Part shown: positions 1-64,000 of the stretch, in pieces
Numbering within the stretch: the first letter of the stretch is position 1
Layout of the letters: each line of letters begins with the position of its first letter
Assembly (NCBI RefSeq): GCF_004341685.1
Contig: NZ_SMAA01000003.1
Coordinates: forward strand, 1-64,000
DNA from: Pectinatus cerevisiiphilus
GTDB taxonomy: Bacteria; Bacillota; Negativicutes; Selenomonadales; Selenomonadaceae
Direction of reading: 5' to 3'
DNA length: 64,000 nt
The notes under the pieces: generated by a model
What the model was told of the DNA's origin: nothing
Database searches by the model: none
What the model saw: the letters and a program-made list of their open reading frames with translations, nothing else
Translations under genes and position numbers: made by a program

Positions 1-281
1 ATGAAGCATCTGTATGAATGCGGTACCGAGACAATTCTTGGCTAACTTTAGTAGCAATGAGGTCTATGATTTTGCGAAAGAATATTGACAGTACCATATA
101 AGGAGGATGTGGACAAAATGGAAAATCATTTTGTCCACATCCTCCTTTGCTATGCATCTATAATGAATTCAATAGGAAAAACCATCGGTAACTCCGAAAA
201 AGATAAGTGACTAAACAAACCTAAAAGGAGTTGTTTAATGAATCCATAAATTAAGACATTTTATATTTTATAATTAACCGT
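1..281. other. Left-edge region without a supported gene
   Basis: No reading frame here can be assigned. On the minus strand an open frame runs from an ATG at 157 (second ATG at 97) off the left edge without a stop. It gives a plausible but unrecognised peptide and has no clear Shine-Dalgarno sequence for the second ATG. On the plus strand an ATG at 118 preceded by AGGAGG (101-106) opens a 30-codon frame ending at 210. A second good site, AAAGGAG at 224-230, precedes an ATG at 238 followed after two codons by TAA. The strong but unproductive start sites suggest remnants of a decayed gene or mobile element; this is inference. Confidence 0.3.
100..147. repeat. Perfect 21-bp inverted repeat, 6-nt loop
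   Basis: Bases 100-120 and 127-147 are exact reverse complements around the loop GAAAAT. Each arm contains AAGGAGG followed by ATG at its inner end, so both strands show a ribosome-binding site plus start codon locked in the stem. Neither side has a run of T after the stem, so it does not look like a standard intrinsic terminator. It lies 135 bases past the stop of the minus-strand GT8 gene. It could be the end of a small mobile element or a dispersed repeat. Confidence 0.7.
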
Positions 282-1301
282 TCATATATTGTCTATATTT
301 TTGCGGATGATTGATTTGCATATTAGACATTTTATTTTGGTAAAACTATATTTCAAATACCAATGAATGCCAGTTAAATAATTTCCGTATATCATATTGG
401 AATATCCCATGCGTTTCATAGTCTTGTAAGAATTTGGTTTACTCAAAGGTGTATTTTTCCATAATGAAATTTTTTCTATGTCTAAAAATTTATTGCGTAA
501 AGGATTTAAACACCATTTATCCCATGGTTTATACCGGCCAACATAATGCACAAAGACTGCATTTTCAGGAATAGAAACAGTTTTATACTTTAAATCTAAT
601 AAATAGTCATATCTTTTATCTAGATACATGCATTTTCCGTCTAATACTACGTTAAGGGCATCTTGATCCTGCCAATTAAAGCGATCACGATTTTCAAATG
701 CAACTTTCATAGTCTTTTCTGAGATATTTTCTTTATTCCACATAGGAACATTGATATACATAAAACCTGCATTAAAATAAACGGCATTTTTTAGTTGAAG
801 AAAAGCAATTTGTCGTTGACGCACAACCTTTATATCAGGGACAACTGCTGCTAATTTATTAGCAAGAGAAATAGTAAATATTTCATCTAATTTACCAAAA
901 CATTGAACGTCTGCATCAATATATATAATTTTATCGAGTACATTCTCTAATATTTGAGGCATTAATAATCTATTATAAGTAGCTTTGGAAAAATGATTTG
1001 TATATGAAAAATCATTAAAGATTTTAGTGTCAATGAGATAAATAATAATGATAGTTTTATTATCTATGGCAAATTGTTTTAATTTTTCCTTATTATTTTT
1101 ATCTATACAATCTATAAAAACATGAAATATAATTTTCTTTTTGGGATTATTTATTACAATAGAGGCCATGGATACACCCATTGGCTGGACATAATTATTA
1201 TCAATACCATAACCTATATTAAGAGCATTATCATATTTTATAGGTACTTGTGAAGGATTGCCATATATGATTTTCTTTGTTACGTAGCTTTTTGTATGCA
1301 A
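282..1301 (-). CDS. Glycosyltransferase family 8 (LPS core type)
   Basis: 339 residues. Transfers a hexose from a nucleotide sugar to the LPS core; donor and acceptor are unknown. The GT8 fold is visible: an N-terminal strand around LNIGYGID (28-34), the metal-binding DAD at 129-131 after IIYI, a NAGFM segment near 178 and HYVGRYKPW near 250, followed by a short C-terminal region like Glyco_transf_8C of WaaO/WaaJ proteins. The start is TTG, preceded by GGTGATTTT, the same arrangement as the GH13-GH77 gene. It is the last gene of the LPS operon, 107 bases after the O-antigen ligase. Very AT-rich. WaaJ/WaaO-like is the best family match; the exact sugar cannot be told. Confidence 0.85.
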   Translation of the reverse strand: MHTKSYVTKKIIYGNPSQVPIKYDNALNIGYGIDNNYVQPMGVSMASIVINNPKKKIIFHVFIDCIDKNNKEKLKQFAIDNKTIIIIYLIDTKIFNDFSYTNHFSKATYNRLLMPQILENVLDKIIYIDADVQCFGKLDEIFTISLANKLAAVVPDIKVVRQRQIAFLQLKNAVYFNAGFMYINVPMWNKENISEKTMKVAFENRDRFNWQDQDALNVVLDGKCMYLDKRYDYLLDLKYKTVSIPENAVFVHYVGRYKPWDKWCLNPLRNKFLDIEKISLWKNTPLSKPNSYKTMKRMGYSNMIYGNYLTGIHWYLKYSFTKIKCLICKSIIRKNIDNI

Positions 1302-1408
1302 AAAATCACCATTTCGTTTGTAATAAATTTAGAATTATTATTAAAGACATATTAGAAAAATTGATATCTTTTTTAATGCTAAGTATATTAATATCTAACT
1401 AAATCATG

Positions 1409-2731
1409 TTAAGTAATTGTTGTTAAATAACGACTGCCTATTCTTAGTAGGATTATAAATAAAATAACACACCAAACAGATATGATATATTTTTTTTTGA
1501 TAACTGGTGCATTTAGTGATATATCATCATTTATGTCTTTATATTTTAGGTAGAATCCCAATAAGAAAAAATATATGGTTACTGGATGTAAATTAATGAA
1601 ATGATAATCGATTAACCCATGTAATAAAAAATTAAGTGTTATAAAGAACATACATAGATCAATACTTTTTTTCCTTGAATACCAATTACGGAAGGTAAGA
1701 AATAGTATACTACCATATAGAAAAATGTATACTAAACCACCAATTATACCGAATTGAGCTAAAAACATTACTAAGTCATTATGAGCATGTATTATAGAAC
1801 GTGTACCATTTATCTTTATTGATAGATCATTTTTTAAGTTTTCTTGTGCTTCATTAGATATTAGATTTTGTTCTAAAATTGCAGAAGGAAAATTACTTAA
1901 TCCAACACCTGTATAAGGATTATTAAGGAAAAGACGATAACCGTCTCTAAGATAATAATAATGTCCACGAGTAGATACGTTAGTATTATTGAATAAATTA
2001 TTTATCTGTGTATTTACCTGTATGTTAAAATTGTATAGACTGGTAATTAATCCACAAAATAGTATTAATAAAAGCAATTTTTTTTGCCACTTTTTTATCA
2101 TGATAAAGACTAGAAGAATGAAATCTATCATAATAATGAACCAGGCCATTCTGGTGGCATTGGCGAATGCAGCAAGTAAAGCAATAAATAGTAGTATAGG
2201 ATATAATTTATTACTTTTTTTTATACATAAAACAAATAAAATAGGTACATGTAATAAGAGAATAACAGCAAAACCAATCATATCATTATTTAGGCCACCA
2301 GCTCGATAGACGTTCTCTACAAAATAGTAATAAATAGTAGAAAGATCATATATAAAAAAACTACATAATAATATGCTGAATAATATTAAAAGAGTGTTTT
2401 TATTAGGAGTAAAAAAAATCATTACAAGAAAGGGAATAAGCATTTTAACCCATGCTTCGTAAAGTAAAATAGATTTATAAAATACACCATCACAAAACAA
2501 AAGAACAAACGTACATAAATAAAACACTATCAGGGGGATTAAATAATACTTATATAATGTCCATTTAAAAATAAAAGATTTTTGTTTTAGTATATTTATC
2601 AAAAGTAGGACAAAAGAAATTCTGATAAAAACATCTGCTACTTTAGTGTTGACAAAAAATAATAGAGAAAAAATTGCAATGCAAATGACTATTGTTGTTT
2701 CAAGATAATTATACTGTTTAATATTTAACAT
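1409..2731 (-). CDS. O-antigen ligase (WaaL/Wzy_C family)
   Basis: 440-residue polytopic membrane protein with about 10-12 hydrophobic segments. It should transfer undecaprenyl-linked O-polysaccharide to the lipid A core on the periplasmic face, or act as a related polymerase. Family marks: an arginine in ATRMAW (about 194), the long periplasmic loop with the DGYRLFLNNPYTGVGLSN segment (263-280), and HAHND at 315-319, matching the essential histidine region of WaaL. The ATG overlaps the stop of the upstream HtrL-like gene (TAATG), so translation is probably coupled. No wzx, wzy or wzz is in the window, so ligase versus Wzy polymerase is decided only by its LPS-core context. Strongly AT-rich. 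Confidence 0.8.
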   Translation of the reverse strand: MLNIKQYNYLETTIVICIAIFSLLFFVNTKVADVFIRISFVLLLINILKQKSFIFKWTLYKYYLIPLIVFYLCTFVLLFCDGVFYKSILLYEAWVKMLIPFLVMIFFTPNKNTLLILFSILLCSFFIYDLSTIYYYFVENVYRAGGLNNDMIGFAVILLLHVPILFVLCIKKSNKLYPILLFIALLAAFANATRMAWFIIMIDFILLVFIMIKKWQKKLLLLILFCGLITSLYNFNIQVNTQINNLFNNTNVSTRGHYYYLRDGYRLFLNNPYTGVGLSNFPSAILEQNLISNEAQENLKNDLSIKINGTRSIIHAHNDLVMFLAQFGIIGGLVYIFLYGSILFLTFRNWYSRKKSIDLCMFFITLNFLLHGLIDYHFINLHPVTIYFFLLGFYLKYKDINDDISLNAPVIKKKYIISVWCVILFIILLRIGSRYLTTIT

Positions 2732-3654
2732 TACTTACTAAATCTCCCCATAAGATATTTACAATAATAAAAAAATGCTTTTGTATTATTCCTTTCTTTA
2801 AAATATAAAAGGGCACATCTTTTATATTTTTTATATTTTTTTTCTTTGAAAATTTTTTGGGTTAAATGACTACCGCCTAATTCTTTTAACCAGCCACACC
2901 AAGTGTTAACTTTATATAACTTAAAAAGTTGAGGTTTTTTTCTATATGCCATCAATGCAATTGTTTGATCATCATCAGCCATTCCACAATCAGCTAAGCT
3001 TATAATACTGTTCCTACACAAAGAATGATACTGAGGCCATAATATTTTAGCACCAATGACGGTGTTACCTGTTATATAGACGTCCATTTCTCTGACTATA
3101 TCAAAAATAGGTTTATCAATACCTATATCTTCAATTACAAATAAATACATTTTATTTTCAAAATCGTATTTCCAAAGAAAGTCAAATTCTTCTTTATAAG
3201 GATAATCTAATGTACCATTTTTATTAAAACCAAAATCAAACCAGGCAACAAAGTCATTTGTCAGTTTTTTATTTATTGCATCTGTTATAAAATAAGATTT
3301 TAAATACATAATATAATTGTATCTTGCATTCCATGATTCTGGACTTTTTGGATCCTTTCTAAAAGAACGGAAAATGTTTGATTGCATTACGGCAGCCATT
3401 TTGTCATAAATTTCACGGTCACAGTTTAAGACATTATCAATAGTTATTACTTTAGTGCGCTGTTCTAGTCCATATGATTTTCTGATATTAAAAATTTCTT
3501 CCGCAAAAATTTTTTCAGTGTATATAATAACATTATTTCTTATTCTTGCCCAAAATTTAAAAGCTTCCATATATTCATGATTGCTTCTTTGTGAATTTTC
3601 CCAACTAGTGCGGCCAATATCAAAAAATGCGGTAACGATGGTTATTTCGCTCAT
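2731..3654 (-). CDS. HtrL/YibB family protein (WlaTC-like)
   Basis: 307 residues, soluble. It resembles the HtrL_YibB family: TIVTAFFDIGR at 5-15, then a region rich in W and Y, and an AWFDFGFNK segment near 138 that may be the catalytic or metal site of a glycosyltransferase-like fold. The family has no firmly established reaction; WlaTC lies in a Campylobacter surface-glycan locus and yibB neighbours the waa operon of E. coli. Start ATG with AAGGAG 6 bases upstream. It sits between a GT4 gene and the O-antigen ligase, so a role in core or O-chain glycosylation is likely. Family assignment is by recognition of conserved segments; function is inference. Confidence 0.75.
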   Translation of the reverse strand: MSEITIVTAFFDIGRTSWENSQRSNHEYMEAFKFWARIRNNVIIYTEKIFAEEIFNIRKSYGLEQRTKVITIDNVLNCDREIYDKMAAVMQSNIFRSFRKDPKSPESWNARYNYIMYLKSYFITDAINKKLTNDFVAWFDFGFNKNGTLDYPYKEEFDFLWKYDFENKMYLFVIEDIGIDKPIFDIVREMDVYITGNTVIGAKILWPQYHSLCRNSIISLADCGMADDDQTIALMAYRKKPQLFKLYKVNTWCGWLKELGGSHLTQKIFKEKKYKKYKRCALLYFKERNNTKAFFYYCKYLMGRFSK

Positions 3655-3686
3655 AATAAAGCTCCTTGTGGTGAAGTATGTAAAAC

Positions 3687-4715
3687 TTATTCAATATTTT
3701 TTAAATAAAGTTTCAGCATTTTGGCTAATGAAAAATTATTATTTACTACGCTATAGCCATTGCTGACTAATTGATCAGAGAAAGACTTATTATTCTTGAC
3801 ATTTAGGATACAATCGCTTAATTCTTGGTAATTACCTTCAGTAAATAATAGACCATTATATTTATCATCAATCACTGCATCGGTACCGTTGACATTGGAA
3901 GCGATTACTGGTGTTTTGGCTGCCATTGCTTCGCATAATACTAATGCCAGGCCTTCATAATGAGTTGATAAAATAAAAATGTCCAGATGACCTATTAGAT
4001 CTGCAAATTTGCCTTCTGTAAAGGATATATTATTTGCTAATTGTCTTTCTCTTACATAAGAAATACATTTTTCTTTTGTTTTACCTGCTCCCATTAATAT
4101 TAATTTTATTGGTATATTTTTTTCTTTAAGTAAATATTCAATGGCTTTTATTAAGGTCAATTGATCTTTTTGTTTACTAAAACGTGCAACCATCCCTACA
4201 GTAAAAATTTTATGTGGTATTTTAGGTAAATTAAATTTGTCAATGTCTATGCCATTGTATATAACTTCTATTTTATCCTTATTAATACCTTGTTTTGCCA
4301 AGTTGGTTGCTACTCCTTGGGATACACATATATACTTGGCAGTGTATTTATCCATTTTACGGGTCAGATAGCTTCTAAATGCTGTGTATTTTTCTATATT
4401 ATGTTCTACATGGATTAATTTTACATCCATTTTGGCATAAGCAAGTGCTAACTTTGTCCAAATATGTGTGCTATAGCCATGTACCAAGATGATATCAGGA
4501 TGGGTTGTTTGAATAAATTTTGCTAAAGACCAAATGTAGTCTAAGGTAAATTTATCTTTTATTACAATAACATCGGTTAATTCTGTTTTATTATATTTGC
4601 GGAAAACATCGATGACATTGTAACCTTGTTTTTTTAAATAATTACTAATAGCCATAGAGATATTTAAAGCACCAGAAGGAGTTCCAGACACGATATTCAA
4701 AAATTTTTTTGTCAT
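3687..4715 (-). CDS. Glycosyltransferase family 4
   Basis: 342 residues, GT-B fold. It adds one sugar to the growing LPS core or O-chain. Visible features: an N-terminal GTPSGALN loop, VEHN and the linker ICVSQGVATNL, then VIYNGIDIDKFN and the C-terminal donor-binding domain with EGLALVLCEAMAAKTPVIAS, the E-x7-E type signature of the family. ATG start with GGAG 8-10 bases upstream. It is followed by the HtrL-like gene after 32 bases. No donor specificity can be read from the sequence. Confidence 0.85.
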   Translation of the reverse strand: MTKKFLNIVSGTPSGALNISMAISNYLKKQGYNVIDVFRKYNKTELTDVIVIKDKFTLDYIWSLAKFIQTTHPDIILVHGYSTHIWTKLALAYAKMDVKLIHVEHNIEKYTAFRSYLTRKMDKYTAKYICVSQGVATNLAKQGINKDKIEVIYNGIDIDKFNLPKIPHKIFTVGMVARFSKQKDQLTLIKAIEYLLKEKNIPIKLILMGAGKTKEKCISYVRERQLANNISFTEGKFADLIGHLDIFILSTHYEGLALVLCEAMAAKTPVIASNVNGTDAVIDDKYNGLLFTEGNYQELSDCILNVKNNKSFSDQLVSNGYSVVNNNFSLAKMLKLYLKNIE

Positions 4716-4834
4716 TATATGAGTACTCCGTTATATATTTAAATAGTTTATTAACCGTAAAAGGCTATAAGTAGTTAAGCAGAAATTGTTTATAAAGACA
4801 AATGCGTCAATATAAATGGAAGAAAATATGATCA

Positions 4835-5833
4835 TTATAATAAATGTTTTTCTATAATAATTTTTTTTATCTGTTCGAATTTGATTTGGTCCATACAAGT
4901 GTGACCTTTGGGTTTATCGCATTTATCCCAATTTTGGCAGGGAACACATGATAAATCACTTTGGACAACGATAGCATTTGTAGGAGCCCAGCGAAGAGGA
5001 TCACTAGGACCGTAAATTGCAATGATAGGCAGATCTTTTACCGTACCTAATATATGTAAAGGCCCTGTGCACATTGATAATGCCCAGGAGGCGTATTTAG
5101 CGATTTCAGGGATATCACGTAAAGATAATTTACCGGCCATATTGATTTTATTACCAGCAATTTCTTTTATATACTCCGCGTCATTAGGTGAGCCTATATA
5201 TATAGGTTTTATTCCACGGGTATTTAAATAAATATTTAATTTTCCTAATTCAATAGGATTCCAATTTTTTATATCAGCAGCAGTTCTGGCGACAATGAGA
5301 ACAATTTTTTTGGTGGATTGTTTATTTTTTTCCACCCAATTAGATATTTCTAATTGTCTTTTAGCATCACAATTTCCAATTTTAGGCAGCAAATTAGTTT
5401 TATCAAAATTTATATTAAAAAGTAATTTGGCATACATTGAAAAATCTTCTATAGCCCTTTTATTTAGCTCTTTCCTAGGGAAAAAATGGCGTCTGTTTAT
5501 AGAAATGCAATATCCTTTATTCAGTAAATGGCAGCCAGCCCGTAGAGCCAGTATGGTTGAATTGAGCCTGCCATCTACAATTATAGCGTCTGTATAAGCT
5601 GCTTTTTTAATTTGTTTGATGATAACTGCCTTTTCTTTATGTTTATAAGAAAATACATCATCTATATACATGTGGTTTTTTAATAGATCAGCGGCTTTAT
5701 CAGCTATTAAAAAGCCAATTTTAATGTTTTCTATATTTTCTTTTAAGAGTTGAGCTAACGGTGTGGTTAAAACAACATCACCTATGCCAAGACGATTTAT
5801 AATTAATATTTTTCGCACTAGATAATTCTCCAT
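4835..5833 (-). CDS. Glycosyltransferase family 9 (heptosyltransferase-like)
   Basis: 332 residues. GT9 enzymes transfer heptose from ADP-heptose to the LPS inner core. The N-terminal segment ILIINRLGIGDVVLTTP is the family hallmark, and CTGPLHILGT with YGPSDPLRWAP marks the ADP-binding half. The C-terminus has a cysteine cluster C-x2-C-x5-C-x7-C, also present in a different spacing in the other GT9 protein of the operon. The ATG at 5833 overlaps the previous stop as TGATG; a TTG one codon earlier is also possible. Together with the waaC-like gene this gives the operon two GT9 enzymes, perhaps heptosyltransferases I and II; which is which is uncertain. Confidence 0.85.
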   Translation of the reverse strand: MENYLVRKILIINRLGIGDVVLTTPLAQLLKENIENIKIGFLIADKAADLLKNHMYIDDVFSYKHKEKAVIIKQIKKAAYTDAIIVDGRLNSTILALRAGCHLLNKGYCISINRRHFFPRKELNKRAIEDFSMYAKLLFNINFDKTNLLPKIGNCDAKRQLEISNWVEKNKQSTKKIVLIVARTAADIKNWNPIELGKLNIYLNTRGIKPIYIGSPNDAEYIKEIAGNKINMAGKLSLRDIPEIAKYASWALSMCTGPLHILGTVKDLPIIAIYGPSDPLRWAPTNAIVVQSDLSCVPCQNWDKCDKPKGHTCMDQIKFEQIKKIIIEKHLL

Positions 5834-6960
5834 CAATTTATGAAATTTTTCTTGTCATGTAATAATTTTTTAAATATGCACAAGTATGCATCTGTCATTT
5901 TATCAATACTTAAGTTGTTTTTCAAATATAGTGCGATATTTTTAGAGTCATCTGCCGGCAGGTTAAAGGCATTATTAATTTCTCTACTGATGTTAGCGCT
6001 GTTTGCTATTTGATCTTGTGCATCAAAATTAACGGCACATGCATAGGCAATATTTTCCTTCGTTATTAAACCAAGGAAAGATTTATTATTGCGGATGGCG
6101 ATTACTGGTTTTTCACAAGCTAAAGCTTCAATGGCTACGCGTCCTTCGCCAATTAAAATATCACAGGCGTTATACCATAATGCTATCTGAGGTGTAAAAT
6201 CTTTTACCGTTATCCAATTGCCATATGTAGAATTAAAGAGATGTGCCTTTTCTTCAATTCTTTCCCGCAATGGTCCCTCACCTATGATTATTAATTGATA
6301 GTAAATTGATGCTTGGGCTAAGTTAGTTAAAGCATCAATAAGTGCTAAAGATACTGCACCTTTTATAGAACTCAAACGGCTGACGTGAACTATAAGTTTT
6401 GCATCAGGGGACAGGGATAGGCGTTTTCTTGCTAGTATTTTATCTAATGGTTTAAATAAAGAAAAATCTATACCGTTGTTTATAATCGTGACACTATCTT
6501 TTTTGAAGCCATATTCATTATACAAGATATTTGCCAAATTACTGCTAACTGTAAAAATTTCAGGAAAAATCCGTGGATAGAGATGTTTGAATTTTGCTCT
6601 ATGCCAGGGATCATGCATGGTAACGGTATATTTTATAGCAGTTGACCTAGAAAGATACCATGCCCAGATACCTGCAGTGCGTTGCTGTGCGGATATGATA
6701 TTAATATCGTATCTTTTTATTAAATCTTTTAATTTTTGGAGACTATCATGCCATTTAAAAAGATTGAATCCACGCGCTTGTATAATAGTGATATGCACAT
6801 TGGTGTATGTCTTTTTTAAGTAAGCTAATTTATCTAAATTACTGCCCTGATTAACAGCTAAAAAAATATTATATTGCGATAATCCCTTTAACAATGCTTC
6901 TACATGCGTTTCCGCACCGCCAGTTTTCCATGGTTGAGTAAATAGTATTAGTATGTTCAT
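5833..6960 (-). CDS. Glycosyltransferase family 4
   Basis: 375 residues, GT-B. It opens with MNILILFTQPWKTGGAETHVEALL, the acceptor-side GGAETHV loop shared with the next upstream gene, and carries VTIINNGIDFSLF and VSRLSSIKG in the middle. The usual E-G-x-x-x-x-E-A motif reads GEGRVAIEALACEKPVIA, as in family members that act on core sugars. SD sequence AAGGGGAAA precedes the ATG. Stop and next start overlap, so it is coupled to the GT9 gene. Likely a paralog of the neighbour at 7022-8107; the transferred sugar is unknown. Confidence 0.85.
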   Translation of the reverse strand: MNILILFTQPWKTGGAETHVEALLKGLSQYNIFLAVNQGSNLDKLAYLKKTYTNVHITIIQARGFNLFKWHDSLQKLKDLIKRYDINIISAQQRTAGIWAWYLSRSTAIKYTVTMHDPWHRAKFKHLYPRIFPEIFTVSSNLANILYNEYGFKKDSVTIINNGIDFSLFKPLDKILARKRLSLSPDAKLIVHVSRLSSIKGAVSLALIDALTNLAQASIYYQLIIIGEGPLRERIEEKAHLFNSTYGNWITVKDFTPQIALWYNACDILIGEGRVAIEALACEKPVIAIRNNKSFLGLITKENIAYACAVNFDAQDQIANSANISREINNAFNLPADDSKNIALYLKNNLSIDKMTDAYLCIFKKLLHDKKNFIN

Positions 6961-7021
6961 ATTGTTTATTTCCCCTTTTTATTAGGGCAATATAGTTGAA
7001 TATAGTTGTAAATAAGAGTTC

Positions 7022-8107
7022 CTAACCAAATCTTTTAGATAAAGCATCTTCGTATAAGTCGATAATTTCCTTTATCATTTTGGTAGGAGAAAATCTCATT
7101 TTTACGTCTTCTTCTGCAGATGTTCCTAATCGCAGACGAAGATCCTTATCAGTGGATAATTGCTGAAGTCTTAGACATAGCTTATCATCATCAGCATACG
7201 GAATGAGGAAACCTGTTTGTTTATCTTTTATTACTTCGTTGGTACCGCCGACATCATAGGCAACAGCCGGTTTTTTCATAGCCATTCCTTCTGCTATAGA
7301 CAGGCCAAAAGTTTCAAAATATGAAGGTAAAACAATGACATCAGCTGCATCAAGATAATTTTCTATATCTGTTTTATGGCCTAAAAAATGCACTCTTGAA
7401 AATAAATTATTTTTTAGAATTTGATAGTAAAGGGAATATTTTCCCTTACCTGTACCAATAACTATTAGATGCCAGTTTTTAGCACATTCATAATTGGTTA
7501 GGATATTAATAAGGTGTTGATGCCCTTTATTATGAAGATTTTTTATGCGGGAAACAATAACCAGGCAGAAAGCATCAAGAGGAATACTATATTTTTCCCT
7601 GAGAAAAGATTTATTGTGTTTGGGAGAAAATTTTTGCGTATCAATACCATTGTATATAGTTTTGGTTTTGGAAGGATCAGAGCCTACTTCTATTGCCTTT
7701 TTGTAGACAAACTGACTTACCGTAATAATTTTATCGCATTTTAATAATATTTTTTCTTTTGCATTGCCAAAAATCCCATGTGCAGTATAAATTACCGGTA
7801 ACCAAGGCATATATTTTATTTTGCATTTTACAGCAGTAATGCCAGCTGCCGCTGAGTGTGCATGAATGAGGTCAATATTATATTTTTTTATTATAAATTT
7901 GAGAAGAAATGCGGCTAAGTCTGTGCTCAGTCGTAGGGGCAAAAATATTTGCTTGATTCCCCTGCGGGCAAGGTCGTTTGCAAGCTGTCCCCCGCCAGAG
8001 ACAACAATTACATTATTACCATTCTTTTGTAGAAGTGGGGCGAGCATAGCAACATGAGTTTCTGCACCACCTATATTCATTCGAGGAACAAGAAGCAGAA
8101 TATTCAT
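7022..8107 (-). CDS. Glycosyltransferase family 4
   Basis: 361 residues from the ATG at 8107. This start was chosen because it aligns MNILLLVPRMNIGGAETHV with the neighbouring paralog; an ATG at 8170 would add 21 residues and overlap the Stealth gene by 41 bases. GT-B marks: HAHSAAAG, VYTAHGIFG, ITVSQFV, TIYNGIDTQKF, and the donor site ETFGLSIAEGMAMKKPAVAYD with its two glutamates. The gene begins 22 bases after the Stealth gene. It should add a sugar to the LPS core or O-chain; specificity is not readable. Confidence 0.85.
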   Translation of the reverse strand: MNILLLVPRMNIGGAETHVAMLAPLLQKNGNNVIVVSGGGQLANDLARRGIKQIFLPLRLSTDLAAFLLKFIIKKYNIDLIHAHSAAAGITAVKCKIKYMPWLPVIYTAHGIFGNAKEKILLKCDKIITVSQFVYKKAIEVGSDPSKTKTIYNGIDTQKFSPKHNKSFLREKYSIPLDAFCLVIVSRIKNLHNKGHQHLINILTNYECAKNWHLIVIGTGKGKYSLYYQILKNNLFSRVHFLGHKTDIENYLDAADVIVLPSYFETFGLSIAEGMAMKKPAVAYDVGGTNEVIKDKQTGFLIPYADDDKLCLRLQQLSTDKDLRLRLGTSAEEDVKMRFSPTKMIKEIIDLYEDALSKRFG

Positions 8108-8129
8108 ATTATTTTTACCTGTATATCCT

Positions 8130-9143
8130 TTATTTTTCAAAACTTGATTTTTCAGGCAGTATTTTGTCAAAAGAAGAAATGATATGTTTTTTTATATTTA
8201 AAAAATCAATGCCGTCATTATCATTTATACAGAGCATAGGCATATTTTGCGCTTCGATGGCTTTATATAATTCAGTGTTTTCATTTTCATTACCGTAGAC
8301 TTCAAAAACACGTCCCTTAGTATGGCGGCCGATTGGTTCAAAATCTCCCCTTACGAGTTGCCAGTAACGGATTAACCACTGGTCAACGTCATTGCGGCTG
8401 CGAAATTTGTGGCGGCTGCTTTCATCAAGAATATCATTTTCTTTCGACCAGATATCATCATAAGTATTTTTTAAGAATGAATATGGTAAATGATTATTGG
8501 AAAAACCGCGAAAGTGGTGTTCTCCTGCGAAAATAAGATTACGTAAGGCATCCCAGCCATATTTTGGTGACATCCATTTCCAAAAATGTTTATGGACTTC
8601 AATTTTTTTATCAAAATTTGCATTTAAGACGGCCACACTGTTGAATTTTATAAATGGCATCATATCACCTTTTACAGGAGCACTTATTGCGGTGGCTATG
8701 CAGAAATCTGTAGGCAGGCCGTTTTGAAAAAATAAATCTTTGGAAACGGGACTTATAATAAACATATCATCGTTAAATGATACAAAGTGTTCTGCAAGAC
8801 CTTTTATACGGTGTAGGTTTAATTCCAGAGGACTAGAGCTGAACGTAGGCATATACTGCGGTAGTAAATAATCCTCGTGTCTGACTATATTAAGCTTAGG
8901 ATGAGCTGTATTGAGCCATTGCGGAAGATGTCCCCAGGTTATAAAATGAATTTTGTTTACCCATGGAGCAAATTTTTCTACTCCGCGGAACCAATATTGC
9001 AAATTATCCCAGTCGCGATAACGGCTTATTCGTTTATCACCACCAGCTTCAGGATCATATTGGCTTTTTTGTTTCTGCCATGCAGGATCGTTGCCATCTA
9101 CCCAGCAGACAGTAAAATCTATCGGTTGGTCGTTATTTTGCAT
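8130..9143 (-). CDS. Stealth-family sugar-phosphate transferase
   Basis: 337 residues. Stealth proteins (CR1 to CR4 regions) move hexose-1-phosphate from a nucleotide sugar to a glycan, making phosphodiester links, and are related to the GlcNAc-1-phosphotransferase of animals. CR1 is seen as DFTVCWVDGNDPAW near the N-terminus; CR2 includes the RYRDWDNLQYWFRGVEKFAPW, HFITWGHLPQWL and EHFVSFNDDMFI segments; CR3 is the HLPYSFLK region near 238. Start ATG with GGGAG 10 bases upstream inside the lpxL-like gene, which it overlaps by 11 bases. The family is best known from capsules; here it is inside an LPS operon, so it may place a sugar phosphate on the core. Confidence 0.85.
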   Translation of the reverse strand: MQNNDQPIDFTVCWVDGNDPAWQKQKSQYDPEAGGDKRISRYRDWDNLQYWFRGVEKFAPWVNKIHFITWGHLPQWLNTAHPKLNIVRHEDYLLPQYMPTFSSSPLELNLHRIKGLAEHFVSFNDDMFIISPVSKDLFFQNGLPTDFCIATAISAPVKGDMMPFIKFNSVAVLNANFDKKIEVHKHFWKWMSPKYGWDALRNLIFAGEHHFRGFSNNHLPYSFLKNTYDDIWSKENDILDESSRHKFRSRNDVDQWLIRYWQLVRGDFEPIGRHTKGRVFEVYGNENENTELYKAIEAQNMPMLCINDNDGIDFLNIKKHIISSFDKILPEKSSFEK

Positions 9144-10050
9144 TTTGTTTGTCTCCCTCAGTATAGCTTTTTATTGCCTGATGATGTTCTACTGATTTCC
9201 AGCGGTCATGCAACCAAAACCATTCTTCTGGGTATTCTCTTATATGGTCTTCGATTTGCTTCGTAATTATCATAGTTGTTTTACGGATATCAGCATGTTT
9301 GTTTGCTGTCTTTTCTACAAAGATCGGTTTGTGAATAATAACTTTATGTGTTCTTTTAGGGCCTTTGACTATAAAAATAGGGATGATAGGGGCATTATTG
9401 TGGCGGGCAATTGTAGCTGCCCCGTGAGCGCAGGAAGCATCTCTGCCCAAAAAAGGCATAACTATGCCATCCTCAGCAGCATCCTGATCCATAATAAGGC
9501 CAATAAGCCATCCCTTAGCAATCATTTTGAACATATTTCTTACATCATATTTATACATGACATACATGCCAATTAAAGCCCGGTATTCATTCATAAAACG
9601 GTCAGCACCGTGGTTGGATTGTTCTTGTGCGACACCAACAAGTTTATAACCATTTTGCGCTAGTGCGCCGCCTAAAAGCTCCCAATTATCACTGTGTGCA
9701 GCAGCGATGATGCCACCACGGCCAAGTTTTAAGGCCTCATCAAGATTCTCTGCGCCAATTAAGGTGACATATTTATTCATATTATAACGCATTATCGGGA
9801 AACGCAAAACCTCAACAATCATAGGGCCAAATTTTGTCCAGCTTTTTTTGGCGATTCTTACTGCTGACGGTTTATCTATATTAAGACTTAATATAACATT
9901 ATTCACAGCCATTTTTTTTCTTTTTGCAGGCACCAGATACCATGTTATTGCACCGATAGCATCACCAATAGCATATGAAATTTTTTCAGGTAATAGGCAA
10001 AAAATTTTACTTATTATTTTTAGAATATAATAAAGAGCTATACGAACCAC
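9133..10050 (-). CDS. Late lipid A acyltransferase (LpxL/HtrB family)
   Basis: 305 residues. Adds a secondary acyl chain to the lipid A precursor at the inner face of the cytoplasmic membrane. One N-terminal hydrophobic segment (about 5-40) anchors it. The catalytic H-x4-E motif is HSDNWE at 119-124, and EEWFWLHDRWK near the C-terminus is typical of the family. The frame begins at GTG 10050; no well-spaced ribosome site is seen, so the exact start is uncertain. It follows the waaC-like gene after 63 bases and overlaps the Stealth gene. It is the only acyltransferase of this type in the window. Confidence 0.9.
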   Translation of the reverse strand: MVRIALYYILKIISKIFCLLPEKISYAIGDAIGAITWYLVPAKRKKMAVNNVILSLNIDKPSAVRIAKKSWTKFGPMIVEVLRFPIMRYNMNKYVTLIGAENLDEALKLGRGGIIAAAHSDNWELLGGALAQNGYKLVGVAQEQSNHGADRFMNEYRALIGMYVMYKYDVRNMFKMIAKGWLIGLIMDQDAAEDGIVMPFLGRDASCAHGAATIARHNNAPIIPIFIVKGPKRTHKVIIHKPIFVEKTANKHADIRKTTMIITKQIEDHIREYPEEWFWLHDRWKSVEHHQAIKSYTEGDKQNAK

Positions 10051-10113
10051 CCTCTCATTGTACTTAGCAGATAGAATTATTAAGCAGAAAATAAAATTTT
10101 TACAGTTAGGCTG

Positions 10114-11145
10114 TTACCGGGATTTATCCTGTTTTAAAATAGTTGTTAATTTATTTATTACTTGCTGCGGTTTAATGCTTGCAAGACAATCACGATTAAA
10201 ACGGCATTTTCTTTTCCAGCAATGTTTGCAATCGTAAGGAACTTCGATAGCATTCTCTTTTTGTTTATAAGGGCCATTCCGCTTCGCATCAGTCGGTCCC
10301 ATTAGCATAATTGCTGGAGTATTAAGCGCAGCCGCCATATGGAGATTACCCGTATCACCACCGATTACTGCATTGGCATTTTTTAATATATAGGCTAATT
10401 CTTTTAATGCTGTTTTACCAACGAGATTAATGACGTCACCTAACGTATCTTTTTTTATACTGGCAGCAATATTTTCATCAATATTACCATATCCCGCCAG
10501 AATAGTCACAATGTGCTTTTGATGGCACCAATTTGCTAATTCAGCGAAATAGCTGGCTGGCCAACGTTTGTTGGCCCAATTTGCACCGACGACAAGCACT
10601 ACATATGTTTCTTTTAAAGTTAATTTACCGGAGAGAAGTAACTGTGCTCGCATAATATTATCATTTGTAATGCCGAGAGGAAAAGATAAATCTTCCGTAT
10701 TGCAGCCTAAGGAACGTACAACATCTAAATAACGCTCCACTATATGACCATTACGATTTTTTCCGCTTACCGGTGTACTGATAAGACCGCTCCCTTCACG
10801 CATATCTGCGTAACCAATTTTTTGGCGGGCATGTGCGAGAAAAGCAACTAAGGCTGATTTTAAAAGACCTTGCAGATCAATACTGATATCGTAATGCCGT
10901 TTATTAAGTGTTGCTGAGAATGGTTTTACATATTTAAGAAAACTGATAAAAGAGTTTAACTTTTTCCGGTCAAAAATAATGACTTCATCAATAGCAGGGC
11001 TATCTTTGACTATATCGGCAGCCACAGGAGAAACCACCCATGTCAGATGGCAATCCGGCCATGTCTTTTTTATAGAGGCTGATACTGGCAAAGCATGAAT
11101 GACATCACCAATAGCGCTTAATTTTATTATAAGAATATTTTTCAT
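10114..11145 (-). CDS. waaC: LPS heptosyltransferase I (WaaC-like, GT9)
   Basis: 343 residues. Transfers L,D-heptose from ADP-heptose to Kdo of the inner core. The N-terminus ILIIKLSAIGDVIHALPV and SIDLQGLLKSALVAFLA with ARQKIGYADMREGS are characteristic of WaaC; GGDTGNLHMAAAL and LMGPTDAKRNGPY form the ADP-heptose site. The C-terminus carries a cysteine cluster (C-x2-C-x4-C-x5-C). It starts two bases after hldC with no clear SD sequence, so it probably relies on translational coupling. Its place directly after the ADP-heptose genes supports the call. Confidence 0.85.
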   Translation of the reverse strand: MKNILIIKLSAIGDVIHALPVSASIKKTWPDCHLTWVVSPVAADIVKDSPAIDEVIIFDRKKLNSFISFLKYVKPFSATLNKRHYDISIDLQGLLKSALVAFLAHARQKIGYADMREGSGLISTPVSGKNRNGHIVERYLDVVRSLGCNTEDLSFPLGITNDNIMRAQLLLSGKLTLKETYVVLVVGANWANKRWPASYFAELANWCHQKHIVTILAGYGNIDENIAASIKKDTLGDVINLVGKTALKELAYILKNANAVIGGDTGNLHMAAALNTPAIMLMGPTDAKRNGPYKQKENAIEVPYDCKHCWKRKCRFNRDCLASIKPQQVINKLTTILKQDKSR

Positions 11146-11147
11146 TA

Positions 11148-11618
11148 TTAGTTATAAATTTCTTTAATTTTTTTTATTATTTTAGTAGTAGAACAGCCAT
11201 CTACCAAATTTATAAATTCGGCATGGCCGCCGCAGCGCTTTAAGGTTTTTGCCTCTGGTAATGTTTCCAGCGTATAATCGCCGCCCTTTACATAGACATC
11301 AGGCATTACCTTTTCCAGTAATTTTTCTGCGTTCGTTTCATCAAATAGAACAACATAATCCACTGGTTTTAATGCATCTAATACAGCAGCACGTTCTTCC
11401 TCGGGGATTATGGGCCTATTTTTATCTTTCCAGCGTTTTACAGAGGCATCTGTATTTAGGCCTACAATCAGGCAATCACCATATGCTGCCGCTTTTTCCA
11501 GATATTTTATATGGCCTGCGTGAATAATATCAAAACAACCATTTGTCAGAACAATTTTTTGGCCAGCGTTTTTTAAAACAGAGCAAAGTAAGGCTATATC
11601 AGCGTTTTTTATAATCAT
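11148..11618 (-). CDS. hldC: D-glycero-beta-D-manno-heptose-1-phosphate adenylyltransferase
   Basis: 156 residues. Makes ADP-heptose from heptose-1-phosphate and ATP, the last transferase step of the heptose precursor path. The nucleotidyltransferase signature GCFDIIHAGH lies at 27-36, with VGLNTDASVKRWKDKNRP and VKGGDY further on. The length equals the C-terminal half of E. coli HldE, so the kinase and adenylyltransferase are separate proteins here. It begins three bases after hldA. Confidence 0.92.
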   Translation of the reverse strand: MIIKNADIALLCSVLKNAGQKIVLTNGCFDIIHAGHIKYLEKAAAYGDCLIVGLNTDASVKRWKDKNRPIIPEEERAAVLDALKPVDYVVLFDETNAEKLLEKVMPDVYVKGGDYTLETLPEAKTLKRCGGHAEFINLVDGCSTTKIIKKIKEIYN

Positions 11619-11621
11619 AGT

Positions 11622-12620
11622 TCACTTTTCCAAAATAAATTTTAATTCGGCGGTAGATACAGTCGCTGTACCTATTTTGCGTACGGCTATTCCCGCAGCA
11701 TAATTTGATAGTTCAGCGGCAAGAAGTGGGGTATTGCCTGCGGCTACAGCTAAGATAAAGGTAGCAACGCATGTATCACCGGCACCAGATACATCGTAAA
11801 CTTCGCTTTTATCTGATACGGGAATATTACTGACTTTCCCATTAGCCTCAAATAATACCATTCCCTTTTCCCCGCAGGTGACAAGTACGCCCTTTGCATT
11901 TAGTTTTTTTAATAGTAAAAAACCAGCTTTATGTAGATCGGCATCTGTATTAATCACCATGTTTACGGCACTAGCCAGCTCCGCATCATTCTGTTTTACA
12001 TAAGTGACACCAATGAAAGCTTGTATATCATAGCGGGAATCGACAATACAGGGAATATTATATTTTCGCGAATAATCTATGACGAACTCACGTATAGCAG
12101 GCGTGATTGTACCACTGCCATAGTCACTTAGGACAATACCTTCACTTTGAGGTAAAAGAGACTGCAATTTTTTTAGCAGTAATTTTTCGTCAAAATCATC
12201 AAGAGGAGTATTATTATCATGGTCAATGCGAACTACTTGCTGGCTGACAGTAGCTCTCCCACCGGCTATAATTCTTGTCTTAGTTATGGTTGTGCGTTTT
12301 GCAGAGGTCAAAAGGCCATCAGTATCAGCGTTGCTATCAGCCAATATTTTTTTAAGACCGGCAGCTGCACTATCATCGCCAAGTATTCCTGCCGCTGCAA
12401 CATTGCCGCTTAACGTCGCAATATTGTTTACTACATTAGCGGCACCGCCGGCAACTATTTTTTGGGCAGCCTGCTGAAGTACTAAAACAGGAGCTTCACG
12501 GGAAATCCGTTCTATCGTTCCGTGTAAATATATATCAGCGACCATATCGCCGATCACTATTATGCGTTTATTGGCTAAGCTGTTGAGGACAATGAGTAAA
12601 TTTTTTTTATTATTTACCAT
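11622..12620 (-). CDS. hldA: D-glycero-beta-D-manno-heptose-7-phosphate kinase
   Basis: 332 residues from the ATG at 12620, which is preceded at good spacing by GGTGA; a GTG at 12629 is an alternative. PfkB/ribokinase family: VAGGAANVVNNIATLSG forms the sugar-binding glycine region and DVSGAGDTCVATF the catalytic GAGD site. It phosphorylates heptose-7-phosphate at C1, the substrate for the bisphosphate phosphatase and then HldC. It is the counterpart of the N-terminal half of E. coli HldE. Its SD overlaps the last codons of lptD. No gmhA, gmhB or hldD is in the window. Confidence 0.92.
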   Translation of the reverse strand: MVNNKKNLLIVLNSLANKRIIVIGDMVADIYLHGTIERISREAPVLVLQQAAQKIVAGGAANVVNNIATLSGNVAAAGILGDDSAAAGLKKILADSNADTDGLLTSAKRTTITKTRIIAGGRATVSQQVVRIDHDNNTPLDDFDEKLLLKKLQSLLPQSEGIVLSDYGSGTITPAIREFVIDYSRKYNIPCIVDSRYDIQAFIGVTYVKQNDAELASAVNMVINTDADLHKAGFLLLKKLNAKGVLVTCGEKGMVLFEANGKVSNIPVSDKSEVYDVSGAGDTCVATFILAVAAGNTPLLAAELSNYAAGIAVRKIGTATVSTAELKFILEK

Positions 12621-12625
12621 ATATA

Positions 12626-14158
12626 TCACCAGTGTACAAGGTTGAATCTAATATGCCAGGAATTTCTTTTTTCACGATATCTAAGTTCCATGTCAAGACA
12701 ATGAAAATCGTGATACCAATAATAATCCCTATCCATTACCTTCATACCATTATCAGCATCAAACTCATTAGCAATAACTATTCTGTCTTTGTCTGTAAGT
12801 TCATAACTGAACCCGGCAGTAACTTTCTTTGAATAATCATCGTAGCCATAATCAAATAGAGAATTTTGCGTTGTTGAACGCGAATAATGATAAGCCGTAT
12901 AAGCAGCAAATTTGGGACTGATATCAGCAACTACTGTGGCATCATAATACAAGTTATTAGAACGGCTCGAATCATAAGATTCATGTATCCACGAATAGCC
13001 GATATCTGGGTATAAACGTACTTTTGGTGAACCAAGATTGATAGGGTTATGTGAGAGACGTACAGTATGGCTTCTGTGCCAGCTTGATTTTACATCATCA
13101 TCCCATTTACCATATTCAGTGGAAAAACCAAAATTAAATCCTGTATCGGCAACAGGGGTATTATAGTCAAAAATTAAAGTTGGCTTTTTTTGTATCCAAA
13201 CATTATTGTCATCTTCGTAATAACCATCTTCCAGACGGACAGAGGCTTTACCGTTAGCCCATTTTACTCCATAGACATTACGCAGATCGTGTTTAGTGTA
13301 ATAATTAAAATCGATATAAGCAATGATTTTGTCATTGAGATTCTGGTCGTAATAATAATTTATATGCAGGCCATCATCGCTATCGTAATTTACATGTATA
13401 GGAATACTATCTTTACTTGTAGCGTTTTTTCCTATAGCTGTTATATAGCGGTCCTTTTTATAAACAACTTGTCCTTTAATCCAGAATTTTGCATTGTAGG
13501 CTATCATATGATCATCAGGCCATATTTCAATTTTATCAGCAGACATATGGTAATCTGGTTTTATTGCCGGACAACGGGTAATAGCACCGTTATATACGAT
13601 CATTTCTTCCGGATAAAATTCTATTTTCTTGCCCCAGATGTGTTCGGTGTCCATAACACCCTTGGCATCTTCCATTTTACCACGTTTAGTATTGTAATTA
13701 TAGCTAGTATTATAACCATCCATGACTACATCCGGTTTCCCAGTCTTTTGGTCACCTATCTGTGCCATATGTGTTTTATCTGGAATAACAGTGTCACCAC
13801 TTTGGGTATTGCCGGAAACTGAGTCGGCAGTCATACGAGAATCTTCGTTAGTTATACGGACATCCCCTTTGGCAAATACATCGCCTGTATGGGTGTCATA
13901 AGAAATATCCTTGCCTTCGAAAATTATTGGGGCAGGTTTTGAAGGATCAATGGGGCGGATGAATTTCTCTTTGGCTATATCAGCACGTAGCGCGGTAAGT
14001 TCTTTATTTTCCCTATGCTGACGGGCATAATCTTTTTGGTCTTGGATATAATTAAGCAGATCAACATCTGTGTCTTCCGCATAGGCATGGGACTGGACTA
14101 CATTAAAAACAGTAGTAAAAGCAGCTAATACAGAGAGTAAATAAATTTTTTTATACAT
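12626..14158 (-). CDS. lptD: LPS-assembly protein LptD (short form)
   Basis: 510 residues; E. coli LptD has 784. A signal peptide ends at about AYA-ED (26-28). Residues 75-240 form an OstA/LptA-type beta-jellyroll (FEGKDISYD, VFAKGDVRIT), and 240-510 are strand-rich with alternating aromatics and a last residue W, as in outer-membrane barrels. It has exactly two cysteines, C196 in TRCPAIKPDYHMSADKI and C487 in DFHCLDMELRY, which look like the two partners of one LptD N-domain/barrel disulfide. ATG with AGGAG 12 bases upstream. It heads the LPS operon. It inserts LPS in the outer leaflet; the partner LptE is not seen here. Confidence 0.8.
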   Translation of the reverse strand: MYKKIYLLSVLAAFTTVFNVVQSHAYAEDTDVDLLNYIQDQKDYARQHRENKELTALRADIAKEKFIRPIDPSKPAPIIFEGKDISYDTHTGDVFAKGDVRITNEDSRMTADSVSGNTQSGDTVIPDKTHMAQIGDQKTGKPDVVMDGYNTSYNYNTKRGKMEDAKGVMDTEHIWGKKIEFYPEEMIVYNGAITRCPAIKPDYHMSADKIEIWPDDHMIAYNAKFWIKGQVVYKKDRYITAIGKNATSKDSIPIHVNYDSDDGLHINYYYDQNLNDKIIAYIDFNYYTKHDLRNVYGVKWANGKASVRLEDGYYEDDNNVWIQKKPTLIFDYNTPVADTGFNFGFSTEYGKWDDDVKSSWHRSHTVRLSHNPINLGSPKVRLYPDIGYSWIHESYDSSRSNNLYYDATVVADISPKFAAYTAYHYSRSTTQNSLFDYGYDDYSKKVTAGFSYELTDKDRIVIANEFDADNGMKVMDRDYYWYHDFHCLDMELRYREKRNSWHIRFNLVHW

Positions 14159-14212
14159 ATAATTTTAATTCTCCTAAAAATAATATCAACTGACTTATAT
14201 TCGTGAATAAAT

Positions 14213-14260
14213 AAAAAAATCCTGCATAATATCTATCAGATAAGATAATATTATGCAGGA
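14213..14260 (-). terminator. Intrinsic terminator of the glycogen operon
   Basis: A 13-bp perfect stem, 14220-14232 with 14248-14260, is followed on the minus strand by seven T (14213-14219). It lies 18 bases after the stop of the GH13-GH77 gene and before lptD, so it separates the glycogen operon from the LPS operon. Confidence 0.85.
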
Positions 14261-14278
14261 TAGTGTCGTAAGAAAAAA

Positions 14279-17200
14279 TTATCTGTTATATTTAGTGCAA
14301 AGATTCGCTAGAAATGCAGCAGATTTTTCTGTGAGACTGCCTGGTAATAAATACCAACGCCAGTTTTTCCCAACAGTGCCGGGGAGATTCATTCGGGCAG
14401 AAGAATCGAGCAGCAGGACGTCTTGGAGTGGTAAAATAACTGTACGGGCATCGCTGTTATAAGCATATTCCATTAATTCCTTGCATAATTTGGCTGCATC
14501 TGCAGTATAAGTATGTAAATGCGCTGCTAAGATAGCTTTATCTTCTGGAGAAAGTGTTTTTGTCAGCCAACCTATAGTAGTGTCATTGTCATGTGTGCCA
14601 GTATATACAATATTATTTTCTGCACAGGAAAAGCCAATACGTTTTTGTTTATTTGGCTGTAATTCAAATTGGAGAACTTTCATACCGGGTAAGTTGCAAT
14701 CATTTTTTAATTTTTCCACATCTGAAGTTATTACACCAAGATCTTCGGCTATAAGGGAAAGGTGTGGAAGTTGTTTTTTTATTGTTTGGAAAAAAACAAG
14801 CCCAGGTCCCTTTTGCCATTTTCCTTCGCGTGCTGTTAAGGCCTTGGCGTCTACGGCCCAATAGGAAGCAAAACCGCGGAAATGATCAAGCCGGATTACA
14901 TCTGTTATTTTTGTTAGTGTACGAAATCTTTCTGTCCACCATTTATAATTATCTTTTGCCATTGCATCCCACCGGTAGTGGGGATTGCCCCATAGCTGGC
15001 CGTCCTTGCTGAAATAATCTGGTGGTACACCAGCAATTGTTATGGGTGAACCATCTTTATCAAGATTGAATAATGTTTGGTTAGCCCAGACATCAGCACT
15101 GTCATGTGAAGGGAAAATAGGCATGTCGCCAATAATTTTTATATCATGCGAATTTGCATATTTCTTTAATTTGTCCCATTGCTTAAAAAATATATATTGG
15201 ACAAATTTTACATAATTTATTTCATCTTGATGAATAACGGCAGCTTCTTTTAAAGCATCAGGTGAGTGCTGTTTTAAGGCTTTAGGCCATTTTGTCCAGG
15301 GAAGATTGCAATAAAATTTTTTTAATGCACTGTAAAGCGCATAATCGTCCAGCCAATATTTTTCGTTGCGACAAAACAAATAAAAAGGTTCGTCTGCCGA
15401 AAAGCGGGAAAAAGCTTTTCGCAACAATTTATCTTTATTTGTCGCTACTGTTGAAAATTCAACAGTAGTGGAATTCTTTACAACTTGATAGAGCTCTTTG
15501 GAAATGAGCAGGCCATCTTGGAGTAGGCTGTCAGGCGAGATAAGCAATTTATTACCGGCAAATACTGAACTCGATTGATAAGGGGACGCACCAAATCCTA
15601 CCGGATTTAGTGGCAGAATTTGCCAATATTTTTGGTTGCCTTGGTGTAGCCAGTCTATAAAAGAAAACGCTGTTTGGCCAAGGTCGCCTATACCATAAGG
15701 TGTATATAAACAGGTGGGGTGAAGTAATATACCACAATTTCGCTTATGGTAAAAAGATGGTTTACTTTGCCGCAAGATTATTCCTGATAATTTTTCTATA
15801 TCAAGTTCTAGCACATCGTTTTGTAAAGGAATGTCAGCTGTTTTATTTAGAACGTCAGTCAGTGCGGAATGACAAAAACCATGTAGGTCAAGCTTAATAT
15901 GGGCCTTTTCTGTGGAACTACGATTGATTATTATAACAAAGGCATCATTTTCTGCAATTTTGCCAAATGCATCCTGATGGTTCCTTATGCAGCGTAGATA
16001 TGCTATTACATCATTTTGTTCCTCAAGAAAAAGAAGTTCACCAGTCTGTAAGGCGATGTGCTGATTTCTCAGTTTGATTAATTTTTTAAACCATTCCCGC
16101 AGGTCTGTATTGTCGGTATCCCATGCATAAGCACCACGATTATAAGGGTCGCGCAGTCCCTGCATACCTATTTCGTCACCGTAATAAATTGAAGGCACAC
16201 CGGGAAAGGTCATTTGCCATAAAGCTGCGAGTCTACTTCTGAGCAGGCCGAGTTTATAATGCGCAGGATCTAATTTATAATGGGCTTGAGCTGTGGCGGG
16301 CATATTTTCATAATTTGCAGCTTCGCCCAGTAAAGTAATTACTCTTTCTACATCATGACTACTAACTAAATTCATCATCGCGTAATAATTATAAATAGGG
16401 TAATTTTCTTTTTGGCTTGTTAGATTAGCGATAGCCATTTTTCCCGTAATGTGCTTAAGTAAAAAATCTAATACTGTTTTACGGAAGGGATAATTCATAG
16501 CGGAATCCATTTCACCGCCGCAAAGGTATTCACGTGAGACACCATAGCTGACCTTGTTTGAGGCATCTTCCCATACCTCACCAATCAGTACAGAATCGGG
16601 TTGAATGCTTTTTAACACCTTATAAAAATGGCGTGAAAATTTTTGCGGTAGCTCATCAATAACATCAAGGCGCCAACCACTTATACCATTTTTCATCCAA
16701 TGACGAAGAACGCTGTTTTCCCCATCAATTATAAAATTCATATATGACGGATCTGTTTCATTGACATTGGGAAGAGTATTAAATCCCCACCAGCTATCAT
16801 ACTCGCATGGATATTTGCGAAACGTATACCAATCATAATACGGTGATGCTTTAGATTGGTAAGCACCGATTGAAGGATAATTGTTATAACGGTTAAAATA
16901 GAGGCTATCACTGCCAGTATGGCTGAATACACCGTCGAGAATAATTCGTATACCCAGCTTTTTAGCATAATGGCATAAGTCTATAAAATCTTCATTAGAA
17001 CCCAAGATGGGATCAATTTTATGATAATTACCAGTATCATAATGATGGTTGCTGGCAGATTCAAAGACAGGATTTAAATAGATTACGGAAATGCCTAAAT
17101 CCTGTAAATAGGGCAGTTTTTCCTTGATGCCGGCAATATTACCACCAAAAAAATCATAAGAGACAATTTCCTTTGTATCGACGTCTTTATAATAATAAGG

Positions 17201-17707
17201 GGTATCATGCCAGTCTGCATGGTAGACCACATTCTTTTTGGGGATTATAGTGCTGCCGTGACGATAAAAACGGTCAGGAAATATTTGGTACATTACGCCA
17301 TGCCTAAACCACGGCGGAGTTGTAGCATCAGCCTGATAGACTGTTATTTGAAAGGAAGCAGGTGATTGATCATACATTTGGCCTATTCCACCAGTATGGT
17401 CAACATTATTTCCATAGAATATGGTGCCTTTTTCTGTCTTGATAATAAAGTAATACCATAAGAGACACCCTTCAGTTGGTGTAGTTATACGACCAGCATA
17501 ATGTTGGGGATTTTGTGGGGAGTTTTGGAGTGATATTATTTTTTCACCCAAATTTTCGTGCCATAACCGAAGAGATACAGATGAGGGTGATTGTTTGGCA
17601 ACAATATCAATTGCTAAAAATATGTCTGCGTCAGTAGTACATGCACCAAAGGGGAAACGATAATAGGGATTATGGGAATCGTGCATTGGTAAAAAGTCTT
17701 CAAGCAA
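14279..17707 (-). CDS. GH13 amylase-like enzyme fused to GH77 4-alpha-glucanotransferase
   Basis: 1142 residues, two enzymes in one chain. Residues 20-125 look like a starch-binding/N domain, about 130-645 a GH13 barrel, about 655-1142 a GH77 MalQ domain. GH13 catalytic residues: region I DGVFSH (D258), nucleophile D348 in GWRLDV, acid/base E377 in GEVWED, H451-D452. GH77: nucleophile D941 in IRLDHFRG, acid/base E988 in IAEDLG, and D1040 in GTHDND. Both halves keep their active-site residues. Start TTG with GAGGTGA at close spacing. Last gene of the glycogen operon, 52 bases after glgA. No separate glgX or malQ is present, so the fusion probably trims and recycles the short branches left by phosphorylase. 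Confidence 0.9.
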   Translation of the reverse strand: MLEDFLPMHDSHNPYYRFPFGACTTDADIFLAIDIVAKQSPSSVSLRLWHENLGEKIISLQNSPQNPQHYAGRITTPTEGCLLWYYFIIKTEKGTIFYGNNVDHTGGIGQMYDQSPASFQITVYQADATTPPWFRHGVMYQIFPDRFYRHGSTIIPKKNVVYHADWHDTPYYYKDVDTKEIVSYDFFGGNIAGIKEKLPYLQDLGISVIYLNPVFESASNHHYDTGNYHKIDPILGSNEDFIDLCHYAKKLGIRIILDGVFSHTGSDSLYFNRYNNYPSIGAYQSKASPYYDWYTFRKYPCEYDSWWGFNTLPNVNETDPSYMNFIIDGENSVLRHWMKNGISGWRLDVIDELPQKFSRHFYKVLKSIQPDSVLIGEVWEDASNKVSYGVSREYLCGGEMDSAMNYPFRKTVLDFLLKHITGKMAIANLTSQKENYPIYNYYAMMNLVSSHDVERVITLLGEAANYENMPATAQAHYKLDPAHYKLGLLRSRLAALWQMTFPGVPSIYYGDEIGMQGLRDPYNRGAYAWDTDNTDLREWFKKLIKLRNQHIALQTGELLFLEEQNDVIAYLRCIRNHQDAFGKIAENDAFVIIINRSSTEKAHIKLDLHGFCHSALTDVLNKTADIPLQNDVLELDIEKLSGIILRQSKPSFYHKRNCGILLHPTCLYTPYGIGDLGQTAFSFIDWLHQGNQKYWQILPLNPVGFGASPYQSSSVFAGNKLLISPDSLLQDGLLISKELYQVVKNSTTVEFSTVATNKDKLLRKAFSRFSADEPFYLFCRNEKYWLDDYALYSALKKFYCNLPWTKWPKALKQHSPDALKEAAVIHQDEINYVKFVQYIFFKQWDKLKKYANSHDIKIIGDMPIFPSHDSADVWANQTLFNLDKDGSPITIAGVPPDYFSKDGQLWGNPHYRWDAMAKDNYKWWTERFRTLTKITDVIRLDHFRGFASYWAVDAKALTAREGKWQKGPGLVFFQTIKKQLPHLSLIAEDLGVITSDVEKLKNDCNLPGMKVLQFELQPNKQKRIGFSCAENNIVYTGTHDNDTTIGWLTKTLSPEDKAILAAHLHTYTADAAKLCKELMEYAYNSDARTVILPLQDVLLLDSSARMNLPGTVGKNWRWYLLPGSLTEKSAAFLANLCTKYNR

Positions 17708-17759
17708 AAAATCACCTCATTGTTAATTTTCAATAGTTTTTTTATATTGGCTAAAATAA

Positions 17760-19208
17760 CTATTCTTTTTTCAGCAATTTCTTGTACAAATCTCTGTATT
17801 GTTTTGCTGACTTATTCCAGCTATGATCACTTGACATGGCATTTTTTATAATGCGCCGACGCATGATAATATCATTATATTTTTCTAAGGCACGTTTAAT
17901 AGCAAAGAGGAGCTCGTGAGCATTGTAATGTGGGAAGGTGAATCCATTACCACTGCTAGTAGTATGGCTGTTATAAGGAATAATTGTGTCTTTTAGCCCA
18001 CCAATTGCATGAACGATAGGAATACTGCCATAACGTAGAGCAATCATTTGGGAAATACCGCATGGTTCATAACGAGATGGCATCAAAAGATGTGAAGAGG
18101 CTGCATAGATTTGGTGGGCTAGTTTATTATCAAATGTTGTATTAACAGAAACTTTGGTAGGAAATCTCCATTGCAGGTTTTGGAACCATTCCTGGTATTT
18201 ATATTCACCAGTTCCCAGCAAAACAAATTGGACATTTTCGTATTGTAAAAGCTCATCGAGAATTCTTATAAGCAAATCAATACCCTTGGCTTCAACCAGT
18301 CTGGAAATAAAGGCAATTAAAGGTATATTCCTTTTTACGGGAAGTCCCAATTTTTTCTGAAGGACTACCTTATTTTCAATTTTTTTCTCTAAGGCATCGG
18401 CTACGGTATAAGGAACAGGTATAAAAGGATCTGTCTGAGGGTTATATTCATCTTGATCTATGCCATTGGTTATACCTGTTAAGCAATCACTGCGGCGCCG
18501 TAGTACACCGTCTAGTTGCTCACCAAAATAAGGATCCTTGATTTCCTCTGCATATGATTTGCTGACAGTAGTTAAGGCGTCAGCATATAAGAGACCAGCT
18601 TTCATAAAATTGATATTGTTGAAAAATTCAAAGTCACCATTTTCAAAATATCTATAATCAATGCCTACTATATCGTTCAAAACAGCTTTTGGGAATATAC
18701 CCTGGTACTTTAGATTATGAATAGTATAAACGGTTTTTATATCTTGATATTTTTTGTCATACATGTATTCAAGTTTTAGCAAAACACTGACCGGACTTGT
18801 CTGCCAATCATTCAAATGAATAACATCCGGCCAAAATTTAATTATAGGCAACATTTTTAATACTGCGCGGCAGAAAAAGACGAAACGTTCAGCATCATCT
18901 TTATATCCGTAAAGACCGTCTCTTTTAAAATAGTCTTCATTATCTATAAAATAAAATGTAATTCCTTTGTACTTTAATTCATCAATCCCAAAATATTTTT
19001 TCCGCCAGGTAACATTGATTATCCCCGAGTAGATCTTTTTCATTTTTGAACGATATTCCTGAGCAATAGAGCTGTATTTTGGTAGGACAACACGAACATC
19101 CGTACCTTGTTCACTGAGTGCTTTAGGTAGTGAACCGGCTACATCACCTAATCCACCGGTTTTGATAAAAGGTGCTACTTCTGAGGCAACATAAAGAAGT
19201 TTTAACAT
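17760..19208 (-). CDS. glgA: Glycogen synthase (ADP-glucose, GT5)
   Basis: 482 residues, usual length. Transfers glucose from ADP-glucose to the non-reducing end of the glucan. ADP-glucose binding K-x-G-G-L at 16-20 in IKTGGLGDVAG; the C-terminal half shows ITNGIDQDEYNP, FISRLVEAKGIDLL and PSRYEPCGISQMIALRYGSIPIVH, including the catalytic glutamate loop. ATG with GGAGG 9 bases upstream. It follows glgB by 71 bases. Confidence 0.96.
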   Translation of the reverse strand: MLKLLYVASEVAPFIKTGGLGDVAGSLPKALSEQGTDVRVVLPKYSSIAQEYRSKMKKIYSGIINVTWRKKYFGIDELKYKGITFYFIDNEDYFKRDGLYGYKDDAERFVFFCRAVLKMLPIIKFWPDVIHLNDWQTSPVSVLLKLEYMYDKKYQDIKTVYTIHNLKYQGIFPKAVLNDIVGIDYRYFENGDFEFFNNINFMKAGLLYADALTTVSKSYAEEIKDPYFGEQLDGVLRRRSDCLTGITNGIDQDEYNPQTDPFIPVPYTVADALEKKIENKVVLQKKLGLPVKRNIPLIAFISRLVEAKGIDLLIRILDELLQYENVQFVLLGTGEYKYQEWFQNLQWRFPTKVSVNTTFDNKLAHQIYAASSHLLMPSRYEPCGISQMIALRYGSIPIVHAIGGLKDTIIPYNSHTTSSGNGFTFPHYNAHELLFAIKRALEKYNDIIMRRRIIKNAMSSDHSWNKSAKQYRDLYKKLLKKE

Positions 19209-19279
19209 AAGAACAATCCTCCATTCTATAAATTCCGTTATTTTGCAGAAATATATCTGCCCATTGTATTATGAAAACA

Positions 19280-21322
19280 TCATTTCTTTTGAATTGCTTT
19301 TTTCAATTTTTTTTTAAGCCTAGCCATTTCTCTTTTGCGATTGCCATGCACGTTTTTGGTAATCGGAATGTGTATATCCGCCAAAATGCGATTACTGTTT
19401 TTCTCTTCCAAAAACATACTATAAGCTTCTTTGGTGAGATGCAGATATAGACCGGCTAAGGGCGGAACCGAAAGTGTTAACGAGAATGGGTAGCCATTCC
19501 ATGGTATACATTCTGTTTGTAAATCCACATTATTAGAAACTCCCGAACCACCAAAAGCTATAGAATCACTATTGAATATTTCCTTATAACTTCCCTTTAC
19601 AGGAAGGCCTAAACGATAACCATGGTGGACTTTCGGTGTGAAATTACAGATGACAATTACGAAATCACTATTTTTTTCTGCTTTACGCATGAAGGATACG
19701 ACACTGTTTTTGCTGTCATCACAGTTGAGCCAAGTAAAGCCATTCCAGTCAAAATCTATTTGCCATAAGGCAGGGGTTTCGATATAAAGCTTGTTTAAGC
19801 TTTGTGAAAAATGAAGCATTTTATTATGCATTGGGTACTTATCTACTAGGTGCCAATCTAAACTGTTATTGTAATTCCATTCAATAAATTGCCCAAATTC
19901 ACCGCCCATAAAAAGTAACTTTTTACCGGGATGAGTTATCCAGTAACAAAAGAATACTCTAAGTCCGGCAAATTTTTGCCAGTAGTCACCTGGCATTTTT
20001 TCAATCAGGGAGCGTTTCCCATGTACTACTTCATCATGTGATAAAGGAAGAACAAAATTTTCGGAAAAAGCATACATTAATGAAAAAGTTATTTTATCAT
20101 GATGCCATTTACGATATGCGGGTTCAAGGCTGATATAACTTAGCATGTCATTCATCCAGCCCATATTCCACTTATAATTAAATCCCATACCACCGCTGTA
20201 TACAGGTCTGCTTATCAAAGGCCAGTCGGTGGATTCTTCAGCGATCATTAAAGCATCGGGATAATATTTAAAAACAGCCTGATTGAGTTTTTTTATAAAA
20301 TCGATTGCTTCCAGATTACCGTTGTCACCATATTTATTTGGCTGCCAACTACCATCCTCCCGCTCATAATTGAGATAGAGCATATTAGCTACTGCATCTA
20401 TTCTGAGACCATCAATATGAAACTCTTCTAGCCAGAAAATAGCGTTGGAGATTAAAAAGCTTTGTACTTCTGTTCGTCCATAGTCAAAATTGGTTGTTCC
20501 CCATTGTTTGTTTTCACTTAATAATGTGTTATCTGATTCATATAAGTTGCGTCCGTCAAAATTTTTCAGGCCATGGGCGTCATTACAGAAATGGCCAGGG
20601 GCCCAATCCATAATGATACCTATACCGTTTTGGTGGGCAGTATCGACAAGAAAGCGAAAATCATCAGGTGTTCCGTAACGGCTGGTGGCCGCGTAATAAC
20701 CTGTTGCCTGATAACCCCAGGAACCATCGAATGGATGTTCGTACAATGGTAAAAATTCTATATGCGTGTAGTTCATTTTTTTTACATATTCTATTAAAGT
20801 AGCAGCCATATCGCGGTAAGAAAGATATTCATTATCAGGAGTGCGCCGCCACGATCCTAAATGCACTTCATAGATAAGCATTGGTCTTTCGTAAGATTGC
20901 TGTGCTTTTTTGTTTTGCTGCCATGGAGAATCATGCCACTGGTATTTTGACATATTGTATAAACAGGATGCAGTATTAGGTCTTTTTTCTGCATAGAACG
21001 CATACGGATCAGCCTTGTAGATCACTTTGTTGTCTGGCGTTTCAATCGCATATTTGTAAAGGACATCTTCAGTTAAGTGAGGAATGAAAATGTACCAAAT
21101 TTCTCCATCTGACAGTCTTTTCATAGGATGGGTACTGATGTCCCATTTATTAAAGCTGCCAACCACACTAACCTTTTTTGCATCAGGAGCCCATACGGTA
21201 AATCGGACACCGGGTATATCATTTTCAGTCATGAAGTGGGCACCTAGAAGCTCATGGGAATGATAATTTGTGCCTTGATGATATAGATAAATATCATATG
21301 GTTTCAAGTTGGAAGTTCGCAT
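19280..21322 (-). CDS. glgB: 1,4-alpha-glucan branching enzyme
   Basis: 680 residues from the ATG at 21322, chosen because GAGGA (21329-21333) is 6 bases upstream; an ATG at 21358 would overlap glgP by 11 bases. It has the N-terminal CBM48 domain (about 30-120), a GH13 barrel with DWAPGHF, GLRIDAV (nucleophile D), IAEEST (acid/base E) and LSHDEV, and an alpha-amylase C-domain. It cuts 1,4 chains and makes 1,6 branches. The last 30 residues are a lysine/arginine-rich tail beyond the usual end. Confidence 0.96.
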   Translation of the reverse strand: MRTSNLKPYDIYLYHQGTNYHSHELLGAHFMTENDIPGVRFTVWAPDAKKVSVVGSFNKWDISTHPMKRLSDGEIWYIFIPHLTEDVLYKYAIETPDNKVIYKADPYAFYAEKRPNTASCLYNMSKYQWHDSPWQQNKKAQQSYERPMLIYEVHLGSWRRTPDNEYLSYRDMAATLIEYVKKMNYTHIEFLPLYEHPFDGSWGYQATGYYAATSRYGTPDDFRFLVDTAHQNGIGIIMDWAPGHFCNDAHGLKNFDGRNLYESDNTLLSENKQWGTTNFDYGRTEVQSFLISNAIFWLEEFHIDGLRIDAVANMLYLNYEREDGSWQPNKYGDNGNLEAIDFIKKLNQAVFKYYPDALMIAEESTDWPLISRPVYSGGMGFNYKWNMGWMNDMLSYISLEPAYRKWHHDKITFSLMYAFSENFVLPLSHDEVVHGKRSLIEKMPGDYWQKFAGLRVFFCYWITHPGKKLLFMGGEFGQFIEWNYNNSLDWHLVDKYPMHNKMLHFSQSLNKLYIETPALWQIDFDWNGFTWLNCDDSKNSVVSFMRKAEKNSDFVIVICNFTPKVHHGYRLGLPVKGSYKEIFNSDSIAFGGSGVSNNVDLQTECIPWNGYPFSLTLSVPPLAGLYLHLTKEAYSMFLEEKNSNRILADIHIPITKNVHGNRKREMARLKKKLKKAIQKK

Positions 21323-21347
21323 AATATATCCTCGCTTTCCGTGAAAG

Positions 21348-23801
21348 TCAATTTTCAAGGGGTAATTTTATTGGATGTATGTCCCAGATATCGTCGGCGT
21401 ATTCTTTTATTGTCCTATCACTGGAGAACATACCGGAGTGGGCAATGTTGATGAGACTGGATTTGTGCCAAGCTGCGGCATCACGATATTTTTTTTCAAT
21501 GCGTTTATGGGCTTGGCAGTACGCATCAAAATCTTTAAAGACAAAATATTCATCATTACTGCCGAAAAAGTAATTGTAAAGTGACCGGAAATCACCATTA
21601 CTGGTAAATGGCCCTGTCAAGAGTTGGTCAATAACACGGTGTATGGCGGGATTGTTATTATATTCGTCCCAGGCTGAATACCGGCCATTTTGGTAGTAAG
21701 ATAATACCTCATTGGCATTGAGACCAAAGATAACACAGTTGTCATCGCCTACTGCATCATGTATTTCTACGTTAGCACCGTCAAGTGTGCCAAGGGTAAT
21801 TGCGCCGTTCATCATAAATTTCATATTGCTTGTACCGGAAGCTTCCTTACCGGCTGTAGATATTTGTTCACTGACATTTGCTGCTGGAAATAATTTTTCG
21901 GCAAGTGATATACCGTAGTTTTCAAGAAAAATTATCTTCATTTTTTTATTGACTTTTTTATCAGCGTTTATCACACTGGCAACAGTATTGATGAGACGAA
22001 TAGTTTCTTTGGCAATGTAATAACTAGGGGCAGCTTTGCCACCAAAGATGTAGGTGCGGGGAAGCATATCAAAATTAGGGTTTTCGTAGAACTCATTATA
22101 AACATGCATTAAACGTAATATATTCATAATTTGCCGTTTGTAAGAGTGAATGCGCTTAACATGTATGTCAAATATTGAGAGCGGATCAACTGAAATGGAA
22201 TATTTCTTTTTAATAAAAGTTGCCAAATTATTTTTATAGAACTGTTTAACTTTATTAAGTTTTTCTAATGCAGAAGCATCTTCAGTAAAATGAAGTAGTT
22301 TTATGAGCTGCTCTGGATCTGTTTTCCAATCGGAGGAAATAAGATCATCTATGAGTGAGGTGAGCTTTGGATTGGAAGCCATGAGCCAGCGCCGGTGTGT
22401 AATACCGTTAGTTTTATTGTTGAATTTGTGAGGATAATAATCATTAAACTGTTTCATACTATAATTTTTTAATATATCAGAATGGATTTTAGCAACACCG
22501 TTGACGCTATGACTGCCGACTATTGCCAGCCTTGCCATATGGACATGGCCGTCCTGCAGGATAGAAAAGCTGTGGACTATATCTTCATTGCCAGGATAGC
22601 GCTGCCGTACACCTTTTAAGAAGCGACGGTTGATTTCTTCGATGATGAGATAAATACGTGGTAAATGGGGTCGGAACATATCTATAGGCCATGTTTCTAA
22701 AGCTTCCGGCATAATTGTATGATTGGTATAGGCCATGGTTTTGACGGTAATATCCCATGCTTGTTCCCAAGGGAGCCCTTCTACGTCAACCAGAATGCGC
22801 ATTAGTTCGGCAATTGCCATGGCAGGATGGGTGTCATTTATATGAACTGCGACTTTTTGCGGAAAATCAAGTAAAGAAGGAAAGTCTTTTTTATAGTGCC
22901 GAATGATGCTTTGGATACCAGCGGACACAAGAAAATATTCTTGCGTCAGGCGGAGCAGTTTGCCCATATTAGAACTATCGTCAGGATATAGACAGCTGGT
23001 TATTGCTTTAAGTTGATATTGAAATTTTACTTTTTCCTGAAGCTGCTGATGTGTTAGAACACCATTTTGGGCAAAATTCTGACTGACTTCTGCATTCCAA
23101 AGACGCAATGTGTTTACAACACCATTATGATAACCAACAATGGGGACATCGTATGGAACGGCTGAAACCGTAGTGTAATTTTCATAAACCAGTTTTAAGG
23201 TATTATCTGGCATCTTTTTCATATAAGCGTTGCCGCCGAAAGACACACTAACTTCTTTTTCCGCTTTGCGGTATTCCCAGGCAAACCCATTTTTTAACCA
23301 GTTGTCAGGAAGTTCAACTTGGTTGTTGTTGATAATTTTTTGTTCAAATAAGCCGTATTGATACCGAATGCTGCAACCGTGGCCTGCTATACCGAGTGAA
23401 GCCATTGAGTCTATAAAACAGGCAGCTAGACGGCCAAGACCACCGTTTCCGAGGCCTGCATCAGGTTCTTCCTCAAATAAGCTGTTGAGGTCAATGCCAA
23501 GGTCATGCATCGCGGAATAACATATATCTTCTATGCCAAGATTTAAAATGTTGCAGTTGAGTAAGCGACCAAGCAGAAATTCTATGGAGAAATAATATAT
23601 TTGTTTTTCGTGATGTTCCGTATAATAATTATTTGTCCTTATCCAGTTTTCGCTTATATATTGTCGAATTGTATTTGCCAGCGCCTGATAGAGATTTTCC
23701 TTCGTCAAATCCTCCATATCGCGGCCAAACATTATATTGGCTGTCTGCAAGAATAGATGTTCAAATCTATTCTTTTCTTCCAATAATTTACTTGTAAGCA
23801 T
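21348..23801 (-). CDS. glgP: Glycogen/maltodextrin phosphorylase
   Basis: 817 residues, GT35. Releases glucose-1-phosphate from glycogen ends with pyridoxal phosphate as cofactor. Marks: EEEPDAGLGNGGLGRLAACF region near the N-terminus, HINDTHPAMAIAELMR, and the PLP site EASGTSNMKFMMNG with TLDGANVEI. ATG with AAAGGAGAG 9 bases upstream. It lies between glgD and glgB, so synthesis and degradation share one transcript. Confidence 0.95.
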   Translation of the reverse strand: MLTSKLLEEKNRFEHLFLQTANIMFGRDMEDLTKENLYQALANTIRQYISENWIRTNNYYTEHHEKQIYYFSIEFLLGRLLNCNILNLGIEDICYSAMHDLGIDLNSLFEEEPDAGLGNGGLGRLAACFIDSMASLGIAGHGCSIRYQYGLFEQKIINNNQVELPDNWLKNGFAWEYRKAEKEVSVSFGGNAYMKKMPDNTLKLVYENYTTVSAVPYDVPIVGYHNGVVNTLRLWNAEVSQNFAQNGVLTHQQLQEKVKFQYQLKAITSCLYPDDSSNMGKLLRLTQEYFLVSAGIQSIIRHYKKDFPSLLDFPQKVAVHINDTHPAMAIAELMRILVDVEGLPWEQAWDITVKTMAYTNHTIMPEALETWPIDMFRPHLPRIYLIIEEINRRFLKGVRQRYPGNEDIVHSFSILQDGHVHMARLAIVGSHSVNGVAKIHSDILKNYSMKQFNDYYPHKFNNKTNGITHRRWLMASNPKLTSLIDDLISSDWKTDPEQLIKLLHFTEDASALEKLNKVKQFYKNNLATFIKKKYSISVDPLSIFDIHVKRIHSYKRQIMNILRLMHVYNEFYENPNFDMLPRTYIFGGKAAPSYYIAKETIRLINTVASVINADKKVNKKMKIIFLENYGISLAEKLFPAANVSEQISTAGKEASGTSNMKFMMNGAITLGTLDGANVEIHDAVGDDNCVIFGLNANEVLSYYQNGRYSAWDEYNNNPAIHRVIDQLLTGPFTSNGDFRSLYNYFFGSNDEYFVFKDFDAYCQAHKRIEKKYRDAAAWHKSSLINIAHSGMFSSDRTIKEYADDIWDIHPIKLPLEN

Positions 23802-23890
23802 ATTTAGCTATCTCTCCTTTTGATACAGTTTATGCAAATGGATATTTAGTGCGAAACGATAATGTATCGTCTGGTTGTTATGGTCTTTTG

Positions 23891-24997
23891 TTAAATAACG
23901 GTGCCCTTTTCCACAATAAAAGGATAGTTTTCTGCGCCCTTTAAACATTTTTGGGATGAAACAATCACATTCTTATCACAAATAGTATTTTCTATATGTG
24001 AGTTTTCAGAAATCTGGCAGTTTTGCATAATGATACTATTTTTTATTTCAACACCTTTTTTTACTTTTACATCACGGAATAAGATACTATGCTCGACTAA
24101 ACCTTCTATAACACATCCGTTGGCAATCAGGGAATTGTGGACTTGCGCGTGATGTTTATATCGTGTGGGGACATCATCTTTTGTCTTCGTGTAAATGGGA
24201 AGTTTATTGATAAACAGTTCATTCCAGATTTTGGGGTCTAATAAATCCATACTAGTTTGATAATAATCAGCTATTGAATTGATATTTGAGACATAACCAT
24301 CATAATAATATCCATAAATATTATATTGGGATATTGTACGCATTATTCCATCCACGAGAAAATCTGATCCGCCTCTTTCGTAGGATTGTTCTACTATAGC
24401 CGAAAATATTTTGCGGGACATAAGATATACACCCATTGAAATTTCCGAATCCTTACGAGTTTTGGAACGTTTGGCAATATCGGTTACTAATCCGTTCTCT
24501 TTAGTTTTTATGAGTGTGCAGGGGGATTGAAATTCCCTGCCTGTCTTATGGTAAAGAATTGTTATATCTGCATTGGTATTTTGATGGAATCTTAATACAT
24601 TATTAAAATCCATATTAAAAACAGTATGCCCACTGGATATAATAAAGTATTCTTGGGGATTATGCTGCAAGACTTCTAAATTTTGGTAAAAAGTTTTTAA
24701 ATCTGATTGATGTGCGTTATTTTCATCTTTATCCGGTAAAATATAGAATAAACCATCATGCCGTCTGGCTAGATCCCAGTCCTTCCCTGAGCGGAGATGA
24801 TCAAGGACAGATGCTGCTTTCTCAGGAAAGGTAATCCCTACTGAGGTTATGCCTGAATTGACCATACTGGATAAAGCAAAGTCTATCAACCTGTATCTTC
24901 CGGCAAATGGGATGGTGGCAATAGGTCTCTTGTGGGTAAATTCTTTTATAAGGCTATTATCTTCATATAAGTTTATTAAACCCAATATATAATTCAT
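23891..24997 (-). CDS. glgD: GlgD subunit of ADP-glucose pyrophosphorylase
   Basis: 368 residues. Homologous to GlgC but with the N-terminal catalytic loop changed: LINLYEDN replaces the glycine-rich LAGGQGSRL of GlgC, as in Firmicute GlgD, a mainly regulatory partner. The C-terminal left-handed beta-helix hexapeptides are seen (VKVKKGVEIKNSIIMQNCQI). ATG with AGGAG 6 bases upstream; 15 bases after glgC. It probably forms a GlgC-GlgD heteromer. Confidence 0.93.
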   Translation of the reverse strand: MNYILGLINLYEDNSLIKEFTHKRPIATIPFAGRYRLIDFALSSMVNSGITSVGITFPEKAASVLDHLRSGKDWDLARRHDGLFYILPDKDENNAHQSDLKTFYQNLEVLQHNPQEYFIISSGHTVFNMDFNNVLRFHQNTNADITILYHKTGREFQSPCTLIKTKENGLVTDIAKRSKTRKDSEISMGVYLMSRKIFSAIVEQSYERGGSDFLVDGIMRTISQYNIYGYYYDGYVSNINSIADYYQTSMDLLDPKIWNELFINKLPIYTKTKDDVPTRYKHHAQVHNSLIANGCVIEGLVEHSILFRDVKVKKGVEIKNSIIMQNCQISENSHIENTICDKNVIVSSQKCLKGAENYPFIVEKGTVI

Positions 24998-25012
24998 ATT
25001 ATTCTCCTATCA

Positions 25013-26170
25013 TCAGCCTACTTGTTTATCGTCACTACTAATAGGTGTGATAATCTCACCTTCCGGTATTACTGTAATTGTTCCATTGTCTGCAAAAATA
25101 CGGCAACCGTCCATTACTTCACAATGTGGTGCTAAAATAGCTTTCTCAATATGGATTCCTTCATGTATGATGCAGAAGGGGAAGATTACCGAATTGACTA
25201 TATTAGTATTTTTACCAATGTGGACTCCTGGAAAGATGACGGAGTTTTTAACATTTCCCTCGATAACAGCACCGCCGCTTATTAATGAATTACTTATTTT
25301 GGCATCAGAACCCACGAAATGGGGCGGTAACGGAGACTGTGAAGAATAAATACGCCATGGACCGTCTAATTCAAATGAAGGCTTTTCTTTGAGCAGATCC
25401 ATATTGGCCTGCCATAAGCTTTCTACGGTGCCGACGTCTTTCCAATAACCTGCAAATGCATACGAGAACAAACGTACATTGTCAGCGAGCATTTTAGGAA
25501 TGATATTTTTGCCAAAATCATGGCTTGACATACAGTCAGTTGCATCTTCTTTTAAATAATGCTCTAGAATTTTCCAATTGAAAATGTAAATTCCCATGGA
25601 GGCAAGCGTGCTTTGTGGTTTTTTGGGTTTTTCTTCAAATGCGGTTATGCGGCCGGTTTTGTCAGCTGTCATAATACCAAATCGGGAAGCTTCTTTACGT
25701 GGGACTTTTATAACACTTATTGTTGCATCGGCTTTATTCATTTTATGTTCTTCTAACATCCATGAATAATCCATGGTATAAATATGATCACCTGATAAAA
25801 TTAAAACGTACTGTGGATCATACATTTCAATAAAGTTAATATTTTGATAAATCGCATCAGCAGTACCCTTATACCAGTCTGCTTCTTTTTCACGTGCATA
25901 TGGGGGTAAAATATAAACACCGCCGGTTTTTCTGTCCAGGTTCCACGCTTCACCTGTACCAAGATACGTATGCAGTTCCAGCGGTTTATATTGTGTGAGT
26001 ACACCGACTGTTTCTATGCCTGAATTTGAACAATTACTGAGCGGAAAGTCAATGATGCGATATTTTCCACCAAAATGAACAGCTGGTTTAGCAATTCTTT
26101 TTGTTAGCGCACCGAGCCGGCTGCCTTGTCCTCCTGCCAAAATCATTGCCAGGCATTCTGTCTTTTTCAT
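25013..26170 (-). CDS. glgC: Glucose-1-phosphate adenylyltransferase
   Basis: 385 residues. Makes ADP-glucose from ATP and glucose-1-phosphate, the committed step of glycogen synthesis. Nucleotide site [21 protein letters not shown] at 9-28, glucose-1-phosphate site with ASMGIYIF and [10 protein letters not shown], and a C-terminal hexapeptide helix. ATG with CGGAGGG 8 bases upstream. First gene of the glycogen operon; the 352-base region upstream must hold the promoter. Confidence 0.96.
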
Positions 26171-26522
26171 AATAGTTCCCTCCGCAGTAAATATAAATTT
26201 GGACGAATTAGGGAAGATATAATTAATGTCTACATATATTATATTTATATCTTAAGACATCCATTCTTAAAAGTAAATGTTTATTAGCTAAAATGTACAA
26301 AATTACATATAAAAATGTAAAAAATAAAATTAATATACTTATATTTTGATAAAACACAAGTATATTATTAAAAACATAAAACACGGATAAATATAAGATT
26401 GATTTAAAATTTTCACTTAATTTTTAAAACATAAAATAAAGCGAAAATTCCTTTTAAATATAGTGGCAGCTATATAAATTAAGCTAAATCGCAAGGAATA
26501 TGAGATGGTTTATGACTTAAAT
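26171..26522. other. 352-base intergenic region upstream of glgC
   Basis: Very AT-rich, no supported gene. It must carry the glgC promoter and the end of the M48 transcript, both on the minus strand. I see no clear -35/-10 pair. Two weak hairpins are present: 26447-26453 with 26493-26499, enclosing a 6-bp stem 26458-26463/26470-26475, and a 9-bp AT stem 26332-26340/26358-26366 followed on the minus strand by a T-rich stretch. Either may end transcription from the protease gene. Confidence 0.4.
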
Positions 26523-27566
26523 TCATGAAGCTAATATTTGTTTGAAAGAAGAAATATATTCTTTTGCTAAAGACAAAAGATCACTACTAGCAGAAGCTGC
26601 ATCATCTGGCGTTAAGCTCATAATATAAATATCATTATAATAAATAGAGATATTAGTACCATCACTGTCAAGAAGGTAATAATCGGGATTATAAGCAGGC
26701 TGTTGTGTTATTTTGTAGATGTTACCTGCTATAAAATACGCCCTTTCAAGTGGAGAAAGTCCATTCATAGAGATTTTTATGGTGGGGGTTTGTCCAGTTG
26801 GTCCATACACATAAGCTGATGCTTCATTACCTTTTACTTGGACTGGGATGTTTAGCGTATGAAGATATTCCTTCATCTTTGTGATTCGTTTTAACGTACT
26901 AGGATGATCGGAGAAAAGATCTGTTTTTTCATTTGGCGACAATGTATTCAGTTTCATAAGACCAACTAACATACTATAAGGATTATAGCCTGCAGCCAAT
27001 GTTTCTTCAAAACCTAGCTTGTCAGCTTCGGATTCATCACTGCGGCTGTATCCCGCTGCAATAGTTGATAAAATGGCTGGTTCTGCCGTCATGCCATTTT
27101 CCGTTTTTGATAATAAGATAGTAGCTAGTATTGTGATGCCCATATTTTTTTCTAACTGGTTTACGGAATGTCTTTTTACTACATGGGCAATTTCGTGACC
27201 TAAAATACCAGCAAGTTCATCATCTGTCTGTATTTTATCAGTGAGTCCGCGGAACACATAGATAAAACCGCCAGGAAGGGCAAAAGCATTTACATCATCT
27301 GAGTCAAGAACCTTAAAAGTATATTTTATGTCTTTTCTACCAGATACAGCAACCAAGCTTTGCCCTATTTTATTAACACGGGCTTGAAGTGCGGCATCAT
27401 CAACAAGCTTGTATTTCTTTTCTACATATTTTGCTGCATCTTCACCAATTGAGATTTCCTGTTTGGTAGATATTAGACTGGCATATACTTCGTTGGTAAA
27501 GATAAAACTGAGAGCAAAGAATATTAAAATTGTAAATGTAAAAGAGGATATATATAACTTTTTCAT
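26523..27566 (-). CDS. M48 family metalloprotease, exported
   Basis: 347 residues. A signal peptide covers about 1-29 (hydrophobic 9-23, then VYAS). The zinc motif HEIAH is at 124-128, with the third ligand in SRSDESEAD near 178. This is the BepA/LoiP type that degrades misfolded envelope proteins in Gram-negative periplasm. Residues beyond about 235 form an extra domain with no match I recognise. Monocistronic by context: 350 bases before glgC and 111 after the CYTH gene. The precise substrate is unknown. Confidence 0.85.
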   Translation of the reverse strand: MKKLYISSFTFTILIFFALSFIFTNEVYASLISTKQEISIGEDAAKYVEKKYKLVDDAALQARVNKIGQSLVAVSGRKDIKYTFKVLDSDDVNAFALPGGFIYVFRGLTDKIQTDDELAGILGHEIAHVVKRHSVNQLEKNMGITILATILLSKTENGMTAEPAILSTIAAGYSRSDESEADKLGFEETLAAGYNPYSMLVGLMKLNTLSPNEKTDLFSDHPSTLKRITKMKEYLHTLNIPVQVKGNEASAYVYGPTGQTPTIKISMNGLSPLERAYFIAGNIYKITQQPAYNPDYYLLDSDGTNISIYYNDIYIMSLTPDDAASASSDLLSLAKEYISSFKQILAS

Positions 27567-27677
27567 AACTTTAAATTCATTGCTCCTGTCGTTATCTTAT
27601 ATACATTTTTCTGTATGCAGTACAATAAATCCTGCTTATAAAAAAAAGAATTTTTTGTTTTTGTACAAATAAGATTT

Positions 27678-28283
27678 TTATTCTAAACCTCTGGAGAATT
27701 TGCTTTTCCTTGATGGTTTGAAAAAGAATTTTTTCTTGATGATATCAGCTAGTTGAAGAACGTCAGACTCTTCTCCAAACTTGAGTTCCAGTTCGAGTTC
27801 TTGTATAGGGGAAGTTTTTGAACGACCATATATATTACCAACATCTATAGCTGCTTCTATTTTTGAGGCATTAAAAAAAATATTAGTTTTGTAACGCAAA
27901 AAGACATTAGTAACTATTGGTAAAAGAGAATGATTATAAACTGAATTTATTTTCCCAGCAAGATTTGGAATGTCAGAAAAAATTTTTATATCTGGTTTTA
28001 TTGTATTTACCTTGCGGTTTATTTCAAGACGGCGGGCAAGAAAATCCTTTGAGAGGTTTTTTCCCTTTATTGTCGCTATATAAATATTATTTTCTCTACG
28101 TACTCTATAAACTAATTTTTTTTGCTGAAGTAAGGTATCCTTTGTGTCGTAATAGCGGGCTGACATATGCAGCAGCACAGGTGACCCTGGCTGGTATAAT
28201 GAAGCTAAAAATTTTTTTAATGGAGGGATACTGCTGGCATCAGTTATTTGTAATTTTATTTCTATTTCTTCATTTTTTTGCAT
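27678..28283 (-). CDS. CYTH domain protein
   Basis: 201 residues. Begins with the CYTH metal/triphosphate motif E-I-E-I-K at 6-10, then SARYYDTKDTLL and KLVYRVRRENNIYIATIKG, which line the triphosphate tunnel. CYTH proteins hydrolyse inorganic triphosphate or make cAMP or thiamine triphosphate products; without the HD or CHAD partner domains a small triphosphatase is most likely. GGAG 11 bases before ATG. It lies 36 bases after the small membrane protein, in an operon with an ABC transporter. Confidence 0.8.
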   Translation of the reverse strand: MQKNEEIEIKLQITDASSIPPLKKFLASLYQPGSPVLLHMSARYYDTKDTLLQQKKLVYRVRRENNIYIATIKGKNLSKDFLARRLEINRKVNTIKPDIKIFSDIPNLAGKINSVYNHSLLPIVTNVFLRYKTNIFFNASKIEAAIDVGNIYGRSKTSPIQELELELKFGEESDVLQLADIIKKKFFFKPSRKSKFSRGLE

Positions 28284-28319
28284 AAAGGCACATCTCCAGA
28301 TTTTATTGATTGAGTTTAG

Positions 28320-28658
28320 CTATAAAAACAGTAATACTATAGAACCAAAAAATAAAGTCAAACTTAAAGCTTTTAAAAGTGAAATAGCTGCTTTTTGATG
28401 TGCAAGTGTTAATTTATAAGTAAAATATTGAAGCATCCACACACAAAATGAAATACCTAAAAAGAACCCCGGAATGTCTTGTGAAAAAATACTGTAAATG
28501 GTAATAAGAAAAGCAATTAATAGAGCGGTACTCTGCCCTTTACTGAATTTTTGCCGTTTGGGAATGGGGGTGGGTTTAACACGTGTCTTCCTGGTACAAT
28601 TATTATAGGCTTGTTCTGCCTCGTCAAAATCTTTTTGGGAAAAATTTTTATAAATCAT
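28320..28658 (-). CDS. Small membrane protein of unknown function
   Basis: 112 residues. Hydrophilic and basic up to about residue 42, then three hydrophobic segments (about 44-60, 62-82 and 92-112). No family recognised. ATG with CGGAGGTG at good spacing. Packed 18 bases after the ABC transporter gene and 36 before the CYTH gene, so it may be an accessory subunit of either; this is inference. Confidence 0.7.
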   Translation of the reverse strand: MIYKNFSQKDFDEAEQAYNNCTRKTRVKPTPIPKRQKFSKGQSTALLIAFLITIYSIFSQDIPGFFLGISFCVWMLQYFTYKLTLAHQKAAISLLKALSLTLFFGSIVLLFL

Positions 28659-28676
28659 AAGACACCTCCGTGGTCT

Positions 28677-30425
28677 TTAACAATCTGGCGAGGAATTCAT
28701 ATGCGGTATTGCATTTAAGGGAGAAAACAGGTAACTGCCATTATTGTTGAGCTTTAATCTGTATTTATGATGGGAAAGGAGTGTCATGTGGTGACCTACA
28801 CTGATAATAGTAGCATGTGGTAGTTCTTTTTTTAATAATGTGTACATATATGCTTCTGTATCTTCGTCCAGTGCAGAGGTAGCTTCATCTAGAAAAATCC
28901 ATGTTGGCTTTTTTAGGAGTATTCTTACAAAAGCCAAGCGTTGCTGTTCCCCTAAAGAAAGAATGCGGCTCCAATCGTTTGTATTCTCCAACTGGTTGGC
29001 TAATTTGTCTAATTTACATAGATGAAGAAGCTCGACAAGGTTTTTAGTGTCCATAGTCGGCGCTGCTTGCGGATAATAAAGGGTTTGGCGCAGCGTTCCC
29101 AAGGGAAGATAAGGCTTTTGTGGTAAAAATAAAATATTTTGCTGGGCTGGTAGAGTTATTTTTCCGCTGGCAAAGGGCCAAATACCGGCTAAGGTGCGCA
29201 GTAAAGTACTTTTACCGCAACCAGAGAAACCGGTTATTATTAAATTTTCTCCAGCAGGTAAGTCCATATTAAGATCTTTTAAAATAGGTTGTCCTTTTGG
29301 TAGGCTGATGGTCAAGTTTTGTGTTTTTAAAACATTTCCTGTACTTGTCTGGATTGCAGAGCGGATTTCATCAGCATTTTTCATATGTATCGCAAACGTG
29401 TTTAAACGACGTATAACGGATGACCATTGTGCTATGTCAGTGTATGAAGTAACGATATAGGATAGAGCATCTTGTACTTTACCGAAGGCTGTCAAGGTTT
29501 GAATGAGCCAGCCGATAGACAGTGTTTCAGCAAAATAACGAGGAGCTGCTATTAAAATAGGAAGTATAATAGCAATTTGTGCATAGCTGACAGTTATTCC
29601 TGTAAGAATTTTTTGCCGGGCTATTATCTGCCGAAAATTGAGAATGACAGATATAAAACGAGTCTTTAGATTATCTTTTTCAGGGGTTTCACCACGATAA
29701 AATGCTATGCTTTCACTGTTTTCACGTAAACGCACCAATGAGAAACGAAAATTCGCTTCATATTTTTGCTGGTTAAAATTAAGGCCGATTAGTTGGTGCC
29801 CTATTTTGTGGGTAATAAAAGTACCAATAATAGAATAGACCAGAGTTGCCCATACCATGAAACCAGGAATGACCAACGTGCCATTGTTAAACGGAATGGA
29901 GAAACTGCCAGATAACTGCCATAACATGGCAATGAAAGAAACAAGGACAAGAAATTGTTTAAATAAACCAATACCAAGAGATAAGGTTAAGCTTACAAAA
30001 AGATTTATATCTTCTTGGATACGTTGGTCGGGGTTATCCGTATCACTATTATTAGTTTGCAATTTGTAATACGTTTGGTCGTTTAACCATTGGTCAAGAT
30101 ATTGTTTTGTCATCCATGTACGCCATTTTATTTGTAATATTTGTTGTAGATAAAATGCATATACGGCGAAGAAAATGAGTAGCAAAGCAAGTATAGTGAA
30201 TTTGCTGATGGACTGCCAGAATAAATGATAGGAATAATTTTGCAGGATAGTATAAAATTCGTTGAACCAGCTGGTCATTTCAAGCATTAAAAATACAGAT
30301 ACTAAATTCAGCAAAATAACAGCTGACAAAAGTCCCCTTGCCTTCCACTTGTCATCTGACTGCCAATACCCCTTGAATAACAGCCAGAAATTTTTTGAAG
30401 ATTTTTTTATAAAACCTATTTGCAT
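28677..30425 (-). CDS. ABC transporter, fused permease and ATPase (YddA/SbmA-like)
   Basis: 582 residues. The N-terminal half has about five or six membrane segments of the ABC_membrane_2 type (YddA, SbmA/BacA relatives), including LQIKWRTWMTKQYLDQWL near 97-114. The ATPase domain has Walker A GFSGCGKST at 399-407, signature LSLGEQQRLAF and Walker B TWIFLDEATSALDE. It probably works as a homodimer on peptides, lipids or cobalamin-like substrates. TGGAGG precedes the ATG. First gene of a three-gene unit with a membrane protein and a CYTH protein, divergent from the gene at 30570. Confidence 0.85.
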   Translation of the reverse strand: MQIGFIKKSSKNFWLLFKGYWQSDDKWKARGLLSAVILLNLVSVFLMLEMTSWFNEFYTILQNYSYHLFWQSISKFTILALLLIFFAVYAFYLQQILQIKWRTWMTKQYLDQWLNDQTYYKLQTNNSDTDNPDQRIQEDINLFVSLTLSLGIGLFKQFLVLVSFIAMLWQLSGSFSIPFNNGTLVIPGFMVWATLVYSIIGTFITHKIGHQLIGLNFNQQKYEANFRFSLVRLRENSESIAFYRGETPEKDNLKTRFISVILNFRQIIARQKILTGITVSYAQIAIILPILIAAPRYFAETLSIGWLIQTLTAFGKVQDALSYIVTSYTDIAQWSSVIRRLNTFAIHMKNADEIRSAIQTSTGNVLKTQNLTISLPKGQPILKDLNMDLPAGENLIITGFSGCGKSTLLRTLAGIWPFASGKITLPAQQNILFLPQKPYLPLGTLRQTLYYPQAAPTMDTKNLVELLHLCKLDKLANQLENTNDWSRILSLGEQQRLAFVRILLKKPTWIFLDEATSALDEDTEAYMYTLLKKELPHATIISVGHHMTLLSHHKYRLKLNNNGSYLFSPLNAIPHMNSSPDC

Positions 30426-30569
30426 GGATAAGCCTCCAATTACTTGAAATAAAGTATGGTTAAAAGTATAATAAAAAAATAAGTTTATTGCAATGAGTAA
30501 GGGCGTTATGTATAATTTTTCTGCGGGAATGCAGGCTTTAAAAATTTATAGGGATTTAGGAGACGGCAG

Positions 30570-31226
30570 ATGAAATATAGTTTGCTCTTAGCGGGAATCG
30601 GAATATTTATTGTGGTATTATTATATGTCGGCTATCGTTATTTACCACAAAGACGTGTTTTTTATTTATTTACAGCTATTATATTGATCAGCACAGGGAT
30701 TATTTTTTCTTTTTGGCACGGGCAGACAAAACAAAATGTCATGACAGAAGCGCAAAAGACGCAAATCTTGAGTGAACAACCGTTTTTTGTTACATGGTAT
30801 GAAGAATATAAACAGTATTTAGAAGATATAGATCGAATTTGGACTAGGTATAATAATACGCTTGAGGACTTTTCCAAGGAGAAAATAGATCCTGATGAAT
30901 TGCAGCAGGATCTTGTAAAAATACAAACTGATTCGGATAAACTCCAGGGAAAAATGAAGGATGCCTTGCCGCCACAAGAATTGTCGGATGAAAATTATAA
31001 ATTGAGCTATGCGGTTTTGGAAGAAACCCGGCAGTATATGGCAGCACAGAATGATACTATCAAGAAAACGCTGCAAGCTGTGATGACGCCGGAATTTAGG
31101 GCAAATGCATTTGAGCTGCAACGTAAAGAAATTGATAATATCCGTATTTTAAATTCTCCGGTAAACTTGAATATTGCGGGAGATATATTAACAATAAGGG
31201 ATAATCTTAGTTTACCTGATTTGTAA
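30570..31226 (+). CDS. Membrane protein of unknown function with helical domain
   Basis: 218 residues. Two hydrophobic segments (about 4-22 and 33-50) are followed by a charged, helical, probably extracytoplasmic domain rich in E, D, K and Q (EEYKQYLEDIDRIWTRYN, DPDELQQDLVKIQTDSDKLQ). No cysteine, no recognised family. ATG with AGGAG 8 bases upstream. It is 132 bases before rsmH on the same strand. Its place resembles the gene ahead of mraZ/rsmH, but mraZ is missing, and no link with division can be shown. Confidence 0.75.
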   Translation: MKYSLLLAGIGIFIVVLLYVGYRYLPQRRVFYLFTAIILISTGIIFSFWHGQTKQNVMTEAQKTQILSEQPFFVTWYEEYKQYLEDIDRIWTRYNNTLEDFSKEKIDPDELQQDLVKIQTDSDKLQGKMKDALPPQELSDENYKLSYAVLEETRQYMAAQNDTIKKTLQAVMTPEFRANAFELQRKEIDNIRILNSPVNLNIAGDILTIRDNLSLPDL

Positions 31227-31358
31227 AGAGAGCTAATATAAACAATAATATTCTATATTTATAGAGGAATAAATAATTTCGTAAAGAATATATAAAAGAT
31301 ATTATTGTGAGAGAAATATTCTATTGATAGCCAATTTTCATGGGGGGAGTTCAACTAA

Positions 31359-32297
31359 TTGAAATTTCATCATATCAGTGTTATGGCTGATGAAGTTATT
31401 AAGGGTTTAAAAATAAAACCAGATGGAGTGTATGTAGATTGCACATTAGGCGGAGCTGGACATTCATCCCGCATTGCAGCTGCCTTAAGTGAAAAAGGAA
31501 CCTTGCTGGGAATAGACCAGGATATTATAGCCGTAGAAGCTGCAAAAGAAAAATTGGCGCAATATACATGCAATATCAAAATTGTTCATGATAATTTTGC
31601 GCATCTTGGGCAAATATTAAGAAATGAAAATATTGATATGGTTGATGGTTTTTTATTTGACCTTGGTGTATCCTCTCCCCAGATTGACAATACGGAACGC
31701 GGCTTTTCGTATATGCATGATGCTCCTTTAGACATGAGAATGGATGAAGATGCTGAACTTACGGCATATACAGTTGTCAATAAATATAGTCAGGAACATT
31801 TAACGGAAATAATCAAAGATTATGGTGAAGAACGCTGGGCAAAAAGAATAGCAGAGTTCATTGTAGAAAGAAGAAAAACGGCACCAATAGAAACTACAGG
31901 GCAGCTGGTAGATGTTATACGGCGGGCCATACCTGCAGCAGTTCGCAGAAGTAGTACGGGACATCCGGCAAAAAGGGTTTTTCAGGCTGTTCGTATAGAA
32001 GTAAACAATGAACTAAATATTTTAGAAGAAGCTTTTGAATGTGCTGTTAAACATTTGAACCAAAACGGTAGAATAGCTATTATCACATTTCATTCATTAG
32101 AGGATAGAATCGCCAAAAACACTCTTAAACTTATGGCTAGAGGCTGTATCTGCCCACCGGACATTCCTATTTGCGTCTGCGGCCACAAAAAACAGGTAAA
32201 GCTGTGTGGCAAGGCAGCAGTGCCTTCTGAAGCTGAGATTGAAGCGAATCCAAGGGCAAAGAGTGCTAAACTGCGTATCGCAGAAAAGATTGTGTAG
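31359..32297 (+). CDS. rsmH: 16S rRNA m4C1402 methyltransferase RsmH
   Basis: 312 residues. Methylates C1402 of 16S rRNA with SAM. The SAM site DCTLGGAGHS is near 28-37, FLFDLGVSSPQID near 110, and TFHSLEDRI near 247 with a C-terminal cysteine-rich C-x-C loop. Start TTG, with GGGGGGAG 10 bases upstream. First gene of the division cluster; the usual preceding mraZ is not there. Confidence 0.95.
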   Translation: MKFHHISVMADEVIKGLKIKPDGVYVDCTLGGAGHSSRIAAALSEKGTLLGIDQDIIAVEAAKEKLAQYTCNIKIVHDNFAHLGQILRNENIDMVDGFLFDLGVSSPQIDNTERGFSYMHDAPLDMRMDEDAELTAYTVVNKYSQEHLTEIIKDYGEERWAKRIAEFIVERRKTAPIETTGQLVDVIRRAIPAAVRRSSTGHPAKRVFQAVRIEVNNELNILEEAFECAVKHLNQNGRIAIITFHSLEDRIAKNTLKLMARGCICPPDIPICVCGHKKQVKLCGKAAVPSEAEIEANPRAKSAKLRIAEKIV

Positions 32298-32413
32298 TTG
32301 TAGGGGATAATATGGCTTAGTTTTAATTAAACCAATAGTTAAGTTAGTTTTTATTTTATGTAGGGCGGAAAATTTATATAACTTCAAGGATGGACTATGT
32401 GGGGGAACAGACA

Positions 32414-32803
32414 ATGTCGAGGTATTATAGTTATGGTAATTTAGCGGAAAAATCGACCGTTAAAAAGCAGTCACCGACCCGCAGTTATATGAGTCGATCG
32501 AAACAAAGAACAGTGGGATCAAAGGTTAATTTGAATAGTAAGTTGCGTTTGCAATGCTTAGTGTTAGTTGTACTCGTATCTGCTATGGGGATGTTTATTA
32601 CTTTTCGCAATGGCATAGCGGCGAAACAAGGATACGAGCTTGTAAAGATGAAGCAGTCAGTGGCTATGCTTGAGAAGGATAATGCAAGATTGAAGCTGGA
32701 TATAGCAGGCTTGAAATCTCCTGAAAGAATAAAAAAAATTGCGGTTAATGAACTAGGAATGGTCTTGCCGTCAAAGGTATATTTTGCCAATAAAAATCAT
32801 TGA
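32414..32803 (+). CDS. ftsL: FtsL-like division protein
   Basis: 129 residues from the ATG at 32414 (GGGGGA 8 bases upstream; an ATG at 32390 has no spaced site). A basic cytoplasmic N-terminus, one membrane segment (CLVLVVLVSAMGMFITF, about 49-65), then a leucine-zipper-like coiled coil and RIKKIAVNELGMVLP, the bitopic layout of FtsL/DivIC. It sits where ftsL belongs, 92 bases after rsmH. It bridges FtsQ and the division penicillin-binding protein in the divisome. The normally following ftsI is absent. Confidence 0.75.
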   Translation: MSRYYSYGNLAEKSTVKKQSPTRSYMSRSKQRTVGSKVNLNSKLRLQCLVLVVLVSAMGMFITFRNGIAAKQGYELVKMKQSVAMLEKDNARLKLDIAGLKSPERIKKIAVNELGMVLPSKVYFANKNH

Positions 32804-32817
32804 TATTAGGGATGCGG

Positions 32818-32844
32818 GGAGCTGTTTTGGGACAGCTCCTTTTT
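32818..32844 (+). terminator. Intrinsic terminator after ftsL
   Basis: Stem GGAGCTGT/ACAGCTCC (32818-32825 and 32832-32839) with a 6-base loop and five T (32840-32844). It ends the rsmH-ftsL transcript exactly where ftsI would usually continue. Confidence 0.85.
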
Positions 32845-32859
32845 AGTTTTCCGATTATC

Positions 32860-32868
32860 TGCTATAAT
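32860..32868 (+). promoter_or_regulatory. Extended -10 promoter for murE
   Basis: TGCTATAAT (32860-32868) is a perfect -10 with the TGn extension, 33 bases before the murE ATG. The -35 position falls in the T-run of the preceding terminator and is poor, as is common for extended -10 promoters. Confidence 0.5.
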
Positions 32869-32900
32869 ATATTTGTTTTGGAAAAATAGGAGGTACTGCA

Positions 32901-34400
32901 ATGCCAAAATCCATAAAAAGCCTAATAGGAAAATTAGACAATGTTAAAGTTACAAATAATATGGATGTTAATATTACTTCGGTTGAATATGATTCGCGTA
33001 AAGTAAAAAACGGATCACTTTTTTTCTGCGTAAAAGGAGCCACTGTTGATGGCCATGATTTTGTGCCGAATGCATTGGCAAACGGAGCTGCGGCAATCGT
33101 AGCCGAAAGAAATGTCGACGTACCAGATAATATAGTTAAAATAATAGTTGATGATATGCATGCAGCTATGGAAAAAATTGTGCCGTATTTCTATGATTAT
33201 CCAAGTAGAAAAATGAGAATGATTGGTGTTACCGGAACTAACGGAAAAACTACTATAACATATATTATTCGTTCTATTTTACGTAAGGCAGGTTATAAGA
33301 CAGGCCTGATCGGTACTATAAAAATAATGATAGAAGACGAAGTACTTCCCATCCACAATACTACCCCTGATATAGTTGATTTACAGCAGATTTTATTTCA
33401 GATGGCACAGGCGGGTATGGATTATGTGGTTATGGAAGTATCTTCGCATGCGTTGGCGTTGCATCGTGTAGCTGGTTGTGAATATGATACGGCAGTGTTC
33501 ACTAATTTGACACGGGATCATTTGGATTTTCATAAGACTTTTGAAAATTATGCATTGGCCAAGGCTAAATTATTTTCATCGCTGACTGCACCAGGAAATG
33601 TGAAGAATAATAAAACCGCTATTATTAATATAGATGATCCTACTGCAGAGGTAATGCAACAGCATACGAAATGCCCTGTTTTCACATATGCGGTTAAGAA
33701 AGATGCAGATATTAAAGCCGAAAATATTGATATTCATATGAACGGTGCTTCATTTCGTATAACTGGAAGGTTATGCCAGATGGATTTATTTTTAAATATA
33801 ACAGGTCTTTTTAATGTATATAATGTTATGGGAGCTGTGGGCGCAGCTTTAGCTGAAAAAATAAAACCAGAACTTATAAAACAAGCATTGGCAGAGTTTC
33901 ATAGTGTGCCAGGCAGATTTGAACTAATTCGTGCTGGCCAGGATTTTTGTGTGATAGTGGATTATGCGCATACACCAGATGGTTTGGAAAATGTTTTAAA
34001 TACAGCTAAACAAATTGCTAAAAGACGTATTATAACAGTGTTTGGCTGCGGTGGTGACCGTGACCGCACAAAGAGGCCAATAATGGGAAGAATAGCGGCT
34101 GAAAAATCTGATATAGTGATTGCAACATCGGATAATCCGCGTACAGAGGATCCGGAATTTATTCTGGGTGAGGTAGAACAAGGTGTATTACCCGCGTTAC
34201 ATGGTAATTTCCATGAAAAAATAACCGATAGAAAAAAAGCTATCTACCGTGCGATAGAATTGGCGAAAAAGGATGATATCGTAATAATAGCGGGAAAAGG
34301 CCACGAAAATTATCAAATATTGAAGACAGGAATAATTCATTTTGATGATAGGGAAGTAGCTGTCAGTGCAATAAAAACGAAACTTGCGGAGGAAAAATAA
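32901..34400 (+). CDS. murE: UDP-MurNAc-tripeptide synthetase (meso-DAP-adding)
   Basis: 499 residues. Adds meso-diaminopimelate to UDP-MurNAc-L-Ala-D-Glu. ATP site GVTGTNGKTT near 111-120, and the DAP-specific motif DNPR near 411-414 in SDNPRTEDP, which argues for mDAP and not lysine. SD AGGAGG 8 bases before the ATG. It abuts murF with no gap. Cytoplasmic peptidoglycan precursor path. Confidence 0.96.
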   Translation: MPKSIKSLIGKLDNVKVTNNMDVNITSVEYDSRKVKNGSLFFCVKGATVDGHDFVPNALANGAAAIVAERNVDVPDNIVKIIVDDMHAAMEKIVPYFYDYPSRKMRMIGVTGTNGKTTITYIIRSILRKAGYKTGLIGTIKIMIEDEVLPIHNTTPDIVDLQQILFQMAQAGMDYVVMEVSSHALALHRVAGCEYDTAVFTNLTRDHLDFHKTFENYALAKAKLFSSLTAPGNVKNNKTAIINIDDPTAEVMQQHTKCPVFTYAVKKDADIKAENIDIHMNGASFRITGRLCQMDLFLNITGLFNVYNVMGAVGAALAEKIKPELIKQALAEFHSVPGRFELIRAGQDFCVIVDYAHTPDGLENVLNTAKQIAKRRIITVFGCGGDRDRTKRPIMGRIAAEKSDIVIATSDNPRTEDPEFILGEVEQGVLPALHGNFHEKITDRKKAIYRAIELAKKDDIVIIAGKGHENYQILKTGIIHFDDREVAVSAIKTKLAEEK

Positions 34401-35774
34401 TTGCCAGCGTTTACATTGGAAGATTTAAAAAATTACACCGGCTGTGAGATCATGAAACAGAACCAAACGACTTTTGGAGATGTGAGTACTGATACCCGCA
34501 GTATAAGACCGGGAATGATTTTTTTAGCGATAAAGGGAGAAAATTTTGATGGACATAATTTTCTTGATAAGGCAGTAGCAAATGGTGCAGCAGGTGTAAT
34601 TTTAGCTGATAAAAGTAAAGTAACAAAAATACAAAATGAAAATATTACCATACTATATGTCAAGGATACTTTAAAGGCGTATCTTGATATAGCCGGTGGC
34701 TGGCGGAGCCGGTTTTCCCTTCCTGTTTTGGCAATAACGGGATCAAACGGGAAAACGACGACTAAGGATTTGACTGCGGCTATACTGGCAGAACGCTATA
34801 AAGTGTTGAAAACACAGAAAAATTTTAATTCAGAAATAGGAATGGCACTCACCTTATTGTCTTTGCGGCCAGAACATGAAGTCGCTGTAATAGAAATGGG
34901 GATGCGAGGACTCGGCCAAATAAAAACGTTAGCTGGCATAGCTAAACCAGATATAGGCATAGTGTTAAATGTGGGTAATACGCATATAGAACTTTTAGGC
35001 TCGCAAGAAAATATTGCAAAGGCGAAAGGTGAACTGGTAGAAGCCATAAAGGCGGATGGGCTGGTTATTTTAAATGCTGACAATAAATATACAGCGGCCA
35101 TGGCAGTAAAAACAAAGGCGAGAATAGTAACTTTTGGGATAGATAATAAGGCAGACATAACAGCTGAAAATATACGCATGCTGGATAGCAATAAAACCGT
35201 ATTTACTTGTAAAGAAGCTGGACAGAGTGTTGAACTTACCATACCGCTTATGGGTAAACACAATGTGTATGATGCTTTAGCCGCAGTTGCTGCCGGTCGT
35301 GCAATGCATATAGACTGGTCTATGATAAAGCACGGATTGGCTAATTTTACATCATCGGGAATGCGCTTTGAGATTTTACGGTTAAAAGATTATACTATAA
35401 TTAATGATGCTTATAATGCTAGTCCTCTTTCGACAAAGGCTGCCATAGAAAATTTGACGATTTTACCAGCTAAAAGGCGCATTTTTGTGTTTGGCGATAT
35501 GAAAGAATTGGGAGCTATTGCCCAACAGGCGCATGAAGAAGTAGGCAGGTTTTGTGCTGCCCATAAAATTGATATTTTGATAACTTTTGGGGCTTTGGCG
35601 GATTGTGCGGCAATTGCAGCTAAATGCAGTGGAATAAGATTTGTGCAAAGCTGTAAAAGCCATGAAGAAATAGCAATGTTGTTGAAAACTATTTTGAAAA
35701 AAGGGGACGCTGTTTTATTTAAAGGCTCACATAGTATGCAAATGGAAAAAATAATAGAGTTATTGGAGAAATAA
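34401..35774 (+). CDS. murF: UDP-MurNAc-pentapeptide synthetase
   Basis: 457 residues. Adds D-Ala-D-Ala to the tripeptide. ATP site TGSNGKTTTKD near 112-121 and the NSE segment LKTQKNFNSEIG. Starts with TTG right after the murE stop; GGAGG lies inside the end of murE, 8 bases upstream. Two bases separate it from mraY. Confidence 0.95.
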   Translation: MPAFTLEDLKNYTGCEIMKQNQTTFGDVSTDTRSIRPGMIFLAIKGENFDGHNFLDKAVANGAAGVILADKSKVTKIQNENITILYVKDTLKAYLDIAGGWRSRFSLPVLAITGSNGKTTTKDLTAAILAERYKVLKTQKNFNSEIGMALTLLSLRPEHEVAVIEMGMRGLGQIKTLAGIAKPDIGIVLNVGNTHIELLGSQENIAKAKGELVEAIKADGLVILNADNKYTAAMAVKTKARIVTFGIDNKADITAENIRMLDSNKTVFTCKEAGQSVELTIPLMGKHNVYDALAAVAAGRAMHIDWSMIKHGLANFTSSGMRFEILRLKDYTIINDAYNASPLSTKAAIENLTILPAKRRIFVFGDMKELGAIAQQAHEEVGRFCAAHKIDILITFGALADCAAIAAKCSGIRFVQSCKSHEEIAMLLKTILKKGDAVLFKGSHSMQMEKIIELLEK

Positions 35775-35776
35775 AA

Positions 35777-36748
35777 ATGATGGTAATAGCTTATCCTGTT
35801 TTTGCGGCAATCCTTTCTGCAATTGTTGTACTCATTTGCGGGCCTAAGCTTATTCCCGAACTTCATAAATTAAAGTTTGGACAAAGCATAAGGCAGGAGG
35901 GACCGAAGAGTCATCAGATAAAGTCTGGTACGCCTACGATGGGCGGCATAATGATAGTCATTGGGATTATTATCGGTACTGTGGCCTTTGCCCATATGAG
36001 CGTGGAAATATGGCTGGCCTTTTTAACAATGCTTGGGTATTTTTGTATAGGCTTTATTGATGATTATATAAAAGTTGTCTTAAAAAGAAATCTTGGCTTA
36101 AAGGCGCGCCAAAAATTTTTGGGACAATTGATTATTGCTTTGCTGGTAACATATTTAGGTATCCATAATGGTGTGTTGGACACAAGTTTATGGCTGCCAA
36201 TCCTGAATGTAAACGTAAATATTGGGCTCTTTTATTATGTCCTTGTATGGTTTGTCTTCGTTGGTACGACCAATGCTATAAATTTGACAGATGGACTTGA
36301 TGGTTTAGCGGCAGGTGCAGTGGCAATTGCTGCTTTTGCGTATGCTTTAATTTGCATTTATCTTAATAAAATTGATCTTGCTGTCTTCTGTCTAGCATGT
36401 ACAGGTGCTTTAGTGGGTTTTTTGAAGTTTAATAAGCACCCGGCAAAAATTTTTATGGGTGATACGGGATCATTGGCACTTGGTGGTGTGATATCAGCAG
36501 TTGCTGTTTTGACACGCACTGAATTATTGCTTATAATTATTGGCGGTTTGTTTGTCATAGAAGCCCTTTCCGTTATAATTCAGGTCGTTTCTTTTCATTG
36601 TAGACATGGGAAAAGGGTATTTTTGATGAGCCCGCTTCATCACCATTTTGAACTTAAAGGATGGCCGGAGGTAAAAGTCGTACGAAATTTCTGGCTGGTT
36701 AGTGTGTTTTTTGGAATTATGGGCTTGGCCGCGGTTTTACTAAGTTGA
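35777..36748 (+). CDS. mraY: Phospho-MurNAc-pentapeptide transferase
   Basis: 323 residues with about ten membrane segments. It makes lipid I from UDP-MurNAc-pentapeptide and undecaprenyl phosphate. Family motifs: FIDDYIKV (D115-D116 equivalent), NLTDGLDGLA and the C-terminal MSPLHHHFELKGW with the catalytic HHH. ATG start two bases after murF. Confidence 0.97.
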   Translation: MMVIAYPVFAAILSAIVVLICGPKLIPELHKLKFGQSIRQEGPKSHQIKSGTPTMGGIMIVIGIIIGTVAFAHMSVEIWLAFLTMLGYFCIGFIDDYIKVVLKRNLGLKARQKFLGQLIIALLVTYLGIHNGVLDTSLWLPILNVNVNIGLFYYVLVWFVFVGTTNAINLTDGLDGLAAGAVAIAAFAYALICIYLNKIDLAVFCLACTGALVGFLKFNKHPAKIFMGDTGSLALGGVISAVAVLTRTELLLIIIGGLFVIEALSVIIQVVSFHCRHGKRVFLMSPLHHHFELKGWPEVKVVRNFWLVSVFFGIMGLAAVLLS

Positions 36749-36763
36749 GAAAGAAGTAATAAA

Positions 36764-38131
36764 ATGGATTTTGCTGATAAGCGTATTGTAGTTTTAGGAG
36801 CAGGTATAAGTGGTATAGCGGCTGCAAAAATTGCCTGCAAATTAGGTGCATCAGTAGTGTTGAATGATGCAAAAACTGAAGAACAGATAAAATATAATTT
36901 AAATGAATTAAAAGAGCTTAATGTAAAACTGATTTTAGGTAAACAAACAGTAGATATTTTTAAAGATGCGGATATCGTTATATTGTCACCGGCAGTACCG
37001 TTACATATCCCTTTATTGGCTGAAGTAGAAAAACTTGGTATAAAAATCATTAGTGAAATTGAATTCGCGTGGTATATTGCCAAGGCACCTATCTATGCCA
37101 TAACGGGAACAAATGGGAAAACGACGACAACAACGTTACTTGGCTTATTAATGGAAAAATTGTACAAAAAAGTCGGTGTCGGTGGGAATATAGGCATTCC
37201 ATTATGCGAAGAAGTATGCCGGGTAGGTGCGGAAGGTTGTACTGTAGCGGAAATTTCCAGTTATCAATTGGAAAGTTCGCATGAGTTTTGTCCTAAAATA
37301 GCCGCAGTGCTCAATGTTACACCTGACCATATAGCAAGACATGGCTCTATGGAAGTGTACCAGCAAATGAAAGAAAAGATTTTTGCCAATCAGGGTAAAT
37401 CTGACTTTCTTGTTTTAAATTATGATGATCCGCGCACGCGGGGAATGGCTGACCGTGCTAAAAGTACAGTGATGTTTTTCAGCCATGAGGTTTGCCTTGG
37501 CGAAGGGGCAACGGTATTACAGGGAAAATTAGTAATAAGATGGCACGGTAGACAGTATGTAATATGCTCTATTGATGAAATAAAGATAAAGGGCAGCCAT
37601 AATTTGGAAAATGCTTTGGCAGCGGCGGCAATGGCTTTTTTAGCAGGGGTACCGGTGCAACAGATAGCTGCTGTTTTAAAGACTTTTCCTGGAGTAGAGC
37701 ATCGTATAGAACCAGTCCGTAACATTAATGGCGTTGAGTATTTTAATGATTCCAAAGCTACTAATACAGATGCTGCAATAAAAGCATTGGAAACATTTAG
37801 CGGTAATATTATCCTTATTGCTGGTGGTTATGACAAAAAAACAGACTTGACGGAATTTATGAAGCTGGTAAAAAAACGGGTAGATAAATTAATTCTGCTT
37901 GGTAATGCAGCAGCCAGATTTAAAAAAGCAGCTATTATTAATGGAATAAAGGAAGATAATATAATAGAAGCTGGTTATTCTATGGAAAAAGCGGTAGAAT
38001 TAGCGTATAAATACGCTGTTAAGCCGCAAGTAGTTTTGCTTTCGCCAGCTTGCTCAAGTTTTGATATGTATGATGGCTATGAAGAACGCGGCCGCGATTT
38101 TAAAAAAATAGTTAATGCATTACATAAATAA
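36764..38131 (+). CDS. murD: UDP-MurNAc-L-alanine:D-glutamate ligase
   Basis: 455 residues. Adds D-Glu to UDP-MurNAc-L-Ala. N-terminal Rossmann segment VLGAGISGIAAAK, ATP site AITGTNGKTTTTT near 110-120, then YFNDSKATN and SPACSSFDMYDGYEERG, typical of MurD. It is followed after 21 bases by murG; the ftsW usually found between them is missing. Confidence 0.96.
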   Translation: MDFADKRIVVLGAGISGIAAAKIACKLGASVVLNDAKTEEQIKYNLNELKELNVKLILGKQTVDIFKDADIVILSPAVPLHIPLLAEVEKLGIKIISEIEFAWYIAKAPIYAITGTNGKTTTTTLLGLLMEKLYKKVGVGGNIGIPLCEEVCRVGAEGCTVAEISSYQLESSHEFCPKIAAVLNVTPDHIARHGSMEVYQQMKEKIFANQGKSDFLVLNYDDPRTRGMADRAKSTVMFFSHEVCLGEGATVLQGKLVIRWHGRQYVICSIDEIKIKGSHNLENALAAAAMAFLAGVPVQQIAAVLKTFPGVEHRIEPVRNINGVEYFNDSKATNTDAAIKALETFSGNIILIAGGYDKKTDLTEFMKLVKKRVDKLILLGNAAARFKKAAIINGIKEDNIIEAGYSMEKAVELAYKYAVKPQVVLLSPACSSFDMYDGYEERGRDFKKIVNALHK

Positions 38132-38152
38132 TATGAAGTGAGTAATGAATAA

Positions 38153-39268
38153 ATGAAATTTATTTTTTCCGGGGGCGGCACTGGTGGGCATATTTACCCA
38201 GCAATAACGTTGATCGAAAATATAAAAGAAAGAGATCCTAAAGCGCAAATGCTTTATGTAGGCACAGCAAAAGGCTTGGAAGCAGATATAGTGCCAAAAG
38301 CAGATATCCCTTTCCGAACCATTGATATAGAAGGGTTTGCCAGGCATATAACGCTTAAAAATTTTGTGGTTTTAGGTAAGGCTGTTGCTGGAGTTATGAA
38401 AGCACGCAGCATTTTAAAGGAATATCGGCCTGATGCTGTAGTAGGAACGGGCGGTTATGTGAGCGGCCCATTGTTGCTCACGGCATCTTTAATGGGAATT
38501 CCAACGCTTATTCAGGATCAAAATGCTATCCCTGGTATAACTAATAAGATATTGGCTAGATTTGTCAGCAAGATAGCTTGCGGTTATGAATCTGCCCGCG
38601 TGCATTTTCCTCCTGCTAAAACTGTATTGACGGGAAATCCTATACGTAAAGATGTTTTGCGGTATTCTCGCAGTGAAGCGGTTCAGGAGCTGGGACTGAG
38701 TAAAACAAAAAAAACTGTACTCATTACAGGCGGCAGCAGGGGCGCAAGAAGGATAAACGAAGCGATGCCTGCTGTATATAAACAGTATTTCAATAATGAA
38801 GCGGTGCAATTTTTACATGTTACTGGCCGTGGTGAATATCAGAATGTAATTAATAGCATGAAGGCTTATAATGTTGATTTAGAAAAGGCGGATAATATTT
38901 TTATTAAACCGTATTTATACAATATGCCTATGGCATTAGCTGCGGCTGATATCACGGTAGCCAGGGCAGGGGCAATCGGTTTGGCAGAAGTAACAGCACG
39001 CGGTATTCCGTCAATTTTAGTTCCTTATCCGTATGCTGCTGAAAATCACCAGGAATTTAATGCCCGTGCTCTTGTGGAAAAAAAGGCAGCAGTAATGATA
39101 TTAAATTCTGAACTGACAGGGCAAAGACTGCTTAAAGAATTGACAGACCTGTTGCTTTCAGAAGAAAAGATGAAGACAATGGCTCTAGCTAGTAAAACTA
39201 TGGGACATCCAGAAGCAGCGGCAAATATTACCGATATGATTTTGGCGATGGTTGTTTCCAAGGCATAA
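38153..39268 (+). CDS. murG: UDP-GlcNAc:lipid I N-acetylglucosaminyltransferase
   Basis: 371 residues, GT28. Makes lipid II at the inner face of the membrane. N-terminal GGGTGGHIYPA, GTGGYVSGPLL, then ITGGSRGARRIN and ARAGAIGLAEVTARGIPSIL in the UDP-GlcNAc site. ATG start in a weak ribosome-site context, 21 bases after murD. Confidence 0.96.
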   Translation: MKFIFSGGGTGGHIYPAITLIENIKERDPKAQMLYVGTAKGLEADIVPKADIPFRTIDIEGFARHITLKNFVVLGKAVAGVMKARSILKEYRPDAVVGTGGYVSGPLLLTASLMGIPTLIQDQNAIPGITNKILARFVSKIACGYESARVHFPPAKTVLTGNPIRKDVLRYSRSEAVQELGLSKTKKTVLITGGSRGARRINEAMPAVYKQYFNNEAVQFLHVTGRGEYQNVINSMKAYNVDLEKADNIFIKPYLYNMPMALAAADITVARAGAIGLAEVTARGIPSILVPYPYAAENHQEFNARALVEKKAAVMILNSELTGQRLLKELTDLLLSEEKMKTMALASKTMGHPEAAANITDMILAMVVSKA

Positions 39269-39296
39269 CTTATAAAAACAGCAGGGGGAAAATTTT

Positions 39297-40658
39297 TTGC
39301 TTAATAATATAAAAAAAATTCATTTTATTGGTATCGGCGGAATTGGCATGAGTGCCATTGCAGAAGTATTGTTGGAAAAAGGGTATACTGTGACAGGGTC
39401 TGATTTAACTTCGTCGGCAATTGTGGCAGGACTGCAAAAACGTGGCGCAATAATATATAAAGGGCATCGTTCATCTAATGTAAACGGATGCGATGCAGTA
39501 GTTAAATCATCAGCTATTGCTGCTGATAATCCTGAATTATTAGCTGCTGTAGAGAAGAATATAAAAGTATATCATCGTTCAGATATCCTTGCTGAGCTGC
39601 TAAATTCAGCAAAGGGAATAGCAGTAGCGGGCTCACATGGCAAGACAACTACCTCCTCAATGGTGAGCGTAGTTTTAGATCATGCTGGAGTAGATCCTAC
39701 TGTAGTGATTGGCGGAGTGGTTGATTATTTCCATGGCAATGCCCGCCTTGGTAAAAGTGAATACGTAATAGCAGAAGCAGATGAAAGCGATGGGTCCTTT
39801 TTAAAATTTTATCCATATGTGGCAGCTGTAACTAATATTGAAGATGACCATATGGATCATTATGGGACAATGGAAAATATTATTAAAGCTTTTCGCCAGT
39901 TTATAAGTAATGTCCAACCGACAGGAACTGCTGTTTTATGTTTGGATCATGAAAATGTGCGAAAAATAGCAGCACTTACAGATAGACCATTTATTTCATA
40001 TGGTATTGTTAATGACGCTGATTATATGGCAGACAATATAAAAATGTCGAAAGAAAAAACAAGCTTTGATGTGCTTTATAAAAAAAGCTGCATTGGCAGG
40101 ATAGAACTGAACATACCGGGACGGCACAATATTTTAAACGCATTGGCAACTGTCGCTATATGCAGGTTCTTGGGTATTAGTATGGAGCAGATTGCAGAAG
40201 GGTTTAAAATATTCCATGGCGCTGACCGCAGATTTCAGACTAAGAAAAAAACCACTGACTATTGGATAGTGGATGATTACGCCCATCATCCTACAGAAAT
40301 AAAAACTACACTTGATGCGGCTAAGCAGACAAAACCTAAACGGCTTATTTGCATATTTCAGCCGCACCGTTATACGAGAACTAAGCTTTTGGCTAAAGAG
40401 TTTGGCAATTGTTTTTCGCAGGCTGATGTTTTGATTTTTACAGATATATACTCTGCGGGAGAAAAACCAATTCCGGGAATATCAGGAAAAACTATTCTTG
40501 ATGAAGTGGAAAAAACAGGGAAAAAAGCAGTGTATATCGAAAATATGAATGAGATAAGCAGTTATGTGCAAAAAATAATGAAACCGGGCGACCTGATTAT
40601 AACTATGGGAGCCGGTAATATATTTAAATGTGGCGAAGAACTAGCACAGAAACTATAA
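39297..40658 (+). CDS. murC: UDP-MurNAc:L-alanine ligase
   Basis: 453 residues. Joins L-Ala to UDP-MurNAc. N-terminal FIGIGGIGMSAIAEVL, ATP site VAGSHGKTTTSS near 112-121, EADESDGSF and the C-terminal DDYAHHPTEI and FQPHRYTRT. Start TTG with AGGGGGAAA upstream. The usual neighbour murB is absent; ddl follows after 82 bases. Confidence 0.96.
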   Translation: MLNNIKKIHFIGIGGIGMSAIAEVLLEKGYTVTGSDLTSSAIVAGLQKRGAIIYKGHRSSNVNGCDAVVKSSAIAADNPELLAAVEKNIKVYHRSDILAELLNSAKGIAVAGSHGKTTTSSMVSVVLDHAGVDPTVVIGGVVDYFHGNARLGKSEYVIAEADESDGSFLKFYPYVAAVTNIEDDHMDHYGTMENIIKAFRQFISNVQPTGTAVLCLDHENVRKIAALTDRPFISYGIVNDADYMADNIKMSKEKTSFDVLYKKSCIGRIELNIPGRHNILNALATVAICRFLGISMEQIAEGFKIFHGADRRFQTKKKTTDYWIVDDYAHHPTEIKTTLDAAKQTKPKRLICIFQPHRYTRTKLLAKEFGNCFSQADVLIFTDIYSAGEKPIPGISGKTILDEVEKTGKKAVYIENMNEISSYVQKIMKPGDLIITMGAGNIFKCGEELAQKL

Positions 40659-40740
40659 AAAAATAGTCTTTTTAAATTTAAATTGATGGACGCTTATTAT
40701 TGTTTGGACATATAATTATAATTAGTCAGGAGAATGGAAT

Positions 40741-41670
40741 GTGAAGTATAATAAAATTGCAGTTGTTATGGGAGGCCCTTCCTCTGAGGCAAAAATATCA
40801 CGTTTGACGGGGATGGCAGTGGTAGAAGCATTGCAGAGTAAAGGTCATAAAGTGGTACCAATCGAACTTCATCCGCAGACTATTGTCGATGATGTAAAGC
40901 AGAGCGGTTGCGATGTGGTTTTTAATGCAGTCCATGGCAAGTATGGTGAAGACGGTATTTTACGTGCAGTTATGCAGATGATTGATATTCCCTGCACGGG
41001 TTCAGATGTTTTGGCTAGTGCGTTGACAATGAATAAGGCTGCCAGCAAACGGATATTTTTATCAGCGGGCATAAGTACGCCACGCACGTTATTTTTTAAA
41101 GATACAGACGTCGAAAATATTGATATAAAGGCACAAGTGGCAGATACTTTCAACTTCCCGGTAGTAGTCAAGGCTGTCGATCAAGGATCAAGCATTGGTG
41201 TTGTTACTGTTAAAAATGAAGATGATTTTACTGTGGGTATGAAGGAAGCTTTTCGTTATAGCAGGGAAATCATTGTAGAAGAATTTATAAAAGGCCGTGA
41301 ATTGACAGTAGCAGTTTATGGCAATAAAGAAAAAAAGGCAATGCCAATAATAGAAATAGTTACAGCAAATGGAGTTTATGATTATCATAATAAATATACA
41401 AAAGGTTGTTCGCAGCATATAATACCAGCTCCCCTAACAAAGGATACGGCTGAAAAAGTTGTACAGGCATCAGTTGAAGCGTGTGAAATAACAGGCTGTA
41501 GCGGAGTAGCACGTGTTGATTTGATTTTGAGTGAAGAAAATATACCATATGTTTTAGAAATTAATACTGTACCGGGAATGACTGGTACCTCGTTAGTCCC
41601 TGATACGGCAAGACATGCAGGAATAGAATTCCCCGAACTTTGCGAAATGATGATAGATATGATTGATTAA
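40741..41670 (+). CDS. ddl: D-alanine:D-alanine ligase
   Basis: 309 residues, ATP-grasp. Makes D-Ala-D-Ala for MurF. GGPSSEAKIS near 11-20, VFNAVHGKYGEDG, VKAVDQGSSIGV and EINTVPGMTGTSLVP near the C-terminus. The frame starts with GTG; AGGAG is 8 bases upstream. Ordinary length. Confidence 0.96.
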   Translation: MKYNKIAVVMGGPSSEAKISRLTGMAVVEALQSKGHKVVPIELHPQTIVDDVKQSGCDVVFNAVHGKYGEDGILRAVMQMIDIPCTGSDVLASALTMNKAASKRIFLSAGISTPRTLFFKDTDVENIDIKAQVADTFNFPVVVKAVDQGSSIGVVTVKNEDDFTVGMKEAFRYSREIIVEEFIKGRELTVAVYGNKEKKAMPIIEIVTANGVYDYHNKYTKGCSQHIIPAPLTKDTAEKVVQASVEACEITGCSGVARVDLILSEENIPYVLEINTVPGMTGTSLVPDTARHAGIEFPELCEMMIDMID

Positions 41671-41718
41671 AATATTTGCTGGCCTGTAATATAAAAGGAG
41701 AAGGAGGATACCTGCATA

Positions 41719-42444
41719 TTGCGTATGAAAAGAAAGTTTCCCAGACGTTATATTGTAAAAGGGCTTTTGCTATTTCTTTTATTGGCAGGAATTATCTCTT
41801 TCCTGAATTCTCCTATACTGGCAGTGAGTAGTATCGTAGTACAGGGACAAACTGGCCTTACTAAAGATCAGATATGCCAAATTGCGGGCATTAAGGAGCC
41901 AATAAATATTTTTGCGGTGAAGACAGATTATCTGCAAAAACGGCTGGAGAGTGATTTGCGTATTGAAAAGGCAGCAGTGCGGAGAAGCTTTCCCAATATG
42001 CTGGTCATTGAGGTAAAAGAACGCAAGCCTATCGCAACGCTGCTCTGTAATTATGGGTATGTTGATATAGCCGGTGATGGGGTCGTCATGAATGCTTACC
42101 ACAATATGCAGACAATGAAATTTCCTATGTTGACGGGAGTTACAATAGCGGATGTTTATATTGGTGACAGGATATCAGATGAAAATGTCCTTAAGGCAGC
42201 AGGCTTCCTTGAAAGTTTGGACAATGCAGATTTGGAACAGATATCAGAAATAAATCTGGCGGTACCGCAAAATATTATGGCATATACTACCGGCGGAGTG
42301 AGAATAAAATTAGGGGACTTATCTCTCTATGAAGAGAAAGCAAAAAAAACGATGGTTTTTTTGGAGGATTTGAAGACAATCAAAAAACCTATTGAATATG
42401 TTGACTTTGAATATACCACCCCTGTACTTAAATTCAAGCCGTGA
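41719..42444 (+). CDS. ftsQ: FtsQ/DivIB division protein
   Basis: 241 residues. A short basic cytoplasmic tail, one membrane helix (about 14-32), then a POTRA domain (VSSIVVQGQTGLTKDQI, ENIF-like NIFAVKTDYLQKRL) and the FtsQ beta domain. It joins FtsL/FtsB in the divisome. TTG start with AGGAGG 11 bases upstream; an ATG two codons later is the alternative. Its stop overlaps the next reading frame. Confidence 0.9.
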   Translation: MRMKRKFPRRYIVKGLLLFLLLAGIISFLNSPILAVSSIVVQGQTGLTKDQICQIAGIKEPINIFAVKTDYLQKRLESDLRIEKAAVRRSFPNMLVIEVKERKPIATLLCNYGYVDIAGDGVVMNAYHNMQTMKFPMLTGVTIADVYIGDRISDENVLKAAGFLESLDNADLEQISEINLAVPQNIMAYTTGGVRIKLGDLSLYEEKAKKTMVFLEDLKTIKKPIEYVDFEYTTPVLKFKP

Positions 42445-42458
42445 TTAAGGAGAAAATT

Positions 42459-43145
42459 ATGCTGTCAAGGAAATCTAATCGAATATCAATTATATTGGCA
42501 TGTTTTGTATTGGGATTTATGATGGCTATTCAATTCCATTCTACACAAAATAGTTTTAAATATTCAACTCAGTATCAAAGGACAGAAGAGTTATCACAAC
42601 GTTTACTGGCTACGGAAAAAGAAAGAGATGCACTAAAAAAGCAGACAGAAAAAATGTCACAAGATAAAAATGCAGGTTTGATAGATGCACAGTTGATTGA
42701 AGCAGGGGCAACAGAAGTGACTGGACCGGGGATTGTAGTGACCGTCGAGGACAGCAGCAAGAAAACTGCTGCCAATGAAAACGCAAATTTATATATAATA
42801 CACGATGAAGATATGCTAAGAATAGTAAATGAACTTCGTGCAGCAGGAGCTGAAGCTATTTCTATAAATGGACAGAGAGTAGTAGCCACTACTGAAATAA
42901 GATGCGCAGGACCTACGGTGTCTGTCAATAATGAACGCTCAGCGCCTCCTTTTGTGATACAGGCTATAGGTGAAGCCGACACGATGGAAAATGCCATGAA
43001 GATGCGTGGCGGCGTTATGGATACACTGAGTGTATGGGGCATAAAGGTGAATATTGATAAAAAGACGCAGATGACATTGCCTTCTTATAACAGAGGATCT
43101 GATTTTAAATATGCCAAATCAGTGGAGAAAGGCGACACACAATGA
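42459..43145 (+). CDS. DUF881 family protein (YlxW-like)
   Basis: 228 residues from the ATG at 42459 (AAGGAG 6 bases upstream). One N-terminal membrane segment (ISIILACFVLGFMMAIQF), a coiled-coil of about 50 residues, then the DUF881 domain with ITGPGIVVTVED-like VTGPGIVVTVEDS, IINELRAAGAEAISINGQRV and IQAIGEADTME. Usually encoded beside sbp between ftsQ and ftsZ in Firmicutes; molecular role unknown. It overlaps sbp by four bases. Confidence 0.85.
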   Translation: MLSRKSNRISIILACFVLGFMMAIQFHSTQNSFKYSTQYQRTEELSQRLLATEKERDALKKQTEKMSQDKNAGLIDAQLIEAGATEVTGPGIVVTVEDSSKKTAANENANLYIIHDEDMLRIVNELRAAGAEAISINGQRVVATTEIRCAGPTVSVNNERSAPPFVIQAIGEADTMENAMKMRGGVMDTLSVWGIKVNIDKKTQMTLPSYNRGSDFKYAKSVEKGDTQ

Positions 43146-43471
43146 TTTTTGCTATTATTAGTTTGATTATAGGGGCAATAGTGGGCTATTTTTGTAATGT
43201 AACAATTCCCGGGGAATATAGTAAGTTGTTTTCTGTAGCTTTACTGGCTGGTTTTGATGCAGTATTTGGTGGACTGAAAGCAGTTTTTATTGACACTTTT
43301 GATAATATTAACTTTTTGCTTGGTTTCTTTTTAAACACGATATTAGCAGTATTAATGGTTTTCCTTGGGGATAATCTGTCAATTGAGCTCTATTACGTAG
43401 TGTTATTCGTATTTGCGCTTAGAATCTTTAAGAATCTCTCTTATCTCAGGCATCGTTTGATTAAAAAATAA
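43142..43471 (+). CDS. sbp: Small basic family protein (DUF1290)
   Basis: 109 residues, three membrane segments. Matches the small basic protein of Firmicute division clusters: GYFCNVTIPGEYSKLFSVALLAG at the N-terminal side and ALRIFKNLSYLRHRLI at the end. Overlaps the DUF881 gene by four bases (ATGA). The function is unknown; always near ftsZ. The ftsA often found next is missing. Confidence 0.9.
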   Translation: MIFAIISLIIGAIVGYFCNVTIPGEYSKLFSVALLAGFDAVFGGLKAVFIDTFDNINFLLGFFLNTILAVLMVFLGDNLSIELYYVVLFVFALRIFKNLSYLRHRLIKK

Positions 43472-43593
43472 TGTAACAATAGAGAAAATTAAGATGGATT
43501 ATTTATTCCTTTTGTTATATAATATAACTATTAATATGACTGCTTATGTGTCGTGAACGGCATTTTATCCGGAGTATATGGAGGTTGCTTCTA

Positions 43594-44667
43594 TTGTTTG
43601 AATTAGATATGGACGTTGACCAATTCGCTAAAATAAAAGTTGTTGGTGTTGGCGGTGGCGGGAATAATGCAGTTAACCGTATGATTGAATCAGGCCTTAA
43701 GGGGGTTGATTTCATAGCAGTTAACACAGATGCGCAAGCCCTTTTAAATGCTAAAGCACAAAACCGTATTCAAATCGGTGAAAAATTAACACGTGGATTA
43801 GGTGCAGGAGCTAAACCGGAAATTGGCGAGAAAGCCGCAGAAGAAAGCCGCGAAGAATTGCTTGGTGCACTTCGTGGTGCTGACATGATATTTGTGACAG
43901 CAGGTATGGGTGGTGGCACAGGTACCGGGGCTGCACCTATAGTAGCTGAATGTGCGCGTGAAATAGGCGCACTTACTGTTGGTGTTGTTACAAAGCCGTT
44001 CACTTTTGAAGGGCGCAAACGATTTAAACAGGCAGAATCGGGCATTGTAAACCTAAAGACGAATGTCGATACACTTATTACAATACCTAATGACAGATTA
44101 CTGGATGTAGTTGACAAAAAGACATCTATGATGGACGCTTTTCGCATAGCTGATGATGTGTTGCGGCAAGGTGTGCAGGGGATTTCTGATTTGATTGCTA
44201 TACCGGGACTTATTAATCTGGATTTTGCGGATGTAAAATCTGTTATGAATAATGCTGGATCGGCACTTATGGGTATTGGTGAAGCGACAGGTGAAAACGC
44301 TGCCGTGGATGCAGCTCGGGCGGCTGTAAATAGTCCCTTGCTGGAAACTTCAATTCAAGGAGCGCGTGGGGTGTTGCTCAATATAACAGGCGGTTCTGAT
44401 TTGAGTTTATTCCAGGTAAATGAAGCATCTGCAATTATATCAGAAGCTGCACATGAAGACGCAAATATAATTTTCGGGGCAGCTATTGATGAAAATATGC
44501 AGGATAACGTCCGCGTTACTGTTATCGCCACTGGTTTTGATGATAGCACTGTGACGGTAGAACTTGATGGTAAGAAAATGGATGTTAGTACAGTGACACA
44601 TAAAATTAATGATTTTAAAATGGAAAGAGATATACCGGATATACCTATATGGATGCGGAAAAAATAG
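43594..44667 (+). CDS. ftsZ: Cell division GTPase FtsZ
   Basis: 357 residues from TTG 43594, with GGAGG 9 bases upstream; this gives [18 protein letters not shown], matching normal FtsZ N-termini, whereas the longer frame from 43546 does not. Nucleotide motif GGGNNAV near 21-26 and the tubulin signature GGGTGTG at 106-112. The linker is short and the C-terminal peptide [12 protein letters not shown] is the conserved tail that binds FtsA/SepF/ZipA-type partners. No ftsA is in the window, so another tether (e.g. SepF) may anchor the ring; inference. Confidence 0.97.
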
Positions 44668-44681
44668 TAAAAAAGAAATTG

Positions 44682-44718
44682 AGCAATCGTTGCGGTTGGC
44701 GACGGTTGCTTATTTTTT
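44682..44718 (+). terminator. Intrinsic terminator after ftsZ
   Basis: Imperfect 12-bp stem (44682-44693 with 44699-44710, two G-T type pairs) and a T-rich tail TTATTTTTTAT. It ends the dcw transcript 15 bases after the ftsZ stop. Confidence 0.8.
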
Positions 44719-44733
44719 ATAAAATGTTATACT
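44706..44733 (+). promoter_or_regulatory. Possible promoter for the solute-binding gene
   Basis: TTGCTT (44706-44711) and TATACT (44728-44733), 16 bases apart, 60 bases before the ATG. The -35 is shared with the terminator stem. Confidence 0.35.
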
Positions 44734-44793
44734 TTAATGTAAAGTGAATTTTAGTGCATTGATTATTCGCTTCTGATAGTTAGGAGGCTGTTT

Positions 44794-45837
44794 ATGCGGC
44801 GCTACGTACCACTGCTTTTTATTGTGTGCGGTATTTTATTTATTTTGTTGGCTATAAATACATATTGGATATATTATACGGGTGTTAATCAACAGGTCGC
44901 AGTGAACAAAAATAAGATAACTGTTTATACTACACTGCCCATGCAGGTCGCTGCTCCGATAGCAGAAGAATATGAAAAGCTTAATAAAGTAAAAGTGAAT
45001 TTTGTTTTGCTATCAGAAAAAGAATTAATGGATAAAGTAAAAAATGAAGCAATGCCCCTTAATGGTCAGGCTGATGTTATTATTTCCAGCCAGGATATTT
45101 TGGGCAAGGCCGCTTCTTTGAATAGATTATCGACTTTTTCATCAGAACAGGAAGATGTTGTAGCAAACGTTTTTAAAGATAAGAATAATTTATGGATCGG
45201 TATTTGGTACGATCCGATTGTTTTTTGCGCCAATAAGGATTATTTGCAAGAAGCTCCATATATACCACAAACGTGGGAAGAATTGGCGGCGGATCCGAAT
45301 ATCCGTATAGGTGTGACTGATTTTTTTGCTTCCGATATTTCGGCAGATTTATTTTATTCACTTATTGGCCATTATGGACAGGATGAAACATTTTCTCTTT
45401 TGAAAAAAATGCATCCTAAAGTTTTACAGTATGCAAAATATTTGTCTACACCAGTTAGAATGGCTGGAATGGGAGAAGTGGATATTTCTATTTCTGTGCA
45501 AAGTGAAGCCATTAAGTATTTGAATAATAATTATCCACTGGTGATCATTTATCCGGAAGATGGTACTTATTATCAGATTACGGGAGCTGCTTTGTTGCAG
45601 AATGCACCGGATAAAGCACAGGCGACTCAGTTTATTCAATGGCTGCTTGGCGACGATGTCCAATTATGCCTGCAACGAAATGGCTTTTTCTTTATTCCTA
45701 CTAATTATTCGACACTTGCCTATAAGACTTATGCAGGGAGAGAATTAACTCCGTTTACTAGCAATGGGGAAGTACTTACTGATGAACAAAAAGCGGGACT
45801 GCTTGATATGTGGGTAAAAAATATACGACTACAATAG
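44794..45837 (+). CDS. Membrane-anchored extracellular solute-binding protein
   Basis: 347 residues. Resembles the iron/spermidine/thiamine binding proteins (AfuA/FbpA-PotD type): ITVYTTLPMQVAAPIAEEYEK at the start of the mature domain and WIGIWYDPIVFCANKDYL, PQTWEELAADPNIRIGVTD. Instead of a cleaved or lipoprotein signal it has one uncleaved-looking membrane helix (about 5-29) with no lipobox, so it is probably anchored. ATG with AGGAGG 8 bases upstream. There is no permease or ATPase gene near, so it is an orphan; ligand unknown. Confidence 0.8.
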   Translation: MRRYVPLLFIVCGILFILLAINTYWIYYTGVNQQVAVNKNKITVYTTLPMQVAAPIAEEYEKLNKVKVNFVLLSEKELMDKVKNEAMPLNGQADVIISSQDILGKAASLNRLSTFSSEQEDVVANVFKDKNNLWIGIWYDPIVFCANKDYLQEAPYIPQTWEELAADPNIRIGVTDFFASDISADLFYSLIGHYGQDETFSLLKKMHPKVLQYAKYLSTPVRMAGMGEVDISISVQSEAIKYLNNNYPLVIIYPEDGTYYQITGAALLQNAPDKAQATQFIQWLLGDDVQLCLQRNGFFFIPTNYSTLAYKTYAGRELTPFTSNGEVLTDEQKAGLLDMWVKNIRLQ

Positions 45838-45888
45838 ATGTAGACCGCTGTAAAATATTTACTTTACAATACATTTTGGAGGAACTAA

Positions 45889-47217
45889 ATGCTTAGAGCT
45901 GGATTTGTAAGTCTTGGATGTTCAAAAAATCGTGTAGATACAGAAGTTATGTTGGGCATACTGGATAAAAATAATATAAAAATTACTGCTGAACCATCTG
46001 AGGCAGATATATTAATAGTGAATACTTGTAGCTTTATTGAATCGGCAAGGTCAGAATCGGTGACGACGATTTTGGATATGGCTGAATATAAAAATACCGG
46101 TAAATGCCGTTCCCTGATAATTGCTGGTTGTTTGGGGGAACGATACGGAAAGACTTTATTGGATGAGATCCCTGAAGCTGATGCAGTTGTCGGTACAGGG
46201 GCTTGGTCTAGAATTATAGAGGCAGTGAATGCGACTTTAGCAGGTAAACGTGTTGTGCTTACGGGCAATGTTGATACTATTTATAAACAGGATACTCCCC
46301 GTATTATTACAACACCATCTTTTAGTACATATGTGAAAATTGCTGAGGGCTGTAATCATAGATGTGCTTTTTGTTCTATTCCCCTTGTACGTGGCAATTA
46401 TCGCAGCCGGACTATTGAAGATGTAAAAGAGGAAGTAAAACATCTTGTCCAAAAGGGAGTAAAAGAAATAAATCTCGTAGCACAAGATACAACGAATTAT
46501 GGCAGTGATCTTTACGGGCACGAAAGTTTAGCAGCTTTGCTGCGTGAATTGGTGAAGATTAAGGAACTTACTTGGGTACGGGTACAGTATACTTACCCGC
46601 ATTCTTTTACAGATGAACTTATCGAAGTAATGGCTTCGGAAGAAAAAATATGCAGTTATGCTGATATTCCGCTTCAGCATGCCCATAATGCCGTTTTAAA
46701 AAATATGCGCCGTTCTGATACCACTGAATATATTGAAGAAGTTATAGGCAAATTAAGGATGCGCATACCTGATATATCATTGAGAACGACTTTTATTGTT
46801 GGTTTTCCAGGAGAAACGGATTCGCAATATCATTTCTTGAGAGATTTTGTAGAGAAATATCGTTTTGATAAGGTAGGTGTTTTTACTTATTCAAGAGAAG
46901 AAAACACACCCGCTTATGATATGGCTAATCAAGTACCTGAAGATATTATGCAGGAACGGTACCATGATCTAATGAGTGTGCAAAGTAGAATTTCTGAGGA
47001 AATAAATAAAGATTTAGAAGGAAAAATATTTGATGTGCTCATTGAAGGACGTGATACAGAACAGGACAGCGTAACATACGGTAGATCGTATCGAGAAGCC
47101 CCTGATGTAGATGGACAGATTTATGTTGAAAATGACAAGGACAGCAAACCAGGTGACATTATAAAAGTAAAGATTATGCAGGGATTTGCATATGACCTGG
47201 TAGGGCAAAAAATATAA
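45889..47217 (+). CDS. rimO: Ribosomal protein S12 methylthiotransferase RimO
   Basis: 442 residues, radical-SAM. It adds a methylthio group to Asp of S12. The N-terminal UPF0004 domain holds cysteines C11, C47 and C81 of the auxiliary cluster; the radical-SAM C-x3-C-x2-C is C155, C159, C162; a TRAM domain covers the last 65 residues. GFVSLGCSKNRVD separates it from MiaB. GGAGG lies 7 bases before the ATG. CinA follows after 16 bases. Confidence 0.95.
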   Translation: MLRAGFVSLGCSKNRVDTEVMLGILDKNNIKITAEPSEADILIVNTCSFIESARSESVTTILDMAEYKNTGKCRSLIIAGCLGERYGKTLLDEIPEADAVVGTGAWSRIIEAVNATLAGKRVVLTGNVDTIYKQDTPRIITTPSFSTYVKIAEGCNHRCAFCSIPLVRGNYRSRTIEDVKEEVKHLVQKGVKEINLVAQDTTNYGSDLYGHESLAALLRELVKIKELTWVRVQYTYPHSFTDELIEVMASEEKICSYADIPLQHAHNAVLKNMRRSDTTEYIEEVIGKLRMRIPDISLRTTFIVGFPGETDSQYHFLRDFVEKYRFDKVGVFTYSREENTPAYDMANQVPEDIMQERYHDLMSVQSRISEEINKDLEGKIFDVLIEGRDTEQDSVTYGRSYREAPDVDGQIYVENDKDSKPGDIIKVKIMQGFAYDLVGQKI

Positions 47218-47233
47218 TGAGGGGATTAGAAAG

Positions 47234-48484
47234 ATGCGAGTTGAATTAATTACCACCGGTAGTGAGCTTTTATTAGGACAGATTGTGAATACTAACAGTG
47301 CTTATATGGCATCCCATCTGAATGATATTGGTTTTGATGTATTATATCAGACTACTGTTGGTGATAATTACAATAGGATGAAAAAAGTTATTGAAAATGC
47401 TTTAACACGGGCTGACATAGTTATAACGACGGGTGGATTAGGACCTACCCAAGGCGATATAACCAAATATGTCTGCGCGGAAATAACAGGTAAAAAAATG
47501 GTCACGCATGAAGAAAGTAAAAAGAGAATGTATGACCATTTTAAAGAAAAAGATATTCCTATGACTGAAAATAATTTGCGACAAGTGCTCGTACCTGATG
47601 GGGCAGATGTTTTTGTCAATTATAATGGTATTGCACCAGGCATTGTGCAGAATTATGATGGTAAGTTCCTTATCAATCTGCCAGGACCGCCTCGTGAAAT
47701 GAAAAATATGTTTGATAAATCATTGAAACCATTTTTAAAGGATAAATTCGGTATAGAACATGTGATTTATTCTGTAGTGCTTGATACATTTGACATAGGT
47801 GAATCATTTCTCGAAACGGAAATACGCGACCTTATTTTAAAACAGCACAATCCTACCTTGGCATTGCTTGTCCGTCCAAGCGGTGTAATCATTCGTATTA
47901 CGGCCAAGGCCAATAGCATAGAGGAGGCAAAACAGCTAATCAAGCCTGTTGAAGCAGAAATCTATTCTCGTGTTGGCCAATATATTTATGCAATTGACGA
48001 TGAACCAATGGAAAATGTTGTAGGACATCTTTTACTCGCCAAAAAGATGACTATTGCATGTGCAGAATCATGTACAGGTGGTTTATTGACAAGTCGTCTG
48101 ACGGACATAGCAGGCAGCTCTGCATATGTGGCAGGTAGCGTAGTGTCCTATTCCAATCAGGTGAAAATAGAACAACTTCATGTAGATGCGACAGTCCTTC
48201 AGGAAAAAGGGGCAGTTAGTGAAGAAACAGCCAAATATATGGCTGAAGGAATAGCAGCTATTATGAAGACAGATATAGGTGTAAGTGTAACAGGAATAGC
48301 CGGACCAGGTGGCGGAACAGCTGAAAAACCGGTAGGGCTTGTTTATATAGCTGTTACTGGCAGCAAGGGAACATATGTTGTTAAAAATTTATTTTCAGGA
48401 AAAAGAGAAGAAATTAAATATCGTACTACGCAAAAGGCGTTAAATATGATACGATTATATCTGGAAGATAAATCTGTATTATAG
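47234..48484 (+). CDS. cinA: CinA (NMN deamidase / competence-damage protein)
   Basis: 416 residues. N-terminal MoCF-type domain (about 1-170) with TTGGLGPTQGDITK and C-terminal CinA amidase domain (about 255-410) with ACAESCTGGLLTSRL and GIAGPGGGTAEKPVG. It hydrolyses NMN to nicotinate mononucleotide in the pyridine nucleotide cycle and may detoxify ADP-ribose. ATG start preceded by GGGGATTAGAAAG. Full-length compared with the family. Confidence 0.94.
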   Translation: MRVELITTGSELLLGQIVNTNSAYMASHLNDIGFDVLYQTTVGDNYNRMKKVIENALTRADIVITTGGLGPTQGDITKYVCAEITGKKMVTHEESKKRMYDHFKEKDIPMTENNLRQVLVPDGADVFVNYNGIAPGIVQNYDGKFLINLPGPPREMKNMFDKSLKPFLKDKFGIEHVIYSVVLDTFDIGESFLETEIRDLILKQHNPTLALLVRPSGVIIRITAKANSIEEAKQLIKPVEAEIYSRVGQYIYAIDDEPMENVVGHLLLAKKMTIACAESCTGGLLTSRLTDIAGSSAYVAGSVVSYSNQVKIEQLHVDATVLQEKGAVSEETAKYMAEGIAAIMKTDIGVSVTGIAGPGGGTAEKPVGLVYIAVTGSKGTYVVKNLFSGKREEIKYRTTQKALNMIRLYLEDKSVL

Positions 48485-48663
48485 TTAATGGATTTATTTT
48501 AAATAATTTTTATCGATGGATTGTTCTTTCCGCAGAATCATTTTGTTCCTGATATGTGGGATATGAAGTGTAATGCTAAGCGTGTCTTTATTGTTTATGA
48601 AAAAGGAAAGTAGAGTCTTGAAGATAAATGAGTTAAGAAATTAAAAAGCAGGAGGATCTATTT

Positions 48664-50271
48664 TTGAAAAGTGAAATTGTGTCATTTGGCGATATTGCTC
48701 TGAGCAAAAAAATTGTTAATGCATTGAGTGACATGGGGTTTGAGGAACCTTCGCCTATTCAGGCAAAGACCATTCCTTTAGTCCTAGAAGGAGACGATGT
48801 ATTAGGACAGGCTCAGACGGGAACAGGTAAAACAGCTGCTTTCGGCATACCTACAATCGAAAAGATTGATGAAACAGATCGCCATATACAAGCACTTGTT
48901 ATAGCACCTACAAGAGAGTTGGCTATTCAAGTAGCGGAAGAATTAAATAAAATAGGTAAGTATAAACGTATAAAGACGCTGCCTATTTACGGCGGGCAAA
49001 TGATTGAACGCCAGATTCGTGCCTTGAAAAACGGCATAAAGATTATAGTGGGAACACCAGGACGGCTTTTAGATCATATAAACCGGAAAACAATAAATCT
49101 TAGCTATGTAAGAACACTTATTTTAGATGAAGCAGATGAAATGCTTGATATGGGATTTATTGATGATATAAAAACAATAATGTCCAACATTCCTAATGAA
49201 AACCGCCAAACATTGCTGTTTTCAGCTACAATGCCAGCTTCTATTGAAAAATTGGCACAAGGCTATATGAATAAACCAAAGAAGATATTGATTAGCAGAG
49301 AGCATTTGACGGTGCCCCTTATTGATCAAATTTATTATGAAACCAGAGAAAAATTTGATGGTTTATGCCGTGTCCTTGATGTGGAAGGAACTGGTAAGTT
49401 CATTATTTTCTGCCGTACCAAGAAAAATGTAGATGATATTCTGGCCTCCCTGGAAGCCCGTGGTTATATGGCCGGCGGACTGCATGGAGATATGAACCAA
49501 GCACAGCGTCAAAGAGTAATGAAGAAGTTTCGTGATGGTAAATTAGATATTCTGATTGCTACTGATGTTGCGGCTAGAGGTATAGATATAGATGATATTA
49601 CACATGTTATCAATTATGATATACCGCAGGATCATGAATCATATGTACATCGTATAGGTAGAACAGGCAGGGCAGGACGCAGCGGTATTGCTATAACCTT
49701 TATAGAACCGCGTGAATATCGCCAGCTTCGCCTCATTGAAAAATTGATCAAGCATAAAATGATACGTGGTCAATTACCGACATCAGCAGATGTATTGGAA
49801 CTTCAAAAGGAATCCATTAAAGAAAAACTGGTGAAGGTACTTCAGGCTAATAATTATTCTGATTATCATATGATAATATCAGATTTAGTTTCCGAACAAT
49901 ATGATTCACTGGATATTGCTGCAGCTGCGGTAAAATTATCTGTTGAAGGCTTAAAAGACCGTGATCAGGATGGTACTGATGAAGGCGGCAATATTGAACG
50001 GAAGTTTGATAATAGTGGCGGCGCACCTGGTATGGTGAGATTGTTCATCAATATAGGTCGCAACCAAAAAATACGGCCGGAAGATATAGTTCGCTTTATA
50101 GCTACAGAAGCTGATATTCCCGGTAACATAATCGGTGTAATAAATATATATGATAAATTCACTTTTGTTGAAGTGCCGCGCAATGTGGCTGAAAGAGTTA
50201 TTTCAGTGATGCATAGGAATACATTAAAAGGTTATAAAATTAATGTAGAACCGGCAAAAAATCGCAATTAA
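48664..50271 (+). CDS. deaD: DEAD-box RNA helicase (DeaD/CshA type)
   Basis: 535 residues. Helicase core: Q motif FEEPSPIQ, Walker A AQTGTGKT at 50-57, DEAD in ILDEADEMLD, SAT and HRIGRTGRAGRSG. A DbpA/CsdA RNA-binding domain follows near 455-528 (VRLFINIGRNQKIRPEDIV). Start TTG with AGGAGG 10 bases upstream. It remodels RNA and likely helps ribosome assembly or cold adaptation; the 179-base leader would fit cold control but shows no clear structure. Confidence 0.9.
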   Translation: MKSEIVSFGDIALSKKIVNALSDMGFEEPSPIQAKTIPLVLEGDDVLGQAQTGTGKTAAFGIPTIEKIDETDRHIQALVIAPTRELAIQVAEELNKIGKYKRIKTLPIYGGQMIERQIRALKNGIKIIVGTPGRLLDHINRKTINLSYVRTLILDEADEMLDMGFIDDIKTIMSNIPNENRQTLLFSATMPASIEKLAQGYMNKPKKILISREHLTVPLIDQIYYETREKFDGLCRVLDVEGTGKFIIFCRTKKNVDDILASLEARGYMAGGLHGDMNQAQRQRVMKKFRDGKLDILIATDVAARGIDIDDITHVINYDIPQDHESYVHRIGRTGRAGRSGIAITFIEPREYRQLRLIEKLIKHKMIRGQLPTSADVLELQKESIKEKLVKVLQANNYSDYHMIISDLVSEQYDSLDIAAAAVKLSVEGLKDRDQDGTDEGGNIERKFDNSGGAPGMVRLFINIGRNQKIRPEDIVRFIATEADIPGNIIGVINIYDKFTFVEVPRNVAERVISVMHRNTLKGYKINVEPAKNRN

Positions 50272-50330
50272 GTTGATGTTCATATAATACTTCCCAAGCT
50301 TTGCGGTGTTGATTAACTGCAAAAGAGATT

Positions 50331-50368
50331 AAAGATGCGTGGATTTATTCTATGCATCTTTTATTTTA
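50331..50368 (+). terminator. Intrinsic terminator after deaD
   Basis: Stem AAAGATGC (50331-50338) with GCATCTTT (50354-50361), 15-base loop, and a T-rich tail to about 50368. It is a weaker structure than the palindrome that follows it. Confidence 0.55.
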
Positions 50369-50369
50369 T

Positions 50370-50413
50370 AAAAAAGCTGTAGCGCAGAAAATTTTCTGCG
50401 CTACAGCTTTTTT
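50370..50413. terminator. Perfect 44-nt palindrome, bidirectional terminator
   Basis: 50370-50391 and 50392-50413 are exact reverse complements with no loop left over. The stem AGCTGTAGCGCAG is flanked by six A and six T, so it terminates both the plus-strand helicase and the minus-strand glmM. Confidence 0.85.
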
Positions 50414-50431
50414 AATCGAAGGAAAGGGGAA

Positions 50432-51781
50432 TCAGCCTTGTTCTTCTTTGATGATATCACCAATAGATTGGCAAATACTTTCCAATTGTTTTTGGTCAGG
50501 GCCTTCGGCCATTACGCGTATTAAAGGTTCCGTACCAGAAGGGCGCACTAAAATACGACCGTCGCAGCCAAGTTCTGTTTCACCTTTTTTAATAGCCTGT
50601 TTGATTACGTCATTGTCCTGCCAGCCATCTTTAGAAGCAACATGCACATTGAGCAGTAACTGGGGATAACTTATCATCGTATCAACTATTTGGGAGGCTT
50701 TAATTTTATTCGTGACAATATGGGCGAGCACTTGTAGGGCAGTAATGAGTCCATCGCCTGTAGTGGCGAAGTCAGTGAAGATAACATGCCCAGATTGTTC
50801 CCCACCCAAATTGTAATTGTTCTTTTTCATATTTTCTAAGACGTAGCGATCGCCTACAGCTGTAATTTCAACTTTACAGCCATTTGCCTTGAGTGCTTTG
50901 TGAAAACCAATATTGGCCATAACTGTTGAAACAACTGTATTGTTATGGAGTTCATTTCTCTTTTTCATCGCCAGGGCACAGGCGACAATAATATGGTCAC
51001 CATCAATAACGCGTCCTTTTTCATCAACGCAAAGGCAGCGGTCTGCATCGCCGTCATGGGCTACACCAATATCTGCCCCGTGGGATAAAACCTCTTTCTG
51101 TAAGTTTTCTAAATGTGTTGAACCACAATTATCGTTTATGTTAATTCCATCAGGGCTGTCATTGATAACTATAAGTTTTGCCCCAAGCCTGCGTAAAACT
51201 GCTGGCATTGATTCGTAGGCGGCACCGTTGGCGCAGTCAAGGACAATTTTTAAATCAGTGAGCTTGATATTTATAGTTGAAGTAACATAATCAATGTAAT
51301 CATACACTAAATCATGGCGGTATGTGATCATTCCTACATTTTTACCGGTGGCACGGGGAAAAGTGTCATTGACACTGATCTGGTGGACTATTTCGGCGAC
51401 TTCATCTTCAACTTCGTCAGGTAGTTTATAACCATCACCACCAAAAAATTTTATACCATTATCATGAAATGGATTATGTGATGCAGAAATCACTATACCG
51501 GCTTTTGCCTTATGTTTTTTTGTCAAGTAAGCTATCGCAGGAGTGGGGATAATGCCGGTTATAATGACATTACCACCTGCTGAACAAATACCGGCAGCTA
51601 ATGCTGCTTCGAACATGGCTCCTGAAATTCTGGTGTCGCGGCCAATAAGAATTTTACAGTTTTCCTTATCATTTTTATCAAAATATAAGGCAGCAGCCCT
51701 GCCAAGATTATAAGCAAGTTCAGCTGTCAATTCTTTATTAGCTTCACCACGTACGCCATCTGTGCCAAAAAGTCTAGTCAT
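50432..51781 (-). CDS. glmM: Phosphoglucosamine mutase
   Basis: 449 residues. Converts glucosamine-6-phosphate to glucosamine-1-phosphate for UDP-GlcNAc. Catalytic serine S101 in VISASHNP, metal loop HDGDADRCL and substrate loop GEQSGHV. ATG with GAGGAGAG upstream. Last gene of the cdaA operon, 39 bases after the COG2509 flavoprotein. In Bacillus and Listeria GlmM is inhibited by CdaA; the conserved linkage is kept here apart from the insertion. Confidence 0.96.
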   Translation of the reverse strand: MTRLFGTDGVRGEANKELTAELAYNLGRAAALYFDKNDKENCKILIGRDTRISGAMFEAALAAGICSAGGNVIITGIIPTPAIAYLTKKHKAKAGIVISASHNPFHDNGIKFFGGDGYKLPDEVEDEVAEIVHQISVNDTFPRATGKNVGMITYRHDLVYDYIDYVTSTINIKLTDLKIVLDCANGAAYESMPAVLRRLGAKLIVINDSPDGININDNCGSTHLENLQKEVLSHGADIGVAHDGDADRCLCVDEKGRVIDGDHIIVACALAMKKRNELHNNTVVSTVMANIGFHKALKANGCKVEITAVGDRYVLENMKKNNYNLGGEQSGHVIFTDFATTGDGLITALQVLAHIVTNKIKASQIVDTMISYPQLLLNVHVASKDGWQDNDVIKQAIKKGETELGCDGRILVRPSGTEPLIRVMAEGPDQKQLESICQSIGDIIKEEQG

Positions 51782-51820
51782 TAAAGAAATCTCTCCTCGA
51801 AATTTAATTTGATTTAATTA

Positions 51821-53446
51821 TTAGATTTTATTTTGTTTTGTCTGTATATAACTTAGGGCAGCGTTGATTCCGTCTATTGCAGCACTCATTATGCCGCCTG
51901 CATAACCTGCTCCTTCACCGATAGGATAGAGTCCTCCTGTGTTAGTAGAAAGAAGGGTATCCTTATCCCTTAAAATACGGCATGGTGAAGAAGAACGCAT
52001 TTCAAGACCTGTCAATATTGCCGATTCATTAGCAAAGCCAGGAATCTTTTTTTCAAAAGAAGGTAATGCCAGTTCAATTGATGTTGCTATTCTAGCAGGG
52101 AGTAGTGTATGCAGATCAGCTAAAGTAACGCCTGGTTTATAAGTAGGGACAGTGAGAAATTTATCAGAACCATGTTTATGTTTTAAAAAGTCGCCTACAG
52201 TTTGAACCGGAGCATAGTAATTTTTTCCGCCGGCAATATATGCGATATTTTCATAATGCCGCTGGAATTCAATTCCGGCTAAAGGATCATTACCAAAATC
52301 AGCAGGTGTCACAGGGGATAGTAAAGCACTGTTGGCAATACCCGAGTTTCTGGCATGATAACTCATCCCATTAGTGGTAAGGTATTTCTTTTCTGAAGCG
52401 GCAGCCACTACTTTTCCGCCTGGACACATACAAAAGGAATAACAGGATAAAGCTTTTTCCCGATCCTGCCATGTCAAAGCATAGTCCGCAGCAGGTAAAC
52501 GTGCATTGCCCGCATCCACGCCGTATTGTGCGGTATCTATCAAAGCCTGTGGATGCTCAATACGTACACCTATGGCAAAAGGCTTGGCCTGCATTTGGAC
52601 ACCTTTTTGCAGAAGCATTTCGTACGTGTCACGGGCACTATGTCCTATGCCTAGAAATAAGGCGTCACAAGGGATTTCTTCTTTCGCCTGCGTAACTATT
52701 CCCTGTAATTGTTTATTAACTATTTTTAAATCGGTAAGCCTAGTAAGAAAATATATGGAAGCATTTGCTTTTAAAAGCTTTTTACGGATGTTTTTCACCA
52801 CTCTGCGCAATATATCTGTACCAATATGTGGTTTATGCAAATAGCATATTTCCGGGGGCGCGCCGGCTTCAACAAAATCGGCTAATACTTGCTGTATCTT
52901 GGCATCGTTGATTCGAGTGGTCAATTTTCCATCAGAAAAAGCACCAGCTCCGCCTTCCCCAAATTGCATATTAGAATAAAAGTTAAGGTTGCCTGTGCGC
53001 CAAAAGTCTTTTATATCTTGGTGCCTTGTATCAACGTCGCAGCCTCTTTCTAAAATAAGAGGCCAATATCCATATCGGCATAATGTCAGCGCACAAAACA
53101 TACCGGCAGGACCAAACCCTACGATGATAGGGCGAGGATCGGTGTAATGCTTTGTTACTGGTATGGCAGGCATTGCATTTACTGCGGGCGGTATATCAGT
53201 AATAATATTTTTATTTGTCTTTAAGCGTTTGGCAAAATGTTTTTTGTCAATGCCATCATTTAAAAGCACATCGATGGTAAAGACATTATAGATGGGAGCG
53301 TTTTTATACCTTCGAGCATCGATGGCCTTGTGGATAATAGTTATTTTTTTGATATAGCTATCTGAAATTTTCAGATAGCTGGCAACTATTTTTTCCAAAG
53401 GATCGGTATTGTCGAAAGGAACATTTAAATTTTTTATACGGATCAA
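51821..53446 (-). CDS. FAD-dependent oxidoreductase (COG2509)
   Basis: 541 residues. Uncharacterised NAD(FAD)-utilising dehydrogenase family. A 100-residue N-terminal domain precedes the FAD site IVGFGPAGMFCALTLCRYG near 107-125; FGEGGAGAFSDGKLTTR and the C-terminal GEGAGYAGGIMSAAIDG complete it. Start TTG overlaps the cdaR stop (TTGA), with AAGGAG upstream. It lies between cdaR and glmM, which are normally adjacent. The reaction is unknown. Confidence 0.85.
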   Translation of the reverse strand: MIRIKNLNVPFDNTDPLEKIVASYLKISDSYIKKITIIHKAIDARRYKNAPIYNVFTIDVLLNDGIDKKHFAKRLKTNKNIITDIPPAVNAMPAIPVTKHYTDPRPIIVGFGPAGMFCALTLCRYGYWPLILERGCDVDTRHQDIKDFWRTGNLNFYSNMQFGEGGAGAFSDGKLTTRINDAKIQQVLADFVEAGAPPEICYLHKPHIGTDILRRVVKNIRKKLLKANASIYFLTRLTDLKIVNKQLQGIVTQAKEEIPCDALFLGIGHSARDTYEMLLQKGVQMQAKPFAIGVRIEHPQALIDTAQYGVDAGNARLPAADYALTWQDREKALSCYSFCMCPGGKVVAAASEKKYLTTNGMSYHARNSGIANSALLSPVTPADFGNDPLAGIEFQRHYENIAYIAGGKNYYAPVQTVGDFLKHKHGSDKFLTVPTYKPGVTLADLHTLLPARIATSIELALPSFEKKIPGFANESAILTGLEMRSSSPCRILRDKDTLLSTNTGGLYPIGEGAGYAGGIMSAAIDGINAALSYIQTKQNKI

Positions 53447-54393
53447 TTTTTCGAATCATCTCCTTGTTTAACGGGTTCTTTTTCAGAAATTTTAATGCTT
53501 ACCTTGACTGTGTTAGTGGAAACCGTGATTCCATCAGGAACTGCTAAATTGACAGTTTGTTCACCCGAACTCGTCATTTTAGCTAAAGAAATCTTTGCGG
53601 TATCAAGGGAATTTATTGTAGAAATTACTTGTGGATTGCCTGTTATTTCTACCTTATCAGGTGTTGTTTTTAAAGAATCAAGCGTAAACTCTGTCGGCAG
53701 GTCAGAATCGGCTATGGGCCTTACTGCGACAACTTTATGGGTAAGCCCATGAGCTAGGGTGATGCTGGCGTTGACAGTGGAACTTAAAAGCGTAACGTCG
53801 CTGACTTCTTTATTATTGTCATCTACAGCGCGAAGCGGAACGATGACAGTGAAATCATCCTTATTATTGTCCAGCCCTATATAACCTATAGCCTTGCGGA
53901 CTTGGTCAACTTGTGTCCGCGGCCCTTTTACGACAATGGTATCAGCTGATTGTTTGGTGTCGGCGACAACCATATCGTCGGCAGGTTTTCCAGAAAGTAT
54001 AAGATCAATTGGAATCTGTTTCTGGATTATCTCATCGATGACAAATTTTACATTTTCTGGTGTTGAACTAATTAATTCAAAACCGGCAGGAAGCTGGATA
54101 TGGACAGGCAGAGTCTGTTCTCCTTCTTGCACATTAGCAAGGTCTACATATGCTTTAAAATCAGAGTTGTCCACAGCAGCAAATGCAGAACGAGGTGCTT
54201 TGAGGACGAGTTTTATCGTATCGCTGTCATGGTGGATTTGATAACCATCAGGCGCATTAATAATACTGAGTTGTACAGAAACCGAGCTTGTTATTGATGG
54301 ATTCTGCTCATTCATTACATACAACCATAAACCTAAAGCTAATAATAAAGATAAGCCTTTTAAAAATAAATTCTGCCTTAAAAAATTGATCAT
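53443..54393 (-). CDS. cdaR: YbbR-domain protein, CdaA regulator
   Basis: 316 residues. One N-terminal membrane helix (about 11-26) and then YbbR repeats outside the cytoplasm, e.g. INAPDGYQI, LPAGFELISSTPENVKFVID and TPDKVEITGNPQVI. It binds and regulates the diadenylate cyclase encoded just upstream, whose gene it overlaps by four bases. GGAGG 11 bases before the ATG. Confidence 0.9.
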   Translation of the reverse strand: MINFLRQNLFLKGLSLLLALGLWLYVMNEQNPSITSSVSVQLSIINAPDGYQIHHDSDTIKLVLKAPRSAFAAVDNSDFKAYVDLANVQEGEQTLPVHIQLPAGFELISSTPENVKFVIDEIIQKQIPIDLILSGKPADDMVVADTKQSADTIVVKGPRTQVDQVRKAIGYIGLDNNKDDFTVIVPLRAVDDNNKEVSDVTLLSSTVNASITLAHGLTHKVVAVRPIADSDLPTEFTLDSLKTTPDKVEITGNPQVISTINSLDTAKISLAKMTSSGEQTVNLAVPDGITVSTNTVKVSIKISEKEPVKQGDDSKN

Positions 54394-55214
54394 TTTTTAT
54401 TGTTCCTCCAGTTCCTGATAAAATCGCTGAACACAGAAGATTTTTGGGAAAACAGCGGTATCAGATACTGCTTGAGTTGGTCTGAATCCAAATGCCTGTA
54501 TATGCGGCCGTGCTCGGCAACGGATATCGTCCCTGTTTCTTCACTTACTACTACCACTACCGCGTCACATTGTTCAGATAAGCCGATAGCTGCGCGATGG
54601 CGTGTACCAAGTTCTGTACTGAGGGTACGGTCATCAGTGAGCGGTAGCAGACAGCCAGAAGCAATGATACGTTTTCCCCTGATGATTGTGGCACCGTCAT
54701 GGAGAGGCGTATTGACAATAAAAATATTCATCAGCAGTTCAGAGGATACCACTCCGTCTATGAAAATACCATTTGAAGCTATATCATCAAGACCCATTTC
54801 TCGTTCAATAACGATAAGCGCACCCGTTTTTTTCTGTGCCATACGTACGACGGCAGAATCAATTTCGTTGACAAGACTGCGCGCTTCGTGGATATCTAAT
54901 AGCGATGAGCGTACAAAGACTCGTCCTTGCCCGATATGTTCAAGAGCGCGGCGCAGTTCAGGTTGAAAAACAATTGGTAGGGCTACAAACAGTAATGTTA
55001 CAGTTTTTTGCAAGAGCCAGTAAATAACGTGAAGGCCAAGCCAGTCACTCACGATGGTGAGTACTAGTAGTACGATAATGCCCTTGACCAGAGTGATTGC
55101 CCTAGTGTTTTTCAACATTTCATATGATTTATATAAAATAATGGCAACAACAATAATGTCAACGACATCAAGTGCACTGATAGTTGATAATAATCCTTTT
55201 ATTTCTATTAACAT
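54390..55214 (-). CDS. cdaA: Membrane diadenylate cyclase CdaA
   Basis: 274 residues. Three N-terminal membrane segments (about 15-80), then a DisA_N domain with DGA at 173-175 and RHR at 205-207, the ATP-binding motifs. It makes c-di-AMP from two ATP. AAGGAG 8 bases before the ATG. First gene of cdaA-cdaR-COG2509-glmM. Confidence 0.96.
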   Translation of the reverse strand: MLIEIKGLLSTISALDVVDIIVVAIILYKSYEMLKNTRAITLVKGIIVLLVLTIVSDWLGLHVIYWLLQKTVTLLFVALPIVFQPELRRALEHIGQGRVFVRSSLLDIHEARSLVNEIDSAVVRMAQKKTGALIVIEREMGLDDIASNGIFIDGVVSSELLMNIFIVNTPLHDGATIIRGKRIIASGCLLPLTDDRTLSTELGTRHRAAIGLSEQCDAVVVVVSEETGTISVAEHGRIYRHLDSDQLKQYLIPLFSQKSSVFSDFIRNWRNNKK

Positions 55215-55345
55215 TACGATTCTCCTTAGAAAAGGGTATAAATAGCTATTCTATTTTTGTGGCGGAAATCCTTGCACACTAAATAATTTTCATGCAAGGG
55301 ACAGCCGATATGTAAAAGATTTACATGGATCTATATAATAGTATC

Positions 55346-55373
55346 ATATTATTTATGTATTGTGGAGTCTCAA
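55346..55373 (-). promoter_or_regulatory. Possible cdaA promoter
   Basis: Read on the minus strand: TTGAGA (55373-55368) and TAATAT (55351-55346), 16 bases apart. The leader to cdaA would be about 125 bases and holds a 7-bp hairpin at 55270-55276/55293-55299. Confidence 0.35.
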
Positions 55374-55421
55374 TAAATAAAACAAATAGGAAAATAGAAA
55401 TTTTATGGTAAAATATAATTG

Positions 55422-55450
55422 TTGACATGGATATGAGCTTGTTAATAAAA
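55422..55450 (+). promoter_or_regulatory. Possible promoter for the MBL-fold gene
   Basis: Perfect -35 TTGACA at 55422-55427, with ATAAAA at 55445-55450 after 17 bases. Transcription would then begin at about 55457, after the ATG at 55456, which supports the TTG start at 55480. Confidence 0.45.
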
Positions 55451-55479
55451 TATTAATGATTAGAAAAGAGGAGAGGAGT

Positions 55480-56196
55480 TTGAAAGATATAGTAAATATA
55501 ACATACCTATATAACAGTGGTTTTGTTGTAGAAATGGATAAGTATGCGTTAGTGTTTGATTATTATATGGATAAAACAAATTATCTATCTAAACTGTGTC
55601 AAAAGTATGATAATGTTTATTTTTTTGTATCACATAGTCATTTTGATCACTGGAATCCGGCTATAGGTGAATTTGCCCAATATGTGCGTAAATACTTTCT
55701 AAGTTACGATATACATAATAGAAATTCATTGCCGCAGGAGAAGACAGTGGTTTTGGATGAATATGATGAGTATAAGGATGATACAATAGACGTCAAATCA
55801 TATAGTTCAACTGATGCGGGAATATCTTTTCTTGTCAGTATAGGCGGCTGGAAAATATTTCATGCGGGAGATTTTAACTGGTGGCATTGGAAAGGTGATA
55901 CCAAGCAAAATAATGCTTTCGCCAGAAATGGTTTTGTTAAGCAGATGAAAAAGATTGCCGGACTAAAAGCGGATATAGCTTTTTTCCCTGTTGACAGACG
56001 TTTGGAAGAATGCTGTGATTGGGGTGTCAAAGAATTTTGCAGACAGACTGATGTCGATAATTTAATTGCCATGCATAACGCAGATCGGCAGCCTTGGCCA
56101 TTGCAACCGGATTTTGCTGGAGCCGATAAGCATATAAAGGTTTGGTCACCAGTACATCCAGGAGAAACAAAAAGAATAGAAAAATTAGAGAAATAA
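55480..56196 (+). CDS. MBL-fold metallo-hydrolase
   Basis: 238 residues from TTG 55480, preceded by GAGGAG at 55468-55473. The zinc motif HSHFDH follows FFV near residue 48, and a second histidine/aspartate site is HAGDFNWWHW near 127. A cysteine/tryptophan-rich end (CCDWGVKEFCRQ) is unusual. The fold is UlaG/RNase Z-like; the substrate is unknown. One short gap separates it from the cyclophilin gene, so they may share a transcript. Confidence 0.8.
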   Translation: MKDIVNITYLYNSGFVVEMDKYALVFDYYMDKTNYLSKLCQKYDNVYFFVSHSHFDHWNPAIGEFAQYVRKYFLSYDIHNRNSLPQEKTVVLDEYDEYKDDTIDVKSYSSTDAGISFLVSIGGWKIFHAGDFNWWHWKGDTKQNNAFARNGFVKQMKKIAGLKADIAFFPVDRRLEECCDWGVKEFCRQTDVDNLIAMHNADRQPWPLQPDFAGADKHIKVWSPVHPGETKRIEKLEK

Positions 56197-56215
56197 TTTG
56201 TTGAGGAGAATTTTA

Positions 56216-56689
56216 ATGGGAAAAAATAAGATAACGCTGTTTAAAACAAATATGGGTGATTTTGAAATTGAATTATTTGAAGATAAAGCACCGATAACAA
56301 CTAAGAATTTTTTAGATTTGATTGATAAGGGCTTTTATGATGGAGTCATTTTTCATCGTGTTATTGATGGTTTTATGATTCAGGGAGGCGATCCGGACGG
56401 TACAGGAATGGGTGGCCCTGGGTATACAATTCCAGATGAATTTGATGCCAGCCTGAAACATGATAGTGAAGGGATTTTGTCTATGGCAAATGCGGGTCCC
56501 AATACCGGTGGGTCTCAATTTTTTATAACTTTGGCGCCAACTCCATGGCTTGACGGACATCATTCGGTTTTTGGTAAAGTTATAAAGGGCATGGATACGG
56601 TTAAAAAGATTGGCCATGCAGAAACAGATTTTGAAGATAGACCTTGTGCAAAAATAGTGATCGAATCGGTTTCTGTAAAAGAAGATTAA
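56216..56689 (+). CDS. Cyclophilin-type peptidyl-prolyl isomerase
   Basis: 157 residues from ATG 56216 (GAGGAG 7 bases upstream). Folds proteins by cis-trans isomerisation of proline bonds. Core residues FHRVIDGFMIQGGDPDGTG and SQFFI, WLDGHHSVFG are all present. No signal peptide, so cytoplasmic. Confidence 0.94.
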   Translation: MGKNKITLFKTNMGDFEIELFEDKAPITTKNFLDLIDKGFYDGVIFHRVIDGFMIQGGDPDGTGMGGPGYTIPDEFDASLKHDSEGILSMANAGPNTGGSQFFITLAPTPWLDGHHSVFGKVIKGMDTVKKIGHAETDFEDRPCAKIVIESVSVKED

Positions 56690-56692
56690 AAA

Positions 56693-56953
56693 ATGGAAGC
56701 ATATACATATATGCTTTATTGCAAAGACGGAAGCTTTTATACAGGCTGGACAAATAATCTGCAAAAACGCCTGGCTGCACATAATGAGGGAAAAGGGGCA
56801 AAATATACACGAGTCCGCCTTCCGGTAAAACTTGTGTATTATGAGCGATATTCCAGTAAATCTGCGGCAATGCATAGAGAATACGAAATAAAACAACTTA
56901 CGCATGGAGAAAAAATGAGTTTGTGCAGTGATCTTAATGACAAACTTTTCTAA
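56693..56953 (+). CDS. GIY-YIG domain protein (UPF0213)
   Basis: 86 residues. Short YhbQ/YazA-like protein: YMLYCKDGSFYTGWTNN corresponds to the GIY-YIG pair, R and E residues follow at AMHREYEIK. Predicted single-domain nuclease; biological role unclear. It starts three bases after the cyclophilin gene. Confidence 0.88.
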   Translation: MEAYTYMLYCKDGSFYTGWTNNLQKRLAAHNEGKGAKYTRVRLPVKLVYYERYSSKSAAMHREYEIKQLTHGEKMSLCSDLNDKLF

Positions 56954-57015
56954 AAGTGATACCATATAACTAATTGTTTACTAAATTAAAACGAATGTAA
57001 CATAGGGGGAATGAA

Positions 57016-57966
57016 TTGACTATGCAGAAACTGATAACTGAAGTTTTAAATATTAGATATCCTATTATTCAAGGCGGTATGGCTTGGATATCTGAAGCGC
57101 AGCTTACGGCAGCTGTTTCTAATGCTGGCGGTGCGGGAATCATTTCAAGCGGTGGAAGGACAACTGATTTTGTCCGCGACCAGATACGCCTTACAAAAAA
57201 ATTGACAGATAAACCTTTTGGTGTGAATATGATGCTTATGGCTCCTAATAAGGAAGAAATATTAACAGTTATTTGTGAAGAAAAGCCTGCTTTTGTTACT
57301 TTGGGTGCAGGCAATCCTGTTCCATATTTTGCAAAATTGCATGAGGCTGGCATAAAGGCTGTTCCTGTAATTCCTAATGTTAAATTAGCGAAAAGAGTGG
57401 CAGCGGCAGGTGCTGATGCATTAGTAGCTGAAGGTATGGAAGCAGGTGGACATATAGGCGTTTTATCTACAATGGCATTGATGGAACAGGTTATCCCGGC
57501 TGTTGATATACCGGTTGTGATGGCAGGCGGTTTTGCCGACGGAAGAGGTTTGGCAGCTGCATTGTTGATGGGCGCGGCTGGAGTACAGATGGGGACACGT
57601 TTCCTTGTGGCTGAAGAATGTCAGGTACACCAAAATGTAAAGAACAAACTTTTGGCTGCTGTAGATACAGATACCATCGTTACAGGATATACTCTTGGTG
57701 CCGCAGTGCGTGGCTTGAAGAATAAATTTTCACAGGATTTTGTCGCAAAAGAAAATAGTGGCAATACATCGAAGGAAGAGCTTATAAAAATGGCTACAGG
57801 AACCAATAAACTGGCTGCTGTGGACGGTGATGTTGAATATGGGATGGTACAGGCGGGAGAAAGTTTGACACCGCTTAAAAAAATAGAACCGGTGAAGGAT
57901 ATCATCGAGTCGATTATAAAAGAAGCGCGGGTAGTGCTTCAACAGGCGGGGCAAGTCCGCTTGTAA
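57016..57966 (+). CDS. fabK: Enoyl-ACP reductase FabK
   Basis: 316 residues. FMN-dependent enoyl-[acyl carrier protein] reductase, last step of the fatty acid elongation cycle. Family marks: YPIIQGGMAWIS, NAGGAGII, DKPFGVNMMLM, LGAGNPVPY, VAEGMEAGGHIG and GTRFLVAEEC. The nitronate monooxygenases share the fold, but the GMEAGGHIG loop and overall match favour FabK. Start TTG 57016 (GGGGG 6 bases upstream) or ATG 57022. No other fab genes nearby. Confidence 0.85.
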   Translation: MTMQKLITEVLNIRYPIIQGGMAWISEAQLTAAVSNAGGAGIISSGGRTTDFVRDQIRLTKKLTDKPFGVNMMLMAPNKEEILTVICEEKPAFVTLGAGNPVPYFAKLHEAGIKAVPVIPNVKLAKRVAAAGADALVAEGMEAGGHIGVLSTMALMEQVIPAVDIPVVMAGGFADGRGLAAALLMGAAGVQMGTRFLVAEECQVHQNVKNKLLAAVDTDTIVTGYTLGAAVRGLKNKFSQDFVAKENSGNTSKEELIKMATGTNKLAAVDGDVEYGMVQAGESLTPLKKIEPVKDIIESIIKEARVVLQQAGQVRL

Positions 57967-57973
57967 GAATGAT

Positions 57974-58026
57974 TGAAGTCCATGCTGATATTGCATGGAC
58001 TTCAGTAATCAAAAAATCTTTTTTAA
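57974..58026 (+). terminator. Hairpin after fabK, probable terminator
   Basis: Perfect 12-bp stem 57974-57985/57993-58004 with a 7-base loop. The TGATT at its foot also pairs with AATCA at 58007-58011. T-rich sequence lies a few bases later (58018-58024). The remaining region to motA (to 58191) shows nothing else clear. Confidence 0.65.
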
Positions 58027-58191
58027 TAGGTATGGCAGGGCTTATTTGAATATTTTGCTGAGCAGAAGTTTCTATTAGGGAAAATAAAAAATAATTTATA
58101 TAGGATTTTTAATATGCAGTATTGAATATATAGTAGGTCAGATCAATGCTTTTTATATAAACGGATTTATTGATTCAGGGAGGAATTGAGC

Positions 58192-58977
58192 TTGGAAAAA
58201 TCTACACTTATAGGTTTAGTCGCAGGTTTTTTATCGTTAGGGATAGGATATGTGCTAAAGGGAGCAGATCCGTCAGTATTAATTAATCCAGCAGCGTATT
58301 TGATAATTTTGGGAGGGACGTTTTCCTGTTTATTTACAGGTTTTACTCTCGAACAAATGAGAACTTTTCCCAAATTGATAAAAAAGACCTTGCAACCACC
58401 TGACAATAAGCCTAAAGGTGAGCTCCTTCACTTGTTTGTGGAGCTGTCACAAATTGCACGTCGAGAAGGTATTCTGGCATTAGAAAATCGGATCAATGAA
58501 ATACAGGATCCTTTTTTTCGTTCAGGTTTGTCGATGGTCATTGATGGTATGGACCCAGAGTTCGTCAGTGATGTATTAGAAGCAGAACTACAGGTTATGG
58601 AACACCGTCATGCCGAATGTATGTCTATATTTGTCCAGGCGGGTACATACGCACCTACACTTGGTGTATTGGGAGCAGTTGTCGGTCTTATTGCCGCCTT
58701 AGGGAATTTGGCTGATATAGTCGCATTGGGACACGCCATTTCTGCGGCGTTTGTGGCTACACTGCTTGGTATATTTACAGGTTATGTATTATGGCTGCCA
58801 ATAGCTAATAAGTTGAAGATATTGTCCCAGATGGAAATTGCCCAGAAACGAATGATTATTGAAGGTATTTTATCTTTGCAGGCTGGTGATTCACCGACGG
58901 CTATAGAAGCTAAGCTGATGATATTTATTCCGCAGACAGAACGGGATTTATTGAAATCCGAAAAAGTAGGTGAATGA
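58192..58977 (+). CDS. motA: Flagellar motor protein MotA
   Basis: 261 residues from the TTG at 58192, eight bases after AGGGAGG; a TTG two codons earlier is too close. Four membrane segments, with PAAYLIILGGTF near the start and the stator segments APTLGVLGAVVGLIAAL and ISAAFVATLLGIFTGYVLWLP. With MotB it makes the stator ring that turns ion flow into rotation. H+ or Na+ use cannot be decided here. Confidence 0.94.
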   Translation: MEKSTLIGLVAGFLSLGIGYVLKGADPSVLINPAAYLIILGGTFSCLFTGFTLEQMRTFPKLIKKTLQPPDNKPKGELLHLFVELSQIARREGILALENRINEIQDPFFRSGLSMVIDGMDPEFVSDVLEAELQVMEHRHAECMSIFVQAGTYAPTLGVLGAVVGLIAALGNLADIVALGHAISAAFVATLLGIFTGYVLWLPIANKLKILSQMEIAQKRMIIEGILSLQAGDSPTAIEAKLMIFIPQTERDLLKSEKVGE

Positions 58978-58978
58978 A

Positions 58979-59752
58979 GTGGCACGAAAAAAAAGAGCTA
59001 AACCAAAAGAGGACCATCCGAGTGAAGCATGGTTGTTGCCATACTCAGATTTGATGACGTTATTGTTGGCACTTTTTATAGTCCTTTATGCTATAAATGC
59101 AGCTTCTAGTAAAACTAATTCGGAGGACGTTACTGCTACGTTCAGGCATGGCTTTAATGCAGGCGGGATATCGTTTTTTGATAAAATGGGATCACAAAAT
59201 GGCTATACAGCTTATTTAACGGAAGATCAGTCTAAGGAGAAATCGGTCAATAATTATGTGGCTGAAAATGATAAGTTGGAAAAAGAACGGGCAAAATTGG
59301 AAGCTTATATAAAAGAGAATAATTTGCAAAATGAAGTCAGTACACAATTAACTGAACAAGGGCTGATGGTCCGTATCAAGGAAAAGGCGCTGTTTCCGTC
59401 AGGCAGTGCTGATTTGACAAATGATTCGGACAGAATAACTACAGTTGTCGCTTCTGTATTGGGATCTGTAAAAGAAAATGTCACAATATCGGGATATACG
59501 GATAATGTGCCTATTGCCAACAGCAGGTATCCTTCAAACTGGGAATTGAGTTCACAGCGTGCTTTGAACTTTATGAAGGGTGTTTTTGCAAAAAATCCAC
59601 AGCTGGATCCAGCTCGATTCCAAGCTACTGGCTATAGTGAATATCATCCTATTGTTCCCAATGATACGCCAGAGAATAGGGCGCAGAATCGACGTGTTGA
59701 GGTCTTGATAGCACGCAGCTATAGTTCATCAGAGATGCAGACAATCAAGTAG
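58979..59752 (+). CDS. motB: Flagellar motor protein MotB
   Basis: 257 residues from GTG 58979, one base after the motA stop, with AGGTGA upstream; a GTG at 58970 would overlap. A single helix contains the ion-binding aspartate D24 in PYSDLMTLLLALFIVLYA. A linker is followed by an OmpA-like peptidoglycan domain (SGYTDNVPIANSRYPSNWELS, PENRAQNRRVEVLI). Confidence 0.94.
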   Translation: MARKKRAKPKEDHPSEAWLLPYSDLMTLLLALFIVLYAINAASSKTNSEDVTATFRHGFNAGGISFFDKMGSQNGYTAYLTEDQSKEKSVNNYVAENDKLEKERAKLEAYIKENNLQNEVSTQLTEQGLMVRIKEKALFPSGSADLTNDSDRITTVVASVLGSVKENVTISGYTDNVPIANSRYPSNWELSSQRALNFMKGVFAKNPQLDPARFQATGYSEYHPIVPNDTPENRAQNRRVEVLIARSYSSSEMQTIK

Positions 59753-59889
59753 TTTTATTAATTTTATAGATATATTAATGCATATTAGATTTTTGTTGAT
59801 AAAACATTAGAATTTAATATGCATTTATTATACTCAGATAGTTTGCTATTCTCTTATATAGAAATGGCAAAACAATGGAGGGAATAAAT

Positions 59890-61443
59890 TTGCGTATCGC
59901 AACAAAGGAAGAAATACGGCAGGTAGATAAAAAAGCAATTGAAGAATACGGTATAGAAGAAATAGCCCTTATGGAGAATGCAGGACGGGCAGTTGCTGAC
60001 GCTGCTGCCGCCTTTTTTGAGCATATAAAAGGAACTTCTGTTTTTGTGGCTGCGGGAACTGGTAATAATGGTGGTGATGCATTTGTGGCCGCAAGGCATT
60101 TGCTGAATAATAATGCTAAGGTAACTATTTTTGTTGTTGGTAATATGGAGCATATGACAAAATCAGCCCACATCAATTACAATGTATTAGAACGTATGCA
60201 GGCTAATTTATATCATATTGATACAGAATGTGACTGGGATAAAGTAAAACTTGCCTTAGAATTGTCAGATGTTATAATTGACGGTATCTGCGGAACAGGA
60301 ATTACACTTCCACTGCGTAAAGAGCAGCAGAAAATGGTAACCTGCATTAACAAGGTGCATAAGCCTGTAGTCGCTGTTGATGTTCCCAGTGGACTTGAAA
60401 GCGATAAGGGGATTGTTTATGAAGGACAGGCTGTTAAAGCTACAGTAACAGTAACTATGGGCATTCCCAAGACGGGGCTTCTGCTTTATCCTGGAGCATA
60501 TTATGTAGGAAAGCTTATAGACGATAATATTGGCATACCATTATCTATACTCAATGACGCAGATATTCGACAGCGTCTGATAGATGAATGCCTGGTTAAA
60601 AATATTATTCCACCTCGTTCTATGGAGGTCCATAAGGCAACTTGTGGCAGAGTTTTGGTTTTGGCAGGTTCAATAGGCTATACAGGAGCTGCTGCGCTCT
60701 GTGCGCAAGCTGCGCTTCGGGTAGGGGCAGGGCTGGTCACTTTAGCGGCAGCCAAAAGTTTGTATCCTGTTTTTGCAGCGAAGATGACAGAGGTAATTGT
60801 TACACCATTGCCAGAGACTGCTGCAGGCGCATTGGGAATGAAGGCTGCTGATGTCCTGTTGCCGAGAGAAGAAAGTTATGATACCATTTTAATGGGACCA
60901 GGATTAGGCAGGGCAGAAGAAACTATGGAATTTGTCCGTAGTTTTGCTGCAAGTGTAAAAAAACCGCTTGTCTTGGACGCAGATGCAATATTTGCTTTTG
61001 CCGGACATGCAGCAGAGCTGAAAAAATGTGCTTTTCCTCCGATATTGACACCACATCTGGGAGAGATGGCCAATCTGTTGCAGATCAAGGTAAAAGACCT
61101 TAAAAAGGATTTATGGGAATATGCTAGAAAAGCCGCAGTAGAATACAATTGCGTATTCATCCTTAAAAGTGAAAAGACCATTGTTGCTTGTCCTGATGGC
61201 AATATCTTTTTGACAACAGTAGGAAACCCTGGTATGGCTACTGCAGGGTGCGGTGATGTACTAGCTGGTGTGACGGCAGCTTTGCGAGCTGACCGCATGG
61301 ATGAAAAAAAGGCTGCTATTGCAGCCGTTTATATACATGGTAAAGCAGGTGATAAGGCAGCTGAAAAAGGGATGGCAGGACTTACCGCCGGAGATATTGT
61401 CCAAAACATTCAGGTAGCTCGCAGATCTGTAGATGGCAAATGA
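59890..61443 (+). CDS. nnr: Bifunctional NAD(P)H-hydrate repair enzyme
   Basis: 517 residues from TTG 59890 (GGAGGG 8-10 bases upstream). N-terminal epimerase domain (YjeF_N, about 1-210, GTGNNGGDAFVAARHL and AVDVPSGLESDKG) and C-terminal ADP-dependent dehydratase domain (about 225-510, MGPGLGRAEE, NPGMATAGCGDVLAG). It repairs hydrated NADH and NADPH. Both domains are intact. A weak AT-rich hairpin (59777-59787/59815-59825) lies between it and motB. Confidence 0.95.
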   Translation: MRIATKEEIRQVDKKAIEEYGIEEIALMENAGRAVADAAAAFFEHIKGTSVFVAAGTGNNGGDAFVAARHLLNNNAKVTIFVVGNMEHMTKSAHINYNVLERMQANLYHIDTECDWDKVKLALELSDVIIDGICGTGITLPLRKEQQKMVTCINKVHKPVVAVDVPSGLESDKGIVYEGQAVKATVTVTMGIPKTGLLLYPGAYYVGKLIDDNIGIPLSILNDADIRQRLIDECLVKNIIPPRSMEVHKATCGRVLVLAGSIGYTGAAALCAQAALRVGAGLVTLAAAKSLYPVFAAKMTEVIVTPLPETAAGALGMKAADVLLPREESYDTILMGPGLGRAEETMEFVRSFAASVKKPLVLDADAIFAFAGHAAELKKCAFPPILTPHLGEMANLLQIKVKDLKKDLWEYARKAAVEYNCVFILKSEKTIVACPDGNIFLTTVGNPGMATAGCGDVLAGVTAALRADRMDEKKAAIAAVYIHGKAGDKAAEKGMAGLTAGDIVQNIQVARRSVDGK

Positions 61444-61477
61444 AAATATTAATATTAAGTATCTTAAGTTTAATATA

Positions 61478-61494
61478 GTAAATTGACAATTTAC
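61478..61494. promoter_or_regulatory. 17-nt palindrome over the mazEF -35 box (operator)
   Basis: GTAAATTG-A-CAATTTAC is a perfect palindrome (8+1+8) and contains the TTGACA hexamer. It is the likely binding site for the MazE-type ribbon-helix-helix antitoxin, giving autoregulation. Binding is inference. Confidence 0.55.
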
Positions 61495-61511
61495 GTTAAA
61501 CCCCATATACT
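61483..61511 (+). promoter_or_regulatory. mazEF promoter
   Basis: TTGACA (61483-61488), 17 bases, TATACT (61506-61511): a near-consensus housekeeping promoter. The start point would be near 61518, about 40 bases before the mazE start. Confidence 0.8.
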
Positions 61512-61559
61512 ATAAATAATTGTATCCTGTTGTATCGCAAGAGTATAGGAGGGGTTTTA

Positions 61560-61802
61560 TTGTCCGCGTGCAGACGTATTGTTATTGACTTGCCTAACGA
61601 TCTGGCTGGTGAATTGGAAAATTTAGCACAGGCGGAGCAGACTAGTCATGAAGAGTTATTATGTAAGGCTGTTCAGTCATACATTGAAGATTGTAAACAT
61701 AGGAATATTGTGGAACAAATGAAAAAAGGTTATAGGGAAATGGGGTCAATCAATATAACTATAGCGGAAGAAGGTTTATATGGAGGGATATCAAAAAAAT
61801 GA
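61560..61802 (+). CDS. mazE: MazE/EndoAI-type antitoxin (ribbon-helix-helix)
   Basis: 80 residues from TTG 61560, with AGGAGGGG 8 bases upstream; longer frames lack a site. [19 protein letters not shown] forms the DNA-binding ribbon and helix; the C-terminal half, as in Bacillus EndoAI, should wrap the toxin. It overlaps the toxin gene by 23 bases, which couples the two. Confidence 0.85.
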
Positions 61803-62157
61803 CCGCACAGTGATAAAACGCGGTGATATTTTTTATGCTAATCTCAGCCCAGTAGTTGGTTCTGAGCAGGGAGGATCGCGTCCAGTTTTGATATTGCAGA
61901 ATAATATTGGCAATAAATACAGTCCTACGATAATCGTTGCTGCGATAACTGCACAGATAACGAAGGGCAAATTGCCCACACATATAGAACTGAAGGCAGA
62001 CAAATGCAAACTGGAACGCGATTCTGTTGTACTGCTGGAGCAATTGAGAACTATCGATAAGAAAAGACTTCGCAATAAAATTACTACACTTGATAATAAC
62101 ATAATGAAAAGCGTGGATGAGGCTGTAAAAGTCAGTATGGGGCTAGTACAGTTTTAA
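61780..62157 (+). CDS. mazF: MazF/EndoA mRNA interferase toxin
   Basis: 125 residues. [20 protein letters not shown] and [20 protein letters not shown] match Bacillus EndoA closely; the active-site arginine and threonine are in SRPVLI and AAITAQ, with LEQLRTIDK. It cleaves mRNA at a short sequence. AAGAAGG lies 6 bases before ATG 61780, inside mazE; about ten residues longer than EndoA at the N-terminus. Confidence 0.93.
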
Positions 62158-62501
62158 ACGGAATTAGAATATCAGCGGCAGAATTAAACGATGAGTGATG
62201 ATATGAAGATGGATTATAGTTACTTTATAAATTGGGCAATAACACCTGACAGCGATATGAACGGGAATGTGTAATACATAAATTAGGTATCTGAATACTG
62301 AAAATGGTTTTGCCGCTTTTTAGTGACATTAAAAGGAAAAACACGGCTTTAAGAATAATTGTTATTTATTATTTTGAGGCATGGTAATAGAGAAAACTTG
62401 TCGATTGACTATTGTATTCTTTTACAGCAAAAAGGAGCAGCATGGTCTATGGACGGTAAAAATATCGGAGAATTGGATCTGATGGAAAGTGAGTAGCAGT
62501 T
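62158..62501 (+). other. 344-base region between mazF and the amidase
   Basis: No long frame. A 27-codon frame at 62191-62274 has no good ribosome site. A 15-residue frame, 62449-62496, starts 11 bases after AAAGGAG and ends six bases before the TTG of the amidase; it could be a leader peptide coupled to it. No hairpin or clear promoter was found. Confidence 0.35.
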
Positions 62502-63545
62502 TTGTTAAAAAAGACATCGTTATTTTTAGTACTTGCAATATTTTTGTTTCAAGCGGTTTGTTTAGCAGGTTCTTTTTCGCCGGATGATTTTCGGTATAGT
62601 GTTCTGCGGTCATCTTCAGTCACAAATTATTTACATATGGAATTTAGACTGAGTGACAAAAATACCAAATATACTTTACAGGTGAATCCGGAAAATAAAA
62701 GGGAGCTTTTTCTGACTATTTCTGATACAAAGCTCAAGCACAATAATTTAAAGCAGACTGCATTGGATGGTGAGTTTGCCGATAAGATAAGCTTTAAAGA
62801 TGACGGCGCCAATATCAGGGCAGTCATTTCTCTTCCGTATGATGCTGACCAAGCTGATTACAAGGCATATATGGTTGATAACAATAAGTCCAAATCGGGA
62901 AATAATGTTTTGGCAGTTGATATTAGTAAAAAAGAAGTGCAAAAGTCTGTATCGCCATCGCTGCAGGCGGTAGCGGGACATGTTATAGTTATTGATCCAG
63001 GGCATGGAGGCAGTGATTCAGGTGCTGTTGGGCCTGATGGGATAATGGAAAAAAATGTTACACTTGCTGTAGCCCAAAAGGTGTATAATATTCTTGTCAA
63101 TAATGGGGCTACTGTAATTATGACACGCACCACGGATAGAGATGTATATGCACCTAATGCCAGTGCCGTAGATGAATTGCAGGCACGTGTTAATGTGGGC
63201 GAATTTACAAGAGGTACAGATATTTTCTTAAGTATTCATGCAAATTCTTTTTCTAGTCCTTCTGCTAATGGGACAGGAACCTATTATTATCAATATTCGC
63301 CGCAAGGTGAAAGACTGGCTTCACTGATGCAGGAAGAAATGATAAATGCTAACGGACTTACTGACAGAGGGACGGCGGCAGCTAATTTTTATGTCTTGAA
63401 ACATACGTCTATGCCTTCGGCATTGATAGAGCTTGCATTTATATCCAATTATCAGGAAGAACAGCTGCTGAACAGCGATGATTTTCAAGAAACGATGGCA
63501 GAAGCTATCTGTAGAGGCATCAGCAGATATTTCCAAGGTAGTTAA
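62502..63545 (+). CDS. N-acetylmuramoyl-L-alanine amidase (AMIN + Amidase_3)
   Basis: 347 residues. Signal peptide about 1-23 (VCLAG). An AMIN-like beta domain (about 30-150) is followed by Amidase_3 with IDPGHGGSDSGAVGPDG, EKNVTLAVAQKV, FLSIHANSFSS and SALIELAFISN, holding the zinc and catalytic residues. It splits the amide bond between MurNAc and the stem peptide during septum cleavage. The AMIN domain fits envelopes with an outer membrane. Start TTG. Confidence 0.92.
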   Translation: MLKKTSLFLVLAIFLFQAVCLAGSFSPDDFRYSVLRSSSVTNYLHMEFRLSDKNTKYTLQVNPENKRELFLTISDTKLKHNNLKQTALDGEFADKISFKDDGANIRAVISLPYDADQADYKAYMVDNNKSKSGNNVLAVDISKKEVQKSVSPSLQAVAGHVIVIDPGHGGSDSGAVGPDGIMEKNVTLAVAQKVYNILVNNGATVIMTRTTDRDVYAPNASAVDELQARVNVGEFTRGTDIFLSIHANSFSSPSANGTGTYYYQYSPQGERLASLMQEEMINANGLTDRGTAAANFYVLKHTSMPSALIELAFISNYQEEQLLNSDDFQETMAEAICRGISRYFQGS

Positions 63546-63560
63546 GGAGGGGTAAATAGT

Positions 63561-64000
63561 TTGAAGCAAATAAAAACAGTACTGGCGGTATTTCTGGTTC
63601 TTTCAGTGGTTTTAGTAGCCGGATGTAGCAGTAATACTGATAATAAGGAACAGGCCGGCCAACAAAATGGGCAGATAACGGCTAATGACCAGGCTAAACC
63701 AGAAAAAGCTGCTCCAGATAAAAAAGCGGCAAAGAATATTAAGATGACAGTGTATTTTCCAGATGAGAACGGGCAAAAACTGATTGCTGCAGAAAGAACA
63801 CTGGACATTTCCACTGACGATAAATATACTGCGGCAATTAAAGCTTTATTACAGGGGCCGAAAAAGGGTGAAGGCATAGCCATTATTCCTGCGGGAACTA
63901 AGTTATTAGGTGTTACTGTCAACAAGGACGGACTTGCCGAAGTTAACTTTGACAATACGTTTGTTAAAAAGTTCTCAGGGGGCTCTACAGGAGAAATAAT
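63561..64000 (+). CDS. GerMN-domain lipoprotein (partial, right edge)
   Basis: 146 codons seen; the gene runs off the window. Start TTG with AAGGAGGGG upstream. Signal peptide with a lipobox (VLVAGC, cysteine about 21), a low-complexity linker rich in Q, N, K and A, then a GerMN-type domain (MTVYFPDENGQKLIAAERTL, GTKLLGVTVNKDGLAEVNF). It follows the amidase after 15 bases and probably works with it at the cell wall. GerMN is also found in non-sporeformers. Confidence 0.85.
   Translation, partial: MKQIKTVLAVFLVLSVVLVAGCSSNTDNKEQAGQQNGQITANDQAKPEKAAPDKKAAKNIKMTVYFPDENGQKLIAAERTLDISTDDKYTAAIKALLQGPKKGEGIAIIPAGTKLLGVTVNKDGLAEVNFDNTFVKKFSGGSTGEI

Follow-up and report, generated by a model that had tools for sequence, protein, structure and literature searches.

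The window analysed here, the first 64,000 nucleotides of contig NZ_SMAA01000003.1 of Pectinatus cerevisiiphilus, contains four genes that fill positions 50432-55214 exactly, end to end (Table 1). Three of them, cdaA, cdaR and glmM, lie on one strand in the order known for the operon of that name. However, cdaR and glmM are not directly adjacent: gene order and family matches agree with a preliminary description of this locus in placing a COG2509-type FAD protein between the two (the COG2509 label itself is taken over from that description). In profile searches, CdaA matched PF02457 (3.7e-44) as well as PF19293, scored above the cut-off of TIGR00159 and was the sole DAC-domain match in the P. 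cerevisiiphilus genome, while CdaR matched PF07949 YbbR (2.6e-22) and GlmM reached 579 bits against the TIGR01455 cut-off of 447.55.

Table 1. Genes and other features of the four-gene block, in window coordinates.
Feature	Position	Strand	Remarks
cdaA	54390..55214	(-)	274-aa membrane-bound diadenylate cyclase; heads the operon
cdaR	53443..54393	(-)	YbbR-domain regulator, 316 aa; PF07949, 3 stretches
COG2509-type FAD-dependent protein gene	51821..53446	(-)	541 aa; TTG start; PF21688, 3nlc match
N-terminal ferredoxin-like domain (predicted)	53147..53446	(-)	residues 1-100, folded alone; D43-A44-R45 motif
C339-x-C341 of FCMCPGG motif	52424..52432	(-)	coordinates counted from TTG
glmM	50432..51781	(-)	phosphoglucosamine mutase, 449 aa; TIGR01455
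Terminator-like hairpin, 3' of glmM	50369..50414	(-)	folding vs shuffles

The junctions are tight throughout. cdaA and cdaR overlap by 4 bases, and so do cdaR and the flavoprotein gene, as described previously (TTG start at 53446-53444, cdaR TGA at 53445-53443), with 39 bases separating the flavoprotein gene from glmM. The TTG is the earliest ATG, GTG or TTG downstream of an in-frame stop and aligns with a Met of the solved relative 3nlc (chain residue 11). The distance of 13 nt from an AAGGAG to the TTG is a long spacing. The hairpin after glmM (-33 kcal/mol, z -9.0) was equalled by none of 200 shuffles and was not among the hits of a simple scan. A promoter scan gave 28 sites where shuffled sequences had 16.7 (sd 4.9), a count that is not interpretable. 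Together, the overlaps, the short gap and the end hairpin suggest that the four genes are co-transcribed.

The flavoprotein matched PF21688 (FAD-depend_C) at 1e-72, with 245 bits against a gathering cut-off of 27. Its residues 1-531, N-terminal domain included, matched 3nlc (VP0956) with an E-value of 3.6e-133, and its model (pLDDT 90.7) superposed on that structure with Z 54.3 and 2.2 A across 524 residues (VIA-align). VP0956 is named an uncharacterised protein in the PDB and its gene setting differs from that in the window. G110, G112, P113 and G115 of the dinucleotide-binding glycine motif, as well as C339 and C341 of the CxC, were invariant in 45 and again in 51 sequences, the latter being diverse family members that have these motifs in common; in the N-terminal domain, D43 and R45 were invariant and A44 was conserved at 90% or more. 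The model predicts a two-part protein, with an N-terminal ferredoxin-like domain and a FAD-binding-type core carrying the invariant CxC. The COG2509 family occurs widely and the structure of one member has been solved, but we know of no reaction assigned to it. A weaker-matching family of about 460-510 aa also appeared among the matches; fragments (G209, G271) and second pieces (G118, G338) were left out of the set of relatives, and several of the fetched loci are cut.

A neighbourhood survey refuted the possibility that this arrangement is an oddity of a single strain. The full quartet was present in 53 of 63 Negativicutes loci, and five of the ten loci without it are cut by contig ends. cdaR lay at most 424 bases upstream of the flavoprotein gene in 61 of the 63 loci, and at most 113 bases upstream in 59. 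The -4 overlap, on the other hand, occurred in only eight of the 61 loci with a recognised cdaR (range -80 to +424, all distances resting on first-start ORF calls), so that the robust signal is the conserved adjacency and not the overlap. The departures from the quartet took different forms: four genomes keep cdaA-cdaR-flavoprotein together with glmM elsewhere, one (G028) has flavoprotein-glmM together and cdaA on another contig, and one (G049) has a closed cdaA-cdaR-glmM trio and no flavoprotein gene.

Outside the Negativicutes, 49 of 115 loci contained the quartet, while 59 had none of cdaA, cdaR and glmM in the stretch covered around the gene, at most nine of these being cut by contig ends (five with < 1500 bases upstream, four with < 500 downstream). 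Our 'neither' class counts 60 loci, as it includes one (G164) with glmM about 3 kb upstream. The family members of Pseudomonas, Vibrio and Nodosilinea, among others (Pseudomonadota, cyanobacteria), had no cda or glmM neighbour. On a 205-row COG2509 tree (FastTree without bootstrap; proteins of at least 430 aa; 13 Negativicutes loci plus the window), linkage to cda genes required six changes, with contig-cut loci scored as unlinked and with two loci (L238, L240) labelled 'quartet' even though glmM lies about 2.4-2.8 kb past their flavoprotein gene. This tree is unrooted, so the word 'inserted' in the preliminary description should be taken as neutral between gain of the gene and its loss.

The spacing of cdaA and glmM was compared in the 91 genomes that had both genes among the 150 matches listed for each gene. 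With a linked flavoprotein gene, the distance was 2.05-3.25 kb in 34 of 37 genomes, the other three having the two genes on different contigs (two) or opposite strands (one). It was < 1.7 kb in all 17 genomes whose flavoprotein gene lies elsewhere, and in 32 of 37 genomes without a fetched relative, the remaining five showing 5.3-5.4 kb (three), 13.5 kb (one) and different contigs (one). The quartet is the usual form of the operon in Negativicutes and is common in several other Bacillota lineages, and the flavoprotein gene is an old and stable fourth member of it.

The closest known system is the cdaA-cdaR-glmM (dacA-ybbR-glmM) operon of Bacillota, with the identical three genes, order and strand, from which the window operon differs by the extra flavoprotein gene between cdaR and glmM. 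The available part of one paper mentions a 'three- or four-gene operon', and the name of the fourth gene was not found in that part (PMC6368335). Among the matches listed by an open-licence literature search, none described a COG2509 flavoprotein in a cdaA-cdaR-glmM operon. After 3nlc, the HI0933/YhiN proteins (PF03486; TIGR00275) count among the closest folds of known structure, and their gene is a neighbour in other lineages. Unlike them, the window flavoprotein carries an extra N-terminal domain, and a profile search for PF03486 and PF22780 matched neither in it at E <= 0.001; one relative (L243) reached 23.4 bits for PF03486, below the cut-off of 50. Conversely, the two YhiN-like proteins that were scanned have PF22780 and lack PF21688.

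The explanation we favour, and judge somewhat better than an even bet, is that this is a four-gene variant of the cdaA-cdaR-glmM operon whose flavoprotein has a housekeeping redox job that needs no c-di-AMP, the operon providing growth-linked co-expression. The flavoprotein gene probably shares a transcript with cdaR, and its translation is probably coupled to that of cdaR; its product would then be made along with the c-di-AMP/peptidoglycan-precursor module. The protein itself most likely performs its redox job without need of c-di-AMP, and membership in the operon would supply growth-linked co-expression with the envelope-precursor genes. The other genomes suggest that this job is independent of c-di-AMP. 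It counts against this reading that a protein can acquire a lineage-specific regulatory role in addition to a general one. A passenger gene, kept in an essential operon only since breaking the operon is costly, is an unlikely explanation, albeit one compatible with our own: trios are closed both in G049, where the gene is absent, and in the 17 genomes that, among the matches listed, have it elsewhere. Against it stand the motifs invariant in 51 sequences and the mere six linkage changes over 205 rows; moreover, it accounts for position and not for function.

The preliminary description had proposed a redox link with c-di-AMP or amino-sugar supply. What stands of the former is the stable cdaR-flavoprotein adjacency in Negativicutes, which leaves room for a direct role at CdaA or CdaR. 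It is weakened by the many unlinked loci outside the class and by three genomes (G073, G150, G204) that keep the gene and in which a search for the DAC domain gave no match at E <= 0.001, although these belong to one genus (g65) and may represent one event. Of all the readings considered here, we give least credence to the one in which the flavoprotein attaches to CdaA, CdaR or GlmM and adjusts cyclase activity to the cell's redox state. Consistent with it, four Negativicutes genomes retain cdaA-cdaR-flavoprotein although glmM has moved, and CdaA, CdaR and GlmM form a complex in other Bacillota in which GlmM inhibits CdaA, according to the available parts of two papers (PMC8573169, PMC6368335). 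Yet the G049 genome has all three of these without the flavoprotein. The CdaA-GlmM contact known from B. subtilis gives no support, since conservation of its residues is poor both where a flavoprotein gene is linked and where none is. At the B. subtilis contact sites CdaA R126 (a numbering that rests on an assumed chain start) and GlmM D151, E154 and D195, the window has K and Y, D, R. CdaA 126 was R or K in 12/60 Negativicutes loci, 2/52 fetched outside loci and 6/30 hand-picked trio genomes (each with cdaA and glmM on one contig, < 1.7 kb apart), and all three GlmM sites were acidic in 0/56, 16/54 and 0/30, respectively. Whether linked operons keep this contact while trios differ showed no clear relation to the flavoprotein, and we do not use the comparison as evidence. 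An amino-sugar role, with the enzyme acting on, protecting or sensing a step near GlmM-GlmS, seems only a shade less doubtful. In the three DAC-free genomes a LacI-family regulator gene is followed by the flavoprotein gene, glmM and glmS (in one of them, L219, Pfam confirmed LacI as well as the SIS and glutamine amidotransferase domains of GlmS), G028 keeps the flavoprotein-glmM pair apart from cdaA, and in G015 a GlmS-type gene lies directly 3' of the flavoprotein gene. Again, the 59 outside loci show neither glmM nor the cda genes in the stretch covered, the four Negativicutes genomes just mentioned lost the glmM neighbour and kept cdaR, and we know of no flavin-requiring step between GlmM and UDP-GlcNAc.

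The boldest guess, on weak evidence and about as improbable as the passenger gene, is a flavoenzyme acting on RNA, its core related to HI0933/YhiN (presumably the RdsA family) and its N-terminal domain helping to bind RNA, so that an rRNA or tRNA base would be reduced or otherwise modified. This, too, is compatible with a housekeeping redox job in a four-gene operon. In Foldseek searches the next three hits after 3nlc were the HI0933-type structures 2i0z, 4cnj and 3v76, with MnmG at ranks 7-9; but the top ten likewise contains a carotenoid desaturase and SDHA, and in VIA-align the HI0933-type chains (Z 19.3-20.9) tied with a fumarate reductase (19.8). The N-terminal domain showed a weak likeness to ribosomal protein S6 (Foldseek E-values from 0.024 upwards) and to some RNA-binding folds, but none of its matches beyond 3nlc reached significance, and ACT-type folds and others were among them. 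Of 143 loci, made up of 80 named ones and 63 outside Negativicutes without recognised cdaA or cdaR, 41 have an HI0933/YhiN-like gene as the next gene upstream, in the same orientation. In a 66-row quick tree, however, 16 of 22 unlinked YhiN proteins, including that of the window genome, group in a separate clade from which linked proteins are absent, the other six falling among the linked ones; E. coli YhiN has a long branch, so either subfamily may be the RdsA-like one. In the window genome the YhiN gene lies 105 kb from the operon, and YhiN linkage, with 20 changes on the COG2509 tree, is far less stable than cda linkage. For these reasons we did not accept YhiN linkage as proving a partnership with RdsA. 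A SpoU-type RNA methylase gene near the flavoprotein gene in four loci (three named; Pseudomonadota) was too rare to use. D2449 of E. coli 23S rRNA is reported to be the product of RdsA, and the dihydrouridine D2467 to occur in chloroplast 23S (PMC12501074). Plastid proteins with a like domain, by description only, are At4g30720 (SG3/PDE327) and rice TCD5, with phenotypes in chloroplasts and photosynthesis, the mutants being albino or pale in the parts of the papers available (PMC5014166, PMC2869320). One could extend this guess, with still less confidence, to COG2509 proteins as a second, so far unrecognised kind of RNA-modifying flavoenzyme with a YhiN/RdsA-related fold, in bacteria and perhaps plastids, tied in Negativicutes into the c-di-AMP/GlmM operon and there coupling ribosome maturation to envelope-precursor supply.

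The cdaA-cdaR-glmM operon is a model, worked out in Bacilli, for tying a second messenger to the supply of wall precursors. The flavin-binding-type fourth member of the variant described here is the rule in Negativicutes and frequent elsewhere in Bacillota, so that models from Bacilli miss a conserved part of the module. For the COG2509 family, the operon offers a tractable place to seek its reaction.

The preliminary description placed an FAD protein gene between cdaR and glmM, overlapping cdaR by four bases, and both open reading frame coordinates and a PF21688 match confirm this (see table). The gene opens with TTG, the earliest common start past an in-frame stop, and when its product is aligned with VP0956, a solved relative (PDB entry 3nlc), this start lies opposite a methionine. 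After a gap of 39 bases comes glmM. The hairpin that follows, lying between glmM and a convergent gene on the plus strand whose end is at 50271, could terminate transcripts arriving from either direction. The four-gene arrangement is a variant of a known operon. CdaR is evolving much more rapidly than the proteins encoded beside it: against three members of the class (L096, L105, L112) its identity is 29–32%, compared with 57–61% for CdaA and 49–52% for the flavoprotein.

Features of the cdaA–glmM region and the YhiN-family gene of the same genome
Feature	Position	Strand	Match or description
cdaA	55214-54390	minus	PF02457, TIGR00159
cdaR	54393-53443	minus	PF07949
flavoprotein gene	53446-51821	minus	PF21688; 541 aa
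glmM	51781-50432	minus	TIGR01455
hairpin	50369-50414		strong, long, near-palindromic, A and T runs on flanks; 3' of glmM
YhiN-family gene (L326)	C3:158048-159259		~105 kb from operon

Within the Negativicutes, a flavoprotein match was found in all 60 genomes of our relatives search, the window's own included, that in G049 being weak (best E 3.6e-17). The 63 class loci compared came from 59 of these genomes (G049 excepted) and four genomes of the phylum search, the window itself serving as the locus of its own genome. The quartet cdaA-cdaR-flavoprotein-glmM occurs in 53 of them, and the arrangement thus extends well beyond one strain. Among the remaining ten, a contig end is reached ahead of glmM in three (G005, G006, G034), while at contig ends G044 is missing cdaA alone and G008 every upstream gene. 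Another four (G010, G015, G019, G282) retain the first three genes with glmM at another place, and G028 retains flavoprotein-glmM with cdaA on a separate contig. G049 has a contiguous cdaA-cdaR-glmM, and no flavoprotein ORF was found in the sequence stretches examined.

In the phylum search (299 genomes, 11 from the class), 249 genomes gave some flavoprotein match, in many cases solely to a weaker family (~460–510 aa). Outside the class, 115 loci of clear relatives were compared, two of them from G171. The quartet is present in 49, cdaA-cdaR-flavoprotein without glmM in two, cdaA-flavoprotein-glmM in one and flavoprotein-glmM alone in three; the other 60 have neither cda nor glmM linkage at the distances tested. 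Among the matches listed, 91 genomes have both cdaA and glmM, and the spacing between these genes is bimodal. It is 2.05–3.25 kb in 34 of 37 genomes with a linked flavoprotein gene (two others have different contigs, one opposite strands), and <1.7 kb in 17/17 genomes with the gene elsewhere and in 32 of 37 with no fetched relative (otherwise 5.3–5.4 kb in three, 13.5 kb in one and different contigs in one). In G247 (C3:8146-10287) cdaA and glmM are only ~25 bases apart, leaving no cdaR between. Among 80 named loci, cdaA and cdaR lie upstream in 12, all Bacillota by title, and the Pseudomonadota and cyanobacterial members have no nearby cdaA, cdaR or glmM. In seven loci (L141, L154, L155, L161, L165, L178, L180) the gene after the flavoprotein gene belongs to one common family, whose representative in L155 combines a domain for solute binding (PF00497) with an HD domain (PF13487).

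A second setting emerged among 143 loci (the 80 with names and another 63 from outside the class in which neither cdaA nor cdaR was recognized). An HI0933/YhiN-like gene, matching PF03486 and TIGR00275 (for example L243, L260, L311), lies directly upstream on the same strand in 41, of which 21 are named, and it overlaps or lies ≤20 bases from the flavoprotein gene in 30 of the 41. On a 205-row tree, YhiN-gene linkage takes 20 changes and cda linkage six; as the tree is unrooted, gain and loss are indistinguishable on it. The member G011 pairs with Selenomonas noxia on this tree, and the window's family is for that reason probably Selenomonadaceae, consistent with the Negativicutes named in the preliminary description. 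For YhiN, a 66-row tree groups 16 of the 22 proteins whose genes are unlinked, among them the one from the window's genome, in a separate clade, and places the remaining six among linked ones. The window's genome has, among the matches listed, one YhiN-family gene above the cut-off, of the stand-alone subfamily.

An AlphaFold model of the flavoprotein built from 51 sequences (pLDDT 90.7, pTM 0.91) matches 3nlc with Z 54.3. Cysteines C339 and C341 of its FCMCPGG motif are invariant in two alignments. The nearest solved folds by Foldseek after 3nlc are 2i0z, 4cnj and 3v76, which we take to be HI0933-type; the top ten also includes carotenoid desaturase, SDHA and MnmG, and VIA-align gave a tie between HI0933-type chains and a fumarate reductase. 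Residues 1–82 form a beta-alpha-beta-beta-alpha-beta domain, in which D43 and R45 never vary and A44 hardly does; modelled alone (pLDDT 88.4) it keeps the same elements, the final strand reduced to two residues. Its likeness to ribosomal protein S6, RNA-binding and other ferredoxin-like folds is weak and non-significant. RdsA is presumably YhiN. In E. coli, RdsA reportedly makes D2449 of 23S rRNA, and chloroplast 23S rRNA has an equivalent D (PMC12501074). Plastid proteins described as having a similar domain are reported to give albino or pale mutants (PMC5014166, PMC2869320). On these grounds taken together, RNA is at most thinkable as a flavoprotein substrate.

A complex of CdaA, CdaR and GlmM in which GlmM inhibits CdaA is reported for B. 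subtilis, L. monocytogenes, L. lactis and S. aureus (PMC8573169, PMC6368335). In B. subtilis CdaA R126 contacts GlmM D151, E154 and D195, whereas the window has K opposite Y, D and R. Of 60 class loci, 39 carry N or T at CdaA position 126. These contact residues are poorly kept both inside the class and outside it, whether or not a flavoprotein gene is linked, so the mechanism known from Bacilli should not be taken for granted here; judging from the residues, inhibition may work differently in the class.

The preliminary description also raised a redox link with c-di-AMP or amino-sugar supply. A redox link with c-di-AMP is possible but not favoured. Three genomes belonging to a single genus (G073, G150, G204) gave no diadenylate cyclase domain match at E ≤ 0.001. 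Their gene row (L219, L220, L222) reads LacI-family regulator, flavoprotein, glmM, glmS, with the regulator and GlmS domains confirmed for one of the three; linkage of the flavoprotein gene to glmM can thus persist in genomes that yield no diadenylate cyclase match. Conversely, in four class genomes it is still beside cdaR after glmM has moved, and neither partner is strictly required by it. We know of no function assigned to this flavoprotein family. The family is widespread. These neighbourhood patterns fit a housekeeping role, with the enzyme expressed alongside the module, better than dedicated regulation, a class-specific regulatory role being possible.
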